The position numbers and the translations under genes are program-made. From positions 1,116,001 through 1,180,000 of the forward strand of contig NZ_AP019367.1 of NCBI RefSeq assembly GCF_003966955.1: a stretch of DNA of 64,000 nt, in the 5' to 3' direction. The notes beneath the pieces were generated by a model. That model did no database searches. It was not told the DNA's origin and saw only the letters and a program-made list of their open reading frames with translations. This DNA comes from Parolsenella catena (lineage in GTDB: Bacteria > Actinomycetota > Coriobacteriia > Coriobacteriales > Atopobiaceae). This document shows positions 1-64,000 of the stretch, in pieces; positions within the stretch are counted from its first letter, which is position 1, and each line of letters begins with the position of its first letter.

Positions 1-1266
1 GAAGCGCATGAGCAGGTTGATGAGCGTGGTCTTGCCAGCGCCCGTGGCGCCCACGATGGCCACCTTCTGGCCCGGCTCGGCCACGAGCGAGACGTCTCGC
101 ATGAGCGGCTTGTCCGCGCTGTAGCCAAAGCGCACGTGCTCGAAGGCCACGCGACCGCGCACGGGTTCGACGGGCGCGAGCACTTCGGCCGGGTCCGCCT
201 CGACCTCGGGCTCGTCGAGCAGGGCGAACACGCGCTCGGCGGCGGCGAGGGCCCCCTGCAGCATGTTGACCGTGAGGCCCAGCTGCGTGAGCGGCTCGGA
301 CGCCTGCGTCACGTACTGGAAGAACGCCTGGAACACGCCAACCGAAAGCTGGCCGGCGATGAGCATCTGACCGGCGAGCACCGCGATCGTGACCTGGCAC
401 AGCCGCATGACGAAGCGAATCGCCGGCCCCACGGCGTTCGTGAGGAAGTCAGAGGAGGCCGAGGAGTCCGCAAGGCTCTGCGCGGCCGCAAGCACCTCGC
501 CCGCGCTCGCCTCGTCACGGCCGAACGCCTTGATGACGGCGCGGCCGCTGTAGGCCTCCTCGACACGCCCCGTGAGCGCGCCGAGCGACGCCTGCCGGGC
601 CGTTGCCGCCTTAAGCGTGCGCGTGGCGAACACCTTGGTCACGGCGAGCGCGACCGCCGCGAACGCCAGGAAGATGCATGCGAGGCGCACGTCCACCGTA
701 AGCATGATGAGCACGGCCCCCACCACGGTCATGACGCTCGTGAGCAGTTGCAGCACGCCGCGCTGCAGGACCTCAGACACCTTGTCCAGGTCGTTCGTGG
801 CACGGCTTATCGTGTCGCCGGGCTGGTGGGCGTCGAAGTAGGACAGTGGCAGGCGCGCGAGCTTGGCAGAGATCCGCTCGCGCAGGCGCAGGTTCAGGCG
901 CTCGGCAAAGCTCGCCATGACGAGGTCGTTGAACGAGTAGAACGCCCAGGCGGCCGTCCAGATGCCGAGGAACGTCAGCACGCGCGCGCCGCCGTTCTCG
1001 AGCGTGAGCACGAACGGCTCGCCCGAGGCGAAGCTCGCCTGGATCTTTGCCCACAGCATGTCTATGACGCTCGCGCTGAAGCCCACGGCGGCCAGCGTGG
1101 CCACAACGTAGAGCACGGCCGACACCGTGCACGCCACGATGCGCCAGCGAAGGCCGACCATGGCGTCCCACAGCCTCGCGATGGTCGCGAGCGCGTTCTT
1201 TGGCACCTCGAGCTCCTCGGCGGTCTCGGGCGCCTGGTACTCGGGCTGGTCGTTGTCGCTAGCCAC
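1..1266 (-). CDS. ABC exporter subunit, permease fused to ATPase (3' end outside window)
   Basis: This is the second half of a heterodimeric ABC exporter of the multidrug/lipid type. The protein starts with GTG at 1266 (VASDNDQPEYQAPE...), because AAGGAGG lies nine bases upstream and no better start exists. It overlaps the stop of the upstream partner by eight bases, so the two are translationally coupled. A type-1 exporter transmembrane domain (six-helix fold, ending in the usual DEPEVEADP linker) is followed by the start of the nucleotide-binding domain. The Walker A motif GATGAGKTT is readable at the very edge of the window, so the signature motif, Walker B and C-terminus are not visible. 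Substrate cannot be told from sequence. Confidence 0.9.
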   Translation of the reverse strand, partial: MASDNDQPEYQAPETAEELEVPKNALATIARLWDAMVGLRWRIVACTVSAVLYVVATLAAVGFSASVIDMLWAKIQASFASGEPFVLTLENGGARVLTFLGIWTAAWAFYSFNDLVMASFAERLNLRLRERISAKLARLPLSYFDAHQPGDTISRATNDLDKVSEVLQRGVLQLLTSVMTVVGAVLIMLTVDVRLACIFLAFAAVALAVTKVFATRTLKAATARQASLGALTGRVEEAYSGRAVIKAFGRDEASAGEVLAAAQSLADSSASSDFLTNAVGPAIRFVMRLCQVTIAVLAGQMLIAGQLSVGVFQAFFQYVTQASEPLTQLGLTVNMLQGALAAAERVFALLDEPEVEADPAEVLAPVEPVRGRVAFEHVRFGYSADKPLMRDVSLVAEPGQKVAIVGATGAGKTTLINLLMRF

Positions 1267-3064
1267 GGCTGGCCTCCTTCCTGGCCTGGGACTGAGCGAT
1301 GGCGCGGTAGGTCTCGCACGTCCCCATGAGCTCGTCGTGGCCGCCCAGGCCTACGATCTGCCCGTCCTTGAGCACCACGATCTGGTCCGCCTCGCGAATC
1401 GTGCTCACGCGCTGGGCGATGATGAGCGTGGCGGCACGCGCCAGCTCGGGCGCGAGCGCGTGGCGAAGCGCCGCGTCGGTCTTGAAGTCGAGCGCGGAGA
1501 ACGAGTCGTCGAACACGTAGAGGTCCGCATGGCGCACGAGGGCGCGCGCGATGGCGAGGCGTTGGCGCTGCCCTCCCGAGAAGTTCGTGCCGCCCTGGGC
1601 CACGCGGGCGCCCAGTCCGTCGGGAAGCTCGCGCACGAAGCCGGCCTGCGCCACGTCGAGCGCGTGCCACAGCTCCTCGTCGGTGGCCTCGGCACGACCG
1701 TGACGGAGGTTCTCGGCAATCGTGCCGCTGAACAGCCACGCCTTCTGGGGCACGTAGGCAACGTGCTCGCGCAGCGTCTGCTGGGACACGTCGCGAACGT
1801 CGGCGTCGCCAAGCAGCACGCGCCCCTCCGTGGCGTCACAGAAGCGCAGCAGCATCTTGGCCACGGTGGACTTGCCCGAGCCGGTGTTGCCGATGATGGC
1901 GCACACCTGCCCGCGGCGGACGGAGAAGTCAAGGTTGCGCAGGGTGTCCTCGTCGGCGTCCGCGTAGCGAAGCGACGCGTGGTCAAAGCGGGCCACGACT
2001 CCCGAGGAGAGGTCCGGCTCCACGCAGCGCTCGGCATCGGACACCTCGGGGCGCACGGCGAGGACCTCGGCCGCGCGTCCGAGGCAGGCAAGCGCACGCG
2101 GAACGGAGAGCATCGCGAACTGGGCCATCATCATGAAGAACATGATGAGCATGGCGTACTCGATGAGGGCCGAGATGGAGCCGATCTGCATGGCGTGGGC
2201 GCCCACGCGGTTGGCACCCAGCCACATGGTGAGCGACTCGACGCCGTTCATGAGGAAGAACGTCATGAGGTCTGTCGTGGCGAAGACGTAGTTCACGCGG
2301 ATGGCGTTTCTCGCGTAGGCGTCAAATGTCTCGTCAAGACGCTCGCGGGTGAGCTCCTCGCGCCCGAACGCACGCACGACGCGCACGCCCGTGATGGCCT
2401 CGCGCAGGCGGGCGTTCATCGCGTCGATGAAGCCCTGCAGGCGCGTGAACACGGGCGCCGTGCCGCGGATGGCCACAAGCGAGATGGAGAGCGTCACGAG
2501 CGTGACCGCGAGCAGCACCCAGCCCATGACGAAGTCCGTGGAGAACGCCAGCCCCACCGAGATGGCGCACATGATGGGCACGGGGAGAATCATGAGCACG
2601 GTCATGAGCAGCGTCTGCTGCACCACGTTGGCGTCCGACAGCGTGCGCGTGATCATCGACCCCGTGCCAAAGCGGTTGAAGTCCGCGGCCGAGAAGGCAA
2701 GCGAGGCGCGGTAGACGCGCATGCGAAGGTCTCGCCCCACATTGGCGCACAGGCGGCTCGCGAGCCACGTCGAGGCGATGTAGCCAAACGAGCCCACGAG
2801 CGCCGCGGCGAGCATAAGCGCGCCGTGGGCGAGGAACTCGTTGGCGTCCTGCGTGGTGACCGCCGTGTTGATCATGGCCGAGAGCTGCGTGGGGATGAGC
2901 AGCATGCCCGAGAGGTCAAACAGCATGGCCACGAACGTGGCCGCGGCAAGCCCCCGATAGGGCGAGACGAGCTGCCCGAGAAGCGCGATCGAGGCCCGCC
3001 ACGACGCACCGGCGCCCTCGCGGGCCTCGCGGCGAAGCTCCTGTTCGATGGTGGTCTCGCTCAC
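1259..3064 (-). CDS. ABC exporter subunit with degenerate Walker B, 601 aa
   Basis: First gene of the exporter pair. About 320 N-terminal residues form a six-helix type-1 exporter domain, followed by an ATPase domain with Walker A GNTGSGKST, signature FSGGQRQR and Walker B DLYVFDDSFSALD. Asp occupies the place of the catalytic Glu, so this chain probably carries the non-hydrolysing site, as in TM287/288-type heterodimers (known for the family; the assignment here is inference). The start is GTG at 3064 with GGAAGGAG seven bases upstream. The gap to coaD upstream is 108 bases with no clear terminator. The partner gene overlaps its stop. Transport substrate unknown. Confidence 0.93.
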   Translation of the reverse strand: MSETTIEQELRREAREGAGASWRASIALLGQLVSPYRGLAAATFVAMLFDLSGMLLIPTQLSAMINTAVTTQDANEFLAHGALMLAAALVGSFGYIASTWLASRLCANVGRDLRMRVYRASLAFSAADFNRFGTGSMITRTLSDANVVQQTLLMTVLMILPVPIMCAISVGLAFSTDFVMGWVLLAVTLVTLSISLVAIRGTAPVFTRLQGFIDAMNARLREAITGVRVVRAFGREELTRERLDETFDAYARNAIRVNYVFATTDLMTFFLMNGVESLTMWLGANRVGAHAMQIGSISALIEYAMLIMFFMMMAQFAMLSVPRALACLGRAAEVLAVRPEVSDAERCVEPDLSSGVVARFDHASLRYADADEDTLRNLDFSVRRGQVCAIIGNTGSGKSTVAKMLLRFCDATEGRVLLGDADVRDVSQQTLREHVAYVPQKAWLFSGTIAENLRHGRAEATDEELWHALDVAQAGFVRELPDGLGARVAQGGTNFSGGQRQRLAIARALVRHADLYVFDDSFSALDFKTDAALRHALAPELARAATLIIAQRVSTIREADQIVVLKDGQIVGLGGHDELMGTCETYRAIAQSQARKEASRG

Positions 3065-3172
3065 TTTGGCTCCTTCCTTGGGATAAGAAACCGCGAGAGC
3101 TGCATTCGAGACAGATTACACCCCTCATGGAGGCCAAAAGTGTCTCATTTGCAGCGCTCGCGACCCTGAGAG

Positions 3173-3691
3173 CTATGCGGTCAAGAAGTGCTCGCGGAGC
3201 TTTTTCACGACGCATGGCGGCACGAGCATGGAGACGTCGGCGCCGAGGCCGGCGAGCTCGCGGACGATGGAGCTCGAGACGTAGCCGTAGGCGGGGTTGC
3301 TCATGACGAAGATGCTCTCCACGTCTGGCGCGAGGCGGAAGTTGAGGTCCGCCTGCTGCAGCTCGTACTCGAAGTCCGTCATGGCACGCAGGCCCTTCAC
3401 GACCGCGCCCGCGCCCACCTCGTGGCAGAAGTCCACGAGAAGGCCGGTGAGCGGACGGACGTCCACGCCCTCGCTCACGCCCTCGTCGGCAAGCGCCTGG
3501 CGGGCCAGCTCCACGCGCTCGTCCAGCGTGAGCGCGGGGCCCGTGCCGTTCTTGCCCAGGCTCGCGGCAACGGCCACGGTCACGCGTCCCGCGATGCGGC
3601 GGGCGCGGCGCACGACGTCGATGTGACCATAGGTTATGGGGTCGAACGTGCCGGGGACGACGACATGCTCAACGCGATCGGTGTGCTCCAC
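3173..3691 (-). CDS. coaD: Phosphopantetheine adenylyltransferase
   Basis: Cytosolic enzyme of coenzyme A synthesis that joins 4'-phosphopantetheine and ATP to dephospho-CoA. The N-terminal VVVPGTFDPITYGHIDVV carries the nucleotidyltransferase GH motif, and the C-terminal half has YGYVSSSIVRELA, the family's ISSS(x)VRE signature. I place the start at the GTG at 3691 (172 aa, usual about 160) because GGAGG sits five to six bases ahead of it. A TTG at 3703 would add four residues but has no ribosome site. The Shine-Dalgarno lies just past the rsmD stop, so the gene is probably coupled to rsmD, a pairing conserved in many bacteria. Confidence 0.95.
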   Translation of the reverse strand: MEHTDRVEHVVVPGTFDPITYGHIDVVRRARRIAGRVTVAVAASLGKNGTGPALTLDERVELARQALADEGVSEGVDVRPLTGLLVDFCHEVGAGAVVKGLRAMTDFEYELQQADLNFRLAPDVESIFVMSNPAYGYVSSSIVRELAGLGADVSMLVPPCVVKKLREHFLTA

Positions 3692-3706
3692 AAAGGCCTC
3701 CAAGCC

Positions 3707-4282
3707 CTAGCCCTGTCTGCCGAGAAGGTCGACGGCCGTCTGACCATAGCGCTTCTGCTTGAGCGCCACAAACCCAGACGGGCAGATCGTGGGCCTGCTC
3801 GCGCTGCGCTCGTAGAGCACGAGCGCGCCCGCGGCGAGAAGCCCGCTTGCGTCCAGCGCCTCGACGAGGCCAGAGACGACGTCCACGGCCGTGGCGTACG
3901 GCGGGTCGAGCACCACGATGTCAAACGGCGCGCCCGCAAGCGAGCCCGCGGCCGCCAGACGGCACGAGTCTCCCCTCGTGACCGAGAAGCGCGAGCTTGC
4001 GGCCCCCAGCGTGGCGGCATTGCGGCGCACGCGCGCGCAGGCGCCGCGGTCGAGGTCGACGAACGTCGCGTGCGCGGCCCCGCGGCTCAGAAGCTCGAGC
4101 CCCAGGGCGCCCGAGCCGGCGAAGGCGTCGAGCACGCTCGCGCCATCGAGCGTGAGGCCGCGGGCGCTCATGAGCATGGACGAGACCGCCTCGCGCACGC
4201 GGTCCGTCGTGGGCCTCGTGACGTCGCGGCCCTCAGGCGCCTCGATGGGATGACCCTTCCACTCTCCGCCAACGATCCTCAT
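3707..4282 (-). CDS. rsmD: 16S rRNA (guanine(966)-N2)-methyltransferase RsmD, 191 aa
   Basis: SAM-dependent methyltransferase that modifies G966 of 16S rRNA during 30S assembly. Visible landmarks are the N-terminal MRIVGGEWKG (typical RsmD opening), the SAM-binding loop VLDAFAGSGALGLELLSRG, and the catalytic VVLDPPYA (N6/N2-amino MTase D/NPPY motif). The ATG at 4282 overlaps the recG stop in an ATGA quartet and is preceded by GAGGGGAG. Length and order recG-rsmD-coaD are ordinary. Confidence 0.95.
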   Translation of the reverse strand: MRIVGGEWKGHPIEAPEGRDVTRPTTDRVREAVSSMLMSARGLTLDGASVLDAFAGSGALGLELLSRGAAHATFVDLDRGACARVRRNAATLGAASSRFSVTRGDSCRLAAAGSLAGAPFDIVVLDPPYATAVDVVSGLVEALDASGLLAAGALVLYERSASRPTICPSGFVALKQKRYGQTAVDLLGRQG

Positions 4283-6501
4283 GCGTCTCCCCTCTCTCCC
4301 TTGAAGTATGCGCCGAACCTTCGCCTGACCTCGCGCGCGAGCGGCGCGTGCCGCGCATCCGTGAGCGAGGGGTCTTTTGCCACCAGGTGCGCCGCGTCCT
4401 CATGCGCGGCCGCCACGAGGTCGGCGTCTGCGATCATGTCTACGTGACGAAGCGTCACGCCGCCGCTCTGCCTATATCCCAGGACCTCGCCCTCGTGGCG
4501 CAGTCGCAGGTCCATCTCCGCCAGGGCAAAGCCGTCGCTCGTCTTCTCGAGGGCGCGCAGGCGCTTGCGTGCCGGGCTCGTCCCGCGCGCGGCGCTCACG
4601 AGAAACACCGTGCCGGCATCCTCGCCGCGGCCCACGCGGCCACGGAGCTGGTGCAGCGTCGCCAGGCCAAAGCGGTCGGCGTCCCACACCATCATGACCG
4701 TGGCGTTGGGCACGTCCACGCCCACCTCCACGACCGTGGTCGAAACGAGCACCTTGACCTCGCCCGCGCGAAACGCGGCCATGGCCTCGTCCTTCTCGGC
4801 GGCGCTCATGCGGCCAGTCACGAGGCCCATGCGCACGCCGCGAAAGACGCGGTCCCGGAGCCGCTCGTAGACGGCCCGGGCGGAGTGCGGACGGGCGCTT
4901 GTCTGGGCGAGCTCGGAGACGGGCACGTCGTCGAGCCCCGCGCCGTCATCGGCGTCGTCCACGAGCGGGCAGATGACGTAGGCCTGGTGCCCCGCCGCGA
5001 CGGCCTCGGCGATGGCCGTGTGGGCGAGGTCGACGTTCTCGGGCGTGATGACCTTCGTGGTGACGCCAGCGCCGGCGTGCGGGCGTTGGGCGATGCGCGA
5101 GCAGGCAAGGTCGCCGTAGACGGACAGCGCCAGCGTGCGCGGGATGGGCGTCGCCGTCATCGTGAGCTGGTCTGGGGCCGTGCCCTTGGAGCGCAGGCGG
5201 GCGCGCTGCCCCACGCCAAAGCGGTGCTGCTCGTCCACGACGACAAGGGACAGGTCGTCAAAGGCCAGGTCATCGCCGAGAACGGCCGTGGTGCCAAACA
5301 AGACGGAAAGCGTGCCGGACGCAAGCCCCGCCGCCGTGGCCCCGCGCTCCGCCACAGGAGTCGACCCCGTGACGAGAGCCCATGAGACACCCGCGCGGTC
5401 GAGCACGGGGCCGAGCTTCTCGGCATACTGACGCGCGAGCACGGAGGTGGGCGCCATGACGGCGGCCTGGGAGCCGGAGTCTGCCACGGCGGCGAGCGCC
5501 ACGGCCGCCACTGCCGTCTTACCGGTGCCCACGTCTCCCAAGAGCAGCCGGTTCATGGGCGCAGGCGCCGCCATGTCGGCCAGTATCTCGTCGGCGGCCT
5601 GGCGCTGCTCGGCCGTGAGCTCAAACGGCAGGGCCGCGAGGAGGGCCGAGACATGCGGCCCACCAACGACGTGCTCGTGGGGCGCCACGTCCGCAAGCTC
5701 GATGGCCCTCCGCGCGAGAAGCGCCGCCTGAAGGCACAGCAGCTCGTCGTAGGCGAGGCGGCGCCGCGCGCGCTCTGCAGCCGCGCGACCGCTTGGGAAG
5801 TGCGCCTCGCGAAGTGCGCGGGCCTCGGTCATGAACTCGCGCGACGCCACGAGCGAGGCGGGCATGAAGTCGCAGGCGTCCCCGTAGTCCGCGAGCGCGG
5901 CGCTCTCGATGCGACGCATCCACGCAGGCGAGAGCCCGTCCGTGGCGCCATGGACAGGCAGCATGCGCGCAAAGCTCGCCGCGGTGGCGGCGCCCTCCCC
6001 CGCCTTGGCGACGACCTCGTGGAACTGCGGCGTCATCTGCTTGAAGCCATAGGCGAACGTCACCTTGCCGGAGACGGCAAGCGTGTCTCCCACGTGGATC
6101 TGCTCGGCAAGCCAGGGCTGCTTGAAGAAGGCGCACATGAGCACGCCCGTGGCGTCCACGAGCGCCACCTCGACGATCTGCAGGCGGGGGCGGGGACGCT
6201 TGAGCGTCACCTTGTCCACGCTGCCCACGACCGTGGCCTGCTCGCCCACGTCGGCACCAGCCACGGGCGTGATCCTCGTGAAGTCCAGGTAGCGATGAGG
6301 CACGTGCTGCAGGGCGTCTCGCACGGAGGAGATGTCAAGGCGCCCCAAGGCCTCGGCGCGGGCGCCGCGAGCAAAGCGCAGGCGCGAGACGTCACCGTCC
6401 CACGCCTGCGTGCGCGCAAGGCGCACGGACGCCTCGCAGATGTTTGGAAGGGTGCCGCGCTTGCCGGCTCCACTCACCTCGGTCACGGGAGATACACGCA
6501 A
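4279..6501 (-). CDS. recG: ATP-dependent DNA helicase RecG
   Basis: Branch-migrating helicase that remodels stalled forks and Holliday junctions. An N-terminal wedge/OB region (HRYLDFTRITPVAGADVGEQATVVG) precedes two helicase domains: Walker A GDVGTGKTAV, DEQH box VVDEQHRFGVGQR, TATPIPRTLALSVYGDL, and the C-terminal motifs MSAAEKDEAMAAFRAGEVKVLVSTTVVEVGVDVPNA and QLRGRVGRG. The TTG at 6501 follows the fakA-like stop directly but has no convincing ribosome site; a downstream GTG within the next 30 codons is possible, so the N-terminus is uncertain. About 740 residues is within the family's range. Confidence 0.94.
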   Translation of the reverse strand: MRVSPVTEVSGAGKRGTLPNICEASVRLARTQAWDGDVSRLRFARGARAEALGRLDISSVRDALQHVPHRYLDFTRITPVAGADVGEQATVVGSVDKVTLKRPRPRLQIVEVALVDATGVLMCAFFKQPWLAEQIHVGDTLAVSGKVTFAYGFKQMTPQFHEVVAKAGEGAATAASFARMLPVHGATDGLSPAWMRRIESAALADYGDACDFMPASLVASREFMTEARALREAHFPSGRAAAERARRRLAYDELLCLQAALLARRAIELADVAPHEHVVGGPHVSALLAALPFELTAEQRQAADEILADMAAPAPMNRLLLGDVGTGKTAVAAVALAAVADSGSQAAVMAPTSVLARQYAEKLGPVLDRAGVSWALVTGSTPVAERGATAAGLASGTLSVLFGTTAVLGDDLAFDDLSLVVVDEQHRFGVGQRARLRSKGTAPDQLTMTATPIPRTLALSVYGDLACSRIAQRPHAGAGVTTKVITPENVDLAHTAIAEAVAAGHQAYVICPLVDDADDGAGLDDVPVSELAQTSARPHSARAVYERLRDRVFRGVRMGLVTGRMSAAEKDEAMAAFRAGEVKVLVSTTVVEVGVDVPNATVMMVWDADRFGLATLHQLRGRVGRGEDAGTVFLVSAARGTSPARKRLRALEKTSDGFALAEMDLRLRHEGEVLGYRQSGGVTLRHVDMIADADLVAAAHEDAAHLVAKDPSLTDARHAPLAREVRRRFGAYFKGERGDA

Positions 6502-8205
6502 CTACTCGATGGAGAAGATGACGGGGTAGAGCGGCTGGCCACCACGGTGGGCGTCGACCTCGAGGTCGGGCTGGGCGTCCTCGATGCGGTCGCACAGGGC
6601 CTCGAAGCGCTCATCGTCCATGTCCTGCCCGGCAAGGATCGTGAGGGTGTCACCCTCCTGCTCCGCCTGCATCTTGTTGATGAGGTCGAGCGTGACCTGC
6701 TCGACGTCCGAGCCCACGATGGCGATGTCGCCACCGGCGATGCCCATGATGTCGCCGTCGTGGATGGGCGTGCCGTCCGCGGCCTGGGAGTCGCGCACGG
6801 CGTGCGTGACCTCGCCGTCACGCACCTCGGCGATGGCCTCGACCATGGCCTCGGCGTTGTCCTCGGCGCTAGCATCGACATCGACGGCGAACATGGCAGC
6901 GAAGGCCTGGGGCACGGTCTTGGTGGGAACGACGACGATCTTGAAGTCCTCGCTCGCGCTCGCGGCGGCCTCCGCGGCCATGCGGATGTTGCCGTTGTTG
7001 GGAAGCACGATGACGCTCTCGGCGTTGGCCACGGCGGCGGCGTCGAGGATGTCGGCCGTGGAGGGGTTCATCGTCTGGCCACCGGAAACCACGACGTCCA
7101 CGCCGAGCGACTTCAGGATCTCCGCCTCGCCGTCACCGGCCGCCACGGCCACGAACCCGAGCTGCTTGCGCGGCTCGGCGGGCTTGGCGGCAGCGGCCTG
7201 GTCCGCGGCGATGCCAGCCGTGCGGTCATGGGCCTCCATGTCCATGTTGTGGATGAAGACCTCATAGACCTGGCCGTACTTGAGCATGTACTCGAGCACG
7301 CGGTTGGGCTCGTTGGAGTGAACGTGGACCTTGAAGTCCGGGAAGGAGCCCACGACGAGCTCGCAGTCGCCGAGCGTGGCGAGGTGCGCGAGCGCGGCGT
7401 CCGGGTCGAAGCCCTCCTCGGCCTTGAAGAGGAACTCGTTGCAGTAGCGGTACTCGGAGCCCTCCCAGTCGTCGTTGAGCTCGATGGCCACGCGGGCGTC
7501 GGCGGCGTTGTGGGCGCCGGAGGCCGTGGCAACCGACGTGTCGAAGTCGATGGCGGCGCCGACCTTGCCGAGCGCGGCGTTCACGAAGGCCTCGACGAAC
7601 GTGGCGAAGCCGTAGGCGCCGGAGTCAACGACGCCGTTCTCCTTGAGGACGGGCAGCAGGTCGGGCGTGCGGGCCACGGACTCGTAGGCCTCCACGACGA
7701 GGGCCTCGAGCATCTCGGGCACGCCCATCTTCTCCTTGGCGCAGCGGTCCGCGCGCGAGGAGATGTCGCGGATGACCGTGAGGATCGTGCCCTCGACGGG
7801 CTTGCGGACGGCCTTGAAGGCAACCTTGACGCTGTTGCGGAAGGCGACGGCGATGTCGTCTGCCGTCACGGGGTCGTGGGCGCCGACGAGGCCCTCGGCC
7901 ATGCCGCGCAGGATCTGGCTCGTGATGACGCCGGAGTTGCCGCGGGCGCCCATGAGCGAGCCGTGGGTGATCGCCTTGGCGACGGCGGCCATGTCGGAGT
8001 CTGCCGGCAGCGCCGCGACCTCGCGCACGACGGTGCCGAGCGTGAGCGACATGTTCGTGCCGGTGTCACCGTCGGGCACGGGGAAGACGTTGAGCTTGTT
8101 GATGTCCTCGGACTTGTCGGCGACGGCCTGGGCGGCCACGGGGAAGCACGAGCGAATCACGTTGGCAATCATGTCTGAGAAATCTCCAAATCGTATGGCA
8201 GGCAC
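6502..8205 (-). CDS. fakA: FakA-like fatty acid kinase / DhaL-domain protein, 567 aa
   Basis: Member of the YloV/FakA family, which phosphorylates fatty acids bound to a FakB (DegV) protein so they can enter phospholipid synthesis. The DhaL nucleotide domain carries NVFPVPDGDTGTNMSLT with the Mg-binding aspartates, then GARGNSGVITSQILRG. The C-terminal half (GFVAVAAGDGEAEILKSLGVDVVVSGGQTMNPST) is the usual FakB-binding DegV-like region. The GTG at 8205 gives the family's N-terminal segment but has a weak ribosome site; ATG at 8172 has GGAG eleven bases upstream and is the alternative. No fakB lies nearby. It follows the Asp23 gene by 57 bases, the common arrangement. Confidence 0.9.
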   Translation of the reverse strand: MPAIRFGDFSDMIANVIRSCFPVAAQAVADKSEDINKLNVFPVPDGDTGTNMSLTLGTVVREVAALPADSDMAAVAKAITHGSLMGARGNSGVITSQILRGMAEGLVGAHDPVTADDIAVAFRNSVKVAFKAVRKPVEGTILTVIRDISSRADRCAKEKMGVPEMLEALVVEAYESVARTPDLLPVLKENGVVDSGAYGFATFVEAFVNAALGKVGAAIDFDTSVATASGAHNAADARVAIELNDDWEGSEYRYCNEFLFKAEEGFDPDAALAHLATLGDCELVVGSFPDFKVHVHSNEPNRVLEYMLKYGQVYEVFIHNMDMEAHDRTAGIAADQAAAAKPAEPRKQLGFVAVAAGDGEAEILKSLGVDVVVSGGQTMNPSTADILDAAAVANAESVIVLPNNGNIRMAAEAAASASEDFKIVVVPTKTVPQAFAAMFAVDVDASAEDNAEAMVEAIAEVRDGEVTHAVRDSQAADGTPIHDGDIMGIAGGDIAIVGSDVEQVTLDLINKMQAEQEGDTLTILAGQDMDDERFEALCDRIEDAQPDLEVDAHRGGQPLYPVIFSIE

Positions 8206-8262
8206 GACGGGGCGCCTGGGCGTGCAGCGACCCGGCGCGGGCCGGGTCGGCGATCGGGGCTG

Positions 8263-8610
8263 CTACTTGTTGGCGCGAAGGTCCTCGACGTGAACCGTGA
8301 CGTCGGCGTTGTCGATCTCGGCGACCTCCTTGAGCGTGAAGCGGACGGCGCTCTCGAGGTTGCACGAGACGCTCGCCATGTTGACGCCCTGCTCGAGCAC
8401 CGTGTGCAGGTCAACCTTGACGCGTCCCTCACACGTGCTCACGTCGATGCCCTTGCGCAGGCTGCCGAGCGAGAGCAGGCGCACGATGTTGTCCTGGGCG
8501 TCCGTGTATGCCATGCCCACGACGCCGTAGCACTCGAGTGCGGCGTAGCCGGCGAGGTCGGCGATGACGTCATTGGAGACCCGGAGCGTACCGGGGATGG
8601 TCTGTGCCAT
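8263..8610 (-). CDS. Asp23/Gls24 family protein, 115 aa
   Basis: Small soluble Asp23/Gls24 protein of the kind encoded directly before fakA in Firmicutes and Actinobacteria. The opening PGTLRVSNDVIADLAGYAALECYGVVGM and the middle VDLHTVLEQGVNMASVSCNLESAVRFTL match the family pattern. Members are linked to envelope stress or to membrane-anchored scaffolds, but no catalytic role is known, so I do not give one. The ATG has GGAGAG eight bases upstream. A TATACT -10-like box (8676-8681, minus strand) lies about 65 bases upstream, so it probably opens the fakA-recG-rsmD-coaD transcript. Confidence 0.9.
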   Translation of the reverse strand: MAQTIPGTLRVSNDVIADLAGYAALECYGVVGMAYTDAQDNIVRLLSLGSLRKGIDVSTCEGRVKVDLHTVLEQGVNMASVSCNLESAVRFTLKEVAEIDNADVTVHVEDLRANK

Positions 8611-8913
8611 GCGTCTCTCCTCTCACAGAGCGACGGGTCACGCCGCCGCTTCCGAGACTTCATATATCCATCGAAGTATAGCGCGAAGGCACGCGACGAC
8701 ACGTGGCACGGCACGCCATCTCAACAACATCGCTGCATAACGCCGCGTTATGTCAACAGCGCGGGGCCGAGGGTCCCTCGCTCGGGCCTCGCGGCCAGCG
8801 AGGGCGGCAGTCACCGCAGGCCGTACCGTTCACGGATTTCTCAACACATGAATTCATGAACACCTAAACTGTCGACCGTTAAGGCTTCCTGGGAGAGCAC
8901 GACGGGAGACGCG
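8611..8913. other. Divergent intergenic region with three inverted repeats
   Basis: About 300 bases separate the minus-strand Asp23 gene from the plus-strand amidohydrolase. It holds a TATACT -10-like hexamer for the minus strand (8676-8681), a 17-bp palindrome CATAACG-CCG-CGTTATG (8736-8752), a larger G/C hairpin with CCCTCGCT/AGCGAGGG arms (about 8776-8806, no T run), and a perfect 12-bp palindrome CATGAATTCATG (8847-8858) 56 bases ahead of the amidohydrolase start. No open reading frame with a ribosome site was seen. The palindromes are candidate operators only. Confidence 0.5.
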
Positions 8914-10479
8914 ATGAAGGTCTACGAGGGGACGATCCTCACGGTCAACGAGCACGACGAGGTGGCACGCTACCTCGTGGAGGACGGCGGGCGCATCGCC
9001 TACGTGGGCAGCGAGCTGCCCGGGCGCTTCGCGGGCGAGCCGCTCGAGCGGCTGGGTGGGCGCGCGCTGTGCCCGAGCTTCGTGGACACGCACGAGCACC
9101 TCGCGAGCTTCGCCACGTTCAACGCCGGCCTCAACGTCATGGACGCGCGCAGCAACGCCCAGATCTGCGAGATGGTCCGCGCGTTCGCGGGCGCAAGCGA
9201 CGCGGCCACGCTCATCGCGTTCGGCGCCTCGCCCCACTCCGTGGCCGAGGGCCGTCTCGTGAGCCGCTCAGAGCTCGACCGCGCCTGCCCCGACCGACCG
9301 CTCATGCTCGTGAAGTACGACGGCCACGCCTGCGTGGTCAACTCCAAGCTTCTCGAGAAGGTCGAGGGCAAGGTCTCCAAGCTCCGCGGCTATCACCCCG
9401 AGTCGGGCGAGATGAACCAGGAGGCGTTCTTCGCCGTCTCAGACTTCATCACCGGGTCGCTCTCGATCCCCGAGCTCGTGGGCAACATCCAGCACGCCAT
9501 GGACTACCTCGCGAGCCGTGGCATCGGCATGGTCCACGACGTCTCCGGCGTCGGGTTTGCCGGCAACCTCGACATATCGCTCGAGACCTGGCTCGCGAGA
9601 AGCGCCCAGAGCGGGTTCCAGATCCGCGTGTTCCCCCAGTCCATGGACGTGCGCGTGGCCACGCGTCGCCACCTGCCGCGCATCGGAGGGTGCTTCGCGT
9701 GCGCGCTCGACGGCTGCTTTGGCTCCACGGACGCCGCGCTGCTCGCCCCCTACGAGGGCGCGGACGACTCCGGCGTGCTCTACTACACGGACGAGCAGGT
9801 CATCGACTTCTGCCGCACCGCGAACCGCGCGGGCCTGCAGATCGAGATGCACGCCATCGGCGACGCGGCCTTCGACCAGGCGTGCCGCGCGCTGGCCGCC
9901 GCGCTTGACGACTTTCCCCGCAACGACCACCGCCACGGCATCATCCACGCCTGCCTGCCCACGACCGAGGGCCTCGACATCTGCGAGCGCTACCACATCC
10001 AGCTGCCCATGCAGACGTCTTTCATCGACTGGCCGCAGGAGCCCGACTCCTACCTCGAGCGCGTCCTCGGGCCTAAGCGCGCCAGCCGCCTGAACCCGCT
10101 GCGAACGATGTGGGACCGCGGCATCGTGCTCTCGGCGGGCTCGGACGCGCCCTGCACCGACCCCGACCCCATCCTGTGGATGCAGCGCGCCTGCAACCAC
10201 TCGAACCCCGCCGAGTCGCTCACCGTGCGCGAGGCCCTGCGCATGTGCACCTACAACGGCGCCTGGGCCACCTTCGACGAGCGCGACCGCGGGTCTCTGG
10301 AGGCGGGCAAGCTCGCCGACATGGCGATCCTGTCCGCAAATCCCTACGAGGTGGGGCCCGCCGGCCTTGGCAACCTGCACGTCGAGGGCCTCATCCTCGG
10401 CGGCCGGCCCTACGAGCCGCAGCACCAGGGCGTCGTGGCCGCCGTCACGCGCGGCATGCTCGCACGCGGCGGACGCTAG
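8914..10479 (+). CDS. YtcJ-like metal-dependent amidohydrolase, 521 aa
   Basis: Member of the amidohydrolase-3 (YtcJ) branch, zinc-type hydrolases that act on amides or N-acyl compounds; the substrate is not predictable. The metal site begins with SFVDTHEHL, where Glu sits between the two His of the usual HxH. Further markers are EMHAIGDAAFDQA and the late metal aspartate in LSAGSDAPCTDPDPI, and the C-terminal GSLEAGKLADMAIL is typical of the superfamily beta-sandwich. The ATG at 8914 has GGAG eight bases upstream. It lies 73 bases ahead of the LicC/LicA fusion on the same strand, so the two may share a transcript and the enzyme may release the small alcohol or amine used downstream (inference). 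Confidence 0.85.
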   Translation: MKVYEGTILTVNEHDEVARYLVEDGGRIAYVGSELPGRFAGEPLERLGGRALCPSFVDTHEHLASFATFNAGLNVMDARSNAQICEMVRAFAGASDAATLIAFGASPHSVAEGRLVSRSELDRACPDRPLMLVKYDGHACVVNSKLLEKVEGKVSKLRGYHPESGEMNQEAFFAVSDFITGSLSIPELVGNIQHAMDYLASRGIGMVHDVSGVGFAGNLDISLETWLARSAQSGFQIRVFPQSMDVRVATRRHLPRIGGCFACALDGCFGSTDAALLAPYEGADDSGVLYYTDEQVIDFCRTANRAGLQIEMHAIGDAAFDQACRALAAALDDFPRNDHRHGIIHACLPTTEGLDICERYHIQLPMQTSFIDWPQEPDSYLERVLGPKRASRLNPLRTMWDRGIVLSAGSDAPCTDPDPILWMQRACNHSNPAESLTVREALRMCTYNGAWATFDERDRGSLEAGKLADMAILSANPYEVGPAGLGNLHVEGLILGGRPYEPQHQGVVAAVTRGMLARGGR

Positions 10480-10552
10480 ACGCAAGGCGGGCGGCCGCCC
10501 GCGCGCGCCGCGGCACCGCCACAGCCCCACCCACCAAGACCAAGGACCTCCC

Positions 10553-13249
10553 ATGCTCACAAAGGCACAGTTCGACGTACTCGTCACCCTCGCCAGCGCG
10601 CCCGAGCCCTCCCAGCGCCGGCTCGCGCAGGCGGCGGGCGTGTCGCTCGGCTCCACGAACAAGGCGGTGCACGAGCTGCTCGACGGGGGCCTCGTGACCG
10701 GCCGGGACGGCGACATCGCGATCACCGAGGCCGGTCGGGCCGCGCTGGCGCCCCACCGCGTGCGTGGGGCGATCGTCCTCGCCGCCGGCATGGGCAGGAG
10801 GTTCGTCCCCCTGTCGTTCGAGCGCCCCAAGGCGCTGTTCCGCGTGCGCGGCGAGGTGCTCATCGAGCGGCTCATCCGGCAGCTCCGCGAGGCGGGCGTC
10901 GAGGACATCCACGTCGTCGTCGGCCCCATGAAGGAGAGCTTCTACTACCTGGAGGACATGCTCGGGGTCCACCTCGTGCAGACGAACGAGTACGTCACGC
11001 GCAACAACCACGCCTCGCTGTTCGCCGCGCGCGAGTTCCTCGGCAACACCTATGTGTGTCCCTCCGACCAGTACTACGACGAGAACCTCTTCCACGCCTA
11101 TGAGTATCGCTCCTGCTGCACGGCCGTCCACACGTCCGGCAAGGACGCCAAGCAGGCCTTCGAGCTGGGCGCGGGCGGGCTCGTCGTCGCCGCGAAGAAG
11201 GAGCTGCGCGAGGCGTGGCGCATGGACGGGCCGGCCTACCTCGACGAGGCGCTCGCGCGTGACTACGTGCGGGTGCTGGCAGAGGAGTACGACCTGCCCG
11301 AGACGCTCGGCAAGCTCTGGGAGACGGTCCTTCTCGAACACGCCGACACGCTGCACATATATGCGCGCAAGATAGACGAGGGCATCATCCACGAGTTCGA
11401 CTTCCTCGGAGACCTGTGCGACTTCGACACCGACTTCATGGAGAACGTGGACTCCTCCATCCTCGACAACATCTGCCGCACGCTCGGGTGCACCCGCGAC
11501 GACATCCGCGATGTCCGCCCGCTCGACTCGGGCCTCACGAACCTGTCCGTGCTGTTCTCGTGCAAGGGCCAGCGCTACGTCTACCGCCACCCCGGCGCCG
11601 GCACGGAGCAGATCGTGAACCGCGAGGCCGAGACGTACGCGCTCAAGGTGGCCTCGCGGCTCGGGCTCGACACGTCATTCGTCTACGAGGACTACGAGAG
11701 CGGCTGGAAGATCAGCCGCTACATCTCGGACTGCACCGAGTTTGACTACGACGACGAGCACCAGGTTGCCCAGGCCCTCTCCATCGCCCGCAGGCTGCAT
11801 CGTTGCGGCGTCACGAGCCCGTGGCGGTTCGACTTCTACGACGAGTCGAGAAAGATCGTGGGCCTGCTGCGCGACGAGGGCTGGCCCCTGCCGGACGACT
11901 TCGAGCAGCGCGAGGAGCAGATAGCGCGGCTCGTGGGCCCCATGCGCGCCGGCGCGGGGCGTCCCGTGCTGTGCCACAACGACTTCTACGGCCCCAACCT
12001 GCTCGTCCACGGCGATGACATCTGCCTCATCGACTGGGAGTACGCCGCCATGGGCGACTACGGCTGCGACTTTGGTAACTTCGTGGCGCAGGGCTCGGGC
12101 TACGACGTCGACCGCGCGCTGGCGGTGCTGCCACTCTACTTCGGGCGCACGCCCACGGCCGAGGAGCGCCTCCACTGCATCGCCTGCGTAGCGGTCGTTG
12201 GCTGGTACTGGTACGTGTGGGCGCTGTTCAAGGAGTGCAAGGGCTCGCCCGTCGGCGAGTGGACGCGCATCTGGTACGACGCCGCCAAGCGCTTTGGCGC
12301 GGCGGCCCAGGCCATGATCGACGAGAGCGCCAAGGCAACCCGTGCCCTTACGCGGGCGGAGTTCGACGCGCTCGTGGCCGTCGAGGCCGGAGACGCCAGA
12401 CAGGCGGGGACGGACAGGCAAGCGGTCCTTGACGCGCTCACAAACGAGGGGCTCGTGAGGGCGGAGGGCGCAGGCCCCAAGCGCGCCTGGGGCCTCACGA
12501 CGTCTGGCTTCATGGCCCTCGAGCCCTACCGGGCCAAGCGGGCCGTGTTCTTTGCGGCCGGCTTTGGCAGCCGCATGCTGCCCATCACGGTGAACACGCC
12601 CAAGCCGCTCGTGCGCGTGCACGGCAAGCGCTTCATCGAGCGCCTGCTCGACGCGGTCATCGCGGCGGGCATCGAGGAGATCTACGTCGTGCGTGGCTAC
12701 CTCGCCGAGGAGTTCGACATCCTGCTCAAGCGCTACCCGCAGATCCGCTTCATCGACAACCCCCTCTATGACGAGACGAACAACATCTCGTCTGCCGTGG
12801 CGGCGGTTGAGGCGCACCCCCACTGCTTCGAGCAGGCGTACGCCTTTGAGAGCGACCTGTACCTCACGGACCCGAGCTATATCTCAAAGTACCAGTATCA
12901 GAGCAACTACCTGGGATTTCATGTGAACGAGACGCGTGACTGGTACTTCGAGGCAGACGAGGAGGGGCGCATCACCAAGCTCGCGAAGGACCTGGGCCGC
13001 GACTGCTGGCAGATGGTGGGCCTCTCGTTCTGGAGCGCCGCGGACGGCAGGAGGCTCGCGCGTGACCTGCCCGCGGTCTTTGAGGCCACGGACGACAACC
13101 GCCAGATCTTCTGGGACGACGTCCCCTGCCGCGTCTGCGCCGACTCCTATGACGTCCACGTGCGCGCGTGCGACCCCTCCCACATCATCGAGATCGACTC
13201 GTTCGCCGAGCTGCAGGAGGTAGACCCGAGCTATCGCCCGCGCGGCTAG
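10553..13249 (+). CDS. HTH-LicC-LicA-HTH-LicC fusion: two nucleotidyltransferase and one choline-kinase-like domain, 898 aa
   Basis: One uninterrupted frame with five modules. Residues 1-65 are a winged-helix (RRLAQAAGVSLGSTNKAVHELL). Residues 70-290 are a LicC-type nucleotidyltransferase (LAAGMGRRF, ERPKALF, CPSDQYYD). Residues 315-590 are a LicA/choline-kinase fold (LCHNDFYGPNLL, CLIDWEYAAMGDYGCDF). Residues 598-658 are a second winged-helix. Residues 662-890 are a second LicC domain (FAAGFGSRMLP, NTPKPLVRVHG, FESDLYLTD). LicA phosphorylates choline and LicC makes CDP-choline for LicD transferases, so a role in phosphocholine or similar decoration of cell-surface glycans is the likely reading (inference). 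No licB or licD is in the window. ATG 10553 follows AAGGA by six bases. The stop overlaps the convergent antiporter stop in CTAG. Confidence 0.88.
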   Translation: MLTKAQFDVLVTLASAPEPSQRRLAQAAGVSLGSTNKAVHELLDGGLVTGRDGDIAITEAGRAALAPHRVRGAIVLAAGMGRRFVPLSFERPKALFRVRGEVLIERLIRQLREAGVEDIHVVVGPMKESFYYLEDMLGVHLVQTNEYVTRNNHASLFAAREFLGNTYVCPSDQYYDENLFHAYEYRSCCTAVHTSGKDAKQAFELGAGGLVVAAKKELREAWRMDGPAYLDEALARDYVRVLAEEYDLPETLGKLWETVLLEHADTLHIYARKIDEGIIHEFDFLGDLCDFDTDFMENVDSSILDNICRTLGCTRDDIRDVRPLDSGLTNLSVLFSCKGQRYVYRHPGAGTEQIVNREAETYALKVASRLGLDTSFVYEDYESGWKISRYISDCTEFDYDDEHQVAQALSIARRLHRCGVTSPWRFDFYDESRKIVGLLRDEGWPLPDDFEQREEQIARLVGPMRAGAGRPVLCHNDFYGPNLLVHGDDICLIDWEYAAMGDYGCDFGNFVAQGSGYDVDRALAVLPLYFGRTPTAEERLHCIACVAVVGWYWYVWALFKECKGSPVGEWTRIWYDAAKRFGAAAQAMIDESAKATRALTRAEFDALVAVEAGDARQAGTDRQAVLDALTNEGLVRAEGAGPKRAWGLTTSGFMALEPYRAKRAVFFAAGFGSRMLPITVNTPKPLVRVHGKRFIERLLDAVIAAGIEEIYVVRGYLAEEFDILLKRYPQIRFIDNPLYDETNNISSAVAAVEAHPHCFEQAYAFESDLYLTDPSYISKYQYQSNYLGFHVNETRDWYFEADEEGRITKLAKDLGRDCWQMVGLSFWSAADGRRLARDLPAVFEATDDNRQIFWDDVPCRVCADSYDVHVRACDPSHIIEIDSFAELQEVDPSYRPRG

Positions 13250-14616
13250 GCCGTCGCCACGCCGCGGGGCCCAAGGGCGAGCCGCGCCACGCCGCGTGAG
13301 GCGCGCGAGCCATGACGCGCCGCCAACGTGGCCGCAAGGTGCCACAGCGGGATGAGCCACAGGTAGACGGCCGTAGCCCAGCACATCTCAGGCGCGCCGC
13401 ACATCGTCACGACGGCCGCGCACGCCGTTGACCACGGGACGAGCGGAGAGACGACCACGGCGGAGTCCTCAAGGTCGAGGGCGAGCGAGCCGCTCGTGGG
13501 CTCGAGGCCCGAGCACAGGTCGTTTGCGAGCATCGTGCCAAGCGTCTGGTTGCAGGCGATCATCGATGCCGGCACGGCCACGGCGAGCACGGCGGCAAAC
13601 GGCGTCACGCGCTCGGCAAGGCCGGCCACGTGCCCACGGACGCCGTCGAGCAGGCCCGTGCCCATGAACAGGCCCGAGAAGCTCGAGGACAGACAGACGA
13701 TGGCGCTCGCGTTGAGCATGGACACGATGCCGCCGCCACTCATGAGGGAGCGCACGACGGTGCCGGCGCCGGCGGGCACGTAGCCCGCCACCGCAGACCA
13801 GACGAGGTCTGCCGGCGCCACGCCGCGCACAAGGACGCTCACGAGCGCCGCGATGGCGATGCTCGCGACCATCGTGCGCTTCATGCCCACGCGCGCAAGC
13901 GGCAGCACGAGAACGGGCACGACCGGAAGCAGCGCCACGACGCCTTGGTCGAAGTAGCCGGCGAGCGCCGCGGTCGTGCCAGACGCGGCAGCGCCGCCGG
14001 CGGGGGCGAGGGCGAGCCCCGCAAGGCCGTAGACGAGAAGCGTGACGGCGAGCGGCACGAGCGCCGAGCGCATCATGGAGCGGAGGTTCTGGCCAAGCGT
14101 CGTATGTGTGACGGAGCGCACGAGCAGTGCACTCGAGCTCATCGGCGAGCAGCGGTCGCCAAAGTAGGATCCCGCGAGCACGGCGCCGCCGCACAGCAGC
14201 GAGCTGGCACCCATCGAAGTGGCGATCGTCATGCACACGACGCCCATCGTGGCGGCCGTGCCAAACGCCGTGCCCATGAGAAACGACATGGCGCCCGTGA
14301 GCAGAAAGACCGCGAGCGGCGCCATGGCGGGCGTCACGAACGGTGTGGCGAGCAGCACGACCTCCGAGATGGTGCCAGCGGCGCGCCACAGCGCCGTGAG
14401 GATGCCGATGAGCATGAATGACTCGAGAACGCCGCGCGCTCCGGAGATGCCATCGAGCGCCATTCCCAGCACGTCTCGCACGGAGTGGCCGCGGGCGATG
14501 CCATAGCCGCAGAACAGCAGAAAGCCAATCGCGAGCGGCACGAGCACGGGCGTCCCCAGGGCGACGAGTGCCATGAGGCACGCACAGAACGAACCAAGCA
14601 CAGCGAGCTCAAGCAT
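13246..14616 (-). CDS. NhaC-family Na+/H+ antiporter-like membrane protein, 456 aa
   Basis: Polytopic inner-membrane protein of the NhaC/ion-transporter superfamily. The segment GTAFGTAATMGVVCMTIATSMG followed by GSYFGDRCSPMSSSALL is the family's characteristic core. Members exchange Na+ for H+ or couple Na+ to metabolites such as malate/lactate; the substrate here is not certain. I chose ATG at 14616 (MLELAVLGSF) with GGAGGGG upstream, rather than an ATG at 14649 that lacks a ribosome site. It is divergent to a LysR gene and convergent with the LicC/LicA fusion, so it may supply that pathway (inference). Confidence 0.85.
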   Translation of the reverse strand: MLELAVLGSFCACLMALVALGTPVLVPLAIGFLLFCGYGIARGHSVRDVLGMALDGISGARGVLESFMLIGILTALWRAAGTISEVVLLATPFVTPAMAPLAVFLLTGAMSFLMGTAFGTAATMGVVCMTIATSMGASSLLCGGAVLAGSYFGDRCSPMSSSALLVRSVTHTTLGQNLRSMMRSALVPLAVTLLVYGLAGLALAPAGGAAASGTTAALAGYFDQGVVALLPVVPVLVLPLARVGMKRTMVASIAIAALVSVLVRGVAPADLVWSAVAGYVPAGAGTVVRSLMSGGGIVSMLNASAIVCLSSSFSGLFMGTGLLDGVRGHVAGLAERVTPFAAVLAVAVPASMIACNQTLGTMLANDLCSGLEPTSGSLALDLEDSAVVVSPLVPWSTACAAVVTMCGAPEMCWATAVYLWLIPLWHLAATLAARHGSRASRGVARLALGPRGVATA

Positions 14617-14703
14617 GAGACGGGCCCCTCCAGACGAACGAACGTGCATAAAGCACTATCGGCCCTCTGTCTCACGATTTCAAACTGTTACTATTCGTTA
14701 TTG

Positions 14704-14722
14704 CCACAATTATTATTTGTGG
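14704..14722. promoter_or_regulatory. Inverted repeat CCACAA-N7-TTGTGG, candidate LysR operator
   Basis: Six-base perfect arms separated by seven A/T bases form a 19-bp dyad in the gap between the divergent antiporter and LysR genes. Size and position fit a LysR-type T-N11-A site. It lies in an unusually A/T-rich patch that may also hold the promoters. Inference from position only. Confidence 0.4.
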
Positions 14723-14783
14723 AACCAAAGGAGCCAAAGGGGACGGGTTCGAACCAAAGGGGACGGGTTCGTTTGGTCCCATC
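14723..14783. repeat. Tandem REP-like repeat, AACCAAAGG...GGACGGGTTCG
   Basis: Two adjacent copies of a unit built from AACCAAAGG and GGGGACGGGTTCG, with the second followed by TTTGGTCCC so that ACCAAA/TTTGGT can pair across the unit. A closely related copy stands at 40536-40583. The array ends just before the ribosome site of the LysR gene. It resembles dispersed REP-type sequences; no transposase is nearby. Confidence 0.6.
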
Positions 14784-14797
14784 CGGGGAGGCCGAGC

Positions 14798-15739
14798 ATG
14801 AACTTCCAGACCATGGAGTACTTCCGCGCCATCGCCGAGCAGAGGAGCTTCACGAAGGCGGCCGAGCAGCTGCACGTGACGCAGCAGACCCTCTCGGCCC
14901 ACATTGCCGGTGTGGAGCGCGAGCTGGGAGCGAGGCTCGTCGTGCGCTCCACGCCGCTTCGCCTCACCCACGAGGGCGAGACGTTCCTGTCCTACGCGAG
15001 GCGCTTCGAGCGAGGCCTCTCGGACCTGCGCCGCGAGCTCGGCGGCCCAAGCACCCTACAGCACGGCACGCTTCGCGTGGGCATCTCCTTCACGCGCGGC
15101 CGGACGCTGCTCCCCGGCGTCATCGAGCGATTCTGCGAGCTGTACCCAAACGTGACGGTCGACCTTCGCGAGGACACGAACGAGGCCCTCGCGGCCAGTC
15201 TTGCGGCTCGCAGGCTCGACCTTGTCATCGGCGTCTTCTCCGGAAGCGAGCCCCTCATCGAGGCGCACCCCCTCTTTGACGAACACATGGTGCTGCTCGC
15301 CACGCGCGAGCTACTCGAGGGGTGCGGGCTCGACGTCAAGGGCCTCGCCGGCCCGCTCTCACGCGGCGACGTCTCCCCTCTCGCGGAGTGCCCCTTCGTC
15401 CTGAGCCCGCCGGAGGACATATCAGGCAAGCAGGGCCTCAGGATCCTCGAGCGCGCCGGCTTCAGGCCTCGCGTCAAGGCCTTCTCGCGCAACATGGCCA
15501 CGCTGCTGTCGCTGGCGCTCAGGAGCGTCGGCGTCTGCATCTGCCCGCTCGACCTGCTCAACGACACGGGGACGCCCGAGCAGAAGCGAGACCTCATCTC
15601 ATACGACTTGGGACCAGACGCCTCCTACGCCATCAGCTACGCGCTGCCGGCCGGCGGCTACCGCTGGCCGGTCGTGGACGAGTTCGTCCGCATCGCCACG
15701 GGTCACGCGGCGAGCGTCGAGGCGATAGCCCAGGGGTAG
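14798..15739 (+). CDS. LysR-family transcriptional regulator, 313 aa
   Basis: DNA-binding regulator with N-terminal winged helix-turn-helix (MEYFRAIAEQRSFTKAAEQLHVTQQTLSAHIAGVERELGARLV) and a periplasmic-binding-protein-like effector domain from about residue 90. ATG 14798 has GGGGAG seven bases upstream. It stands divergent to the NhaC-type antiporter with a dyad in between, the classical layout for a LysR protein controlling its neighbour. The effector is unknown. Confidence 0.92.
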   Translation: MNFQTMEYFRAIAEQRSFTKAAEQLHVTQQTLSAHIAGVERELGARLVVRSTPLRLTHEGETFLSYARRFERGLSDLRRELGGPSTLQHGTLRVGISFTRGRTLLPGVIERFCELYPNVTVDLREDTNEALAASLAARRLDLVIGVFSGSEPLIEAHPLFDEHMVLLATRELLEGCGLDVKGLAGPLSRGDVSPLAECPFVLSPPEDISGKQGLRILERAGFRPRVKAFSRNMATLLSLALRSVGVCICPLDLLNDTGTPEQKRDLISYDLGPDASYAISYALPAGGYRWPVVDEFVRIATGHAASVEAIAQG

Positions 15740-15748
15740 GCGCCATCG

Positions 15749-18247
<2,499 letters not shown>

Positions 18248-18413
18248 TGCGTGCTCCTCCTGGCCTTCTCGTCCCTCTCAGCCTGAGACTATAGCGCGCG
18301 GGCCTGTGGCAAGGCCCGTGCGACGATACGATGAACTATCGCGATTCAGGCCGCCGGGCCCACGCAACGTCACTAGGCTAGGCTGCGTTGGAATCGGGCG
18401 ATGGGAGCACAGC

Positions 18414-19814
18414 ATGGCGGAGGCCGCAGGCGGCACGGCGAGGGCACGGGGCGACAGGCGGGGGCTCGACATGCTCTCCGGCTCGCTCTGGAGGGCGATT
18501 CCCGCCTTTGCGCTTCCCGTGGCGCTCACGGGCATCCTCGAGCAGATGAGCTCACTCATCGACACGATGATGGTGGGGCACCTCTCCGGCGAGGCGGGGC
18601 CCGCCGCCATGGCGGCCGTGGGATCGAACACCCCCATCACGAGCCTTCTGCTCAACCTGTTCATCGGCATCGCGCTCGGCACGAACGTCGTCATCGCCAA
18701 CGCCATCGGCTCGGGCGACGAGCGCACCGTCCACAAGGCCGTGCACAGCTCCGTCACCTTCGCCGTGGTGGGCATCGCCGTCACCGTGGTGGGCGAGCTC
18801 ATCGCCGAGCCCCTGCTCCACCTGCTGAGCGTGCCCGCGGAGAACCTGGGCCAGGCGCTCGCCTTCCTGCGCGTCTACCTGCTTGGCATGCCCTCCATCC
18901 TGCTCTACAACTTCGAGGCGGCCATCTTTCGCAGCGTCGGCATCACCAAGATGCCGCTCCAGGCGCTCGCGCTCTCCTCGCTGCTCAACGTGGCGCTCGT
19001 GTGGCTGTTCATTCCCGTGATGGGCTGGGGCGTGGCAGGCGCCGCGGCCGCGACGGCGATCAGTTACACGGTGAGCGCGCTCATCCTGTTCGTCCGCCTC
19101 ACGCGCATCGACGCACCGATCAGGCTGAACCCGCGCGAGCTGGGCATCGACCGCGCGGTGCTCGCACGCGTGGTGAGGATTGGCCTTCCCGCCGGGCTGC
19201 AGAGCGCCGTGTTCTCGCTTGCCAACATCGTCATCCAGGCGTGCATCAACAGCCTGGGCACCGAGGTCATGGCGGCGAGCTCGGCCGTCATCTCGCTCGA
19301 GTACGTCGTGTACAACCTGCTGAACTCGTTCAGCCAGGCGTGCACCACCTTCGTGGGCCAGAACTTTGGCGCGGGAAACGTGAGGCGCTGCAAGCGCGTG
19401 CTGCTCGTCTCGCTCGCCGAGGCCGAGGTGGCGCAGCTCGTCATGCTCGCCATCCTGCTTGGGCTGGGGCACCAGATCGTGGCGGCGTTCAACCCAGACC
19501 CCACGGTCGTGTCGCTGGGATACCTGCGCATCTGCGTCCTGTTCCCGTCCTACATGTTCAGCATGGCCTACGAGAACATGAGCGGATACCTGCGAGGATT
19601 CGGCATCTCGCTGCCCCCGGCCATCATCACGGCGTTGAGTGTGTGCGGCTGGCGCTTCTTCTGGGTGAGCGTGGTGTTCCCCGCCTCGCCGACGTTCCTC
19701 ACGCTGCTGGCCATCTACCCCATCAGCCTGGGATGCACCACGCTGCTGGTGTTTGCCGCCCTCATGGTCATCCGTCCGAGCAAGGTCTACGCCCAGCGCA
19801 CGAGCGCGGCGTAG
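18414..19814 (+). CDS. MATE-family efflux transporter, 466 aa
   Basis: Twelve-helix multidrug and toxin extrusion protein. The first helix region shows IPVALTGILEQMSSLIDTMMVGHLSG-like family spacing (PVALTGILEQMSSLIDTMMV) and the second repeat opens with RIGLPAGLQSAVFSLANIVIQACINSLG, both typical of MATE halves. ATG 18414 has GGGAG seven bases upstream; longer starts lack a ribosome site. It probably exports cationic drugs or metabolites using Na+ or H+. The start is 166 bases from the divergent UvrA-like gene. Confidence 0.9.
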   Translation: MAEAAGGTARARGDRRGLDMLSGSLWRAIPAFALPVALTGILEQMSSLIDTMMVGHLSGEAGPAAMAAVGSNTPITSLLLNLFIGIALGTNVVIANAIGSGDERTVHKAVHSSVTFAVVGIAVTVVGELIAEPLLHLLSVPAENLGQALAFLRVYLLGMPSILLYNFEAAIFRSVGITKMPLQALALSSLLNVALVWLFIPVMGWGVAGAAAATAISYTVSALILFVRLTRIDAPIRLNPRELGIDRAVLARVVRIGLPAGLQSAVFSLANIVIQACINSLGTEVMAASSAVISLEYVVYNLLNSFSQACTTFVGQNFGAGNVRRCKRVLLVSLAEAEVAQLVMLAILLGLGHQIVAAFNPDPTVVSLGYLRICVLFPSYMFSMAYENMSGYLRGFGISLPPAIITALSVCGWRFFWVSVVFPASPTFLTLLAIYPISLGCTTLLVFAALMVIRPSKVYAQRTSAA

Positions 19815-19898
19815 GGCCCGCGGTAGGGCGAGCCCCCTTTGCGTATTGCCGGCGGCTATGCTGGTGCGAGAACCCACACGCTCGAGAAAGGCCCACCC

Positions 19899-20318
19899 GT
19901 GATCAAACCAATCGTGACCAGCCCGCTCATGCTCCGCGCGCCCGGCGAGGACGCAGACCCAACGGACGCCTTGGACGCGCAGGTGGGACAAGACCTCCTC
20001 GACACGCTCGAGGCGCACAGGCACGAGTGCGTGGGCATGGCCGCGAACATGATTGGCGTGCGCAAGCGCATCATCGTCGCCGTGGAGGGCACGCGGTCGC
20101 TGCTCATGTACAACCCCGAGGTCCTCGAGGGCACGGGCGCCTACGAGACCGAGGAGGGCTGCCTGTCGCTTCCCGGCACGCGACCCTGCACTCGCTTCCG
20201 GACCATCCGCGTGCGCTACCTCGACGAGCGTGGACACGAGCGAACGGGGAGCTTCTCGGGCTACATGGCCCAGATCATCCAGCACGAGGTTGACCACACG
20301 AACGGCATCCTCATCTAG
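19899..20318 (+). CDS. def: Short peptide deformylase-like protein, 139 aa
   Basis: Metalloenzyme fold that removes the formyl group from nascent proteins. The three motifs are present in order: ECVGMAANMIG, EEGCLSLPG and IIQHEVDHTNGIL, giving the Cys and two His metal ligands and the catalytic Glu. In motif I the usual Gln (GxGxAAxQ) is replaced, as in the short Clostridia-type proteins, so activity on bulk formyl-Met is likely but not assured. It lacks the C-terminal extension of standard forms. GTG 19899 has GAGAAAGG upstream. Another full-length def may exist elsewhere. Confidence 0.82.
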   Translation: MIKPIVTSPLMLRAPGEDADPTDALDAQVGQDLLDTLEAHRHECVGMAANMIGVRKRIIVAVEGTRSLLMYNPEVLEGTGAYETEEGCLSLPGTRPCTRFRTIRVRYLDERGHERTGSFSGYMAQIIQHEVDHTNGILI

Positions 20319-20332
20319 CTTGCGAGCATAAA

Positions 20333-20360
20333 AAGCCTGTAGGGGGGACTGCCCTTGCAG
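20333..20360. terminator. Hairpin between convergent genes, GCCTG...CAGGC
   Basis: Arms GCCTGTAGGGG and CCCTTGCAGGC enclose GGACTG in the gap between the deformylase and the EamA gene. It can act as a bidirectional terminator although the T run is poor. The GGGGACTGCCC core resembles the REP-like palindromes elsewhere in the window. Confidence 0.45.
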
Positions 20361-20387
20361 GCCGTCTTCTGCGAGTCTTGCCGTCTC

Positions 20388-21305
20388 TTAGGCGCGCACG
20401 CCCGTCTCGGGACTCGGGCTGATGGCGCTGCGACGGCGCGCGGGCAGCGACGCCACAAGCACGCCCGCAATGACGAGAACGGCGCCCAGCATGCCGCGGG
20501 CGTCGAGCGTCTCGCCCAGGAAGACGAACGCGAGGACGGCGCTCGACACGGGCTCGAGCGCAAAGAGCAGCGCGGCGTGCTCGGCCGTGGTGGCGCGCTG
20601 GGCCACGGGCTGGGCCACGAAGCCAAACGCGCTGCACACGAGCGCAAGCCCCAGCACGGCGCCCCAGTGGACGGGGTCGGCGGGCAGCGCGGGCGCCTCG
20701 AATAGGTTCGTGGCCACCAGGCCAAAGAGCGCCGCGAATCCCAGCTGCCACACGCCCAGCAGCAGCGGGTCCTCCTTGGCGGAGAGACGGTCGGTCGCCA
20801 CGATGAACAGGGCATAGAAGATGGAGCCCATGACGCACAGGGCGTCACCCGGACTCAGCGTGAGAGAGCCGTGAAGGCTCAGCAGCGCGATGCCCAGGAG
20901 CGTCACGGCGACGCCGGCCGTCATGCGGGCGCCAGGCGCGCGCCGGCGCACCACGGCGTTGATGACGGGCACGAACACCACGGCCAGGCTCGTGAGAAAG
21001 CCGGCGTTCGAGGCGCTCGTCTGCACGATGCCGGTCATGAGAAAGCCGAACAGCGCGAACATGAGCGCACCGAGGACAGCCGCGCGCACGAGCGTGGAGA
21101 CGCGCGTCTTGGCAAGGCGGCGCGAGAAGATGGCCGCAACGACCACGAACGCGATGCCAAAGCGCAGGGCGATGAGCGAGAACGGCGGAACGGCGCCCGT
21201 CCCCACCTTCATGAGAAGGTACGAGCTGCCCCAGGCGCACGCGATGACGGCGAGCAGCGCGTCTGCCGCGCCACGCCCAAGTCCCTTGCCCTGTCGCTGA
21301 GCCAT
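20388..21305 (-). CDS. EamA/DMT-family exporter, 305 aa
   Basis: Inner-membrane protein with two EamA repeats of five helices each: the first opens with ADALLAVIACAWGSSYLLMKVGTGAVPPFSLIALRF, the second with GDALCVMGSIFYALFIVATDRL. Such proteins export amino acids or other metabolites; the substrate here is unknown. ATG 21305 has GGGAG eight bases upstream. The cytosolic C-terminus is rich in Arg (SLPARRRSA). The divergent LysR gene may control it. Confidence 0.9.
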   Translation of the reverse strand: MAQRQGKGLGRGAADALLAVIACAWGSSYLLMKVGTGAVPPFSLIALRFGIAFVVVAAIFSRRLAKTRVSTLVRAAVLGALMFALFGFLMTGIVQTSASNAGFLTSLAVVFVPVINAVVRRRAPGARMTAGVAVTLLGIALLSLHGSLTLSPGDALCVMGSIFYALFIVATDRLSAKEDPLLLGVWQLGFAALFGLVATNLFEAPALPADPVHWGAVLGLALVCSAFGFVAQPVAQRATTAEHAALLFALEPVSSAVLAFVFLGETLDARGMLGAVLVIAGVLVASLPARRRSAISPSPETGVRA

Positions 21306-21408
21306 CCCCGCTCCCTTGCGTCATGTGCGGCGCACGCAGGCGCCGCCGGTCTCTGCCCATCTAGGTATACAGGGAGCCAAGGCATACATAAACAGACTGA
21401 ATCGCATG

Positions 21409-21435
21409 GTTTGCATGCACGTTTGTACTACCATG
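21409..21435. promoter_or_regulatory. Dyad CATGGT...ACCATG between eamA-like and lysR-like genes
   Basis: Six-base arms CATGGT and ACCATG flank a core that itself contains TGCATGCA. The dyad sits in the 162-base divergent gap, 33 bases ahead of the LysR start, and is the best operator candidate there. No hexamer pair stands out as a certain promoter. Confidence 0.35.
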
Positions 21436-21467
21436 GGACAACCACGCCCATTGAAGCAGGAGACGCG

Positions 21468-22325
21468 ATGAGCAGCTACGACATATTCCTCAAGGTCGCC
21501 GACCTCGGCAGCGTCACGAAGGCCGCGGCCGCACTCGGCTACACCCAGACCGGCGCGAGCCACGCCATCGCCAAGCTCGAGCGCCAGGCGGGGTTTCCGC
21601 TGTTCATACGCGGCTCGGACGGCATGACGCTCACGCCGGAGGGCCGAGCGCTCCTCGAGCCGGCACGCGAGCTCGTCAACGCGAGCCACGCCCTCGAGCA
21701 GGCCATGAGCGCCATACGCGGCACGGTGGAGGGGACGCTGCGGCTCGGGAGCTTCACGAGCGTCTCCACCAAGTGGCTGCCGCGCATCGTGAGCGAGTTT
21801 CAGCGCCTCCACCCCCAGGCCAAGTTCGAGATCTGGACCGGTGACTACGACGAGATTACCGACCGTCTCCTCGAGGGACGGATTGACTGTGGCTTTCTCA
21901 GCCTGCCTGTCTCGCCCGCACTCGAGTTCCGTCCCCTCTGCGAGGACCCGATGCTCGCCGTGCTGCCGCCAAGCCACCCGCTCGCGGGCAAGGACGCCGT
22001 CACGCTCGACGACATCCGCGCGTGCCCGATCATCATGCCGCAGCGGGGCTCGGACAACGACATCCGCCAGGTGCTTGACCTCGAGCGCCACGAGGTCGAG
22101 ATTCGCTACGTCCTCAACGACGACCTCTCCACGCTCGCGATGGTAAACGGAGGCTTCGGCGTGTCCGTCATGCCCCGTCTCATCATCGAGAGCTGCGGCA
22201 TCGAGCTCACGACGCGACCGCTTGACCCGCCCGCGTGCCGCGTCATCGGCATCGCCACCCCGCGCGGCAGGCGCCCCACCTCGCTCGCCGACGCGTTCAT
22301 CGAGTTTCTGGGCCGGGCCGCGTGA
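21468..22325 (+). CDS. LysR-family transcriptional regulator, 285 aa
   Basis: Winged helix-turn-helix YDIFLKVADLGSVTKAAAALGYTQTGASHAIAKLERQAGFPLF, then an effector domain with GTLRLGSFTSVSTKWLPRIVSEFQRLHPQAKFEI. ATG 21468 has GCAGGAG seven bases upstream. Divergent to the EamA exporter, which is its likely target. The helix 'YTQTGASHAI' is shared by a group of anaerobe LysR proteins that govern transporters of unknown substrate. Confidence 0.9.
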   Translation: MSSYDIFLKVADLGSVTKAAAALGYTQTGASHAIAKLERQAGFPLFIRGSDGMTLTPEGRALLEPARELVNASHALEQAMSAIRGTVEGTLRLGSFTSVSTKWLPRIVSEFQRLHPQAKFEIWTGDYDEITDRLLEGRIDCGFLSLPVSPALEFRPLCEDPMLAVLPPSHPLAGKDAVTLDDIRACPIIMPQRGSDNDIRQVLDLERHEVEIRYVLNDDLSTLAMVNGGFGVSVMPRLIIESCGIELTTRPLDPPACRVIGIATPRGRRPTSLADAFIEFLGRAA

Positions 22326-22346
22326 GCCACGCGGCCCATGGCGGCG

Positions 22347-22378
22347 CGTTACCATAAGCAACAAACCGTTACCTTAAG
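22347..22378 (+). promoter_or_regulatory. Direct repeat CGTTACC(A/T)TAAG x2, candidate TetR operator
   Basis: Two 12-base copies start exactly 20 bases apart (22347 and 22367), two helical turns, and the second ends 12 bases before the TetR start codon. The position suits autoregulation by the TetR protein. TetR sites are more often inverted than direct, so the assignment is tentative. Confidence 0.4.
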
Positions 22379-22389
22379 GGGCCCGCCAC

Positions 22390-23034
22390 ATGGCAGAGTT
22401 CAAACGCGCGAGGAGCGCCGAGCAGAAGCGCCAGCGCATGGGCGAGATAAAGGGCGCCGCCCGCAGGCAGTTCGATGCGCGGCCCTACCACCAGATCACG
22501 CTCACCACGATTGCCGGGGAGCTCGGCTGGTCTCGCGCCAACCTGTACAAGTACGTCTCCACGAAGGAGGAGATATTCCTCCTCGTCATGGCAGACCTGC
22601 GAGACGCCTACACGGCAGACCTCGTCGATGCGCTCGGCACGCCACGCGCGCTTGACGCGAGCACGGCGGCACGTGTCTGGGCGCAGGTCGCAGGGCGGCA
22701 TCGCACGTACTTTCGCTATGGGGACCTGCTCTACACCGTCATCGAGACGAACGTCACCGTCGACAAGCTCGAGCAGTTCAAGCGGGGCTACTACGCTCAG
22801 CTTCCCGAGGTTCGCGAGCGACTGTCACGTGGTCTGGGCGTGCGCGAGGAGCTCGTCGAGCAACTCGTGAACACGGTCTATCACCACGCCGTGGGCCTTG
22901 CCGGGTCATGCCTGAACAACCCGCTCGTGGCGCAGGCCGTAGCAAGGCTGGGCATCGAGCCCGCGCACGTGGACTTCGAGGCGCAGATAGAGGAGTTCGT
23001 CCTCATGTGCCTCACGTGGTACCGGGCAAAATAG
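22390..23034 (+). CDS. TetR/AcrR-family regulator, 214 aa
   Basis: N-terminal TetR helix-turn-helix with AARRQFDARPYHQITLTTIAGELGWSRANLYKYVSTKEEIFLLVM, followed by an all-helical ligand/dimer domain with no recognisable family signature. The start codon follows the direct repeat described separately; a Shine-Dalgarno-like AAGGGG lies about ten bases upstream. The aldo/keto reductase starts 69 bases downstream on the same strand and is a candidate target. Ligand unknown. Confidence 0.9.
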   Translation: MAEFKRARSAEQKRQRMGEIKGAARRQFDARPYHQITLTTIAGELGWSRANLYKYVSTKEEIFLLVMADLRDAYTADLVDALGTPRALDASTAARVWAQVAGRHRTYFRYGDLLYTVIETNVTVDKLEQFKRGYYAQLPEVRERLSRGLGVREELVEQLVNTVYHHAVGLAGSCLNNPLVAQAVARLGIEPAHVDFEAQIEEFVLMCLTWYRAK

Positions 23035-23103
23035 CGACCGGGGACGAGAGCCTGGCCAAGACATGTGGGCGCGCGGGGACGCGCCAACCAGAGAGGAACA
23101 CTC

Positions 23104-24249
23104 ATGGCAAGCTATGACATCAACGAGGACGGCGCCACGGGCATCAAGAGGCTGGGATTTGGCCTCATGCGCCTGCCCAGAGCGGGCGAGGCCATCGACA
23201 TCGAGCAGACGAAGCAGATGGTCGACCTGTTCATGGACGCCGGATTCACCTACTTCGACACCGCCTGGGCCTATGCGGGAAGCGAGGAGGCCATCCGCGA
23301 GGCGCTCGTCGAGCGCTACCCGCGCGAGAGCTTCCAGCTGGCCACCAAGGCTACTCCCTGGATTGGCTGCGAGAGCCGCGAGGACGCCGTGGCCCAGCTC
23401 GAGACCTCGCTCAGGAAGACGGGCGCAGGCTACTTCGACTTCTACCTCCTTCACAACCTCGGCGAGTTCAGGACGCACTTCTTTGACCAGTGGGGCATGT
23501 GGGACTGGATCGCCGAGAAGAGGGAGCAGGGTCTCATCAAGCACGCTGGCTTCTCGTTCCACTCCACGCCCGAGGAGCTCGACGAGCTGCTGAGCGCCCA
23601 CCCAGAGATGGAGTTCGTACAGCTCCAGATCAACTACGCGGACTGGGACAACCCGGCCGTGCAGAGCCGGCGCTGCTACGAGGTGGCCAGGGCGCACCAC
23701 AAGCCCGTCGTCATCATGGAGCCCGTCAAGGGCGGCATGCTCGCGAACCCGCCCGAGCAGGTTGCCCGCGTCCTCACCCAGGCCGAGCCGGGCTCCAGCG
23801 CCGCCAGCTGGGCCGTCCGCTTCGCCGCGAGCCTGCCGGGCGTCATCACGGTGCTCTCCGGCATGAGCAACGTGGAGCAGATGCGCGACAACCTCTCCAG
23901 CATGGCGACGTTCGAGGGACTCACGGACGAGCAGCGCACGACGCTCGACGAGGCGCGCGCCGAGCTTGCCAAGATTCCCCTCATCCCCTGCACGCGCTGC
24001 AACTACTGCGCCAAGGTGTGCCCCAAGGACATCGGAATCTCCGGCACCTTCACGGCCATGAACATGCTCACGCTCTACGACAACCTCGAGATCGCCAAGA
24101 AGGAACGCTCCTGGCAGGTCGAGAAGCACGGGCACCTGCCCGCGGACGACTGCCTGCGCTGCGGCAAGTGCGAGCAGGCATGCCCGCAGCGCATCAAGAT
24201 CCGAGAGGAGCTCGCGCGCTCCGTCGAGGTGTTCGGGCCTGCCAGGTAG
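23104..24249 (+). CDS. Aldo/keto reductase with C-terminal 2x[4Fe-4S] domain, 381 aa
   Basis: Residues 1-280 form the AKR barrel (IKRLGFGLMRLPRAGEAIDIEQTK, DAGFTYFDTAWAYAGSEEAI, FQLATKATPW, YFDFYLLHNL). The tail carries two ferredoxin motifs, CTRCNYCAKVCPKDIGI and CLRCGKCEQACPQRIKI. This architecture is common in anaerobes, where the clusters probably pass electrons from ferredoxin to an organic carbonyl (family knowledge; partner not shown). ATG 23104 follows AGAGGA. Full length for the family. Confidence 0.92.
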   Translation: MASYDINEDGATGIKRLGFGLMRLPRAGEAIDIEQTKQMVDLFMDAGFTYFDTAWAYAGSEEAIREALVERYPRESFQLATKATPWIGCESREDAVAQLETSLRKTGAGYFDFYLLHNLGEFRTHFFDQWGMWDWIAEKREQGLIKHAGFSFHSTPEELDELLSAHPEMEFVQLQINYADWDNPAVQSRRCYEVARAHHKPVVIMEPVKGGMLANPPEQVARVLTQAEPGSSAASWAVRFAASLPGVITVLSGMSNVEQMRDNLSSMATFEGLTDEQRTTLDEARAELAKIPLIPCTRCNYCAKVCPKDIGISGTFTAMNMLTLYDNLEIAKKERSWQVEKHGHLPADDCLRCGKCEQACPQRIKIREELARSVEVFGPAR

Positions 24250-24341
24250 GCCGATCTCTGCGCACGACCATAGCGAGCGTCACCATCGGCGCATCCGCGG
24301 CCAGGTGCCCCGGACGCGCCTTCCCATGAAGCGCAAAGTCG

Positions 24342-24974
24342 CTAGCGGATGAAGTTCGTCCAGGCACGCGGCTCGGCCACGGGCTCGACGCCCGCCGCAC
24401 GACCCGCCTCGATGCACTTGAGCATCCAGGCCATGTTGTGGCCCAACTGGCGCATGACGGACAGGCCCTCCTCGTCCCGCTCGACGTCGGCCGGGGTGGC
24501 CCCATGGACGTTGTTCCAGTAGAACGAGCTCACGATGGGCATCTGCGAGATGGTGAAGAACTTGTTGATGTCATCGAGCGATGCCGTGGTGCCCGCACGG
24601 CGCGCGCTCGCCACCGCCGCCGCGGGCTTGTGCGCAAGCACGTTGGGCCTGCCGGCGCGCCCGTTCGAGTAGAACAGACGGTCCATGAACCCCAGCAGCG
24701 AGGACGCGGCGTGGGCATAGTGCACGGGGGCACCGAACACGAAGCCGTCGGCCTCGGCGGCCCTTGCCCTGAACTCGTTCACAACCTCCCCGAACGCGCA
24801 ATCCCCCGTCTTGCCGCAGGCGCCGCACGCCACGCAGCCGCCCTGCGGCTCGGCGCCAATCCAGAAGATCTCCGCCTCCACGCCGTCCGCCTCGAGCGCG
24901 CGGGCAACCTCCTCGAGCGCGCGGTTCGTGCACCCATACTTGTGCGGGCTACCGTTCACGAGCATGACCTTCAT
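24342..24974 (-). CDS. Flavodoxin-like NAD(P)H-dependent FMN reductase, 210 aa
   Basis: MKVMLVNGSPHKYGCTNRALEEVARAL is the FMN-binding opening of the flavodoxin-fold iron-sulfur flavoprotein/NADPH-FMN reductase group. CVACGACGKTGDCAF gives a compact Cys cluster (C-x2-C-x2-C-x4-C) of the kind that can hold a 4Fe-4S centre, and GFVFGAPVHYAHAASSLLGFMDRLFYSN is the conserved FMN/aromatic region. It probably moves electrons between ferredoxin or NAD(P)H and small acceptors. GAGGAG lies upstream of the ATG. Convergent with the aldo/keto reductase. Confidence 0.87.
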   Translation of the reverse strand: MKVMLVNGSPHKYGCTNRALEEVARALEADGVEAEIFWIGAEPQGGCVACGACGKTGDCAFGEVVNEFRARAAEADGFVFGAPVHYAHAASSLLGFMDRLFYSNGRAGRPNVLAHKPAAAVASARRAGTTASLDDINKFFTISQMPIVSSFYWNNVHGATPADVERDEEGLSVMRQLGHNMAWMLKCIEAGRAAGVEPVAEPRAWTNFIR

Positions 24975-25049
24975 GCGAGACTCCTCTCCTCGCGCCGCTC
25001 CCCGGCGGCGCCTTTGGTTGTGTCGAGTATACCCGGCGCACGATTTCCG

Positions 25050-25077
25050 TTGCAGCAGAATCGAACATATGTATGAT
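25050..25077 (+). promoter_or_regulatory. Predicted sigma-70 promoter of the alkA-ogt pair
   Basis: TTGCAG, a 16-base spacer and TATGAT lie 31 bases ahead of the glycosylase start. Both hexamers are close to consensus for this G/C-rich background. No alkylation-response (Ada) box was recognised. Confidence 0.5.
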
Positions 25078-25108
25078 ATAGGCCGCAGGCGATCGGACGG
25101 AGACCACG

Positions 25109-25828
25109 ATGCCCACGTACTTCAGCTACACGAGCGAGGCCACGGACTATCTCTCCTCAAGAGACAGACGGCTGGGCCGGGCGATTGCGGCCGTGGAGGA
25201 GACGTGCGGCCACATACTTAGAGAGACTGACGAGGACCTCTTCTCCGCCGTCATCCACCACATCGTGGGGCAGCAGATCTCGAACGCGGCTCAGCGCACG
25301 GTATGGGAGCGGCTTCGCGCGTCGCTCGGAAGCGTATGCCCCGAGCGCGTAGACCGAGCGAGCGCCGAGGAGCTGCAGTCATGCGGCATGACGTTCAAGA
25401 AGGCCGAGTACATCAAGGACTTCGCAAGGAAGGTCAACCGCCATGAGCTCGACCTCGCGGCCGTGGAGCGCATGGACGACGCCGATGCCATAACGGCGCT
25501 CTGCTCGCTTAGGGGCGTCGGTGTCTGGACGGCAGAGATGCTTCTGCTCTTCTGCCTTGAACGGCCAGACGTCCTGAGCTTCGACGACCTGGCAATCCAG
25601 CGCGGCATGCGCATGGTCTATCACCACCGCAAGGTCACCCGCGAGCAATTCGAGCGCTATCGACGCAGGTACAGCCCGTATGGAAGCGTTGCGAGCCTGT
25701 ATCTGTGGGCCATCGCCGGTGGCCAGTTCCCAGGGTTCGAGAAGGACTACGCCCCGCTCACGGATGCGCAGAGAAAGGCACGCAGGCGCTCACGTGACAA
25801 GGCAAGGAGGAAGGAATCGAGCAAATGA
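25109..25828 (+). CDS. DNA-3-methyladenine glycosylase (AlkA-like), 239 aa
   Basis: Helix-hairpin-helix base excision enzyme that removes alkylated purines. IHHIVGQQISNAAQRTVWERL is the conserved N-terminal helix, LCSLRGVGVWTAEMLLLFCLERPDVLSFDDLAIQRGM contains the hairpin and the catalytic Asp (FDDLA). The N-terminal TBP-like domain of E. coli AlkA is missing, as in many Gram-positive forms. The C-terminus is strongly basic (KARRRSRDKARRK). GGAG stands ahead of ATG 25109. The stop overlaps the ogt start (ATGA), so both repair enzymes are made together. Confidence 0.9.
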   Translation: MPTYFSYTSEATDYLSSRDRRLGRAIAAVEETCGHILRETDEDLFSAVIHHIVGQQISNAAQRTVWERLRASLGSVCPERVDRASAEELQSCGMTFKKAEYIKDFARKVNRHELDLAAVERMDDADAITALCSLRGVGVWTAEMLLLFCLERPDVLSFDDLAIQRGMRMVYHHRKVTREQFERYRRRYSPYGSVASLYLWAIAGGQFPGFEKDYAPLTDAQRKARRRSRDKARRKESSK

Positions 25829-26364
25829 TGTACTCGACGTACGAGCCCACCCTCATCGCTCCGCTCGTGCTTGGGAGCGAGGACGGCACGAGCCTGTGCG
25901 CCTGCCAGTTCACGTCCGGCAGGGACGCCGCCAAGTTTTGCTGGGACGGCGCCGAGCGCAGCGACCAGGCGCCCGTCTTCTGCCAGGCCCGCTCCTGGCT
26001 TGACCGATACTTCGCGGGCGAGGCGCCAGACCCCACACGGCTTTGTCTCGCACCGCGCGGCACGACGTTCCAACAGGCCGTCTGGGAGGCGCTTCTCACC
26101 ATCCCCTACGGGCAGACGGTCACCTACGGCTGGGTGGCGAGGCGCGTCTCGGACATGCGCGGCTCCAGAACGTCGCCGCGCGCGGTCGGCGGCGCGGTGG
26201 GTGCCAACCCCATCGGCATCATCGTCCCCTGCCATCGCGTCGTGGGCGCGGACGGAAGCCTCACGGGGTTTGGCGGGGGCATCAAGGCCAAGGTGGCCCT
26301 TCTCGAGCACGAGGGCGTTGCCCTCACGGGGCTCACGGTCCCCACACGCGGCACGGCGCTCTAG
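25825..26364 (+). CDS. ogt: Methylated-DNA-protein-cysteine methyltransferase, 179 aa
   Basis: Suicide enzyme that takes methyl groups from O6-methylguanine in DNA. The active site PCHRVVGADGSLTGFGGG and the DNA-binding helix TTFQQAVWEALLTIPYGQTVTYGWVA are intact. Only the Ogt domain is present; there is no Ada regulatory part. It overlaps the glycosylase gene by four bases (ATGA) and converges on the Nudix gene with a nine-base gap. Confidence 0.93.
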   Translation: MMYSTYEPTLIAPLVLGSEDGTSLCACQFTSGRDAAKFCWDGAERSDQAPVFCQARSWLDRYFAGEAPDPTRLCLAPRGTTFQQAVWEALLTIPYGQTVTYGWVARRVSDMRGSRTSPRAVGGAVGANPIGIIVPCHRVVGADGSLTGFGGGIKAKVALLEHEGVALTGLTVPTRGTAL

Positions 26365-26373
26365 GGGCTCGCC

Positions 26374-26961
26374 TCAGCCCAGCAGGCCCGCGTCGCGGAG
26401 CTCGCGCGTCCTGGCGATAAGCTTCTCGTACACGCGCTCGCACATCCAGGGCTCGCTCGAGAGGGCGAAGATCTCATCGAGCGCAACCCAGCGCACGCCG
26501 CTGTTCTCGTCCGGCTTTTTGCGCAGGGCCAGCGAGGGGTCTGCCACGAACAGGTACGTCACGTTGAGGTGAAGGTGAGACCCCACATAGTGCCCTCGCT
26601 TCACGTGGCCGTCCACCGTGAGCACCTCGAGCGAGGCGATGCCGCCCGCACCCGCGTCCACGAGGCGGGCGCGGGTCACGCCCGTCTCCTCGGCGAGCTC
26701 GCGGGCCGCGACGGCGGCAAGGTCAAGCTCGCCGTCCGCATGCCCGCCCACCCAGCTCCATGAGTCGTAGATGTTGTGGTAGCACAGAAGCACCCGCTCG
26801 CCCGCCGCATCCACGGTCCAGGCACTCGTCGTGAGGTGCGCGAGCGAGCTGCGGTCCGCCACGTGCGGGTCGTGCGCGAGACATCCCAGGATGAGCTCTC
26901 GGTCCACGTGCTCCTGTTCGTTCACGGGCTGGTACGCCATGACGTCCTCTGCAAGTCCCAT
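26374..26961 (-). CDS. Nudix hydrolase, 195 aa
   Basis: Phosphohydrolase of the Nudix superfamily. The Nudix box is readable as GGHADGE followed by RELAEETG, with one residue less than consensus in the first loop. Flanking features (SAWTVDAAGERVLLCYHNIYDSWSWVGGH; YVGSHLHLNVTYLFVAD; DENSGVRWVALDEI) match the NUDIX group often annotated as NTP pyrophosphohydrolases, but the substrate is unknown. ATG 26961 has AAGGAG seven bases upstream, whereas longer starts do not. It stands head-to-head with a lipoprotein gene. Confidence 0.88.
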   Translation of the reverse strand: MGLAEDVMAYQPVNEQEHVDRELILGCLAHDPHVADRSSLAHLTTSAWTVDAAGERVLLCYHNIYDSWSWVGGHADGELDLAAVAARELAEETGVTRARLVDAGAGGIASLEVLTVDGHVKRGHYVGSHLHLNVTYLFVADPSLALRKKPDENSGVRWVALDEIFALSSEPWMCERVYEKLIARTRELRDAGLLG

Positions 26962-27055
26962 GCCGTCTCCTTTTCGCCTTGCAGTGCTCATTACCTGCGA
27001 GGATACATATTGTCCGCAACTGGCGCTAGACTCGACGCAAGGATTGGAGGACACC

Positions 27056-27757
27056 ATGAGGCACAGCACGCCGTTCGGTCTTCTCGGCATCGCAATCGCC
27101 GCGCTCACCATCTCCGCATGCAGCCTGGCCATGGCCCCGAAGCCAAAACCGGCGCCCACCTACGTGAACATCAGGCTGGCAGAGAGCCAACTCGCCACGA
27201 AGCAGCGGCAGCTTGCTAACAACCAGGCAAGGATAGACGCCGTGACGCAGCCCTCCACCACCGAGGTCGCACAGACCGAGGACCTCCCCACGACGAACCC
27301 CCGTGGCATTCCCGTTGCGCACGCGATGCCCTGGAAGGGCATGTCTGCCACCCTCATTGGCAGCACCTACCTCGGAGAGCCCGACGAGACGGGCGGCGTC
27401 ATCGACGGTGGCCTGCTCGACGGCGGCACGCCCTACTACTGGCGCTCGCGCAACGAGAAGCGCGAGCGCGTGTTCGAGGCCGTCGTGCGAGACGGTGAGA
27501 TCATCGACGTCTCCAGGTGGAACCAGGGCGCAAACTACTGGCCCGAGAGCACCTCGCTCAACGCCGACGCCCTTCCCATCCTCGATGCCTCTGGCGCAAG
27601 AAACGACGTGTCGTCCGGTGCTCCGGACCTCCCAGACCCCAACGACTATGACAACCCCGACGACTACGAGGCAGACGCCGAGGACTACTTCACCTGGCTC
27701 GGATGCGATGACCCCGCCCAGGCCGCATACCTCTACTGGGAGAGCATCGCCGGCTAA
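27056..27757 (+). CDS. Predicted lipoprotein of unknown function, 233 aa
   Basis: The N-terminus MRHSTPFGLLGIAIAALTISAC is a lipoprotein signal peptide with lipobox ISAC. The mature part begins with a proline-rich stretch, a short Gln/Asn-rich helix (LATKQRQLANNQARIDAV), then a compact domain whose VRDGEIIDVSRW resembles beta-strand repeats of secreted proteins. The C-terminus is acidic (DPNDYDNPDDYEADAEDYFTW). I recognise no family. ATG 27056 has GGAGG five bases upstream. Followed by a strong terminator shared with the convergent map gene. Confidence 0.8.
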   Translation: MRHSTPFGLLGIAIAALTISACSLAMAPKPKPAPTYVNIRLAESQLATKQRQLANNQARIDAVTQPSTTEVAQTEDLPTTNPRGIPVAHAMPWKGMSATLIGSTYLGEPDETGGVIDGGLLDGGTPYYWRSRNEKRERVFEAVVRDGEIIDVSRWNQGANYWPESTSLNADALPILDASGARNDVSSGAPDLPDPNDYDNPDDYEADAEDYFTWLGCDDPAQAAYLYWESIAG

Positions 27758-27817
27758 GCGCCCCCAGGGGGGCGTAGCCCTCTGGGCACCGACCACCCAT
27801 CGCACCCCAGACAAAGA

Positions 27818-27850
27818 GAGGGGCTTCCCAGCCAGGCCGGGAAGCCCCTC
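27818..27850. terminator. Bidirectional terminator, 12-bp stem
   Basis: Perfect arms GAGGGGCTTCCC and GGGAAGCCCCTC with a nine-base loop, followed by GAAAAAC on the plus strand and by TCTCTTTGT on the minus strand. It lies between the convergent lipoprotein and methionine aminopeptidase genes and probably ends both. Confidence 0.75.
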
Positions 27851-27873
27851 GAAAAACACGCTGCGCTCGCGAG

Positions 27874-28758
<885 letters not shown>

Positions 28759-28782
28759 GGCTAACTTCCTTTCGTCGCTCCT

Positions 28783-28810
28783 AGTATCGCACTTCGGCCG
28801 CGGACGCCAA
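28783..28810 (-). promoter_or_regulatory. Predicted promoter of map
   Basis: Reading the minus strand, TTGGCG, a 16-base spacer and GATACT precede the map start by about 25 bases. Three of six positions in each hexamer are the strongest consensus ones. Weak to moderate evidence. Confidence 0.35.
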
Positions 28811-28831
28811 GCGCGGCCTGCAAAAGTCAAC

Positions 28832-28846
28832 AAGGGGACTGTCCCC
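28832..28846. repeat. REP-like palindrome AAGGGGACTGTCCCC
   Basis: Member of the GGGACTGTCCC palindrome family seen also at 55027-55045 and 63351-63375. It lies between the aldolase terminator and the map promoter. Confidence 0.6.
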
Positions 28847-28861
28847 ACTCAACCGCGTAAG

Positions 28862-28893
28862 AAAAAGGGCCGCCCGCACGTGGCGGACGACCC
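28862..28893 (-). terminator. Intrinsic terminator of fba
   Basis: On the minus strand an 11-bp G/C stem (GGGTCGTCCGC / GCGGGCGGCCC, two wobble pairs) with an ACGTG-type loop is followed by TTTTT. It starts about 40 bases after the aldolase stop. Confidence 0.75.
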
Positions 28894-28934
28894 TGGCAAG
28901 ACGCTCAGACACAAGCGACGCTCGAGCGACAGTC

Positions 28935-29807
28935 CTAGTTCCAGGCCTTGCCGTCGGAGCCGAACTCGCGGATGAGCTCCTTGGTGCGCTCGACGATGGC
29001 GTCGCGGCCCGGGAGCAGCATCTTGCGCGGGTCATAGCCCTTGCCCTGCTTGTCCTTGCCGGCCTCGACGTACTCGCGCACGCCCTGGGCGAAGACGACC
29101 TGAAGGTCGGTGTTGACGTTGACCTTGCAGACGCCCATGGAGACGGCCTTCTGGACCTGCTCGACGGGAATGCCGGTGCCGCCGTGGAGCACGAGCGGCA
29201 GGTCGCCCGTCTTGGCCTTGATGGCCGCGAGCTGGTCGAAGGACAGGCCCTTCCAGTCGGCCGGGTACAGGCCGTGGATGTTGCCGATGCCGCAGGCGAG
29301 GAAGTCGACGCCAAGGTCGGCGATCTGCTTGCACTGCTCGGGGTCGGCGAGCTCGCCGGCGGAGGTCACGCCGTCCTCGGTGCCACCGATGCCGCCAACC
29401 TCGGCCTCGATGGAGAGGCCCTTGGAGTGGGCGAGCTTCACGAGCTCGGCCGTGTGCTCGAGGTTGGTCTGGAAGTCCTTCTCGTGGCTGCCGTCATACA
29501 TGATGGAGGAGAAGCCGGCCTCGATGGCCTTGAAGCAGTCCTCGTAGGAGCCGTGGTCGAGGTGAAGGGCAACCGGCACGGTGATGTTGAGGGTGTCCAT
29601 CATGTCGACGACGACGTCGTGGCACAGCTTGAAGCTGGTCATCCACTTGGCGGCACCGGCGGTGCACTGGATGATAAGCGGGCTCTGGAGCTCCTCGGCA
29701 GCCGTGAGGATGCCGTAGGTCCACTCGATGTTGTTCGTGTTGAACGCGCCGAGGCCGTAGTGGCCCTTCTCGGCGGACTGGAGCATGTGCGTTGCGTTAA
29801 CGAGCAT
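28935..29807 (-). CDS. fba: Class II fructose-bisphosphate aldolase, 290 aa
   Basis: Zinc aldolase of glycolysis/gluconeogenesis. ALHLDHGSYEDCFKAIEAGFSSIMYDGSH contains the zinc His and catalytic Asp (LDHG), IEAEVGGIGGTEDG the glutamate loop, IGNIHGLYP and LVLHGGTGIPVEQVQKAVSMGVCKVNVNTDLQ the remaining zinc ligands and phosphate site. Tagatose- or other ketose-bisphosphate activity cannot be excluded, but the length and loops fit Fba. ATG 29807 has GGAGG. Downstream is an intrinsic terminator, so it is monocistronic. Confidence 0.94.
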   Translation of the reverse strand: MLVNATHMLQSAEKGHYGLGAFNTNNIEWTYGILTAAEELQSPLIIQCTAGAAKWMTSFKLCHDVVVDMMDTLNITVPVALHLDHGSYEDCFKAIEAGFSSIMYDGSHEKDFQTNLEHTAELVKLAHSKGLSIEAEVGGIGGTEDGVTSAGELADPEQCKQIADLGVDFLACGIGNIHGLYPADWKGLSFDQLAAIKAKTGDLPLVLHGGTGIPVEQVQKAVSMGVCKVNVNTDLQVVFAQGVREYVEAGKDKQGKGYDPRKMLLPGRDAIVERTKELIREFGSDGKAWN

Positions 29808-29979
29808 GTCTTACCTCCATAGCATTAAGCGACAAACACTAACCGCGAACAGTATAGCCGCGTGGCGGCCCTGCTCGGAACGTATTATGCAAATTTGCTG
29901 CTAGATGGGCAAGTTGTTTGCGCATCACTGGTCATTTGGCATGTGGCCGCAGCCACAATGTGAAGCCCGCGTGACGCGC

Positions 29980-30297
29980 TCAGGCAAGCCTGGTAACGGC
30001 GAGCACGAACGCAAAGACGCACGTAACGAGCATGGCGCCGGCAGACGCGATCACAAACGCGTCCGCGAGCAGCAGCACGCGCTCGGCGCACGGTCGGGAC
30101 GAGCGCGCGCACATCTCGGCCACCATCGACAGCACCACGGTCGCCACGAGCAGCGCCACGCACGCGAGCAGAAGCGACATCAGGACGATTCGCTGCCAGG
30201 CGACGTCCACGCCCGTGAGCGCATAGGGACCGGCAACGGCAACGCCCATGCCAAGAAGTGCCGCCACGACCGCACGTCCGATTCCGGTGTCTCCCAT
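29980..30297 (-). CDS. Small three-helix membrane protein, 105 aa
   Basis: MGDTGIGRAVVAALLGMGVAVAGPYAL, IVLMSLLLACVALLVATVVLSMVAEM and VLLLADAFVIASAGAMLVTCVFAFVLAV are three strongly hydrophobic helices, with a short Cys/Arg-rich loop (MCARSSRPCAER) between helices two and three. I recognise no family. ATG 30297 is preceded by GGAAAGG, which the longer in-frame start lacks. It stands divergent to the iron alcohol dehydrogenase. The 170 bases between it and the aldolase start show only A/T-rich promoter-like sequence. Confidence 0.6.
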   Translation of the reverse strand: MGDTGIGRAVVAALLGMGVAVAGPYALTGVDVAWQRIVLMSLLLACVALLVATVVLSMVAEMCARSSRPCAERVLLLADAFVIASAGAMLVTCVFAFVLAVTRLA

Positions 30298-30386
30298 CGA
30301 TTTGCCTTTCCGTCGCCCGCGCACGCGCGCTTACAATGGCTCCCAGCATACCAATGAAGTCACCCTACGTGCCGAGAGGAACCCGC

Positions 30387-31619
30387 ATGAACGACTTCAG
30401 CTTCTCCATGCCCACCCAGGTCGTGTTCGGGCGCGGCGTCACGGCCCGCACGGGCGCCGAGCTCGCCTCGCGCGGCTACGCTCACGCACTGGTCGTCTAC
30501 GGCCAGGGGTCGGTCGTGCGCACGGGCACGCTCGGGCGCGTGCTCGCCTCGCTCGACGCGGCCGGCGTCGCGCACACCGAGTTCGGCGGCGCCCGCCCAA
30601 ACCCGAGCCTCGCCCACGCACGGGACGGCATCGCGCTCGCCCGCGAGGCCGCGGCAGACGTGGTGCTGGCCGTGGGCGGCGGCTCTGCCATCGACACGGC
30701 CAAGGGCATCGCGCTCGGCGTGCCCTACGAGGGAGACGTCTGGGACCTCTACACCCATGCCGCGGCGCCCGTCGCGGACGGCAAGCTGCCCGTGGCCTGC
30801 GTGCTCACCATCCCGGCCGCAGGGTCTGAGGCCAGCGCCTCCAGTGTGCTCACCAATGACGAGACGCTGCTCAAGAAGGGCCTGTCCACAGAGCTCAACC
30901 GCCCCGTCGTGGCCCTCATGGACCCCGAGCTCACCTTCACGCTGCCCGCCTACCAGACGGCCGCCGGCGTCACGGATATCTGCGCCCACATCCTCGAGCG
31001 CTTCTTCTCCACGAGCGGTCCCGTCCCAGTGACCGATGAGCTCGACTGCGGCCTCATCCGCTCGCTCGTTGACATGGCCCCGCGCGCCATCGAGGACCCC
31101 GAGGACTATGACGCGCGTGCCAACATCATGTGGGCGGGGACGCTTGCCCACAACGACCTCGCCGGCTGCGGCCGCGGCGTCAACGGTGGGCGCGCGGGCG
31201 GCTGGGAGAGCCACGGCATGGAGCACGAGCTGTCCGCCCACGACCCCAGCGTCGCCCACGGCGCGGGCCTGGCCGTCATCATGCCGGCATGGATGCGCTA
31301 CGTGTGGCGCTCGAACCCCGAGCGCTTCCTCACGCTGGGAGCCCGCGTGTTCGACATCGAGCCAGTCGACGTCGTGGAGGACTGCATCGACGCGACGCCC
31401 GAGGAGGCCGTCGAGGACGCCGTTCTCGCCACCATCGACGAGCTTCAGGCGTTCTTCTGCTCGCTGGGCATGCCTCGCACGCTCGGCGAGCTGGGCGTGA
31501 CGGCAGACGACATCCCGGCGCTGCTCGAGACGCTCGAGCTCAACAAGGGCGCCGAGTTCGGCCAGCTCCAGCGTCTCACGATGGACGACGCCCGCAAGAT
31601 CTACGAGAGCGCGCTGTAG
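30387..31619 (+). CDS. Iron-containing alcohol dehydrogenase, 410 aa
   Basis: Group III (iron-activated) NAD(P)H-dependent dehydrogenase acting on short aldehydes/alcohols in fermentation. Nucleotide-binding GGGSAIDTAKGIALG and the metal ligands in VTDICAHILERFF (Asp, His), ESHGMEHELSAHD (His) and VAHGAGLAVIMP (His) are all present. The N-terminus (MNDFSFSMPTQVVFGRG) resembles butanol dehydrogenase/YqhD. ATG 30387 follows GAGAGGA. An acylphosphatase gene starts two bases after its stop, so they are co-transcribed. Confidence 0.92.
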   Translation: MNDFSFSMPTQVVFGRGVTARTGAELASRGYAHALVVYGQGSVVRTGTLGRVLASLDAAGVAHTEFGGARPNPSLAHARDGIALAREAAADVVLAVGGGSAIDTAKGIALGVPYEGDVWDLYTHAAAPVADGKLPVACVLTIPAAGSEASASSVLTNDETLLKKGLSTELNRPVVALMDPELTFTLPAYQTAAGVTDICAHILERFFSTSGPVPVTDELDCGLIRSLVDMAPRAIEDPEDYDARANIMWAGTLAHNDLAGCGRGVNGGRAGGWESHGMEHELSAHDPSVAHGAGLAVIMPAWMRYVWRSNPERFLTLGARVFDIEPVDVVEDCIDATPEEAVEDAVLATIDELQAFFCSLGMPRTLGELGVTADDIPALLETLELNKGAEFGQLQRLTMDDARKIYESAL

Positions 31620-31621
31620 CG

Positions 31622-31993
31622 ATGGCCGCGGGTGCCATGGACGTGGACGAGGTCATCGCACGCTGGGACATCGACGAGCCCGTGCGCCTTGCCCTCACCT
31701 TCTGCGGCACGGTGCAGGGCGTGGGCTTCCGCTGGACCACCCAGGCGCTCGCACGGGCCGCGGGCGTGGGCGGCTGGGTGCGCAACGAGGACGACGGCAC
31801 GGTGAGCTCCGAGCTCCAGGGCACGGGCCACGCCGTCTGCCGCGTGCTCGCCGGCCTTCGCGACCAGTTCGCCGACGCGCGCAGCAGCTACGAGTTCCTG
31901 CGTCGCATGGGTCTGGGCTTCTCGGTTGCCTCGTGCGAGCGCATGCCGCTCTCGGGCGCCTCCTCCCACCCGGACCTCGAGGTCCGCGCGTAG
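31622..31993 (+). CDS. Acylphosphatase-like protein, 123 aa
   Basis: Small enzyme fold that hydrolyses acyl phosphates. The catalytic loop GTVQGVGFRWTTQALA carries the essential Arg, and GGWVRNEDDGTVSSELQG the catalytic Asn. It has about 22 extra N-terminal residues and a slightly longer C-terminus than the classical 90-aa enzyme. The start codon lies two bases after the dehydrogenase stop, so it is translated by coupling; an internal ATG five codons on is also possible. The link with an alcohol dehydrogenase could reflect removal of acyl phosphate (inference). Confidence 0.88.
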   Translation: MAAGAMDVDEVIARWDIDEPVRLALTFCGTVQGVGFRWTTQALARAAGVGGWVRNEDDGTVSSELQGTGHAVCRVLAGLRDQFADARSSYEFLRRMGLGFSVASCERMPLSGASSHPDLEVRA

Positions 31994-32033
31994 GCATGGC
32001 GGAGGGACAGCTCCCTCTCCGACCGCCCGTCAT

Positions 32034-32070
32034 AAAAAAGGGCCCGCCTCGCACGACGCGAGACGGGCCC
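32034..32070 (-). terminator. Terminator of the SDR gene
   Basis: Arms GGGCCCGTCTCGC and GCGAGGCGGGCCC read on the minus strand are followed by TTTTTT. It lies 33 bases after the SDR stop in the convergent gap with the acylphosphatase gene and could also slow plus-strand transcription. Confidence 0.75.
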
Positions 32071-32102
32071 TCGTCATAGCACTCGGGCGTTACGCCCCGG
32101 CG

Positions 32103-32906
32103 CTAGTCCTGGTCGGCGTAGAACGAGCCCATGTAGCGGATGTACTCGTCCTCGGTGTGGTTGGCCTTCCAGTCGTGGACGCTCTTCTTGTTGCGCTCGC
32201 CGGTGATGATGGAGAACTCCTTCCCGAGCTTCTCGAACGCCTCGTCGGCCACCTCGTCGGGCGTGAGCGCGAGCTTGACGACCTTCTCGCCCACCGGGCC
32301 CTTCGGGAAGTTCTTGATGGCCGTGGGCGTGAGCGTGGTGCCCAGCGTGCAGACCTCGACGTCGACGCCCGTCTTCTCGCACTCGCAGGCCACGGCCTCG
32401 GTGAGCTTGAGGATGTAGGCCTTGCCGGCGCCGTACTCGGCGTTCCACGGGGAGCTCGAGATGCCCGTCATGGACGAGACGTTGATGACCGCGCCGCGGT
32501 CCTGCTCGGCAAAGATCGTCATGAAGTGGTGGAACATGCGCAGGAAGCTGATGACGTTGACGTTCACCATCTTCTCGTGGTCCTCGAGCGAGGTGTGCTG
32601 GAACTTGCCAAAGTGGTGCAGGCAGGCGACGTAGCTCATGAAGCCCATGTCAAGGCCCTCAGTGGCCGAGAAGACCGCCTCGCAGGCCTCGTCGGGGCAG
32701 GACAGGTCCGCACGGACGACCTTGTAGTCCACGCCGTACTCCTCGTGGAACTTCTCGCCCTTCTCCTTGAGAAGCTCCTCGCGGCGGCCCACCATCACGA
32801 GGTTCATGCCGCCCTCGGCGAGCTTCTTGCAGAAGGCCTCGCCCACGCCCTCGGTGGCTCCGAGGACAACGCCCCACTCGCCGTACTTCTCGCGCAGATT
32901 CGTCAT
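32103..32906 (-). CDS. Short-chain dehydrogenase/reductase, 267 aa
   Basis: Rossmann-fold oxidoreductase. WGVVLGATEGVGEAFCKKLAEGGMNLVMVGRR is the NAD(P)-binding region (TGxxxGxG variant GATEGVG), NVSSMTG and YGAGKAYILKL hold the catalytic Ser and the Tyr-x3-Lys (EYGAGKAY). Arg after VVMVG points to NADP(H). Substrate unknown. ATG 32906 has AAAGGGGAG upstream; an in-frame ATG 21 codons earlier lacks one. Confidence 0.88.
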   Translation of the reverse strand: MTNLREKYGEWGVVLGATEGVGEAFCKKLAEGGMNLVMVGRREELLKEKGEKFHEEYGVDYKVVRADLSCPDEACEAVFSATEGLDMGFMSYVACLHHFGKFQHTSLEDHEKMVNVNVISFLRMFHHFMTIFAEQDRGAVINVSSMTGISSSPWNAEYGAGKAYILKLTEAVACECEKTGVDVEVCTLGTTLTPTAIKNFPKGPVGEKVVKLALTPDEVADEAFEKLGKEFSIITGERNKKSVHDWKANHTEDEYIRYMGSFYADQD

Positions 32907-33095
32907 GGGTCTCCCCTTTTCTGTTGGCCGCCCGCCCCTGGGCGGCAAATGAATGGACACACGGTGCACAGGGATACCCCAGGCCGCTTAGGTATGACCT
33001 TCTGCGTCCGTGAGCGGCACCAGCCCATCCGCGAGCGGCAATCGTGCCGCGCACGGTTGACAAGGGTCGCAAACTCGGCTCTTTTCAGCAAAGGG

Positions 33096-33123
33096 GCCCG
33101 TCCCGAGCATGCGAGACGGGCCC
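33096..33123 (-). terminator. Terminator of the radical SAM gene
   Basis: On the minus strand GGGCCCGTC and GACGGGCCC form a nine-bp stem followed by CCTTTGCTG. It begins about 40 bases past the radical SAM stop. Confidence 0.6.
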
Positions 33124-33162
33124 AGGGGGCTCACCTATGTGGCAGGTTCCACGCGGTGGGGC

Positions 33163-34614
33163 CTACTTCATGGCCGTGGGCTCGTCGATGTAGCCCACGT
33201 GGCCCTGCGAGGCAAACTTGGACATGTCGGAGGCGGCCATACCCTGCGAGTGGTCCGCACCGTGGCGCTTCTCGTACATGGCGTCGGCCCTGTCCTCCCA
33301 CAGGCGGTCGGCGACGGGCGCCCAGGCCGCAGCTGCCGCAGCGGTCTTCTCGCGCAGCTGCTCGGGGCTCTCCTGCTCCACGAGGTCGGTGGAGCGAGCG
33401 CCGCTCTCGGCCACCATCTTGGGCAGCGTGTCTGGGTTCTCGAGCATGGGGCAGGGCTTGAGGTGGTTGCCGTTGAAGGGCTGGCCCTCGTAGTACTTCA
33501 TGAAGATGGGGCTGCCCAGGGCGTCGAGCAGGCTCACGTCGTGGATGTTGGCGTTGGAGTAGTGGATGAACACGCACGGCTCCACGTCGCCCGCGGCGTT
33601 GATGTGCAGGTAGCGGCGACCTCCGGCGATGCAGCCGCCCACGTACTCGCCGTCGTTCTGGAAGTCGAGCGTGAACAGGGGCTTCTTCTCGCGCATCTCG
33701 CGGATGAAGTGGTACATCTTCTCGCGCTGCTCGGGCGTGGGGATGAGCTCCGCGGTGGCGGCGCGCCCCACGGGCATGAAGTGGAAGTACCAGCAGAACA
33801 GGGCGCCCTTCTCGATCATCCAGTCGATGTTCTCCTCGGTGGCCACCGTGTCCGCGTTGGCGCGCGTCCAGCAGCACGAGATGCCAAAGGGCAGCTGGTG
33901 GGAGCGCAGAAGGTCCATGGCGCGCTCGATCTTGACGTAGGTGCCCTGACCGCGGCGGGCGTCGGTGGTGTGCTCGTTGCCCTCGGCCGAGATGGCCGGC
34001 ACGAAGTTGCCCACGCGGATCATGTCCTGGCAGAAGTCCTCGTCGATGAGCGTGGCGTTCGTGAAGCAGAGAAACGCGCAGTCCGGGTGCCTCTCGCAGA
34101 TCTTGATGAGGTCATGCTTGCGCACGAGCGGCTCGCCGCCCGTGTAGATGTACATGTGGGTGCCGAGCTCCTTGCCCTGTGTCACGATTGAGTCGATGTC
34201 CTCGAGAGACAGGTTCTGCTGGTGGCCGTACTCCGCGGCCCAGCAGCCGGTGCAGTGCAGGTTGCAGGCGCTCGTGGGGTCCAGCAGGATCGCCCAGGGG
34301 ATGTTTCGCTGGTACTTCTCGCGCGCCCTCTCCTGGACGGGCCAGGCCAGCAGGTTGCCGTCGACGAGCAGGGCCTTCAGCAGCTTGGTGCGCATCTGGG
34401 GGTTCAGCCTGAACACGCGCATCATGAGCTCGTACCAGTTGCCGCGGCTGGCGATGACGTCCGTGAATGCCTTGCGCTGCACGGGGAACACGCTGTCCGG
34501 CACGAGCTTGTTGACGAGCTCCATGATCTTGTCGATGTGCTCTTCGGGATTCTCGTCGAGGTAGTCGACGAGCTTGTTGAGCGCCGCGCGCTCGGCGGCT
34601 TGAGTGAGTCCCAT
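33163..34614 (-). CDS. Radical SAM/SPASM-type protein, 483 aa
   Basis: Radical SAM enzyme with the 4Fe-4S motif SACNLHCTGCW (C-x3-C-x2-C) near residue 115 and the SAM-binding YIYTGGEPLVRK. The C-terminal part has GGCIAGGRRYLHINAAGDVEPCVFIHYSNANIHD and PCPMLENP, partial SPASM-like cysteines. An N-terminal helical segment of about 100 residues precedes it. The family includes peptide-modifying maturases and enzymes of unknown substrate; I see no small precursor peptide beside it. ATG 34614 has GGGAGAGG upstream. It stands alone between two terminators. Confidence 0.85.
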   Translation of the reverse strand: MGLTQAAERAALNKLVDYLDENPEEHIDKIMELVNKLVPDSVFPVQRKAFTDVIASRGNWYELMMRVFRLNPQMRTKLLKALLVDGNLLAWPVQERAREKYQRNIPWAILLDPTSACNLHCTGCWAAEYGHQQNLSLEDIDSIVTQGKELGTHMYIYTGGEPLVRKHDLIKICERHPDCAFLCFTNATLIDEDFCQDMIRVGNFVPAISAEGNEHTTDARRGQGTYVKIERAMDLLRSHQLPFGISCCWTRANADTVATEENIDWMIEKGALFCWYFHFMPVGRAATAELIPTPEQREKMYHFIREMREKKPLFTLDFQNDGEYVGGCIAGGRRYLHINAAGDVEPCVFIHYSNANIHDVSLLDALGSPIFMKYYEGQPFNGNHLKPCPMLENPDTLPKMVAESGARSTDLVEQESPEQLREKTAAAAAAWAPVADRLWEDRADAMYEKRHGADHSQGMAASDMSKFASQGHVGYIDEPTAMK

Positions 34615-34678
34615 GCTTGCCTCTCCCTTGCCCTCCACCGTGACGCTCCCCTCGGAGACGTGACTTCACGGCGTTGAA

Positions 34679-34726
34679 CTTATGTAAACTCTGCAGCATG
34701 ATACCCCTGTGTTGTCTTATGTAAAC
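34679..34726. promoter_or_regulatory. Direct repeat CTTATGTAAAC x2 in the radical SAM promoter
   Basis: Two identical 11-base copies start at 34679 and 34716 (37 bases apart). Read on the minus strand the upstream copy supplies a -35-like TTTACA, and 16 bases later comes TATCAT as -10 (about 34694-34699), about 80 bases ahead of the start. The second copy lies downstream of that -10, the position of a repressor site. The regulator is unknown. Confidence 0.45.
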
Positions 34727-34741
34727 CAACACTATAAGGGA

Positions 34742-34873
34742 CGTACCTCGGAAGGGCTGTCCCTGCCCCTGATCATCGGCGGCCTTGCGCTCATCTTCAA
34801 GTCGATGCTCATGAGCTACAACGGCAACATCGAGATCTACGTGCCCGCAGACGCCATGGCACAAGCCGCATAA
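34742..34873 (+). pseudogene. C-terminal remnant of a membrane protein
   Basis: The plus strand reads EGLSLPLIIGGLALIFKSM followed by LMSYNGNIEIYVPADAMAQAA and a TAA stop, a hydrophobic helix plus short tail that looks like the very end of a transporter. Upstream the frame soon becomes non-protein-like and meets TAA, and no start codon with a ribosome site was found. A 16-bp-stem terminator follows the stop at once, as behind a real gene. I take it as the relic of a deleted gene; a tiny membrane protein is the alternative. Parent family not recognised. Confidence 0.5.
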
Positions 34874-34908
34874 TCGGGGCCCAGGTCAGCTCGACCTGGG
34901 CCCCGATT
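34872..34908. terminator. Strong terminator, 16-bp perfect stem
   Basis: Arms AATCGGGGCCCAGGTC and its exact complement flank the five-base loop AGCTC. It serves the remnant on the plus strand (ATTGCGCCTTT follows) and the iron alcohol dehydrogenase, ending at 35001, on the minus strand. Confidence 0.75.
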
Positions 34909-35000
34909 GCGCCTTTGGAGGCCTCTTCAGCCTCAGCGCACAAACCTCTGCTTTTCTTTGCAGCTTCGCTCACAAGAAGCTGCCAACGCTTCCAGATGCC

Positions 35001-36218
35001 CTAGCACCAGCTCGCCTCGAGGATGGCCGTCACGTCATCGACGGAGAGCGGCGCCGGGTCGTGGCCGAACAGCGCGTCGTTCGTGGACAGCGCGTTGGCG
35101 GCAATCGCCGGCAGCTCGTCGCGGGTGATGCCCCACTCGCTCATGGCGAGCTCGGCCATGCCGCACGCGCGCATGAGCCCCTCGAGCTGGTCGACGAACG
35201 CGGACGCGCCGCGAGCCTCGATGTCGACCTCGGGGGCGCCCATGAGGCGGGCCATGTCGACATAGCGATCGTCACACGCGTGGACGTCAATCATGTGCTG
35301 GTGGTAGGCGCGTGCGATCATGATGAGGCCGGCGCCGTGCGGCAGGTCGTGGTGGTGCGCGCTCATACCGTGCTCGGTGCCGTGGCAGCCGCAGCAGCCG
35401 CTGCAGACCATGGCGTAGCCGCCAAGCGTGTTGGCGAACGCCAACCGCGTGCGCGCCTCGAGGTTGGCGCCGTCATTCACGCACGCGGCAAGCGAGGCGG
35501 CCGCGCTGCGGACGCCCTCGCGGCAGATCATGTCGCCCATGAGCGTGTGGTTGTTCGCGATGTAGCACTCCACGTTGTGGAACAGCGCGTCGAAGCCCTG
35601 GAACGCCGTGAGACGGGCCGGAACCGTGAGCATGAGCTCGGGGTCCACCACGGAGAGGCGCGGGAACAGCTTGGGGCTGCCCAGGCGCAGCTTCTCGTCC
35701 CTCTCCTTGCAGGAGAGCACGCCGCCCGCGTCGACCTCAGAGCCCGTGCCGGCCGTCGTCGTCACGCAGACGAGCGGCAGCGGGTCGTTGGGGATCGGCA
35801 GGCCCCTGGCGGTGCCGCCCATGACGTAGTCCCAGATGTCGCCGGCAACCTCGTTGCCCGCCTCGTCATGGCCGGGGTTGGCCGCCACGACGCAGATGCC
35901 CTTGGAGCCGTCCATGACAGAGCCGCCGCCCAGCGCCAGCACGAAGTCGCAACCCTGCTCGCGAGCCATCCAGCCGCCGGCGTTCACCGTGTCGCGCAGC
36001 GGGTTGGGCTCGATGCGGTCGAACAGCACGTGGCCCACACCGGCGCGGTCGAGCTGCTCCTCGACGCGCGCAAGGTAGCCGTTGGCCTTCACGGACTTGC
36101 CGCCCGTCGTGACCACGAGCGCCTTCTTGCCCGGCAGCGCCTGACCGCCAAGCTCGGCGAGCTTGCCCGGTCCGAACAGGACCTTCGTGGGCGCAAAGAA
36201 GTTGTACGTTTCCGTCAT
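35001..36218 (-). CDS. Iron-containing alcohol dehydrogenase, 405 aa
   Basis: Second group III dehydrogenase of the window. GGGSVMDGSKGICV binds the nucleotide, TTTAGTGSEV is conserved, and the metal ligands lie in GFDALFHNVE (Asp, His), HGTEHGMSAHHH and LPHGAGL. Unusual is the Cys-rich stretch CSGCCGCHG just before the third ligand. It shares little identity with the enzyme at 30387, so the two are not a recent duplication. ATG 36218 has GGAGG. Divergent to the MtaR-like LysR gene. Confidence 0.92.
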   Translation of the reverse strand: MTETYNFFAPTKVLFGPGKLAELGGQALPGKKALVVTTGGKSVKANGYLARVEEQLDRAGVGHVLFDRIEPNPLRDTVNAGGWMAREQGCDFVLALGGGSVMDGSKGICVVAANPGHDEAGNEVAGDIWDYVMGGTARGLPIPNDPLPLVCVTTTAGTGSEVDAGGVLSCKERDEKLRLGSPKLFPRLSVVDPELMLTVPARLTAFQGFDALFHNVECYIANNHTLMGDMICREGVRSAAASLAACVNDGANLEARTRLAFANTLGGYAMVCSGCCGCHGTEHGMSAHHHDLPHGAGLIMIARAYHQHMIDVHACDDRYVDMARLMGAPEVDIEARGASAFVDQLEGLMRACGMAELAMSEWGITRDELPAIAANALSTNDALFGHDPAPLSVDDVTAILEASWC

Positions 36219-36396
36219 GAGGTTCCTCCAATGACGCGTCTTGGCGCTCCCCCAGCGCCGGAATGTGCGCGCACGCGCACCCCTCTCGCCGACAAGCGTA
36301 CTACCCTTGAGGACACGCGTCGCTCGAGAGGTGCGTCACGCTGTACCGGTGGCGCCTTGCATGGCAGAATTGCGACAGTTCCCGAGAGGAGACACC

Positions 36397-37320
36397 ATGA
36401 CGCTCACCCAGCTCCGCTACGTTGCCAAGGTCGCCGAGTGCGGATCGATCACCGAGGCGGCCCGCCAGCTCTACATCTCGCAGCCAAGTCTCTCGTCGGC
36501 CGTGCGCGAGCTCGAGGCCGAGCTCGGCATCGTCATCTTCAACCGCTCCGCCCGCGGCATCTCGCTCACGCCGGACGGTTCCGAGTTCCTCTCCTACGCT
36601 CGTCAGATCCTGGAGCAGACCGAGCTCGTGGAGCAGCGCTACGCCCACGCCCGGCCCTCAAAGCGCCTGTTCGCCATCTCGTCACAGCACTACGCCTTCG
36701 TCGTGAACGCCTTCGTGCGCCTGCTCGAGAGCGTCGAGGCCGACGAGTACGAGATGACGCTTCGCGAGAGCCGCACGTACGAGATCATCGAGGACGTGGC
36801 GGGCTACCGCAGCGAGCTGGGCGTGCTCTACCTCAGCTCCTTCAACGAGAAGGTGCTGCGCAAGCTCATGCGCGAGAACCACCTCTCCTACACGCCGCTG
36901 TTCGACGCCCGCCCGCACGTGTTCGTCTCGACGAGCCACCCGCTCGCGGGCGCCGAGAGCGTCACGCTCGCTCAGCTCGATGCCTATCCCTACCTGTGCT
37001 ACGAGCAGGGCACGCACAACTCGCTGTACTTCTCCGAGGAGCTTCTGCCCTTCGAGAGCCACCGCAAGACCATCGTGCTCACGGACCGCGCCACGCTGTT
37101 CAACCTGCTTCGCGGCGTCAACGGCTACACCATCAGCTCGGGCGTGCTCAACAGCGACCTCAACGGCGACGACATCGCCTCCGTGCCGCTCGAGACCGAC
37201 GAGACCATGCAGCTGGGATATCTCACGAACGACCGCGCGCGCCTCTCCCCCATGGCCGCGCGCTACCTCGAGGAGCTCCGCTCGCTCGTCGCCTCCGAGG
37301 GCTACGACGTCCTCGGTTGA
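36397..37320 (+). CDS. LysR regulator resembling streptococcal MtaR/MetR, 307 aa
   Basis: Winged helix LRYVAKVAECGSITEAARQLYISQPSLSSAVRELEAELGIVIF, then an effector domain. Remembered similarity to MtaR of streptococci is high over the distal part (DRATLFNLLRGVNGYTISSG, VLNSDLNGDDIASVPLE; ISSQHYAFVVNAFVRLLE). MtaR controls methionine genes through the MET-box ATAG-N7-CTAT, and two such boxes stand before the two MetE-like genes downstream. ATG 36397 follows GAGAGGAG. The divergent alcohol dehydrogenase could also be a target. Effector (perhaps homocysteine or O-acetylserine) is inference. Confidence 0.9.
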   Translation: MTLTQLRYVAKVAECGSITEAARQLYISQPSLSSAVRELEAELGIVIFNRSARGISLTPDGSEFLSYARQILEQTELVEQRYAHARPSKRLFAISSQHYAFVVNAFVRLLESVEADEYEMTLRESRTYEIIEDVAGYRSELGVLYLSSFNEKVLRKLMRENHLSYTPLFDARPHVFVSTSHPLAGAESVTLAQLDAYPYLCYEQGTHNSLYFSEELLPFESHRKTIVLTDRATLFNLLRGVNGYTISSGVLNSDLNGDDIASVPLETDETMQLGYLTNDRARLSPMAARYLEELRSLVASEGYDVLG

Positions 37321-37332
37321 CACGCGGGAACG

Positions 37333-37371
37333 GGGTCAAAGTGTCACCGTGACAGCTCGACCCCGTCCCCA
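37333..37371. repeat. Nested palindrome ACGGGGTC...GACCCCGT
   Basis: Eight-base outer arms ACGGGGTC and GACCCCGT enclose an inner TGTCAC-CG-GTGACA dyad. It begins 13 bases after the LysR stop and may act as its terminator, but the nested form and the absence of a T run are more like a mobile REP-type unit. Confidence 0.45.
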
Positions 37372-37383
37372 TCCGTCACCCGC

Positions 37384-37415
37384 GAGGGGCGCCCCGGTCT
37401 CCCGAGGCGCCCCTC
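37384..37415 (+). terminator. Terminator after the MtaR-like gene
   Basis: Ten-bp perfect stem GAGGGGCGCC / GGCGCCCCTC with a 12-base loop, followed by CCTTG. It isolates the regulator gene from the metY transcript. Confidence 0.5.
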
Positions 37416-37430
37416 CCTTGCCAAGTCCAC

Positions 37431-37510
37431 CTACGGCATGACGTTGCCGGCGGCGCAGTAGACCTCGTACCACTCCTTGCGGCTCAGCGGATGGCGTTGA
37501 TGCCCTCGCA
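37431..37510 (-). pseudogene. Relic of an oxidoreductase C-terminus (aldo/keto reductase-like)
   Basis: The minus strand encodes LSRKEWYEVYCAAGNVMP and a stop, which is like the C-terminal end of YdhF-type aldo/keto reductases (…EWY.IY.AA…P). Just upstream the residues GINAIR appear in another frame, suggesting a frameshifted remnant. No start or ribosome site. Family call from memory of the C-terminal pattern only. Confidence 0.35.
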
Positions 37511-37570
37511 TGCAGATAAATTCTCATATCCACACGTTCTTGCCCTCTCACCTGCACGTAACAAAACGTT

Positions 37571-37596
37571 AATACCTACTTTTCCGCTAGGGTATT
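37571..37596. promoter_or_regulatory. Inverted repeat AATACC-N14-GGTATT overlapping the metY promoter
   Basis: Perfect six-base arms flank a 14-base centre; the right arm overlaps the first bases of the -35 hexamer. This is a possible activator/repressor site, though it does not match the MET-box seen before the two downstream genes. Confidence 0.4.
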
Positions 37597-37623
37597 GACG
37601 AGGCCAAGACGCGGTCGTATAAA
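37595..37623 (+). promoter_or_regulatory. Sigma-70-type promoter of the metY leader
   Basis: TTGACG, an exact 17-base spacer and TATAAA, close to the consensus. Transcription would begin near 37630, giving a short 5' end before the leader peptide start at 37664. It is the best promoter in the window. Confidence 0.75.
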
Positions 37624-37663
37624 TTCATCAACACGAAGCGACGGACCCAAGGAGGTGCCCAGA

Positions 37664-37750
37664 ATGACCACGACGACCATGATGATGTGCATGCGAATGC
37701 TGAGCTCCCGGGCACCACAGGAGTCCGCCGGCGCAAACGTCGATTGGTAG
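37664..37750 (+). CDS. Met/Thr/Cys-rich leader peptide of metY, 28 aa
   Basis: Tiny reading frame with a strong Shine-Dalgarno (AAGGAGGTG, six bases before the ATG; the same CCCAAGGAGG context precedes metY). The peptide starts MTTTTMMMCMRM: six Met, four Thr and one Cys in the first 12 codons, then LSSRAPQESAGANVDW. Such runs of the amino acid made by the pathway mark attenuator leader peptides, where a ribosome stalled for charged Met-tRNA (or Cys-, Thr-tRNA) decides the RNA fold. Thr and Met share the homoserine branch point. The codons for Leu13 to Ala17 are part of the antiterminator pairing described separately. Confidence 0.75.
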   Translation: MTTTTMMMCMRMLSSRAPQESAGANVDW

Positions 37751-37820
37751 CGACATCGACGAGGCGCGCACGGAAGTCTCCGACTTGCGCCCGGGAGCCC
37801 TGAGCTGCCGGGCGCTTTTT
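37704..37820 (+). promoter_or_regulatory. Transcription attenuator before metY (antiterminator and terminator arms)
   Basis: GCTCCCGGGC at 37704-37713, inside the leader peptide frame, is exactly complementary to GCCCGGGAGC at 37789-37798. That second segment is also the left arm of the terminator (37787-37815, followed by TTTTT to 37820), so the two folds exclude each other. A further hairpin (37766-37790, with AAGTC/GACTT) also uses bases 37787-37790. A ribosome waiting in the Met run (37679-37699) would leave 37704-37713 free to pair with 37789-37798 and block the terminator; fast translation would favour termination. The base pairing is seen; the mechanism is inferred. Confidence 0.65.
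37787..37820 (+). terminator. Attenuator terminator
   Basis: Arms GCGCCCGG (37787-37794) and CCGGGCGC (37808-37815), extended inside by AGC/GCT past one G-G mismatch, then TTTTT. It ends 70 bases before the metY start codon, the usual place of a leader terminator. Confidence 0.8.
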
Positions 37821-37889
37821 CGTACCCGGATCACCTGAGAGAGATTGACGCAACGAAGCCCAAGCACCGCCTACCCAAGGAGGAACACC

Positions 37890-39203
37890 ATGTCCGACAT
37901 CACCCCCGAGGTCGAGAAGACCTTCCACTTCGAGACCCTGCAGCTTCACGTCGGCCAGGAGAGCGCCGACCCCGCCACCGACTCGCGCGCCGTGCCCATC
38001 TACCAGACCACGAGCTACGTCTTCCGCAACTCCCAGCACGGCGCCGACCGCTTTGGCCTCGCTGACGCCGGCAACATCTACGGCCGCCTGACCAACTCCA
38101 CGCAGGGCGTCTTCGAGGACCGCATCGCCGCGCTCGAGGGTGGCTCGGCCGGCCTTGCCGTTGCCTCCGGCGCCGCCGCCATCACCTACGCCATCCAGGC
38201 GCTCGCCAAGGCCGGCGACCACGTCGTGGCCCAGAAGACCATCTATGGCGGCTCCTACAACCTGCTCGAGCACACGCTCTCCCAGTTCGGCATCGAGACC
38301 ACCTTCGTTGACGCCCACAACCTCGACGAGGTCGAGGGTGCCATCAAGGACAACACGACGCTCGTCTACCTCGAGACCCTCGGCAACCCCAACGCCGACA
38401 TCCCCAACATCGACGCCATCTCGGAGATTGCCCACAAGCACGGCCTGCCCGTCGTCGTGGACAACACGTTCGGCACCCCCTACCTGTTCCGTCCGCTCGA
38501 GCACGGCGCCAACGTCGTCGTCCACTCCGCCACCAAGTTCATCGGCGGCCACGGCACCTCGCTGGGCGGCGTCATCGTCGACGGCGGCAACTTTGACTGG
38601 AAGGCCTCCGACAAGTACCCGCAGATCGCCGAGCCCAACCCCTCCTACCACGGCATCTCCTTCGCCGACGCCTGTGGCCCGGCCGCGTTCGTGACCTACA
38701 TCCGCGCCATCCTGCTGCGCGACGAGGGCGCCTGCATCTCCCCGTTCAACGCGTTTTTGCTGCTCCAGGGCACCGAGACCCTCTCGCTGCGCCTCGATCG
38801 CCACGCCGAGAACACCAAGAAGGTCGTGGAGTACCTCGCCAACAACCCGCTCGTCGAGAAGGTCAACCACCCGAGCCTGCCCGACCACCCCGATCACGAG
38901 CTGTACGAGAAGTACTTCCCCAACGGCGGCGCCTCGATCTTCACGTTCGAGATCAAGGGTGGCAAGGACGCTGCCTGGAAGTTCATCGACAACCTGCAGC
39001 TGTTCTCGCTGCTCGCCAACGTCGCTGACGTCAAGAGCCTCGTGATCCACCCGGCCAGCACCACGCACTCCCAGCTCACCGACGCCGAGCTCGCCAACGT
39101 GGGCATCACGCAGTCCACGATTCGCCTCTCCATCGGCACTGAGCACATCGACGACATCATCGCCGACCTCGAGCGCGGCTTCGCGGCCGTCAAGCAGGGC
39201 TAG
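37890..39203 (+). CDS. metY: O-acetylhomoserine sulfhydrylase (MetY), 437 aa
   Basis: PLP enzyme that makes homocysteine from O-acetylhomoserine and sulfide. FHFETLQLHVGQESADPATDSRAVPIYQTTSYVF is the typical N-terminus, the PLP lysine is in VVHSATKFIGGHGTSLGG, and NNPLVEKVNHPSL plus SLGG-like C-terminal VIHPASTTHSQL are conserved. Length matches the long MetY group (about 430) rather than MetB/MetC (about 380). ATG 37890 has AAGGAGG eight bases upstream. Preceded by a Met-rich leader/attenuator and followed by two MetE-like genes, so it is the entry step of a methionine module. Confidence 0.95.
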   Translation: MSDITPEVEKTFHFETLQLHVGQESADPATDSRAVPIYQTTSYVFRNSQHGADRFGLADAGNIYGRLTNSTQGVFEDRIAALEGGSAGLAVASGAAAITYAIQALAKAGDHVVAQKTIYGGSYNLLEHTLSQFGIETTFVDAHNLDEVEGAIKDNTTLVYLETLGNPNADIPNIDAISEIAHKHGLPVVVDNTFGTPYLFRPLEHGANVVVHSATKFIGGHGTSLGGVIVDGGNFDWKASDKYPQIAEPNPSYHGISFADACGPAAFVTYIRAILLRDEGACISPFNAFLLLQGTETLSLRLDRHAENTKKVVEYLANNPLVEKVNHPSLPDHPDHELYEKYFPNGGASIFTFEIKGGKDAAWKFIDNLQLFSLLANVADVKSLVIHPASTTHSQLTDAELANVGITQSTIRLSIGTEHIDDIIADLERGFAAVKQG

Positions 39204-39226
39204 TCCTTGCCCCATAGGCAGCCATC

Positions 39227-39256
39227 GGGCGGGTTCCTCCGGGAGCCCGCCCTTTT
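39227..39256 (+). terminator. Intrinsic terminator of metY
   Basis: Seven-bp stem GGGCGGG / CCCGCCC with a 12-base loop and TTTT, 24 bases after the metY stop. The next gene therefore needs its own promoter, which agrees with a MET-box upstream of it. Confidence 0.75.
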
Positions 39257-39298
39257 CGTGACAGGGCGCGAGGAAGCAGACAACCTGTCATCCCCTCC

Positions 39299-39315
39299 CA
39301 TAGCCTTACGCTATG
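39299..39315. promoter_or_regulatory. MET-box-like operator CATAG-CCTTACG-CTATG
   Basis: Perfect five-base arms with a seven-base centre, 95 bases before the first MetE-like gene. The arms and spacing equal the published streptococcal MET-box (ATAG-N7-CTAT) bound by MtaR-type LysR proteins, and an identically spaced copy precedes the second MetE-like gene (40648-40664). The MtaR-like gene is 2 kb upstream. Confidence 0.65.
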
Positions 39316-39410
39316 CACCGCCATTGGGAAAGAGACGCGTTCAATCGCTGGCGCGCATGCGATACTGGCTGCACCAATCCCCAGCCCAACCGTCCCAGAG
39401 AGGACTCACC

Positions 39411-40535
39411 ATGACAGACAAGCTCAAGGGCCCGTTCCGCTACGACATCGTGGGCAGCTTCCTGCGCCCGCAGGCCATCCACGAGGCGCGCGCCCAGCAC
39501 GCCGCCGGCAAGATCTCGTTCGAGCAGCTCCGCGAGGTCGAGGACGCCGAGGTCGCCAAGCTCATCGAGAAGGAGAAGGCCGCAGGGCTGCATGCCGTGA
39601 CCGACGGCGAGTTCCGCCGCCGCTGGTGGCACCTCGACTGGCTCGCTGGCTTCAACGGCATCAAGGTCTACGACTTCAAGACCGCCGGCTTCGGCATCGA
39701 GAAGGTCATGCAGGGCACCTACGTGGACTCCCCGCTCTCCTTTGACCCCAACCACCCCTTCCTCGACGGCTTCCGCCGCACGCAGAGGCTTGCCGGCGAC
39801 ACGCCCGTCAAGCAGACCATCGCCGGCCCCAACATGGTGACGCTCGACTCCGTCGTGCTCTCCCAGCAGTACGCCGCCAACCCCGTCTACGCCAACCTCG
39901 ACGAGCTGCGCCACGACCTCGCCAAGACCTACCAGGATGCCATCCGCGCCTTCCACGACGCCGGCTGCCGCTACCTGCAGCTCGACGACACGAGCTGGGG
40001 CGCGCTGTTCTCCGGCCGCTTCCGCGACAAGATCGAGGCCTGCGGCTATGACCCCGACGAGCTCATCGACGTCTTTGGCGACATCACGGACGAGGCGCTC
40101 GAGAACAGGCCCGAGGACATGGTCATCACGACCCACATGTGCAAGGGCAACTTCATGAGCCACTGGCTCTACGAGGGCACCTACGAGACCATCGCCCGCC
40201 GCCTGCTGGGCATCCGCGGCTTCGATGGCTTCTTCCTCGAGTACGACGACGAGCGCTCCGGCGACTTCGAGCCACTCAAGCACCTGCCGCAAGACACCGA
40301 CCAGCGCGTGGTCCTCGGCCTCGTGACGACCAAGAAGCCCGAGCTCGAGGATGCCGAGCGCATCCGCGAGCGCATCGCCGAGGCCGCCAAGATCGTGCCG
40401 CTCGAGCGCCTGTGCCTCTCCCCGCAGTGCGGCTTCTCCTCCACCGAGGAGGGCAACTCCGTGGCCGAGGAGGACCAGTGGAGAAAGCTCGCCCTCGTCC
40501 GCGAGGTAGCCGAGTCCGTCTGGGACGACGCCTAG
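39411..40535 (+). CDS. MetE C-terminal-domain methyltransferase (YxjG/YxjH type), 374 aa
   Basis: Cobalamin-independent methionine synthase family, only the catalytic barrel. It begins PFRYDIVGSFLRP, has VTDGEFRRRWWHLDW, and the zinc ligands are readable as HMCKGN (His, Cys), FFLEYDDER (Glu) and LCLSPQCGFSS (Cys). Short proteins of this group are thought to methylate homocysteine with a donor other than the polyglutamate folate of full MetE; the donor here is unknown. ATG 39411 follows AGAGGA. It has its own MET-box, and a paralogue lies directly downstream. Confidence 0.9.
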   Translation: MTDKLKGPFRYDIVGSFLRPQAIHEARAQHAAGKISFEQLREVEDAEVAKLIEKEKAAGLHAVTDGEFRRRWWHLDWLAGFNGIKVYDFKTAGFGIEKVMQGTYVDSPLSFDPNHPFLDGFRRTQRLAGDTPVKQTIAGPNMVTLDSVVLSQQYAANPVYANLDELRHDLAKTYQDAIRAFHDAGCRYLQLDDTSWGALFSGRFRDKIEACGYDPDELIDVFGDITDEALENRPEDMVITTHMCKGNFMSHWLYEGTYETIARRLLGIRGFDGFFLEYDDERSGDFEPLKHLPQDTDQRVVLGLVTTKKPELEDAERIRERIAEAAKIVPLERLCLSPQCGFSSTEEGNSVAEEDQWRKLALVREVAESVWDDA

Positions 40536-40583
40536 GACCAAAGGGGGCCAAAGGGGACGGGTTCATCTGGTCTCATATGGGTC
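40536..40583. repeat. REP-like repeat related to 14723-14783
   Basis: GGACCAAAGG, GGCCAAAGGGGACGGGTTC and TCTGGTCTC follow each other in the same order as in the repeat before the LysR gene at 14798. The ACCAAA/TCTGGT ends can pair. It begins at the stop codon of the MetE-like gene and may serve as its terminator. Confidence 0.6.
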
Positions 40584-40646
40584 GGGACGCCACGCGCGTC
40601 TCGACCCTTTTCATTACAGCCGAGGGAGACTCATGCTGTCGCCAGT

Positions 40647-40665
40647 CCATAGTTTTACCCTATGG
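40647..40665. promoter_or_regulatory. MET-box-like operator CCATAG-TTTTACC-CTATGG
   Basis: Perfect six-base arms around a seven-base centre, 92 bases before the second MetE-like gene. The sequence is closer to the consensus ATAGTTTnAAACTAT than the copy at 39299, and the centre shares TTAC with it. Confidence 0.7.
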
Positions 40666-40756
40666 ATTTGCATACATGATGCGTAGTACCGCATAGCTCG
40701 CGTTCGTGAAATACTATTTCCCAGCAGAGAACAAGGTATTCGAGAAGGAGAGTTCC

Positions 40757-41890
40757 ATGCCCTACAAGCACAACGCCCCGTTCCGCTATGACGTCGTCGG
40801 CAGCTTCCTGCGCCCTGACGTCCTCAAGCAGGCCCGCGCCGACCACGCCGCCGGAGTCATCGACGACGCCGCCCTCACGGTGGTCGAAAACGAGGCCATC
40901 CGCGACCTCGTCGCCAAGCAGAAGGCCGCCGGCCTCCACGTCATCACCGACGGCGAGTTCCGTCGCAGCTACTGGCACCTCGACTTCATGTGGGGCCTGC
41001 AGGGCATCGAGCGCCGCACGAGCCGCACCGGCTATATGTTCCACGACGAGGAGACCACCGCTGACACCGCCGTCGTCACGGGCAAGATCTCCGGCGAGAA
41101 CCACCCGTTCGTGGAGCACTTCAAGTTCGTGAAGGCGCTCGAGGAGGACGGCCAGGTTGCCCGCCAGACCATCCCCGCCCCCATCCAGACCTTCTCCGAG
41201 GTCACGCTCGACCGCTGCGACGGCCAGATCGAGAGCCTGCGCTCCGTCTACCCTGACGACGAGGCCCTCATCGCTGACATCGCCGCCGCCTACCGCACCG
41301 TCATCGCAGACCTCTACGCCGCCGGCTGCCGCTCCATCCAGTTCGACGACTGCACCTGGGGCATCTACTGCGACACGGACTTCGTGGCCAAGACCGGCAT
41401 GAAGCCCGTCGACATCCAGAAGGTCTCCGAGCTGGGCGTTCGCCTCAACAACCTCGCCATCGAGGGCAAGCCCGACGACCTCGTGATCAACACGCACGTC
41501 TGCCGCGGCAACTACCACTCCACCTACGCCTTCGCCGGCGGCTATGACCCCGTCGCGCCCTACCTGTTCGCCAACGAGAACGTCGATGCCTTCTACCTCG
41601 AGTTCGACACGCCTCGTGCCGGCACCTTCGAGCCGCTCAAGTACGTGGCCCCCGGCAAGAAGGTCGTGCTTGGCCTCGTGACGTCCAAGCAGCCCGGCCT
41701 CGAGGACGAGGAGCTGCTCGAGAAGCGCATCAACGAGGCGGCCAAGTACGTGCCGCTCGAGAACCTCTGCCTCTCCCCGCAGTGCGGCTTTGCCTCCTGC
41801 GAGTGCGGCAACAAGCTCACCGAGGACGAGCAGTGGGCCAAGGTCGCGCTCGTCCGCCGCGTGGCCGAGAAGGTCTGGGGCGAGGCGTAA
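40757..41890 (+). CDS. MetE C-terminal-domain methyltransferase, second copy, 377 aa
   Basis: Paralogue of the gene before it (same opening PFRYDVVGSFLRPD, ITDGEFRRSYWHLDF, zinc ligands in HVCRGN, FYLEFDTPRAGTFEPLK, LCLSPQCGFAS). The two differ widely in the middle, so the duplication is old and the substrates may differ (for example homocysteine versus a different thiol or methyl donor). ATG 40757 has GAAGGAGAG upstream. It is the last gene of the methionine module and ends at a very strong terminator. Confidence 0.9.
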   Translation: MPYKHNAPFRYDVVGSFLRPDVLKQARADHAAGVIDDAALTVVENEAIRDLVAKQKAAGLHVITDGEFRRSYWHLDFMWGLQGIERRTSRTGYMFHDEETTADTAVVTGKISGENHPFVEHFKFVKALEEDGQVARQTIPAPIQTFSEVTLDRCDGQIESLRSVYPDDEALIADIAAAYRTVIADLYAAGCRSIQFDDCTWGIYCDTDFVAKTGMKPVDIQKVSELGVRLNNLAIEGKPDDLVINTHVCRGNYHSTYAFAGGYDPVAPYLFANENVDAFYLEFDTPRAGTFEPLKYVAPGKKVVLGLVTSKQPGLEDEELLEKRINEAAKYVPLENLCLSPQCGFASCECGNKLTEDEQWAKVALVRRVAEKVWGEA

Positions 41891-41920
41891 GGCGCACTCG
41901 GCTCACACGACCGTAACGAC

Positions 41921-41986
41921 AAACTCCGCCTCCCGGAACGAAATCGAGCGATTATCGCGCGAGAACGTCCGGGAGGCGGAGTTTTT
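41921..41986 (+). terminator. Very long terminator stem, 17 bp
   Basis: AAACTCCGCCTCCCGGA and its exact complement flank a 30-base loop and are followed by TTTTT. It lies 30 bases past the MetE-like stop. The long stem with large loop could also be a remnant of a mobile inverted repeat. Confidence 0.7.
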
Positions 41987-42016
41987 GCATGCGAAGGGGA
42001 GCCTGTCTGCTGGCCC

Positions 42017-42574
42017 CTACAGAGGAAGCGCCATGGCGAGGGCGGCGGCACGAGCCGCGTGCCCCATGAGCTCGGCGGCATCCGGCTCGTCGGCGCCGAG
42101 CCCGGCCAGTGCGCTCACAAGCGCCACGTCGAGCTCGTCGCTCATCTGGCCCAGCTCCATGGCACGCAGCGCATAGGGCGCCGCGCCCTGCAGGCAGGCA
42201 AGGGCAGACGCACGCGTCTGCGCACCCTTCTCGCCGCGCTCGATGCGCGCGAGAACGTCAACGGCGCTCCCACGCGCCACGCCACGGTGCTCGGCCACAT
42301 GCTTGCTTCGGGCACGAACGGCCTCGCACGCCTCGCGGATGCGCGCTGGCTCCACATGGCCCGCAGAGGCCGAAAGCCCCTCGATGACCACGCCGAACGC
42401 ATGCCCGCACGGAACGAACCCAGGGTTGGCGTCCATCGCCGCGCACATCGTGGCGCCAAGCCCCACGAGCTCGGCCACGAGCTTACGCTGAAGCCCCGCG
42501 ACCTCCCGGATGCGCTCGCTCAGCTCCTCGCCACCGATTCCCTCAACCTTGCCGTGCACGACCTTCTCGCCCAT
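42017..42574 (-). CDS. Hypothetical helical protein, 185 aa
   Basis: Predicted soluble, mostly alpha-helical and Ala-rich (MGEKVVHGKVEGIGGEELSERIREVAGLQRK..., ending AARAAALAMALPL). I recognise no family. ATG 42574 has GGGAGG seven bases upstream, which supports it over a longer in-frame start at 42637. It is convergent with the MetE-like gene and lies about 115 bases upstream of nothing on its own strand except the glutamate synthase genes, which point the same way and end at 42692. Confidence 0.6.
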   Translation of the reverse strand: MGEKVVHGKVEGIGGEELSERIREVAGLQRKLVAELVGLGATMCAAMDANPGFVPCGHAFGVVIEGLSASAGHVEPARIREACEAVRARSKHVAEHRGVARGSAVDVLARIERGEKGAQTRASALACLQGAAPYALRAMELGQMSDELDVALVSALAGLGADEPDAAELMGHAARAAALAMALPL

Positions 42575-42691
42575 CTCGGCCTCCCATCGCAGTCGATATC
42601 CCCCGCGATGGTAACAAAGAGGCCCGCCGGCAGCCACACGGCCACCGGCGGGTCACAAAACCTGACAAAGGGGAGACGATTCCGCAGTCAG

Positions 42692-44173
42692 CTACAGCTT
42701 GAGCGTGGAGGCCACCTCGGCAGCGCAGGCCAGGGCGTCTGCCATGGCGCTCACGACGAGCGAGGAGCCGTTGCGTGCGTCTCCGGCGGCAAACACCGGC
42801 GTGGCACCGATGCTCGCGGCGGCGCGGTGCGAGGCGGGCGTGGCCATGACGGGCAGCGGACGCCCCTTCTGGGCCAGGCCGACGCCAAACGCGTCGAACA
42901 CGCTCTTCTCCGGGCCCGTGAAGCCGCAGGCGATGAGCACGAGCTGGGCGGGCACCTCACGCTCGGACCCCTCGACGCGCTCCGGCTTGCCGTGGCTCCA
43001 GTCCAGGTCAACGACGCGCAGGCCACGGACGCCGCCGTCCTCGCCGCGCAGGACCTCGAGCGTGTCGACGCCCCACTCGCGCATCTCGCCACCCATAAGC
43101 TTGATGGCCTCCGTCTGGCCATAGTCGGTCTTCATGACGTTGGGCCACTGCGGCCACGCGTCTCCTGCCGCGCGCTCCTGCGGCGGGCAGGAGAGGAACT
43201 CGAACTGGCGCACGGAGCGCGCGCCCTGGCGCACGGCGGTGCCCAGGCAGTCGTTGCCCGTGTCGCCGCCGCCAATGACCACGACGTCCTTGCCCGCGGC
43301 ATCGATCGCAGGCGCACCGCCGTCGAGCACGCTTCTCGTGGCGCTCGTGAGGTAGTCCACGGCGTACGCCACGCCACCGCTCGTGAGGCCCTCGGCAAAG
43401 CCCGTGGCCCCAAGCCCGCGCGGCTTGCACGCACCGGCCGCCACCACGACGGCGTCGAACTCGCTGGCCAGCGACTTGGCCACGGCGGGGTCCGCCGCGT
43501 CCACGCCCAGGCGGAACTCGATCCCGAGCTCCTCCATGAGCCTCACGCGGCGCGTGACCACGGACTTGTCGAGCTTCATGTTGGGGATGCCGTACATGAG
43601 CAGGCCACCCGCGCGGTCGTGGCGCTCCACCACCGTGACGCGCGCACCCCTGCGCGCGAGCTCCCAGGCGCTCACGAGGCCGGCCGGCCCCGACCCCACC
43701 ACGGCCACGCTCGGGGCGTCCGCCGCGGCCGGCTCAAAGCGCGCGGGGCCGCCGTGCGCCCACTGCCAGTCGCTGATGGCGCGCTCGTTGTCGTGAATCG
43801 TCTCGGGCTCGTCGGCGCGCCCCAGGTTGCAGGCGGCCTCGCACGGCGCGGGGCACACGCGGCTCGTGAACTCGGGCATGGGCGAGGTGAGCGCCAGCCT
43901 CTCGGCCGCGCCCTCCCACTGCCCGCGGTAGACGAGGTCGTTCCACTCGGGGATGAGGTTGTGCAGCGGGCAGCCGCTCGGGCGCGCGTGGCCAAACGAG
44001 ATGCCCGTCTGGCAGAAGGCCACGCCGCACATCATGCAGCGGCTTGCCTGCACCTGCTGCCGCTCGGGGCTGAGCAGCTCATAGAGCTCGTCGTAGTCCT
44101 TCGTGCGCTCGGCCACGTCGCGCAGCCCATGGGCCTGCCTGCCGTGCTCGAGAAACGCTCCTGGCTTGCCCAT
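42692..44173 (-). CDS. gltD: Glutamate synthase small subunit, 493 aa
   Basis: NAD(P)H-oxidising beta subunit of GOGAT. The N-terminal Cys-rich region (SRCMMCGVAFCQTG; GCPLHNLIPEWN; CPAPCEAACNLG) holds two 4Fe-4S clusters, then VAVVGSGPAGLVSAWELARRGARVTVVERHDRAGG binds FAD and VVVIGGGDTGNDCLGTAVRQGARSV binds NAD(P). The ATG has GGGAGGA, which overlaps the gltB stop two bases upstream, so the subunits are coupled. Length is normal. Confidence 0.95.
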   Translation of the reverse strand: MGKPGAFLEHGRQAHGLRDVAERTKDYDELYELLSPERQQVQASRCMMCGVAFCQTGISFGHARPSGCPLHNLIPEWNDLVYRGQWEGAAERLALTSPMPEFTSRVCPAPCEAACNLGRADEPETIHDNERAISDWQWAHGGPARFEPAAADAPSVAVVGSGPAGLVSAWELARRGARVTVVERHDRAGGLLMYGIPNMKLDKSVVTRRVRLMEELGIEFRLGVDAADPAVAKSLASEFDAVVVAAGACKPRGLGATGFAEGLTSGGVAYAVDYLTSATRSVLDGGAPAIDAAGKDVVVIGGGDTGNDCLGTAVRQGARSVRQFEFLSCPPQERAAGDAWPQWPNVMKTDYGQTEAIKLMGGEMREWGVDTLEVLRGEDGGVRGLRVVDLDWSHGKPERVEGSEREVPAQLVLIACGFTGPEKSVFDAFGVGLAQKGRPLPVMATPASHRAAASIGATPVFAAGDARNGSSLVVSAMADALACAAEVASTLKL

Positions 44174-44175
44174 GG

Positions 44176-47100
44176 CTAGTTCCTCCCCGTGATCTTGTCG
44201 AAGGCCACCTGCAGGGCCTCCTCGTGAGACTTGCCGTCCGCCTCGGCGGCGGCCACCGCCTCGAGCACGCGCTCGTAGTCGCGCGGGATGACCTTCACGA
44301 ACTTGTCCTTGTACGCGTCAAAGCGGTAGAGCATCTTGATGCCGCGCGGGCTCGAGGTGCGCGCCACGTGCTCCTCGATGAGCGCATGGATCTGCGCAAG
44401 CTCTTCTGTGCTCGGGGCCTTGAGCTCCACCATCTCGGTGTTGCAGCGGCTCTCGAGCGTGCCGAACTCGTCGAACACGTAGGCCACGCCGCCGCTCATG
44501 CCCGCGGCGAAGTTGAGGCCCACCTCGCCCAGCACGAGCGCCGTGCCGCCGGTCATGTACTCGCAGCCGTGGTTGCCCACGCCCTCCACCACCACGGTGG
44601 CGCCGGAGTTGCGCACGGCAAAGCGCTGACCGGCCAGGCCGTTCACGAAGCCCTTGCCACTCGTGGCGCCGTAGAACGCAACGTTGCCCACGATGATGTT
44701 CTCGTCGAACTTGTAGTTGGCGCGCGCGGGCGGGCGCACGGAGAGCGTGCCGCCCGAGAGGCCCTTGCCAAAGTAGTCGTTGGCATCGCCCTCGATGGCG
44801 AGCGTCACGCCGCGGGGCAGGAAGGCACCAAAGCTCTGGCCGCCCGAGCCCGTGCAGTCAACGACGATGGACTCGTCGGGCAGGCCCTCGGGGTGCGCGG
44901 CGGTGACCTCGTGGCCCAGCATCGTGCCCACGCAGCGGTTCACGTTGTCGATGTCCGCGTGGAAACGGATGGGCTCGAGGTGCGTGCGCGCGTCTGCCGT
45001 GTAGGGCACGAGCAGCGTGGCATCGAGCGTGCGTCCCATCTCGAGGTCGGGGGCCATGGAGGGCAGGAAGTGCCTGCCCTCCGCGCCCGGGATGCTGCGG
45101 CCGAACTCGTTCGTGCCGTTCGCGAGCACGCGGGACAGGTCAACCTCGTTGGCCTTCCAGTTGTCCGACACCTCGACCTGGCACAGGCACTCGGGGTGGC
45201 CCACCATCTCGTCGACGGTACGGAAGCCCAGGCTCGCCATGATCTCCCTGAGCTCGGCTGCGGTGAACTCCATGAAGTTCACGACCTGCTCGGGCGTGCC
45301 CGTGAAGCGGCCGCGCAGCTTGCAGTTCTGCGTGGCGATGCCCGCCGGGCAGGTGTCCTGCTGGCAGTCTCGCTGCATGAGGCAGCCCATGGCCACGAGC
45401 GGCATGGTGGCAAAGCCAAACTCCTCGGCGCCGAGAAGCGCGGCGATGGCAACGTCGCGGCCGTCCATGAGCTTGCCGTCCGTCTCCACGACCACGCGGC
45501 TTCGCAGGCCGTTGCGAAGCAGCGTCTGCTGCGTCTCTGCCAGGCCGATCTCAAACGGGATGCCGGCGTGCCAGATGGAGTCGCGCGGCGCGGCGCCCGT
45601 GCCGCCGTTGTGGCCGCTGATGGTGATCTTGTCGGCCCCGCCCTTGGCCACGCCCGTGGCGATGGTGCCCACGCCCGCCAGCGCACACAGCTTCACGGAG
45701 ATGCGGGCGCCCGGGTTTGCGTTCTTGAGGTCAAAGATGAGCTCGGCGAGGTCCTCGATGGAGTAGATGTCGTGGTGGGGCGGCGGCGAGATGAGGCCCA
45801 CGCCGGGCGTGGACTGGCGCACCTCGGCGATCCAGGGGTAGACCTTCTTGCCGGGCAGGTGACCGCCCTCGCCGGGCTTGGCGCCCTGGGCCATCTTGAT
45901 CTGGATCTCGATGGCGCTGGACAGGTAGCGGCTCGTGACGCCAAAGCGGCCGCTCGCCACCTGCTTGATGGCACTCTTGCGCGAGTCGCCGTTGGGCAGC
46001 GGCACCTCGCGGACCGGGTCCTCGCCGCCCTCGCCGGTGTTGGAGCGCCCGTGCAGGCGGTTCATGGCGATGGCGAGCGTCTCGTGGGCCTCCTTGGAGA
46101 TGGAGCCGTAGCTCATGGCGCCCGTGTTGAAGCGGCGCACGATGGACGAGACGGGCTCGACCTCCTCGAGCGGCACGGGCGTGCGGCCGGCCGCGTCAAA
46201 GTCGAGCAGGTCTCGCAGCGTCACCGCACGGCCCGGCCTGTGGACGACCTTGCCGTACTCGCGGAACAGCTCCATGTCACCCTCTGAGCAGGCGCGTTGC
46301 AGCAGGTAGATGGCGCGCGGCTCGATGAGGTGCTCCTCGCCGCCGAGGGGGCGCCACTTCGTGAGGCCCAGGCTCGGCAGCTGGTTGGGAGACGGGCTCT
46401 TGGCAAGCGCCACGGCGCTGTCGTAGCGCTCGTTCTGCTCGCGCTGCACGCCCTCGATGCCAAGGCCGCCCACGCTCGTGGTTGTGGCCGTGAAGTAGCG
46501 GTCCACGAGCTCGTCGGACAGGCCGATGATCTCGAAGATCTGGGCGGAGTGGTAGCCCTGCATGGTCGAGATGCCCATCTTGGACATGATCGAGGTGATG
46601 CCGGCCGTCACCGCGCGGTCGTAGTTGGCCACGGCCTCGTCGCCGGGCAGGTCGATCTCGCCGCGGGCCACGAGCTCGCGGATGCAGTCGTGGGCCATGT
46701 AGGGGTAGATGCCGCTCGCGGAGTAGCCCACCAGACAGGCGAAGTCATGGGCGCACAGGGCGTCGCCCGTCTCCACCACGATGTCTGCGAGCATGCGCAC
46801 GCCCGTGCGGATGAGGTGGTTGTGCACGCTGCCCAGCGCGAGCAGGCTCGGGATGGGCACCTCGCCCTCCCCCGCGCGGTCGGAGATGACCACGATGTTG
46901 GTGCCGGCGCGCACGGCGTCCTCGATCTGGTGGTCGAGCGCATCGAGCGCCGTCTCGAGGGCGCCCTCGCCGGCGTCACGGCGATAGGTGGCGTGGAAGA
47001 CCTGCGTGCGGAAGCCCACGCGATCGATGGCGCAGATGCGCCTGAACGCGTCATGGGTGAGCAGCGGGCCCTGCAGGCGCACGAGGCGACAGGTGTCGCG

Positions 47101-48822
47101 GCAGTCCTCGAGCAGGTTGCCGTGGTTGCCGAGGTAGAGCACCGAGCTCGTGACGAGGCTCTCGCGCAGTGCGTCGATGGGCGGGTTCGTCACCTGGGCG
47201 AACAGCTGGTGGAAGTAGTCAAAGAAGCTGCGCGTCTTCTTGGAGAGCACGGCAAGCGGCGCGTCGACGCCCATGGAGGCCAGCGGCACCTTCGCCGAGG
47301 CGGCCATGGGGCGCACGGCCTCGTCAACGTCATCGTAGTGGTAGCCGTGGCGGGCGAGGCGCTGCGTGAGCGAGAGCCCCTCGTCGGGCTCGGCAGGCAG
47401 CTCGGAGGCCTCGGGCTCGCGCAGGTCGCGGATGTCGAGCGTCTCGTCGCCGAGCCAGTCGCGGTAGGGCTTCTCGTTGGCGTACTTGTCGCGGATCTCG
47501 TCGTTCCACAGCACGCGGCCCTGCGCGGGGTCCACCTCGAGCATCTCGCCCGGGCCCAGGCAGCCCGTGCGCAGGATGTTCTCGGGCTCCACGTCGATGG
47601 TGCCCACCTCGGAGGACAGGATGAGGCGGTCGTCGCGCGTGACGTAGTAGCGCGCGGGACGCAGGCCGTTGCGGTCGAGCGCCGCCCCCAGGATGCGACC
47701 GTCCGTGAACGCGATGGCGGCCGGACCGTCCCAGGGCTCCATGAGCATGGACTGGTAGGCGTCGTAGGCGCGGCGCTTCCCGGACAGGTTGGGGTTGTGG
47801 TCCCACGGCTCGGGGATCATGAGCGTCACGGCGCGGTCGAGGGGTCGGCCGTTCATCGTGAGGAACTCGAGCACGTTGTCGAGGATGGCGGAGTCGGAGC
47901 CCTCGCGGTTGATGATGGGCAGCACGCGCTCCAGGTCGTGCTGCAGCACGGGGCTGTACAGGTTTGGCTCGCGTGCGCGGATCCAGGACACGTTGCCGCG
48001 CAGGGTGTTGATCTCTCCGTTGTGGATGATGTAGCGGTTGGGATGCGCGCGCTCCCAGGAGGGCGTGGTGTTGGTGGAGTAGCGCGAGTGCACGAGCGCG
48101 AGCGCCGTCTCCACGGCGGCATCGTTGAGGTCAGTGAAGAAGCGGCGCATCTGCGTGGCCACGAGCATGCCCTTGTACACGATGGTGCGCGAGCTCATGG
48201 AGCACACGTAGAAGATCTTGTTCGCGAGCGCCGGGTTCTTGTCCGCGGCGCGCTCGATGGTGCGGCGGCACACGTAGAGCTTGCGCTCGAAGTCCTGGCC
48301 GGCCTCGACGCCCTCGGGACGGCGCAGGAACGCCTGCATGATCGTGGGCATGCAGGCCTTGGCGGTGTCACCCAGGTCATGCGGGTCAACGGGCACGCGG
48401 CGCCAGAACATGAGCGGCACGCCGCACTCGGCGCAGCCCTCCTCGAACACACGGATGGCCGCGGCCACGGCCTCGGGGTCCGCCGCGCCGTCCGTCTCGC
48501 CGGTCTCGTCGCTGTGGGGGAAGAACAGCATGGCCACGCCGTAGTCGCCGGCGTCGGGCAGCAGCTGGCCCTCCTTCTGCGCCTCCTTGCGGAAGAAGCG
48601 GTGCGGGATCTGGAACAACACGCCGGCGCCGTCGCCGGTGTTTCGCTCGAGGCCCTTGCCGCCGCGGTGCTCGAGGTTCACGAGCACGGAGAGCGCGTCG
48701 TCGAGCGTCTGGTGGCTCTTGACGCCCTTGAGCGAGGCGATGGCGCCGATGCCGCACGCGTCATGCTCGTAGCTGGGGCGATACAGGCCTTGCTGGGAGG
48801 CTTTCTGCTGGTGAGACTCCAT
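44176..48822 (-). CDS. gltB: Glutamate synthase large subunit, 1548 aa
   Basis: Converts glutamine and 2-oxoglutarate to two glutamates. The N-terminal glutaminase uses Cys23 after a short propeptide ([17 protein letters not shown]). The central and FMN domains follow ([32 protein letters not shown]), with a 3Fe-4S site in [19 protein letters not shown], and a C-terminal GXGXG beta-helix ([20 protein letters not shown]). ATG 48822 has AAGGACCT upstream; an in-frame earlier Met lacks one. Together with gltD it forms a complete NADPH-type enzyme and the main route of ammonium assimilation. Confidence 0.96.
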   Translation of the reverse strand: [1548 protein letters not shown]

Positions 48823-48997
48823 GGTGAGGTCCTTCTCCGAATGTTCACGATGGCGCCGCCGCACATGGGTGCAGGCAAGCTCTCGCTACTTTAGGAGCCG
48901 GATATGTCACCTCCGTTACGCCAACGCGGGCGCAACACGCATGAAGCAATCTTGTAACAAGGATGGGGCTGACGCGTTGCACGAGACGCACCGACCC

Positions 48998-49342
48998 CTA
49001 GTACGCCTCGATCTGCTTGATCATGACCTCGCGACCGCGCAGCAGATATGTCTGGTCGCTGCCACATGCCGGGCAGATGCGCCCGTGCTCCACGGTGCCG
49101 TAGTCGGTGCCGCACGCCTCGCAGTGCGTCACGGCAGGGATGTCCTCCACCTCAAGCTCGCAGCCCTCCATCATGGGCTCGCGCGCGCAGGCCCACTTCC
49201 AGGCGTCGCCGAGAAGCTCGGGCACCACGCCGGAGACCTCGCCGAGCTGCAGGGTCACGCGCCGCACGGACGTAAGGCCGTTGTCCGTGGCGGCCTTCTT
49301 TGCGTCGTCGATGATGTAGAAGACAATTCCTAGCTCGTGCAC
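48998..49342 (-). CDS. hypA: Hydrogenase nickel incorporation protein HypA, 114 aa
   Basis: Metallochaperone that passes Ni(II) to [NiFe]-hydrogenase precursors, with HypB. I start at GTG 49342 so that the protein begins M-H-E-L-G, because the family needs His2 for nickel; GGAG lies six bases ahead. An ATG four codons upstream would bury that His. The zinc domain shows two CxxC pairs (HCEACGTDYG, ICPACGSD). No hydrogenase structural gene is in the window. Confidence 0.92.
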   Translation of the reverse strand: MHELGIVFYIIDDAKKAATDNGLTSVRRVTLQLGEVSGVVPELLGDAWKWACAREPMMEGCELEVEDIPAVTHCEACGTDYGTVEHGRICPACGSDQTYLLRGREVMIKQIEAY

Positions 49343-49420
49343 GCGTGACTCCATACGTGTGAGGGAGGGACGCGAGCCTGCGCCCCTCCCTTGGCGAATA
49401 TAAGCTGGCCGAGAGGTGCG

Positions 49421-52210
49421 TTACCTCTTGCGGCCGAACATGATCTTGGCCTGGCGCTTCGCCGCGTACTTGAGCAGCGCCGGCACCTTGTTCTCGCTCT
49501 TGACCATCACGGAGCACTCGGGGCGCTCGCGGCGCAGGTGAATGGCGTCGAACGCGCACTTGGTGGTGCACAGGCCGCAGCCGATGCACTTGTTGGGATC
49601 CACGATCGAGGCGCCGCAGCCCAGGCATCGGGCCGTCTCGGCGCGCACCTGCTCCTCGGTGAGGGTCCTCACGTACTCGGAGAACGGGGCGCGTTTCTCG
49701 GCCTCGTGGTCGATCTCGGGCTGCTGGCGGCTGGCGGTGTCATAGGAGCCGAGCTCCGCGTCCGCCTTGTCAAGCTCGCGGTAGCTGCGCTGGTTGCGGC
49801 CGATCGTGAGCGTGCCGCCCTGCACGAAGCGGTGGATGGAGACGGCAGCCTCGTGACCTGCGGCGATGGCATCGATGGCAAACTTGGGGCCGGTGTAGAC
49901 GTCGCCGCCCACGAAGATGTCGGGCTCGGCGGTCTGGTAGGTCTTGGGGTCTGCCACGGCGCCATTGCCGCGTCCCAGCTCCACGGCACTGCCCTCGAGA
50001 AGGCCGCCCCACTCGATGCTCTGGCCGATGGAGAAGACCACCTGGTCCGCCTCGACGTCAATCGTGTCGGCCTCGTCGTACTCGGGCGAGAAGCGACCGT
50101 CCTCGTCGAAGACGCGGGTGCAGCGCTTGAAGCGCACGCCGGCGGCATGGCCGTCGCGCACGAGGACCTCGGCCGGGCCCCAGCCGCACGAGAGGCGCAC
50201 GCCGTCGCTCTCGGCCTCGGCCACCTCCTCGTTGGAGGCCGGCATGATGTCGCGGGTCTCCAGGCACAGCATGTCCACGTTCGCCGCACCCAGACGCGCC
50301 GCCGTGCGTGCCACGTCGATGGCCACGTTGCCGCCGCCCACGACGACGACGCGCCTGCCCACGGCCGGCACCTCAGTACCCGCGAGCTGCGCCTCCGCAA
50401 CGCCGCGCAGGAAGTCGACGGCCACGGAGACGCCCTCGGCATCCTCGCCGGGCACGCCCGCGAGACGGCCGCCCTGGCATCCGATGGCCACGTAGAACGC
50501 CTTGAACCCCTGCTCGCGCAGCTGGGCAAGCGTCACGTCGCGGCCCACCTCCACGCCATAGCGGAACTCGGCGCCCATGGCCTCGATGATGTCCACCTCG
50601 GCCTGGATGACGTCCTTACCAAGCTTGTAGGCGGGGATGCCGTAGGTGAGCATGCCGCCGGGACGCGCGCCTCTCTCGAACACGACGGGCTTGTAGCCAC
50701 GCTCGGCCAGATAGAAGGCGCAGGACAGTCCCGCCGGGCCGGCACCGATGATGGCGATCTTCTCGGTGAAGTCACCCTCGACCTTGGGGCGCACCTGGGA
50801 CGGGATGTAGCGGGTGCTCGCGTCGAGGTCGAGCTGGGCGATGAACTTCTTGACCTCGTCGATGGCGATGGCCTCGTCCACGCGGCCGCGCGTGCAGGCG
50901 TCCTCGCAACGGCGGTTGCAGATGCGACCGCACACGGCCGGCAGCGGGTTCTCGCGCTTGATGAGGGCAAGGGCCTCCTGGTAGCGACCCTGGCTCGCGA
51001 GCTTGAGGTAGCCCTGCACGGCGATGTGGGCCGGGCAGGCAGTCTTGCAGGGGGCCGTGCCGCCCTCGTGGGTCTCGATGCGATTGTCGTTGCGGTAGTT
51101 GGGGCTCCACTTCTCCGGGCCCCACTTCACGGTGTCGGGCAGCTCCTGGCGCGGGTACTCGGGCACCTTGCCGCCCGCCTTCTTGGAGCACAGCTTCTGG
51201 CCGAGTTTGGCGGCGCCGGCCGGGCACACCTCCACGCAGCGTCCGCACGCCACACAGCTCTTGGCGTCAACGTGGGCCACGTAGGCAGAGCGCGAGAGGT
51301 TGGGCGTGTTGAACAGCTGCGAGGTGCGCAGGGCGTAGCACACGTTCACGTTGCAGTTGCAGATGGCGAAGATCTTGTGCTCGCCGTCGATATTGGTGAT
51401 CTGGTGAACGAAGCCGTTGTCCTCGGCGCGCTGGAAGATCTCGAGGGCCTCCTCGCGCGTGATGTAGCGGCCGCGGTTGGTCTCCACGACGTAGTCGGCC
51501 ATGTCGCCCACGGCGATGCACCAGTCGTTGAAGTCATCTCCGCAGCCCTCGCCCATGCGCTGGCGACTCATGCGACAGCTGCAGGCACTCGCGGCGTATT
51601 TGCCGTCGTACTTGTCGAGCCAGTGCTTGATGTGCTCGATGGAGATGGATTGGTTCTCGTGCTCGATGGCGCGCTCGACGGGAATGACGTGCATGCCGAT
51701 GCCCGCGCCTCCGGGCGGCACGAGCGGCGTCGCACGGGAGAGCGGTCCCTTCGAGGCCTGCTCGAAGAACTTGGCGAAGACCGGGTGCTCCTCGAGCTGG
51801 CTCCAGCGCATGTTGAGGAACTCCGCCGATCCCGGCACGAGCATGGGGAGGACCCACTGCTTCTCATGCTGGGGATTCTCCCAGTTGTATTCGAGGAGGC
51901 CCACGTAGGAGACCTCGTCGAGCATGGGTTCGAGCTTCTCCGGCGGGATGCCCGTCGCCTTGACAGCGGCCTCGAGCGTGCAGGGCACGCGGACCTTGAG
52001 CTTGACGAGCATGTCGGCCTGCTCGTCGGTGGCCGCCTCGGCGAAGCTCCAGTACTCGTAGGGCAGGAGCTCGTCCTTGCCGAGGATGCGGTTGGTGCAG
52101 TGCTTGCAGAGGGCCACGATGCTCGGGCGCGGGTTGTCGGGAAGCTCGGGGACGAACTCGGATCCGATGTCAGGCTCGGTGTAGGAAATGCCGGGGCCGT
52201 TAATGATCAT
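49421..52210 (-). CDS. Multidomain Fe-S/FAD NAD(P) oxidoreductase, 929 aa
   Basis: Modules in order: a helical N-terminal region with a Cys cluster (ACSCRMSRQRMGEGC) and ICNCNVNVC; a ferredoxin domain (CVACGRCVEVCPAGAA); a GltD-type cluster domain (GTAPCKTACPAHIAVQGYLK, CGRICNRRCEDACTRG); FAD domain (IAIIGAGPAGLSCAFYLAERGYK); NAD(P) domain (VVVVGGGNVAIDVARTAARLG); C-terminal ferredoxin (CIGCGLCTTKCAFDAIHL). It resembles GltD/NfnB flavoproteins that bind FAD and NADPH and could move electrons between ferredoxin, NAD(P)H and a hydrogenase. Placed between hypB and hypA, it may serve hydrogen metabolism (inference). ATG 52210 has GGAGGA upstream; the GTG two codons earlier is too close to it. Confidence 0.88.
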   Translation of the reverse strand: MIINGPGISYTEPDIGSEFVPELPDNPRPSIVALCKHCTNRILGKDELLPYEYWSFAEAATDEQADMLVKLKVRVPCTLEAAVKATGIPPEKLEPMLDEVSYVGLLEYNWENPQHEKQWVLPMLVPGSAEFLNMRWSQLEEHPVFAKFFEQASKGPLSRATPLVPPGGAGIGMHVIPVERAIEHENQSISIEHIKHWLDKYDGKYAASACSCRMSRQRMGEGCGDDFNDWCIAVGDMADYVVETNRGRYITREEALEIFQRAEDNGFVHQITNIDGEHKIFAICNCNVNVCYALRTSQLFNTPNLSRSAYVAHVDAKSCVACGRCVEVCPAGAAKLGQKLCSKKAGGKVPEYPRQELPDTVKWGPEKWSPNYRNDNRIETHEGGTAPCKTACPAHIAVQGYLKLASQGRYQEALALIKRENPLPAVCGRICNRRCEDACTRGRVDEAIAIDEVKKFIAQLDLDASTRYIPSQVRPKVEGDFTEKIAIIGAGPAGLSCAFYLAERGYKPVVFERGARPGGMLTYGIPAYKLGKDVIQAEVDIIEAMGAEFRYGVEVGRDVTLAQLREQGFKAFYVAIGCQGGRLAGVPGEDAEGVSVAVDFLRGVAEAQLAGTEVPAVGRRVVVVGGGNVAIDVARTAARLGAANVDMLCLETRDIMPASNEEVAEAESDGVRLSCGWGPAEVLVRDGHAAGVRFKRCTRVFDEDGRFSPEYDEADTIDVEADQVVFSIGQSIEWGGLLEGSAVELGRGNGAVADPKTYQTAEPDIFVGGDVYTGPKFAIDAIAAGHEAAVSIHRFVQGGTLTIGRNQRSYRELDKADAELGSYDTASRQQPEIDHEAEKRAPFSEYVRTLTEEQVRAETARCLGCGASIVDPNKCIGCGLCTTKCAFDAIHLRRERPECSVMVKSENKVPALLKYAAKRQAKIMFGRKR

Positions 52211-52298
52211 AGTCACTCCTCCGGGTTGGGGCGTAAGAGGCGGATCTGGGAGACGGACGGACGCGCGCGGGCGTACGGATGCAGGCGCAGGCCCGCCG

Positions 52299-53072
52299 TT
52301 ACTCGCCTGGATAGTGCGGGGCCTCGCTGTTGGCCGGCGTGGCCTTCTCGAACGTGCCGGTCTTCCATGCGGCGACGGCGGCGCGCAGCCATGCCGCCCA
52401 CGCGCCTGTGCCCTCCCCCGTCTTGGCGCTCATCGGGATGACCTTGGCACCCGGGTTTCGCAGGTGCACGTTCTCCTCGCAGCGTGTGAGGTCGAAGTCG
52501 AAGTACGGCGCCACGTCCATCTTGTTGACGAGGACGACGTCGCAGACCTCGAACATCAGCGGATACTTGAGGGGCTTGTCATCACCCTCCGGCACGGAGA
52601 GGATCGCGACGTTCACGCTCGCGCCCGTATCGAACTCCGCCGGACACACGAGGTTGCCGACATTCTCGAGAATCGCGAGGTCAAGGGGAGCCGTGCCCGC
52701 GGCCTCGGCTGCGGCCTCGAGCTCCGCGAGGCCCTGGCGGCACATAGCGGCGTCGAGGTGGCACATGCCACCCGTATGGAGCTGGATCGCCGTGACACCC
52801 GTCGCGGCCATGGCGCGCGCGTCGACGTCTGAGTCGATGTCCGCCTCCATGACGCCGATGGAAAGGTCGCCGGCAAGGGCCTCGATGGTGCGTGCGAGCG
52901 TTGTGGTCTTGCCCGAGCCGGGGCTGCTCATCAAGTTAAGCAGGAAGGTCTTGCGAGCACGGAGCTCGTCGCGGAGAGCGTCCGCCGCGCGGTCGTTGCT
53001 CGCGAACACACTCTGTTTGACCTCGATGACGCGGACTTCACGCTCGTGCGCGTCCTTCTCGGTATCTTCCAT
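52299..53072 (-). CDS. hypB: Hydrogenase nickel incorporation GTPase HypB, 257 aa
   Basis: GTPase that drives nickel insertion. SSPGSGKTTTLARTIEAL is the Walker A, MCHLDAAM supplies the Cys and His of the dimeric metal site, ENVGNLVCPAEFDTG and LVNKMDVAPYFDFD are conserved family elements. There is no His-rich nickel-storage tail. ATG 53072 has GAGGGGAG. It opens a minus-strand group hypB, Fe-S oxidoreductase, hypA, which is followed by gltBD. Confidence 0.94.
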   Translation of the reverse strand: MEDTEKDAHEREVRVIEVKQSVFASNDRAADALRDELRARKTFLLNLMSSPGSGKTTTLARTIEALAGDLSIGVMEADIDSDVDARAMAATGVTAIQLHTGGMCHLDAAMCRQGLAELEAAAEAAGTAPLDLAILENVGNLVCPAEFDTGASVNVAILSVPEGDDKPLKYPLMFEVCDVVLVNKMDVAPYFDFDLTRCEENVHLRNPGAKVIPMSAKTGEGTGAWAAWLRAAVAAWKTGTFEKATPANSEAPHYPGE

Positions 53073-53197
53073 GTCTCTCCCCTCGTAAGCCACGCTCATC
53101 CCCATGGGCATATGCGGGTGATTTACATAATCTAATTGAGTGTACAGGGGCAGGCGACTCACGCCCGCAGGCAATCGCCAGACGGCAGAGACATAAA

Positions 53198-53232
53198 TTG
53201 CCCGCCCCGCGCACGCGCGAGGCGGGCAACAT
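53198..53232 (-). terminator. Terminator downstream of the lipoprotein gene
   Basis: TTGCCCGCC and GGCGGGCAA arms enclose a CGCG-rich loop and are followed by TTTATG on the minus strand. It lies about 30 bases past the lipoprotein stop and about 125 bases ahead of the hypB start. Confidence 0.65.
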
Positions 53233-53260
53233 GTCACATAGCTTGGACAATCAATACAGG

Positions 53261-53794
53261 CTAGCTTTCGAAAACCGTAAGCTCCGAGCCATCCTCCTCC
53301 TTAATCACTAAGGTGCTAAGGACCTTCGTAACAGTAGAGTCATCTTTGCCATTAAACGTTGTCGTAAACACACAGTAATACGAATTGTCTTCAAAGACGG
53401 AGGCCAAGATGCCAGAACCAGTCTTGTCTTTCGTTGTACATTGATAGACCTTAAGACCATTCTGGTTATCGGTCTCCTCGAGCTCACCGACCGTGGCGTC
53501 CGAATTTGAAGAGACACCCGAATAAATAGCCCGGGCAACCAATTCACTATCCAAGTTGGCCGAGAATGTGGTTTTGCCGACAGCCATTATTATTCCATCG
53601 TCAGAACCCCACGTCACGGAGTTGTTACCGTTATCCACCTGCATCTTCCATCCGTCTGGATGCTTGATAGCGAAATCTAGAGCCTCTTCTTTTGTCCAAT
53701 TCGCAGTCTCATCAACGCTCCCACAACCGTCCAGCAAGATTGTTGCAGCAGCAATAGATACAGACGCGAGAAAATCTTTTCGAGAAAGTTACAT
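53261..53794 (-). CDS. Lipoprotein-like gene with a stop at codon 2 (ATG TAA)
   Basis: A lipoprotein signal peptide is readable as LSRKDFLASVSIAAATILLDGC, with the lipobox Cys and a 150-residue mature part (GSVDETANWTKEEALDFAIKH..., ending LTVFES). The only ATG with a ribosome site (GAGAGACGAG, minus strand) is at 53794, and the next codon is TAA (53791-53789). The third codon and all later ones continue the protein. A single base change of Gln or Lys codon to TAA would explain it, so I regard the gene as disrupted, or the sequence as in error. TTG at 53737 would make a 158-aa protein without its signal. Family unknown; more A/T-rich than the neighbours, and co-directional 15 bases after the Ltp gene. 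Confidence 0.55.
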
Positions 53795-53808
53795 ATCTCG
53801 TCTCTCTT

Positions 53809-54828
53809 CTACAAACCAGCAGCGCTCACACCATGCTCAGCCTGCTCAGTCGTAAAGCCTTCGTACTCGAGCTGATCGACAAGACCCGAGTGAGAGAATC
53901 CCATGAGACTCAGATAACTTTGGGCTTTCCTCTCAGCCTGAACGTTCCAGTCTGCCCCGCAGTTATCCGCTGCAAACGTGGCGTCATCAGTCGAGTAGCC
54001 CTCGTATTCGAGCTGCTCAACAAGGCCCCTGTGTGAGAAAGCCATCGTATTGAGATAACTCTGAGCCTTTCGAAGGGCGTTCCTCTGCGAGGTGGTCGCC
54101 TCAAGCCTGTACGTCTCCGTGTCGATTACAGCTCCACACACTGTGCATGAGCGGGTTCTTACTCCCGCCGTTATCGAACCGTCCGAAGAGACCGTTGAAG
54201 GAGTTGTTATCTCCCAATCGCCGGGAGTGTGATCAAGCTTGGGAAGTGACTTCGTCTGCTTCTCGCCACATCGAGTGCAAACGCCTTCACTGATTCCAGT
54301 TGAGCTACAAGTCGCCTCTTTTACGATTGTCCATTCGCCGACCTCATGGCCGAGCGCGCTGCCCACTGTTTCGCCACAGCGCTTGCACGTCTTGGGCTCA
54401 GTACAAGTTGCCTCAGCATAGTCGTGGCCGAGAGGCTCGCCCTCGGTCTCCTTGCATTTCTTACACGTCTTAGGTTCAGTGCACGTCGCCTCTTGCCAGT
54501 CATGACGACAAGGAAGTAGAGAAATACCTATGAGAAGCACAATTACGGCAGCAATAACACCTCCGATTATCTTAGCTTTCTTATCAATTGGCTTCTCGTC
54601 AGAATCGGAAGATTCCGTTTCATCCGAGACCTGTTCCTCAGCTGACGTAGCATCTTCAGGCTTCTCATTGGATTCTATTTCTGGAACATCGTTAGCATTG
54701 CCATCAGATTCAGACGAATCCGTTGACTCGGATTCAGAGGTGGCTAATTCGGCCTTAGCCTCACTGGGCTCCGAGTCGTGTCCATCTTCAAGAGTCTTAT
54801 CAATCTCGTCGTCAGTTCCGCTACTCAT
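53809..54828 (-). CDS. Membrane-anchored Ltp-domain protein with Cys repeats, 339 aa
   Basis: Residues 1-85 are acidic and Ser/Glu-rich (disordered). Residues 87-105 are one transmembrane helix (IIGGVIAAVIVLLIGISLL) and no lipobox. Residues 107-240 hold four Cys-rich repeats (HDWQEATCTEPKTCKKCKETEG; HDYAEATCTEPKTCKRCGE; VCTRCGEKQ; SCTVCG) like those of Gram-positive surface proteins. Residues 250-339 are two Ltp repeats (ALRKAQSYLNTMAFSHRGLV and RKAQSYLSLMGFSHSGLV), the fold of the phage superinfection-exclusion lipoprotein Ltp, which blocks phage DNA entry. The role here is therefore a phage-defence candidate (inference). A/T-rich compared with neighbours; ATG has GGAGGGG. Confidence 0.8.
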   Translation of the reverse strand: MSSGTDDEIDKTLEDGHDSEPSEAKAELATSESESTDSSESDGNANDVPEIESNEKPEDATSAEEQVSDETESSDSDEKPIDKKAKIIGGVIAAVIVLLIGISLLPCRHDWQEATCTEPKTCKKCKETEGEPLGHDYAEATCTEPKTCKRCGETVGSALGHEVGEWTIVKEATCSSTGISEGVCTRCGEKQTKSLPKLDHTPGDWEITTPSTVSSDGSITAGVRTRSCTVCGAVIDTETYRLEATTSQRNALRKAQSYLNTMAFSHRGLVEQLEYEGYSTDDATFAADNCGADWNVQAERKAQSYLSLMGFSHSGLVDQLEYEGFTTEQAEHGVSAAGL

Positions 54829-55521
54829 ACAACCCCTCCAGCCATAGGAAATGGAGAACCTTTAGCATCCTTTAAGGTTCGGTAACAAAGAACCTACCCC
54901 CCCCCAGGCCGAATAGGTCAATAGCAGAAGTCCCCTTATTCGACCAACGGGGCAGTTCGTTAATAAGTCCTAAGACGCAAAAGGGCCCATCCCGCGTGAG
55001 AAACGCGGACGAATCCGAATAGCCGACAAAGGGACTGTCCCTTTGCCATGCGGTGCACCACATCGCAGCCGAGTGCTCACGACAGCCGCGCGCACAAACC
55101 TGCACGCATAGGAGCGCTAAGAGCACAGAATGCAGGCTTGGCCCGCGCGACGTAAATCCTTGGCGGCCTTTTGACATAGTTACGGGGCGTGACGGCGTTT
55201 AAGCGCGCGAAAAGCCGCCACGGTTTGCCGGGGCGCTGGCCACACGCCTCAAGCGATGCGCTTAGCGGGTGCATGCGCGCCGAAAAGATGCCGGCATCCG
55301 AGAGGTCGAGAACGCCGTCGCGAAACATCGCGCTTAGCCGCCCTAAGCGTGGCAAATGCCCGCACGCGCCCATCCACACGCGCCCGGCAGCCCGCACACC
55401 CGCATGCACCCGCACACCCACCCGCGCGCCGAGAATGGCGAGCTTGGGACACGTGACCCACCCACGGTCGCGTATCCTAGAAGTACCGGAGATGCATGAG
55501 TCTCGCCATGGGGAGGTGCCG
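54829..55521. other. Long intergenic region with repeats, no gene seen
   Basis: 693 bases between the Ltp gene and the signalling operon. The first part is A/T-rich with a run of nine to ten C (about 54898-54907). Next come a hairpin CCGCG/CGCGG (about 54990-55006) and a REP-like palindrome (55027-55045). The rest to 55440 is G/C-rich with short repeats of GCGCTTAG/CTAAGCG and CGCAC-rich tracts. No frame has codon use, ribosome site and length of a gene. Confidence 0.55.
55027..55045. repeat. REP-like palindrome CAAAGGGACTGTCCCTTTG
   Basis: Perfect seven-base arms around the five-base centre ACTGT. Same family as the copies at 28832 and 63351. Confidence 0.7.
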
Positions 55522-57300
55522 ATGGCCAGCCCAATCAAGTCGGCAAGAAACCTAGCCCGCAAGCGCGGGGTCTTCGTCGTCTGTGGCGCGATCGCCGTCG
55601 TGTTCCTCGCCCTCGTCATCGCCGCCATGGCCTTTGCGGGGCCGCCCATTCCCCCGGTTCCGCAGGGCAACGTCCAGTTCAGGTGGATGGGAGACCGTGC
55701 GGTCTACATGCGCATCGCGAGTTCGGCCTTCTCGCTCTGGGGAGTCTCCGCCTATCTCCGTTGCCTCGACCGCAAGAACCGCATCTACCTCGCTGGCATC
55801 GCGGTCTTCCTCGTATTTTGGATGCTCGACGCCATCATCAAGTGGAAGACGCACAGCCTCTGGCTCGGCATTTTCTGCTGGTACTTCTACTACGTCCCCA
55901 TGACGGTCATCCCGCTGCTCACCCTGCTGATTGGCGGGCGCGCCGCGGGCCTCGACCGCTCCCCCGCCGCCCGTAACATCAAAAACGGCCTCATTGCCCT
56001 CGCCTGCGCCCTCATCGTGCTCGTCTTCTCCAACAACCTCCATCAGCTCGTCTTCTCGTTCGACTCGCCTAACCCGGGCGTAGTGGGTGAGTATGAGTAC
56101 CGCGGCGGCTACTGGCTCTTTATGATCTGGAACGTCCTCTGCTACGCCGGCTTCTTCGTCTGCCTCGCCCGCGCGTCGCGGAAGCACCTCCGTACATTCA
56201 TCGCCATCATCGTGGGCGTCTTTCTTGTCGGCGTACTCTACATGCTCGGTTACGTGTTCCGCCTCCCCTTCGCAATGCGCCTCAACTTCTCGCTCGTCTA
56301 CGCCTTGCTCGTAGTGACGGCCCTCGAACTCTCACTCGACCTCGGGCTCATTCCGTCCATGGTCAGGTTCGATAAATCCTTTGCGAAGATCCCCCTTGAC
56401 CTGCGCATCGTCGACCTCGACGGCAAAACCTACCTCGCCACAACTAAGGCGGAGTCCGTCCGGCGCGACACCGTCCGCCACCTGCTCGAAGAACTCGCCA
56501 AGAACAAGGGCGACGGGGCCGTCTCCATACGAACGGGCGAGCACGAGGTCACGAGGGTCTGGCCCATTTCGGGCGGGGCCGCAATTCTCGCGCAGGACGT
56601 CAGCGGTCTTGACCATGTCCATGCCGAGCTCGAGCAGGTCCACGCGGAGCTCCTCCGCGACAGCGAGGTGCTTGGCGCCCAAGTGCAGGTTGCCAAGGCC
56701 CTCGCCGGCGTAGAGGCAGAGCGCAAGCTCGTCGATGAGATCGAGGCGGCTCTCGCCACGTCCCTCTCACGGGCAGCGAGAATCCTGGACACGCTTCCAG
56801 AGGGTCCCGGCCACGACGAGGAACGCCGGCGCGAGGTCGAACGGGCACGCATGCTCGTCGCTTATAGCAAGCGCAAAGGCTCCCTTGTCCTTTCAACCAG
56901 CGAGGATCCCGAGCTCAACCGAGACCGCATCGTCCTCATCGCCAACGAGCTCGCGAGCGACCTGCGCGCGGTCGGCATCGACTGCGCCGCCGCCGTCGAT
57001 CTTCCCCATGCCCTCGCCACGAGCGAGATGAGCACGCTCTATGACTGCATCTATGACTTCGCCTACGTTGCGCTCGACACGAAGAAGCCCAGCCTGCTCT
57101 ATCGCCTTGGCACTCGCCCCGACGGAACGGCGGAGCTCCGCGCGGTGCTCGAGTCTGACGATGATGACGACCTCCTGGCTCGACCCCAGGCGGTCGAGCT
57201 CGAGCGCACCCTCGAGGCACGTGACGTGATCTTCGTCCTTTCCGGTGACGCCGGCGAGCTCAGGCTCGTCGCGAGGGTCCGCTTGGGAGATGACGCATGA
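55522..57300 (+). CDS. Multi-helix membrane sensor-like protein, 592 aa
   Basis: N-terminal half has about seven to eight hydrophobic helices (for example VFVVCGAIAVVFLALVIAAMAF and IYLAGIAVFLVFWMLDAII) in a 7TM-type layout. It continues as a long soluble region with a coiled-coil stretch (LDHVHAELEQVHAELLRD) and ERKLVDEIEAALATSLSRAARILD. There is no His-box or ATPase domain, so it is not itself a kinase. ATG 55522 has GGGAGG five bases upstream. The stop overlaps the following histidine kinase start (ATGA), so it probably detects a signal for that kinase (inference). No family recognised. Confidence 0.8.
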   Translation: MASPIKSARNLARKRGVFVVCGAIAVVFLALVIAAMAFAGPPIPPVPQGNVQFRWMGDRAVYMRIASSAFSLWGVSAYLRCLDRKNRIYLAGIAVFLVFWMLDAIIKWKTHSLWLGIFCWYFYYVPMTVIPLLTLLIGGRAAGLDRSPAARNIKNGLIALACALIVLVFSNNLHQLVFSFDSPNPGVVGEYEYRGGYWLFMIWNVLCYAGFFVCLARASRKHLRTFIAIIVGVFLVGVLYMLGYVFRLPFAMRLNFSLVYALLVVTALELSLDLGLIPSMVRFDKSFAKIPLDLRIVDLDGKTYLATTKAESVRRDTVRHLLEELAKNKGDGAVSIRTGEHEVTRVWPISGGAAILAQDVSGLDHVHAELEQVHAELLRDSEVLGAQVQVAKALAGVEAERKLVDEIEAALATSLSRAARILDTLPEGPGHDEERRREVERARMLVAYSKRKGSLVLSTSEDPELNRDRIVLIANELASDLRAVGIDCAAAVDLPHALATSEMSTLYDCIYDFAYVALDTKKPSLLYRLGTRPDGTAELRAVLESDDDDDLLARPQAVELERTLEARDVIFVLSGDAGELRLVARVRLGDDA

Positions 57301-58766
57301 TGCCCGGTGTCTTCAACGAGACATCCCTGCTCCTGCTCTTCGTGGGTAGCTTCATCAGCTGCTGCCTCCAGCTCGTCCACGTCCCCCTCACCGCAGCCGG
57401 ACGCAACCGCCGCCTCGCCCTCATCGGCCTCTTCTACGAGTTAGGCGTCGCGAACCACCTCTTCCTCGCGGCGGACTACATGATTGGCGTCCTCTCGAAC
57501 ACAGGCACCTTCGCGGCGGACACGATCCTCGCATCCCAATGGGGTCACTTCCTCTGGGGCAATGTCATCACCGTGACATACGGCATCGCCTTTTGCATCT
57601 ACCTGAAACATCCGGTGATGATTCCGGAGATAACGTTCATGGCGCTCTGTACGCCACCCGCGCTCAGACTTCTCGGCCCAAGTTGGACCATCGTCGCGAT
57701 TCTTGACGTGGCGTACTTCCTGTTCAGGACCACCGCGGCGATCTGCGTCGACGCCATCCGCCGCACGGAAAAGCTCTCGAAGCTCTCCGTCATCGAGGCC
57801 GTCAACGTCATTCCGGTGGGCATCCTCGCAACAGAACACCGATCAGCTTCCGCGCTTATGAACAACACCATGCGAGACACGCTCGGCATTCTCAATCTCC
57901 CGACCGACCTTGGAGACCTTAGTGACATGTGGGAGCGCCTCGACCGCGTTGCGGAGCCCCTTCGCGCCATCGCGAATTTGCAGGGAATCCCGCTGCTTTC
58001 AGGCGAGGGAAACGAGAAGCTCCTCATTCGCCTCCCCAACGATACGTACAAGCTCTTCACTAGGGAGATATTAGAGAATGGCGAGAGGCACATGACGCTC
58101 GCGCTCGATGTGACCGACCTCGCCCTTGCCAACCGCAATCTCTGGCGGGCAAACCTCGACCTCAAAGATGCAACCGAGGCCATTCGGGAGCAGATGTCGC
58201 TCGTCGGCCTCGTCGCCGAGGGAGAGGCGCACCTAAAGATGCGAGCCCGCGTCCATGACGTCGTTGGCCAGCGTCTCTCCATCATCCACCGCTACCTCGA
58301 AGAACAGCGCATCGACAACACCTCCGTCGCGGAGCTCAAGGAGCTCATCGCCACGGTCATGAATGACCTGCGCGGGGATGCCGGGGATGCCAGCACCGCC
58401 CTCGCCGCCGTCGTCTCCGCGTTCGCCCTCGTGGGCGTAGAGATCGAGGTCACAGGCGAGCTGCCCACAAACCCTCGGGTGGCGGCGACACTCGTCGACG
58501 TCATCCGCGAGACGGCAACCAACGCCTGCAAGCACGGCCATGCCCACACGGTCGAAATCCAGCTTGGGCGCAAAGAGGCCTCGCACGGCGCCCACTACGT
58601 CACGCTCGTTGCGCATGATGATGGCGACGGCATGGCAAAGAACGCGGACATCACGAGCGGCACAGGCATCACGGGCATGAGGCGCGCCGTCGAGTCCCTC
58701 GGCGGGTTCCTCGAAATCGCGAGCAAATCCCCCTTCGTTATCAATATCGGCATTCCCGAGAGGTGA
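57297..58766 (+). CDS. Sensor histidine kinase, HisKA_3-like, 489 aa
   Basis: Residues 1-155 carry about six helices. A linker follows, then the dimerisation/phosphoacceptor segment MRARVHDVVGQRLSIIHRYLEE (His320) and a GHKL ATPase with ETATNACKHGHAHTV (N-box near residue 409) and DDGDGM (G-box). The order HD-xx-GQ is that of the NarX/DesK group, which partners LuxR-type regulators. Such a regulator follows at once. Signal unknown. The first ATG lies in the overlap with the upstream gene. Confidence 0.9.
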   Translation: MMPGVFNETSLLLLFVGSFISCCLQLVHVPLTAAGRNRRLALIGLFYELGVANHLFLAADYMIGVLSNTGTFAADTILASQWGHFLWGNVITVTYGIAFCIYLKHPVMIPEITFMALCTPPALRLLGPSWTIVAILDVAYFLFRTTAAICVDAIRRTEKLSKLSVIEAVNVIPVGILATEHRSASALMNNTMRDTLGILNLPTDLGDLSDMWERLDRVAEPLRAIANLQGIPLLSGEGNEKLLIRLPNDTYKLFTREILENGERHMTLALDVTDLALANRNLWRANLDLKDATEAIREQMSLVGLVAEGEAHLKMRARVHDVVGQRLSIIHRYLEEQRIDNTSVAELKELIATVMNDLRGDAGDASTALAAVVSAFALVGVEIEVTGELPTNPRVAATLVDVIRETATNACKHGHAHTVEIQLGRKEASHGAHYVTLVAHDDGDGMAKNADITSGTGITGMRRAVESLGGFLEIASKSPFVINIGIPER

Positions 58767-58770
58767 TTAC

Positions 58771-59400
58771 ATGGAAACCATTGGCGTGCTGATCGTCGAG
58801 GATCAGGCGATGCTCAGGGAAAGCCTTGTCTCCACCATCGATTCCCAGCCAGACATGCATGTCGTCGCCTCGCTCGCAGACGCCGCGGAGGCACCCGCCT
58901 TCGTTGCCAGGGACGGCGTTGACCTCGCCCTCATGGACGTCTGCACCGAGAATGACTCGAGCGGCATAGTGGCAGCCAAGCGCATCAAGCAAGACTCCCC
59001 CAAGGTGCGCGTCGTCATCATGACGGGCATGCCAGACATCACCTTCGTCGAACAGGCGCGTGACGCTGGGGTCGACAGCTTCGTGTACAAGAACGTTGGC
59101 ATCTCGGAGCTACTCTCCGTGATGCGCTCCACGGACTCCGGCTACTCGACCTTCCCCAAGGCTCCGGATTCCGTCTTCTCCGGAAGCGCGGCCCTCACGG
59201 ATGAGGAGATCCAGATTCTTCGCCTTGTCTGCGAGGCCAAAAGTCGCAAGGAGATCGCCAGCGAGCTCTACATGAGCGAAGGCACGGTCAAGCGTCGCAT
59301 CGGCGAAATCCTCGCCAAGACGGGCTATGACAACATCCTCCGCCTCGCCGTACATGCCGTGGCGGAGGGCTCCATCGTCCCGCGCATCGGCGACAAGTAG
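58771..59400 (+). CDS. Response regulator, NarL/LuxR type, 209 aa
   Basis: Receiver domain (IGVLIVEDQAML, phosphoacceptor Asp56 in LALMDVCTE, VVIMTGMP, FVYKNVG) and a LuxR helix-turn-helix (LTDEEIQILRLVCEAKSRKEIASELYMSEGTVKRRIGEIL). The start is four bases after the kinase stop and has GAGAGG upstream. Receiver and output domains are complete. The target genes are not visible in the window. Confidence 0.94.
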   Translation: METIGVLIVEDQAMLRESLVSTIDSQPDMHVVASLADAAEAPAFVARDGVDLALMDVCTENDSSGIVAAKRIKQDSPKVRVVIMTGMPDITFVEQARDAGVDSFVYKNVGISELLSVMRSTDSGYSTFPKAPDSVFSGSAALTDEEIQILRLVCEAKSRKEIASELYMSEGTVKRRIGEILAKTGYDNILRLAVHAVAEGSIVPRIGDK

Positions 59401-59432
59401 GAGCCGGCACCACGTGGCCAGCGCATAGAAAT

Positions 59433-59463
59433 GGGGCCGGGACACTCGAAGCGTCCCGGCCCC
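59433..59463. terminator. Terminator between convergent genes
   Basis: Eleven-bp perfect stem GGGGCCGGGAC / GTCCCGGCCCC with a nine-base loop between the response regulator and a lipoprotein gene. T runs are weak on both sides (TCGTT downstream). Confidence 0.65.
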
Positions 59464-59508
59464 TCGTTCATGACTTAGCTCACGAACGGACGGCTATCGC
59501 ACGAAGAG

Positions 59509-60345
59509 CTACATGACGACGGTGCTGTAGCTGCAGATGTCGTCATAGGACTCGGTATAGTAAAGGCCGAGGTTGAGGGTGATGTTGACGAGCTGGTCAA
59601 CAGAGGTGATGCCGTCATAGCTGAGTTCGGTGGTCTTGGTCTCTCCGGGCGCCAGGCTGCAGCTGAACCAGGCCTCGTGCTCGACGTCGTCGACGTAGTT
59701 CATGCCGGTAGGCGAATAGAGCGTGACGTTCTCGTTGGAGTTGTTCCTGACGGAAATGACAAGACCAACGTAGCCGTACTCGTCAGCGTACTTCGCGTCG
59801 ACCGTGGCGGTGATCCACTCGTCATCAGCGATGGTCTGGACGGGATCGAGGGGGATCATGGCAGGCTCGACGTCAGAGTCCGTGGTGGAATCGGTGCCGC
59901 TGCGAGTCATGTTGGAGCGATCAGCCTCGATGATGGAAGCAAGGTCGGTCGAGTCGCCCTTCTTGAACTTGATGTGATCCGATCCGTCAGCGATGCTCAT
60001 GGTGTCACCATCAAGCTTGAACTCGACGCTCTCTCCCTCCCATTCCATGGTCTTGGCCTTGGCGTCCCATGTGGCATCGTAGACGTCGCCGAACATGTCC
60101 ACCTCGCACGTACCGTCCTCGGCGAAGTGGATGATCATGTGAGCATCCCAGTCCTTCATCATCTGGATAAACTCGTCATCGAGCTCTTCGCCTTCGAGGG
60201 TGCCGCCGGAAAGCTCCCAGTAGCCGACAAGCTTGGACTCAGCGGAGCCACCACCGCCGCCGCAGCCCACAAGGGCGAGGCACATGGTGAGCATGAGCGC
60301 GATGCCAACGAGCATCCTTCGCCAGAGGTTCGCCGTCTTCTTCAT
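59509..60345 (-). CDS. Predicted lipoprotein, 278 aa
   Basis: MLVGIALMLTMCLALVGCGGGGG is a lipoprotein signal peptide with lipobox LVGC. The middle KLVGYWELSGGTLEGEELDDEF to VEFKLDGDTMSIAD resembles small secreted beta-domains common in Coriobacteria, and the C-terminal part (WITATVDAKYADEYGYVGLVISVRNNSNENVTLYSPTGMN) is like a bacterial Ig-type fold. Function unknown. ATG 60345 has AAAGGA. It lies near the SPFH/zinc-ribbon genes, which point the same way. Confidence 0.85.
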   Translation of the reverse strand: MKKTANLWRRMLVGIALMLTMCLALVGCGGGGGSAESKLVGYWELSGGTLEGEELDDEFIQMMKDWDAHMIIHFAEDGTCEVDMFGDVYDATWDAKAKTMEWEGESVEFKLDGDTMSIADGSDHIKFKKGDSTDLASIIEADRSNMTRSGTDSTTDSDVEPAMIPLDPVQTIADDEWITATVDAKYADEYGYVGLVISVRNNSNENVTLYSPTGMNYVDDVEHEAWFSCSLAPGETKTTELSYDGITSVDQLVNITLNLGLYYTESYDDICSYSTVVM

Positions 60346-60455
60346 GTCTTGTCCTTTCTCCCGCTTGCTTTGCTAGTCGTCTCTCGGCGCCTGCCCGGGC
60401 GCGGGTGCGGAAGGGAGGCACGAACGCCCCGCGCCCGAAGCAGACGCTTATGCCA

Positions 60456-61742
60456 CTACGGTTTCGGCGTACCGCAGCTCATGCAGAAGTTGCCGGAGTT
60501 CTTCGTGCCGCAGGACGGGCAGTACCACTCGGCAGAAGCCTGGGGGGCAGCTGGGGCTGGCTTGGGAGAGCCGCACGTTGGGCAGAAGTTACCCGTGTTG
60601 ACAGCACCGCACGAGCAGGTCCAGGAACCGGCAGGAGCACCACCGGCGGCGACAGCCGCGCCCGCCATACCGGGAGCTGCCTGAGCGGGGGCCTGCCGCA
60701 TCGGGGCCTGCTGAGCCGGCATCTGGGCCGCCTGCTGCTGACCCTGGGCAAACAGCTGCGCGGCGTTCATGCCGCCCATGCCACCCGCCATACCCATGCC
60801 CATGAAGCCCATGGCGGCACCGGCAGGGTTCGCCGCAGCGGTGCGCATGGCGTCGCTCTGGGCGGCCGCGATGTTTGCGGCGGCCATAGTCGGGTTGGCC
60901 ATGACGGCAGCCCTCTGGAGATCACGAATCATCTGCTCCTGGTCCTCAGGGGCGCTGATCGTGTTGACGCCAAAGGCGGCGACCTCGATACCGCGACGAT
61001 CGCGCCACTCGTAGCTGAGCTCCTCGTTGAGGGCGGCAGCGAGCTCCTTGGTGTGAGCCGGAACCGCGCTGTAGCGAATGCCCATCTCGGAGATACGCGC
61101 GAAGGCGGGCTGGAGCGCCGTCAGCAGCTCGCTCTTAAGCTGTGAGTCGATCAGGTCACGCGTGTAGACGGTGTCAACGTTGCCACAGACGTTCTTGTAG
61201 AACATCAGCGGGTCGACGATCTTGTAGGAGTACTCGCCGTTGCAGCGGACCGTGATATCGACATCGAGACCAATCTTGTCGTCAACGACGCGGAACGGCA
61301 CGGGACTCGCGGTACCGTACTTGTTGCCGATAATCTCCTTGGTGTTGAAGTAGTAGATGCGCTGGTCCTTGCCAGTGTCACCACCGAAGGAGAAGCGCTT
61401 GCCGACTTCCTGGAAGCTCCTCTTGATGTTCTCGCCGAGATTACCCGTGAATACGGAGGGTTCGGTGCCGGTGTCATAGACGAACTTACCCGGCTCGGAG
61501 CAGACGTCGACGATGGCGCCGTCCTCGACGATGATCATGCACTGGCCATCAGCCACGGCGACGATCGAGCCGTCAGAGATGATGTTCTCCTCACCATGCT
61601 TGTTACTGCTGCGGTTACCCGTGCGCTTCTGGCCCTTCGCGGCGAGCGTGTCAGCATCGAGGGCCTCACAGTAGAAGTACTCGCGCCACTGATCGGCAAG
61701 AACGCCAGATGCCGCACCGATACCAGCCTTAAGAAGTCCCAT
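60456..61742 (-). CDS. SPFH-domain protein with C-terminal zinc ribbons (YdjI-like), 428 aa
   Basis: Residues 20-240 are a stomatin/prohibitin-type SPFH domain of the virion-core-protein-like group (ISDGSIVAVADGQCMIIVEDGAIVDVCSEPGKFVYDTGTEPS; VPFRVVDDKIGLDVDITVRCNGEYSYKIVDPLMFYKNVCG). A Met/Ala/Gly/Gln-rich linker (FMGMGMAGGMGGMNAAQ) leads to two zinc ribbons at the C-terminus (CSCGAVNTGNFCPTCG; CPSCGTKNSGNFCMSCG). The partner gene encoding a TFIIB-like zinc-ribbon membrane protein lies upstream, the usual pair. These pairs may sort membrane cargo or form envelope microdomains, but a function is not established. Confidence 0.85.
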   Translation of the reverse strand: MGLLKAGIGAASGVLADQWREYFYCEALDADTLAAKGQKRTGNRSSNKHGEENIISDGSIVAVADGQCMIIVEDGAIVDVCSEPGKFVYDTGTEPSVFTGNLGENIKRSFQEVGKRFSFGGDTGKDQRIYYFNTKEIIGNKYGTASPVPFRVVDDKIGLDVDITVRCNGEYSYKIVDPLMFYKNVCGNVDTVYTRDLIDSQLKSELLTALQPAFARISEMGIRYSAVPAHTKELAAALNEELSYEWRDRRGIEVAAFGVNTISAPEDQEQMIRDLQRAAVMANPTMAAANIAAAQSDAMRTAAANPAGAAMGFMGMGMAGGMGGMNAAQLFAQGQQQAAQMPAQQAPMRQAPAQAAPGMAGAAVAAGGAPAGSWTCSCGAVNTGNFCPTCGSPKPAPAAPQASAEWYCPSCGTKNSGNFCMSCGTPKP

Positions 61743-61859
61743 GGTGTTTCCTTTCTCGAAGTGGCGAACGTGGTGGAGCCGGTTGGCGCGCGCACCGCGG
61801 GGCACGGCCGTTATGTACGTGCTGGAGCCGATCGAATGCGTGTCGCAAAGACGCTGCTG

Positions 61860-63137
61860 CTACTTCTTCTTCTCGTGGTGGATAACCTGCGTCGTGGTGT
61901 GCGTGTAGGTATCGCTCTGGGAGACAAGCTGGAAGGTGCCCCGGTCAAGGTAGTTATCCGCCTGACCAGCCTCAATCGCGCTCTTCATCTGCCCCACGAG
62001 GACAGCGCCGACGATGACGGTGATGATGACAGGAATGAGGACGATCATCGCAAGGCCCCAAAGCGGGTTATCGGACTCCATGACGGAGGCGCCGTCCATG
62101 CCGACCCACAACCCACCGAAGAGCACGGCGAAGACAACGGCGCAGATAGCGATGAGCTTGGGCTTGGAGATGGGAAGATCGCCCACGAGGCGCCCGGTCT
62201 GACCATTCATCGCGAACAGGAAGTTCTGCCCCTCCCAGCTCGTGCTCAGCATCCACACCGGAAACAGGGCGCACCTCTCGTCGTGCCAGCCGCAGTCGAC
62301 GTTAGAAGACGTGCAGTCGACCGTGGCATAACCGGTCACGGTCTCGCCGAGGGCGTTCTCGACGCTCTTGGTGACGCGATGCTCCGCGCGGCAGCGGCAC
62401 GCATCGACGTCCTCGTCCCAGCGATTCGCCAGGAAGCCAGGAAGGTAGGCAGAAGAATAGGTAACCAGAGACTGGTAGTCATACGGCTCGATGGAATCCA
62501 TGTGGCCGTCAGGCATACGCGTGGAACCATCGACGGGAATGAGCGTGAAGGCCATGGAGCCAGAGCGCTCGCAGGTGTAGTGGTCAGTCTCGATGATCTC
62601 GTCGTCACCGCGCATATAGCTGCGGGTATTGGTTGCCTCAAACGTGGCACTGCCGTTGGCGTTGGAGTCGTAAAGCCAGAAGGGCACGTAGACGCCCTGG
62701 ACCTCGTCGATGTGGTTGCCCGTCTTGAACTCGCGCGGAAGGAGGATCTTGCCCTTGTAGTGCTCGTCAAGGGCGGCGACGGCAGCCTTGTGATCAAGCT
62801 TGAAGGGAATGACGAGGTCAGGCTTGAAGTCACCCGTAAAGGTGGCTGCCTGCATGGTCTGGTTGCCGCAGTAGGGGCAACGAGAGACGGCAACGGTGCC
62901 GTCAGTCATGAGCTGGGCGCCACACGACGCGCAGACATAGCCGCCGTCAAGCGTCTGGGCGCCAGCACCCGCCGCCCGCTCCTCCGCCTTGGCCTCGGCG
63001 GTGGCGAACATGGCCTCGATCTGCGCAACCTCGAACTCGGAATCGCAATGGTCACAGACGAGCTTGCCCTTGCCGCCGTCATAGCGCAACGGACCCCCGC
63101 ACGCCGGGCACTGGTAGTTGACGCTCTCGAGCCCCAT
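61860..63137 (-). CDS. Zinc-ribbon membrane protein, partner of SPFH protein, 425 aa
   Basis: Two N-terminal zinc ribbons (YQCPACGGPLRYDGGKGKLVCDHCDSEF; CASCGAQLMTDGTVAVSRCPYCGNQ) precede a large soluble region (FKPDLVIPFKLDHKAAVAALDEHYKGKILLP; VYVPFWLYDSNANGS) and two helices near the C-terminus (LIAICAVVFAVLFGGLWVGM; LWGLAMIVLIPVIITVIVGAVLV). This is the TFIIB-type zinc-ribbon group that accompanies YdjI-like SPFH proteins. ATG 63137 has GGGAGG eight bases upstream; earlier in-frame ATGs lack one. The gap to the SPFH gene is about 120 bases, so one transcript is likely. Confidence 0.85.
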   Translation of the reverse strand: MGLESVNYQCPACGGPLRYDGGKGKLVCDHCDSEFEVAQIEAMFATAEAKAEERAAGAGAQTLDGGYVCASCGAQLMTDGTVAVSRCPYCGNQTMQAATFTGDFKPDLVIPFKLDHKAAVAALDEHYKGKILLPREFKTGNHIDEVQGVYVPFWLYDSNANGSATFEATNTRSYMRGDDEIIETDHYTCERSGSMAFTLIPVDGSTRMPDGHMDSIEPYDYQSLVTYSSAYLPGFLANRWDEDVDACRCRAEHRVTKSVENALGETVTGYATVDCTSSNVDCGWHDERCALFPVWMLSTSWEGQNFLFAMNGQTGRLVGDLPISKPKLIAICAVVFAVLFGGLWVGMDGASVMESDNPLWGLAMIVLIPVIITVIVGAVLVGQMKSAIEAGQADNYLDRGTFQLVSQSDTYTHTTTQVIHHEKKK

Positions 63138-63304
63138 ACTTGCCTCCCTGCCTACAGGTTTGACTATGAAAGCGATGCCGCGGGCACAACGCCCGATCCC
63201 TTTCACCTAGGATTCTGATTCCTCGGAAGACACAATCACATGCCCACAAGGCCCCTTGCGAGCCACGGTTTGGGACAAATGGCCCAAACCGAAATCCGTC
63301 CGAC

Positions 63305-63341
63305 AAAAAAGCCTGCCCCGCGCGAGAAACGCGAGGCAGGC
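63305..63341 (-). terminator. Terminator downstream of ppc
   Basis: On the minus strand GCCTGCC(TCGCG) and (CGCGG)GGCAGGC form the stem, TTTCT the loop, and TTTTTT follows. It lies about 90 bases after the ppc stop. Confidence 0.75.
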
Positions 63342-63350
63342 CTGGAAAGT

Positions 63351-63375
63351 TGACAAAGGGACTGTCCCTTTGTCA
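63351..63375. repeat. REP-like palindrome, 10-bp arms around ACTGT
   Basis: TGACAAAGGG on each side (inverted) around the centre ACTGT. It is the longest and most perfect of the GGGACTGTCCC family, placed between the ppc stop and its terminator. Confidence 0.7.
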
Positions 63376-63433
63376 CCCGCCGGCAGCGAGTGCTACCGGC
63401 GGGCATGGTTGCGATAGAGCTATAGCCTGGACA

Positions 63434-64000
63434 TCACCCGGTGTTCTGCAGGCCGGCGGAGACTCCGGCGACGGCGGAGAGGATGAGCTTGATGTAAGCG
63501 TCGCGCTCCTTGGCAGTGAGCTCCGCCTCGTGCTCGCGCAGGGCCGTGAGGGCCCGCACCTGGGAGATGGACAGGGCGTCCACGTAGGGGTTGCGCACGC
63601 GGATGGCCTGGCCAAGCACGCGGCGGTGCTGCAGCGGCCACTCGTCGCCCACGATGGCAAGCGTCCACTTGCGCGTGAGCGCCATCTCGTCCATAACCAT
63701 CTTGGCGAGGTCATCGCGGTCGCCCAGAGCCAGGTAGTGGCGGGCGATGCGTCCGTCGGTCTTGGCTATGGACATCTCGATGTTATCGATGAACGTCGTG
63801 AACAGCGGCCACTCCTTGTAGGCGGCACGCAGAAGGTCGAGGTTTCCGAGCTTCTCGCACGCCGTGCCCAAACCGTACCAGGCAGCAAGGTTGATGCGAG
63901 CCTGGCTCCAGCTGAAGACCCAGGGAATCGTGCGCAGATCATCGAGCGACTTGGCGCCCAGGCCACGCTTGGCGGGACGCGAGCCAATCGGCAGGAGGCC
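63434..64000 (-). CDS. ppc: Phosphoenolpyruvate carboxylase, C-terminal part (5' end outside window)
   Basis: The frame runs from the right edge to a stop at 63434. The visible 188 residues include GSRPAKR, LRTIPWVFSWSQARINLAAWYGLGTA, the conserved WPLFTTFIDNIEMSIAKTD, and the family's invariable C-terminus GLQNTG. It makes oxaloacetate from PEP and bicarbonate to refill the citrate branch, and fits the amino acid genes of the window (2-oxoglutarate for GltBD). The catalytic N-terminal part is not visible. Confidence 0.95.
   Translation of the reverse strand, partial: GLLPIGSRPAKRGLGAKSLDDLRTIPWVFSWSQARINLAAWYGLGTACEKLGNLDLLRAAYKEWPLFTTFIDNIEMSIAKTDGRIARHYLALGDRDDLAKMVMDEMALTRKWTLAIVGDEWPLQHRRVLGQAIRVRNPYVDALSISQVRALTALREHEAELTAKERDAYIKLILSAVAGVSAGLQNTG

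Follow-up and report, generated by a model that had tools for sequence, protein, structure and literature searches.

Genes and leader elements at the metY locus

The DNA analysed here, a stretch of 64,000 nucleotides from Parolsenella catena that we call the window, carries metY, the gene for an O-acetylhomoserine sulfhydrylase (37890-39203; TIGR01326, 631 bits; PF01053). It is followed by a gene for a MetE-type homocysteine methyltransferase (39411-40535; NF005085; start codon chosen by eye), which is probably part of the metY operon. These two genes and, unless stated otherwise, the parts of the metY leader region described below are on the forward strand. A second MetE-type homocysteine methyltransferase gene, likewise assigned to NF005085, lies further downstream at 40706-41890. 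The MetY of the window matches the proteins of Collinsella and Slackia isoflavoniconvertens at about 84-87%, compared with 79% or less for most MetY of its own family outside the genus, and horizontal transfer of the gene is possible.

The region upstream of metY starts with a promoter, TTGACG-N17-TATAAA (37595-37623, with TTGACG at 37595-37600 and TATAAA at 37618-37623), which is kept in the sister genome G001. A Shine-Dalgarno (SD) sequence, AAGGAGG (37649-37655), is situated 8 nt upstream of the ATG at 37664 that opens a small reading frame of 28 codons plus stop (37664-37750), encoding MTTTTMMMCMRMLSSRAPQESAGANVDW*, a member of the leader family described below. Codons 6-10 of this leader read Met-Met-Met-Cys-Met (37679-37693) and are followed by Arg11-Met12, specified by the codon pair CGA-ATG (37694-37699). 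Still within the leader frame lies arm A, GCTCCCGGGC (37704-37713), the 5' half of an antiterminator. It is exactly complementary over 10 bp to arm B, GCCCGGGAGC (37789-37798), the duplex having a dG of -25.3. Arm B serves both as the 3' half of the antiterminator and as the 5' half of an intrinsic terminator (37787-37820), which consists of the stem GCGCCCGG/CCGGGCGC (37787-37815; dG -23.7, with a loop of 13 nt) and the run TTTTT (37816-37820) and is also kept in G001. An earlier note, made from the DNA letters of the window, had described the promoter, the SD sequence, the 28-codon frame, the 10-bp pairing and the terminator with its five Ts, and inspection of the sequence and its fold places all of them where that note had put them. 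A simple consensus scan of the window lists neither the leader promoter, for which it requires a final T that TATAAA lacks, nor the terminator, since its 13-nt loop exceeds the maximum of 8 that the scan allows.

Three further elements accompany this arrangement. Between the two arms, around the leader stop codon, the hairpin CGTCGAT/ATCGACG (37738-37761) is predicted, possibly a pause hairpin. GGTGCCC (37654-37660) might act in an anti-antiterminator pairing with GGGCACC (37710-37716). Finally, an unstranded inverted repeat, AATACC...GGTATT (37571-37596), which is kept in G001, overlaps the -35 hexamer and may be a repressor operator.

In G001 the leader peptide is 96% identical to that of the window. 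From the SD sequence through arm A the two genomes differ by one base inserted before the ATG, with no substitution up to 37717. The sequence 3' of the terminator has diverged, and there is more change outside than inside the stretch from the SD sequence to arm A. The stem of the hairpin at 37738-37761 is kept in G001 and made longer, with base changes. The leader of the window matches no Rfam, Pfam or NCBIfam model, the peptide queries being very short and the sensitivity of the HMM searches correspondingly low.

A family of leaders with an invariant CGA-ATG codon pair

We searched the upstream regions of metY orthologues for the peptide pattern R-M-x-x-S-R, allowing any Arg codon. SD-led small frames with the RM core were found in Collinsella, Slackia isoflavoniconvertens, Baileyella and many Lachnospiraceae. 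DNA-pattern searches then detected it in the window's family, in other Clostridia and in Lachnospiraceae, where 24 of 298 genomes gave matches. Background matches inside genes (e.g., L120, L121, L140, L141, L172 and L177) were set aside and identical copies removed, leaving 71 leaders with a downstream gene, of which 57 nonredundant ones were profiled. A direct search with the leader peptide in 60 relatives recovered only G001, the core being too short for E-values. A CGA-ATG leader is absent from about half (41) of the 80 metY loci inspected. The family thus extends to Lachnospiraceae and other Clostridia and is not confined to Coriobacteriia, which goes beyond what the earlier note had considered.

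The core shared by these leaders is an in-frame CGA-ATG, a spacer of 5 nt and the arm CTCYCGG. Both the invariant codon pair and its fixed 5-nt distance to the antiterminator arm are new relative to the earlier note; the distance is supported mainly by the metY-anchored finds, because it is built into the RMxxSR search pattern. A pyrimidine occupies the first spacer position in 55 of 57 leaders, and the other four bases vary. CGAATG is the most frequent hexamer in the metY upstream regions, occurring in 38 of 80 nonredundant regions, compared with 0-9 for other Arg-ATG hexamers. The Arg codon preceding the ATG is CGA in all 71 leaders; a single AGA match (L043) is on the opposite strand and not before metY, and was counted as background. 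The metY genes at these loci, by comparison, use CGA for 14 of their 516 Arg codons (2.7%).

The residues preceding the pair vary. Met or Cys codons are found at positions -3 to -1 before CGA in 74-81% of the 57 leaders, and in Clostridia Cys codons outnumber Met codons immediately before CGA, the typical form being MCC-RM-[LF]-x-SRA followed by a T-tailed terminator that uses the same arm B. Among the leaders collected, a Thr run was not seen beyond the window's genus. It occurs only in the window and in G001, while the other leaders have Met and Cys codons and lack it, and we therefore reject the joint sensing of threonine that the earlier note had suggested. In the comparison with relatives that had been proposed as a check, the arms show compensatory changes, the Met run is variable and it is the CGA-ATG pair that is invariant. 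One metY upstream region (L106) has a leader rich in Cys and Met (WCMCCCMMCLC) and a terminator, and lacks the CGA-ATG core.

In most Clostridia, as in the window, the 3' half of a terminator and then a T run come after arm B. No T-tailed terminator was seen in several Coriobacteriia that have both arms (L044-L046, L045, L015, L018, L024 and L142), so that the output of the leader may be different there, involving Rho or translation.

The genes downstream of the leaders were identified by reading the proteins, not by HMM. Besides metY, they encode MetQ-type methionine-binding lipoproteins (L168, L198, L200, L203 and L204), cystine-type binding proteins (L101, L104, L169 and L179), amino-acid ABC permeases (L136 and L194), an ABC ATPase (L142), CysK (L164) and two other Cys/Met PLP enzymes (L171 and L201). 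Two genes, at L182 (a short-chain dehydrogenase) and L187, have no obvious role in sulfur metabolism. Judged from these sequences, the targets together look like a sulfur amino-acid regulon.

The two arms covary

The pairing of the two arms is matched leader by leader. The fit of arm A to its own downstream region is 27.55, whereas swapping arms between leaders gives 24.54 +/- 0.32 with a maximum of 25.85 (5000 permutations). When only the inner six columns are used to anchor arm B, 85.9% of the cells in the outer columns +18 to +22 are paired, compared with 76.8 +/- 1.5% (maximum 82.6%) after permutation; both tests ignore the relatedness of the sequences. Examples of covarying arms are CTCCCGAGCA/TGCTCGGGAG (L114) and CTCCCGGATG/CATCCGGGAG (L142). 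At the level of sequence, the conservation in G001, the reading frame in relatives and the fit of the arms confirm that the element is more than a chance arrangement.

Simulated folding places the switch at the codon pair

We folded the window transcript up to arm B with a ribosome masking positions -12 to +11, where CGA is +1 to +3 and ATG +4 to +6. The core of arm A starts at +12. The helicase position of the ribosome is usually placed near +11, so the core of the arm would lie just beyond it. For ribosomes at Thr5 and onwards through CGA in the P site, the antiterminator forms in the simulation with P=1.00. With ATG12 in the P site the value is 0.07, and it is 0 at the next codons tested. 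A mask at codon 20 partially restores the antiterminator (P 0.83). With the ribosome at the stop codon it falls to 0.01, and ViennaRNA predicts that arm A pairs with the SD region instead, by way of the GGTGCCC element described above.

Across 55 leaders the mean antiterminator probability is 0.98 with CGA in the P site, 0.80 with ATG in the P site and 0 thereafter, the zeros at later ribosome positions being partly trivial because the scored bases are masked there. Setting the reach of the ribosome to +14 or +9 shifts the switch in these leaders by about one codon. In this model the geometry would thus place the switch at the CGA-ATG pair, and a stall with either CGA or ATG in the P site would be compatible with it. 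At equilibrium the complete terminator always wins in the window, so that control has to be kinetic, like that of other attenuators.

Decoding of the CGA codon

The window genome has tRNA-Arg genes with the anticodons ACG, CCG, TCT and CCT. A tRNA-Arg(TCG) was not found among the tRNA genes read, a set that is incomplete for class II tRNAs, the Arg tRNAs being class I. This leaves tRNA-Arg(ICG) to read CGA by means of an I:A pair, which Curran (1995; cited in PMC10454642) is said to have reported to be inefficient. In yeast, a P-site CGA makes the decoding step that follows slower and less stable (PMC6301793). The CGA codon probably makes the ATG that follows it unusually sensitive to the supply of Met-tRNA, a role that we infer.

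A second leader type has the same codon pair

Other metY genes are preceded by a different small frame, which has the motif RxN[FY]RxGRM and in some cases ends in Met-stop. It was found at L265-L286, L288 and L291-L312 (not L271, L287, L289, L290 or L301) and also at L022, L071, L079 and L110. One such leader precedes metQ (L283/L309), and nearly all others precede metY. In a search open to any Arg codon, the last Arg codon of the motif is CGA in 24 of 24 leader reads, a few loci being repeated among them, while three non-leader matches in the same search have CGG or AGG. By contrast, codon choice varies freely at the preceding Arg positions of the motif. Most leaders of this second type have no T-tailed terminator in the stretch read. 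Two metY leaders (L069 and L111) combine the motifs of the window type and of the second type. The CGA-ATG codon pair is the element common to both.

At L022 a single metY has two tandem leaders upstream of it, first a Met/Cys-rich frame that has a strong T-tailed terminator and then a leader of the second type adjoining the gene.

A probable methionine- and cysteine-tuned attenuator

The earlier note had proposed an attenuator with a leader peptide, a terminator and an antiterminator before metY, sensing methionine and possibly cysteine, and the comparison with relatives supports this well. As expected of an attenuator, there is at the sequence level a short leader frame with its own ribosome binding site (the SD sequence AAGGAGG), whose frame is conserved in relatives. 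Codons for the end products are present, since most leaders contain Met or Cys codons and the targets are Met/Cys genes. The antiterminator and terminator are mutually exclusive and covary, the terminator being not evident in several Coriobacteriia. The element is most likely a transcription attenuator resembling those of trp and his, tuned to methionine and cysteine and varied around the invariant CGA-ATG pair, as far as can be judged from DNA sequences.

Sequence comparison provides the leader, its frame, the arms with their covariation, the spacing, the invariance of CGA, the targets and the tRNA set; on these we base the following model, in which the stalling of the ribosome and the part played by CGA are inferred. 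The ribosome would follow RNA polymerase and translate the leader of 28 codons. A shortage of Met-tRNA (or Cys-tRNA) would make it wait within MMMCM-R-M, at the latest when CGA (Arg11) occupies the P site and ATG (Met12) the A site. CGA would be decoded solely by tRNA-Arg(ICG) via a slow inosine-adenine wobble. A waiting ribosome would leave arm A just outside, free to pair with arm B once this is made, and the A:B pairing would remove the 5' half of the terminator, so that metY is transcribed. When Met- and Cys-tRNA are plentiful, the ribosome would cover arm A, arm B would join the terminator and transcription would stop near 37820. The direction of the response, readthrough at low methionine or cysteine, is suggested by the anatomy of the leader and the analogy with trp.

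A bolder version, which we put forward tentatively and lean slightly against, sees in CGA-AUG a dedicated sensor. With the I:A wobble in its P site the ribosome would pause until Met-tRNA arrives, and it might also slip by +1 onto UGY and so read the balance of methionine and cysteine. The device would be common to the two leader types and to Actinomycetota and Bacillota, and the RxN[FY]RxGRM type would be an undescribed arrest peptide. The codon reached by such a slip is a Cys codon, UGY, in 55 of 57 leaders. The +1 frame has no conserved stop or peptide; a frameshift product was discarded as a candidate, and the frameshift is speculation. The leaders offer a clean natural test of P-site CGA as a regulatory device, because the adjacent Arg codons vary freely and CGA does not.

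Relation to known leader peptides

In gut Firmicutes and Actinobacteria, the control of methionine and cysteine genes is usually attributed to SAM riboswitches, T-boxes or repressors. The leaders described here form a conserved, uncurated leader-peptide family that appears to control such genes, including those for methionine uptake. The trp and his attenuators and the Corynebacterium ilvB-II uORF (PMC10272879) share with it an SD-led leader, codons for the end product, an antiterminator arm inside the leader and a T-run terminator before a biosynthetic gene. Unlike these, the present family has Met and Cys codons, an invariant CGA-ATG at a fixed distance from arm A, a stop codon that is usually well past arm A, members in two phyla, and both transport and synthesis genes as targets.

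For Actinobacteria, the predictions of Seliverstov et al. (2005) comprise Trp, Cys and Leu/Ilv leaders as well as ileS T-boxes, and other amino-acid pathways showed no conserved structures (PMC1262725). Its Cys leaders, in Mycobacterium, P. acnes and B. longum, are likewise short frames with Cys codons upstream of sulfur genes. They have their Cys run near the stop, without a conserved hairpin or terminator, and the text describes no RM core for them, whereas here the Met and Cys codons stand before CGA-ATG, with a covarying antiterminator and a terminator downstream. The single Cys codon of the window leader is 19 codons upstream of the stop, and its assignment to those Cys leaders was rejected for want of a Cys run near the stop. 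The uORFC-8-2 motif of Rhodobacterales cysS (PMC8632094) is a Cys-codon attenuator proposed, like ours, from comparison. It differs in bacterial class and in preceding a cysteinyl-tRNA synthetase gene, and the passages on it mention no CGA-ATG core. A terminator-based survey noted that, until its own His case in bacilli, leader peptides had been shown nowhere beyond Proteobacteria and Actinobacteria (PMC2965389). The Xanthomonas met 5'UTR is methionine-responsive, a leader peptide not being mentioned (PMC6230763). We found no Met/Cys leader of this kind in the open-access papers searched, and an earlier description elsewhere is possible.

Alternative explanations

The main rival, chiefly on account of the second leader type, is nascent-peptide arrest, in which the ribosome would stall after ...R-M on a bound metabolite (methionine, SAM, cysteine or homocysteine). 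With Met12 in the P site, the stalled ribosome would cover arm A, and abundance of the metabolite would lead to the terminator. Every leader of either type has RM, and L069 and L111 carry both motifs. Moreover, the peptide motif RxN[FY]RxGRM, sometimes ending in Met-stop, is reminiscent of known arrest peptides; in TnaC-like metabolite-sensing arrest peptides too the conserved peptide can end at the stop (PMC8429421). The leader of the window, in contrast to TnaC, is of the codon-rich type, and arrest in the second type is putative. The residues before RM in the window type vary and are mainly Met and Cys. A peptide mechanism needs no CGA, yet CGA is invariant while the other Arg codons of the same peptides vary. 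We consider arrest unlikely as the explanation for the window leader. To our knowledge, TnaC-like arrest peptides and the second leader type share no motif.

If the reading frame were incidental, the element could be a T-box or a riboswitch that binds a metabolite, which could account for some positions (CGAATG and CTCYCG) being fixed at the nucleotide level. Such an explanation would leave open why the core lies in the frame of the SD-led ORF 40 times, compared with 3 and 0 times in the other frames, a count that also bears out the conservation of the leader frame on which the earlier note had made its reading depend. The length of the ORF before the core changes by whole codons, the simple pairing of the two arms is the sole conserved helix, and neither the window nor 20 relatives have an Rfam match. 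We hold this explanation to be very improbable; identity with a SAM riboswitch or a T-box was specifically rejected, no Rfam covariance model being matched.

Least probable is control of metY by a promoter repressor alone, the leader RNA being unimportant: the inverted repeat overlapping the -35 region, the TAGGT/ACCTA-like hexamers that are frequent upstream of metY in relatives and the Rrf2-like gene adjoining metY in L013 (judged by eye) would fit it, but it leaves the conserved frame, the codon choice, the spacing and the covarying arms unexplained. A repressor and attenuation can coexist.

What the first reader, a model, noticed from the sequence alone, without database searches (positions are those of the whole stretch)
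53261..54828. A/T-rich island with a membrane-anchored Ltp protein, a candidate phage-exclusion element
The Ltp domain is known from the prophage TP-J34 lipoprotein that prevents phage DNA injection. Here two Ltp repeats are joined to a single transmembrane helix (not a lipobox) and four Cys-pair repeats, with a following lipoprotein. The region is visibly richer in A and T than the genes around it, which suggests transfer. Function as defence is inference.
Basis: partly seen in the sequence, partly recalled or inferred. Interest (0 to 1): 0.6.

Follow-up and report, generated by a model that had tools for sequence, protein, structure and literature searches.

The report
Membrane-anchored Ltp phage-exclusion candidate gene
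A gut-type actinobacterium carries a horizontally acquired surface protein whose tip has the fold of a known phage-DNA-injection blocker, held out on a new kind of membrane anchor and cysteine-rich stalk; it is probably a phage shield, but this is untested.

Summary
The protein is real and correctly read. ORF 53809-54828 (-) has two PF07553 repeats, an acidic disordered N-terminus, one transmembrane helix and a Cys-rich stalk. The modelled tip superposes on the TP-J34 superinfection-exclusion protein (4eqq, 1.0 A over 94 columns). GC is 52% and GC3 0.52, against GC3 0.79-0.94 in nine neighbouring genes. A sister genome joins ppc to hypB directly and lacks all of 53235-63430. The same TM-Cys-Ltp architecture is patchy: 7 of 140 family genomes, at no other ppc-hypB site, and AT-richer than its surroundings in 6 of 7. 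Horizontal acquisition is well supported.

Phage exclusion is likely but inferred. The closest phage Ltp domains (62-65% identical) lie beside an integrase. One relative lies beside CRISPR-Cas9, another beside a methyltransferase fragment.

Two claims fail. The "following lipoprotein" has ATG followed directly by TAA, and no relative among 396 class genomes besides its own. Nothing marks a prophage or integrase-bearing element here. Verdict: new architectural variant of a known exclusion domain.

The parts
53809..54828 (-). ltp: 339-aa protein, acidic disordered N-terminus + one TM helix + Cys-repeat stalk + two Ltp repeats
54577..54828 (-). codons 1-84: acidic (30 D/E, 6 K/R), Ser/Glu-rich, predicted disordered, probably cytoplasmic
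   Evidence: side of the membrane inferred
54511..54564 (-). codons 89-106: transmembrane helix (anchor); no lipobox
   Evidence: helix 89-103 in the model; sequence read directly
54109..54510 (-). codons 107-240: four Cys repeats, beta-hairpins, probable zinc knuckles (zinc inferred)
53812..54102 (-). codons 243-339: two Ltp repeats, pI 4.57, fold of 4eqq
53261..53794 (-). orphan frame with a lipoprotein-like N-terminus; ATG directly followed by TAA; probably not translated as a lipoprotein, or decayed
53197..53230 (-). 15-bp-stem terminator-like hairpin at the island/hypB boundary; counterpart in the sister genome
   Evidence: two terminator-like sites against 2.4 expected in shuffles, so the count itself is not above chance
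54897..54905 (-). G9 tract about 70 bases upstream of the ltp ATG
55028..55044 (.). REP-like palindrome AAAGGGACTGTCCCTTT between the AT-rich island and the neighbouring block
63355..63371 (.). second copy of the palindrome, just downstream of ppc
53235..63430 (.). 10.2-kb stretch absent between ppc and hypB in the sister genome G001
55495..63206 (.). neighbouring block, not part of the ltp unit: membrane protein, histidine kinase, LuxR-type regulator (+), lipoprotein, SPFH/Band 7 protein, zinc-ribbon membrane protein (-)

Best explanation
A horizontally acquired, membrane-anchored surface protein that blocks phage DNA injection in the way of TP-J34 Ltp. A single TM helix holds it in the membrane with the acidic tail inside. 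The Cys-repeat stalk carries the two Ltp repeats outward through the wall. The acidic Ltp tip meets the tape-measure protein of an incoming siphophage-like tail and stops the DNA channel from forming. Shown here by computation: fold, architecture, foreign composition, absence from the sister genome, patchy distribution. Inferred: orientation (from relatives with a lipobox on the same stalk and tip), zinc binding, the tape-measure target, and the defence role itself.
For: Pfam PF07553 96.9 bits, two stretches. AlphaFold pLDDT 90 or more for 213 of 339 residues, block means above 90 over most of 110-339. Foldseek best match 4eqq, TP-J34 Ltp, rmsd 1.0 A, target TM 0.86; VIA-align Z 17.1 over 96 residues; phmmer 5.3e-10. 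PHROG superinfection exclusion 1.4e-34. Acidic tip, pI 4.57, against 4.73 for the 4eqq stretch shown. The best phage hits (64.6% and 62.5%): in MT837517 a tyrosine recombinase follows the Ltp gene. An E. callanderi plasmid has HTH regulator - Ltp - serine recombinase. A relative in G026 lies beside serine recombinase pieces and a MobC gene; one in G146 beside a CRISPR array with Cas9, Cas1 and a Cas2-like ORF; one in G009 beside a 3' fragment of a C5 methyltransferase. Foreign composition and absence from the sister.
Against: No phage test. PADLOC gave no family for the protein and no convincing one for the other seven block proteins. No prophage or integrase nearby. The IMG/VR scan for the Cys-Ltp architecture found no relative among 29 pattern matches, so phages carry the tip but this stalk was not seen in them. 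Defence genes lie next to only 2 of 6 relatives and no background rate was measured. The stalk also carries an unrelated C-terminal domain in other proteins, so the stalk says nothing about defence. CbpL shows that an Ltp domain on another anchor can be tied to another role.
Confidence: 0.6

Rival explanations
1. A general modular surface protein (adhesion, wall or host contact) that has borrowed Ltp repeats as a protein-binding tip, as suggested for pneumococcal CbpL; no role against phage.
For: The Cys stalk is shared with proteins that end in a different domain and with lipobox-anchored proteins of gut Firmicutes; CbpL has an Ltp domain without lipobox and a role in infection models (PMC5137146, passages).
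Against: The two-repeat tip keeps the TP-J34 fold and acidity and a nearest phage version sits beside an integrase.
Confidence: 0.22
2. A decaying leftover of a mobile element: once an exclusion gene, now kept by chance beside a broken partner gene.
For: The downstream frame has ATG-TAA and no relatives; related loci also show breakage: recombinase pieces in separate frames in G026, a methyltransferase fragment in G009, an in-frame TAG in G153.
Against: The 339-codon ltp frame itself is intact and its fold and Cys/His positions are conserved.
Confidence: 0.12
3. A zinc-holding or zinc-sensing surface protein: the Cys/His repeats are the working part and the Ltp tip only a partner-binding module.
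For: Cys and most His positions of the stalk are invariant in 15 of 15 aligned proteins with different C-termini.
Against: No metal gene identified in the block; metal binding untested; the stalk occurs with several tips, which fits a support role.
Confidence: 0.06

Closest known systems
Ltp of Streptococcus thermophilus phage TP-J34 (PDB 4eqq)
   Same: Two helix-turn-helix repeats, acidic, at the C-terminus of a membrane-anchored protein; modelled fold rmsd 1.0 A
   Different: TP-J34 Ltp is a lipoprotein with a serine-rich spacer, in a prophage (PMC3952083, passages); here a TM helix with an 84-residue inner tail and a Cys-repeat stalk, outside any recognisable prophage
CbpL of Streptococcus pneumoniae
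   Same: Surface protein with a C-terminal Ltp domain and no lipobox (PMC5137146)
   Different: A shorter Ltp domain (48 aa), held by choline-binding repeats with an Excalibur domain in front; no TM-Cys stalk
Ltp proteins of gut phage contigs MT837517/MT838898
   Same: 62-65% identity over the two repeats; hydrophobic N-terminus without an obvious lipobox; next to a tyrosine integrase in MT837517, integrase-like ORF also next in MT838898 (read from sequence)
   Different: Middle part is a copper-amine-oxidase N-terminal domain in MT837517, not the Cys stalk
Cys-stalk proteins with another C-terminal domain (e.g. L050, L051, L052, L055-L058)
   Same: Same stalk, with TM or lipobox anchor
   Different: C-terminal domain unrelated to Ltp; the one tested (L052) had no Pfam match over cut-off and no NCBIfam match

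Membership tests
Ltp domain (Pfam PF07553) | Score above the curated cut-off | tested here: met
   96.9 bits against 23.2, two stretches
Ltp superinfection-exclusion lipoproteins | Two helix-turn-helix repeats | tested here: met
Ltp superinfection-exclusion lipoproteins | Acidic pI of the repeat domain | tested here: met
   pI 4.57 for residues 243-339; feature as listed in PMC5137146
Ltp superinfection-exclusion lipoproteins | Lipobox cysteine (lipid anchor) | tested here: not met
   84 hydrophilic residues precede the helix; the residue before C107 is Pro (sequence). Filed as an Ltp-domain protein, not as an Ltp lipoprotein
Ltp superinfection-exclusion lipoproteins | Membrane-anchoring N-terminal region (wide sense) | tested here: met
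   TM helix predicted; anchoring itself inferred
Ltp superinfection-exclusion lipoproteins | Serine-rich spacer between anchor and repeats | tested here: not met
   Cys-repeat module instead
Ltp superinfection-exclusion lipoproteins | Binds tape-measure protein and blocks DNA injection | not testable with these tools
   needs a bench assay
Prophage or integrative element at this site | Integrase or phage genes in the inserted stretch | tested here: not met
   the eight frames of the block were given to Pfam (two calls), PADLOC and NCBIfam: none is an integrase or phage structural gene
Known defence system (PADLOC) | PADLOC model match | tested here: not met
   0 families for ltp and the downstream frame; only weak matches (E 6e-5 to 0.009) to the generic regulator, SPFH and zinc-ribbon proteins

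The most novel reading that the evidence does not exclude
A family of stand-alone, non-prophage phage shields in gut bacteria: one Cys-repeat stalk with swappable anchors (TM helix or lipid) and swappable tips (Ltp repeats or another, unnamed domain), moved between chromosomes and sometimes parked in defence islands, each tip meant for a different part of the injection machinery.
Probability: 0.18. Interest if true: 0.65.

Novelty: new variant of a known kind. Interest (0 to 1): 0.4.

Why it matters
Ltp-type exclusion is described from prophage lipoproteins. A TM-anchored, stalked version outside prophages, recurring at different sites in Coriobacteriales, would extend it to a host-owned defence in a group whose phage biology seems little studied (one paper held Olsenella, phage resistance and superinfection together). 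The stalk's exchangeable tips suggest where to look for further injection blockers.

Tried and rejected
Prophage or integrase-bearing island: no integrase, phage gene or tRNA. Two-gene exclusion operon: the second frame has no usable common start with a signal peptide and no relatives besides itself; its single-sequence model is poor (mean pLDDT 43.6) and was not used. RNA element: no Rfam match in 52000-56500; the leader folds no better than shuffles (z 0.30). Phase variation by the G9 tract: seven tracts of nine or more G in the genome; the six others, read in 3-kb stretches, include sites by housekeeping genes, so it is not special to ltp. Inverted AGGTTC/GAACCT motifs in the leader were seen and not pursued. 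RecX resemblance (Z 8.7) is taken as a shared helical arrangement. Other rows for the Cys stalk are too weak to name a fold. Kinship of the neighbouring two-component block with ltp: different GC3 (0.79-0.82) and bracketed by palindromes, so treated as separate.

Not done: background rate of defence genes near random genes; tree of Ltp domains; within-species comparison (only one other genome of the genus appeared among those held).

Full report
WHERE. The window is 1116001-1180000 of a single-contig 1.80-Mb genome. Named relatives (Parafannyhessea, Atopobiaceae, Coriobacteriaceae MAGs) place it among Coriobacteriales; the organism itself is not named by any search. On the minus strand the order is ppc (named from its sequence, recalled), a 10.2-kb stretch, then hypB.

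OBSERVATION. The 339-aa frame is intact. It has two PF07553 repeats, an acidic tail (30 D/E and 6 K/R in residues 1-84), one TM helix, four Cys repeats and an acidic tip of pI 4.57. The Cys positions 116, 122, 125, 142, 148, 151, 174, 184, 187, 228 and 231 and His 109, 135 and 200 are invariant in 15 of 15 aligned proteins, which are the window's and 14 that I chose from the 79 loci. Gene GC is 0.523 against 0.666 for the rest of the window, and no 1020-base stretch outside the island in 79 kb is below 0.587. GC3 is 0.524 (ltp) and 0.511 (downstream frame), against 0.79-0.94 in nine neighbours.

THE SECOND GENE. Reading back from 53261 the frame begins M-stop-LSRKDFLAS.... The listed ORF starts at a TTG inside the would-be lipobox. 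No relative besides itself was found in 60 relatives, 396 genomes of the class, plasmids or phages. I do not count it as part of a working pair.

TRANSFER. In the one genome of the same genus that was held (G001, matched stretches 88-94% identical), ppc and hypB are separated by a short sequence; the alignments end at window 63431 and 53234, with 23 bases between them in G001. A search of G001 with 55200-60400 found nothing (no positive control). The G001 junction carries a sequence resembling the palindrome that the window has at 55028 and 63355. That palindrome is dispersed: 37 exact strand matches of a shortened pattern in G000 and 16 in G001, mostly as overlapping pairs, with none for the reversed control. 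In G001 two copies (37229 and 38086) flank a Y1 transposase match at 37386-37715, as in REP/RAYT elements (recalled). The two window copies bracket the block holding the two-component genes, so the AT-rich island and that block look like separate arrivals at one REP-marked site. That history is inference.

DISTRIBUTION. Of 140 family genomes (own included) 19 match at E <= 1e-30. Seven have matches over both stalk and tip: G000, G026, G030, G088, G009, G153, G146. Their ORFs were read. In 6 of 7 the gene is AT-richer than the rest of its locus; G153 is not (0.628 against 0.632). From the ORF lists, none of the six relatives lies between ppc and hypB, and G030 and G088 seem to share one site. 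G005 and G157 have the stalk with another C-terminal domain. In the Firmicutes loci L049 and L059 the same stalk and tip follow a lipobox-like N-terminus, which is the main reason to place the tip outside the cell.

CONTEXT OF RELATIVES. G146: the gene is followed by a CRISPR array, a Cas1, a Cas2-like ORF and a Cas9 (HNH_4, RuvC_III). G009: an 81-aa 3' fragment of a C5 methyltransferase lies upstream, after a gene that reads like a GH1 glucosidase. G026: serine recombinase pieces in separate frames on one side and a MobC-family protein on the other; the large protein next to MobC looked like a relaxase to me but had no family match. G030, G088 and G153: no defence gene noticed in the ORFs read (only selected proteins were given to Pfam). 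No background rate was measured, so 2 of 6 is suggestive only.

PHAGES AND PLASMIDS. The protein matches 136 of 50,697 phage records and 26 of 72,556 plasmid records, never over 80% of its length; all 20 phage rows listed cover only the tip region. The best phage records (64.6%, 62.5%) were read: in MT837517 the Ltp gene is followed by a tyrosine recombinase; in MT838898 an integrase-like ORF follows (read by eye). An E. callanderi plasmid has HTH regulator, Ltp lipoprotein, serine recombinase. A scan of IMG/VR with patterns from the stalk gave 29 pattern matches and no relative.

STRUCTURE. The model made from 15 sequences has mean pLDDT 79.3, with residues above about 110 mostly over 90. Its tip matches 4eqq: Foldseek rmsd 1.0 A, 34% identity; VIA-align Z 17.1, rmsd 1.1 over 96 residues. 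The stalk is a chain of beta-hairpins without a convincing named fold. BFVD matches with E <= 0.001 are mainly phage 'host cell surface-exposed lipoproteins'.

LITERATURE. PMC3952083 (abstract and passages): Ltp of TP-J34 is a prophage lipoprotein with a serine-rich spacer and a repeat domain that stops DNA injection by acting on the tape-measure protein. PMC5137146 (passages): CbpL, an Ltp-domain protein without lipobox, which the authors call unique in this; it contributes to infection. PMC11480721 (outline with abstract): a Cutibacterium phage gene with Ltp-like signatures. Bebeacua et al. 2013 was seen only as cited there. No paper describing a TM-anchored, Cys-stalked Ltp protein turned up in the listings; that is a limited search of open papers.

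MECHANISM. Most likely the tip blocks phage DNA entry, as TP-J34 Ltp does, held by a TM helix and carried outward on the Cys stalk. Shown by computation: fold, charge, architecture, foreign origin. Inferred: outside location, zinc, target, function. The main rival is a surface protein with another partner (CbpL-like).

VERDICT. New variant of a known kind: an Ltp-domain protein that fails the lipobox and Ser-spacer features of Ltp lipoproteins, but may well work like them.

Noticed in passing
window 55028-55044 and 63355-63371; G001:C1:37229-38102: Dispersed REP-like palindrome AAAGGGACTGTCCCTTT; in the sister genome two copies flank a Y1 (RAYT-like) transposase, and in the window two copies bracket an 8.3-kb block absent from the sister.
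   Followed up: partly
G000:C1:746150-746590 (L001-L003): A second Ltp protein of the same genome with three repeats and a hydrophobic N-terminal helix, near an HTH protein and a protein-kinase-like ORF.
   Followed up: no
L143 (G146:C4:174000-192000): An Atopobiaceae CRISPR array with Cas9 (1014 aa), Cas1 and a Cas2-like ORF directly next to a stalked Ltp gene, all AT-richer than the flanks.
   Followed up: partly
L047/L142 (G153), L044 (G009), L145 (G030), L141 (G088): A coiled-coil domain is fused in front of the TM-Cys-Ltp part in G009, separated from it by an in-frame TAG in G153, and a similar-looking protein is encoded just upstream in G030 and G088 (similarity judged by eye).
   Followed up: no
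L174 (G001:C1:1498500-1503500), positions 2176-2400: Several very long poly-C runs (10, 24, 22, 8 and 15 bases) close together; microsatellite or assembly artefact.
   Followed up: no
window 54897-54905: The only G/C run of seven or more in 79 kb, upstream of ltp; seven runs of nine or more in the genome.
   Followed up: partly
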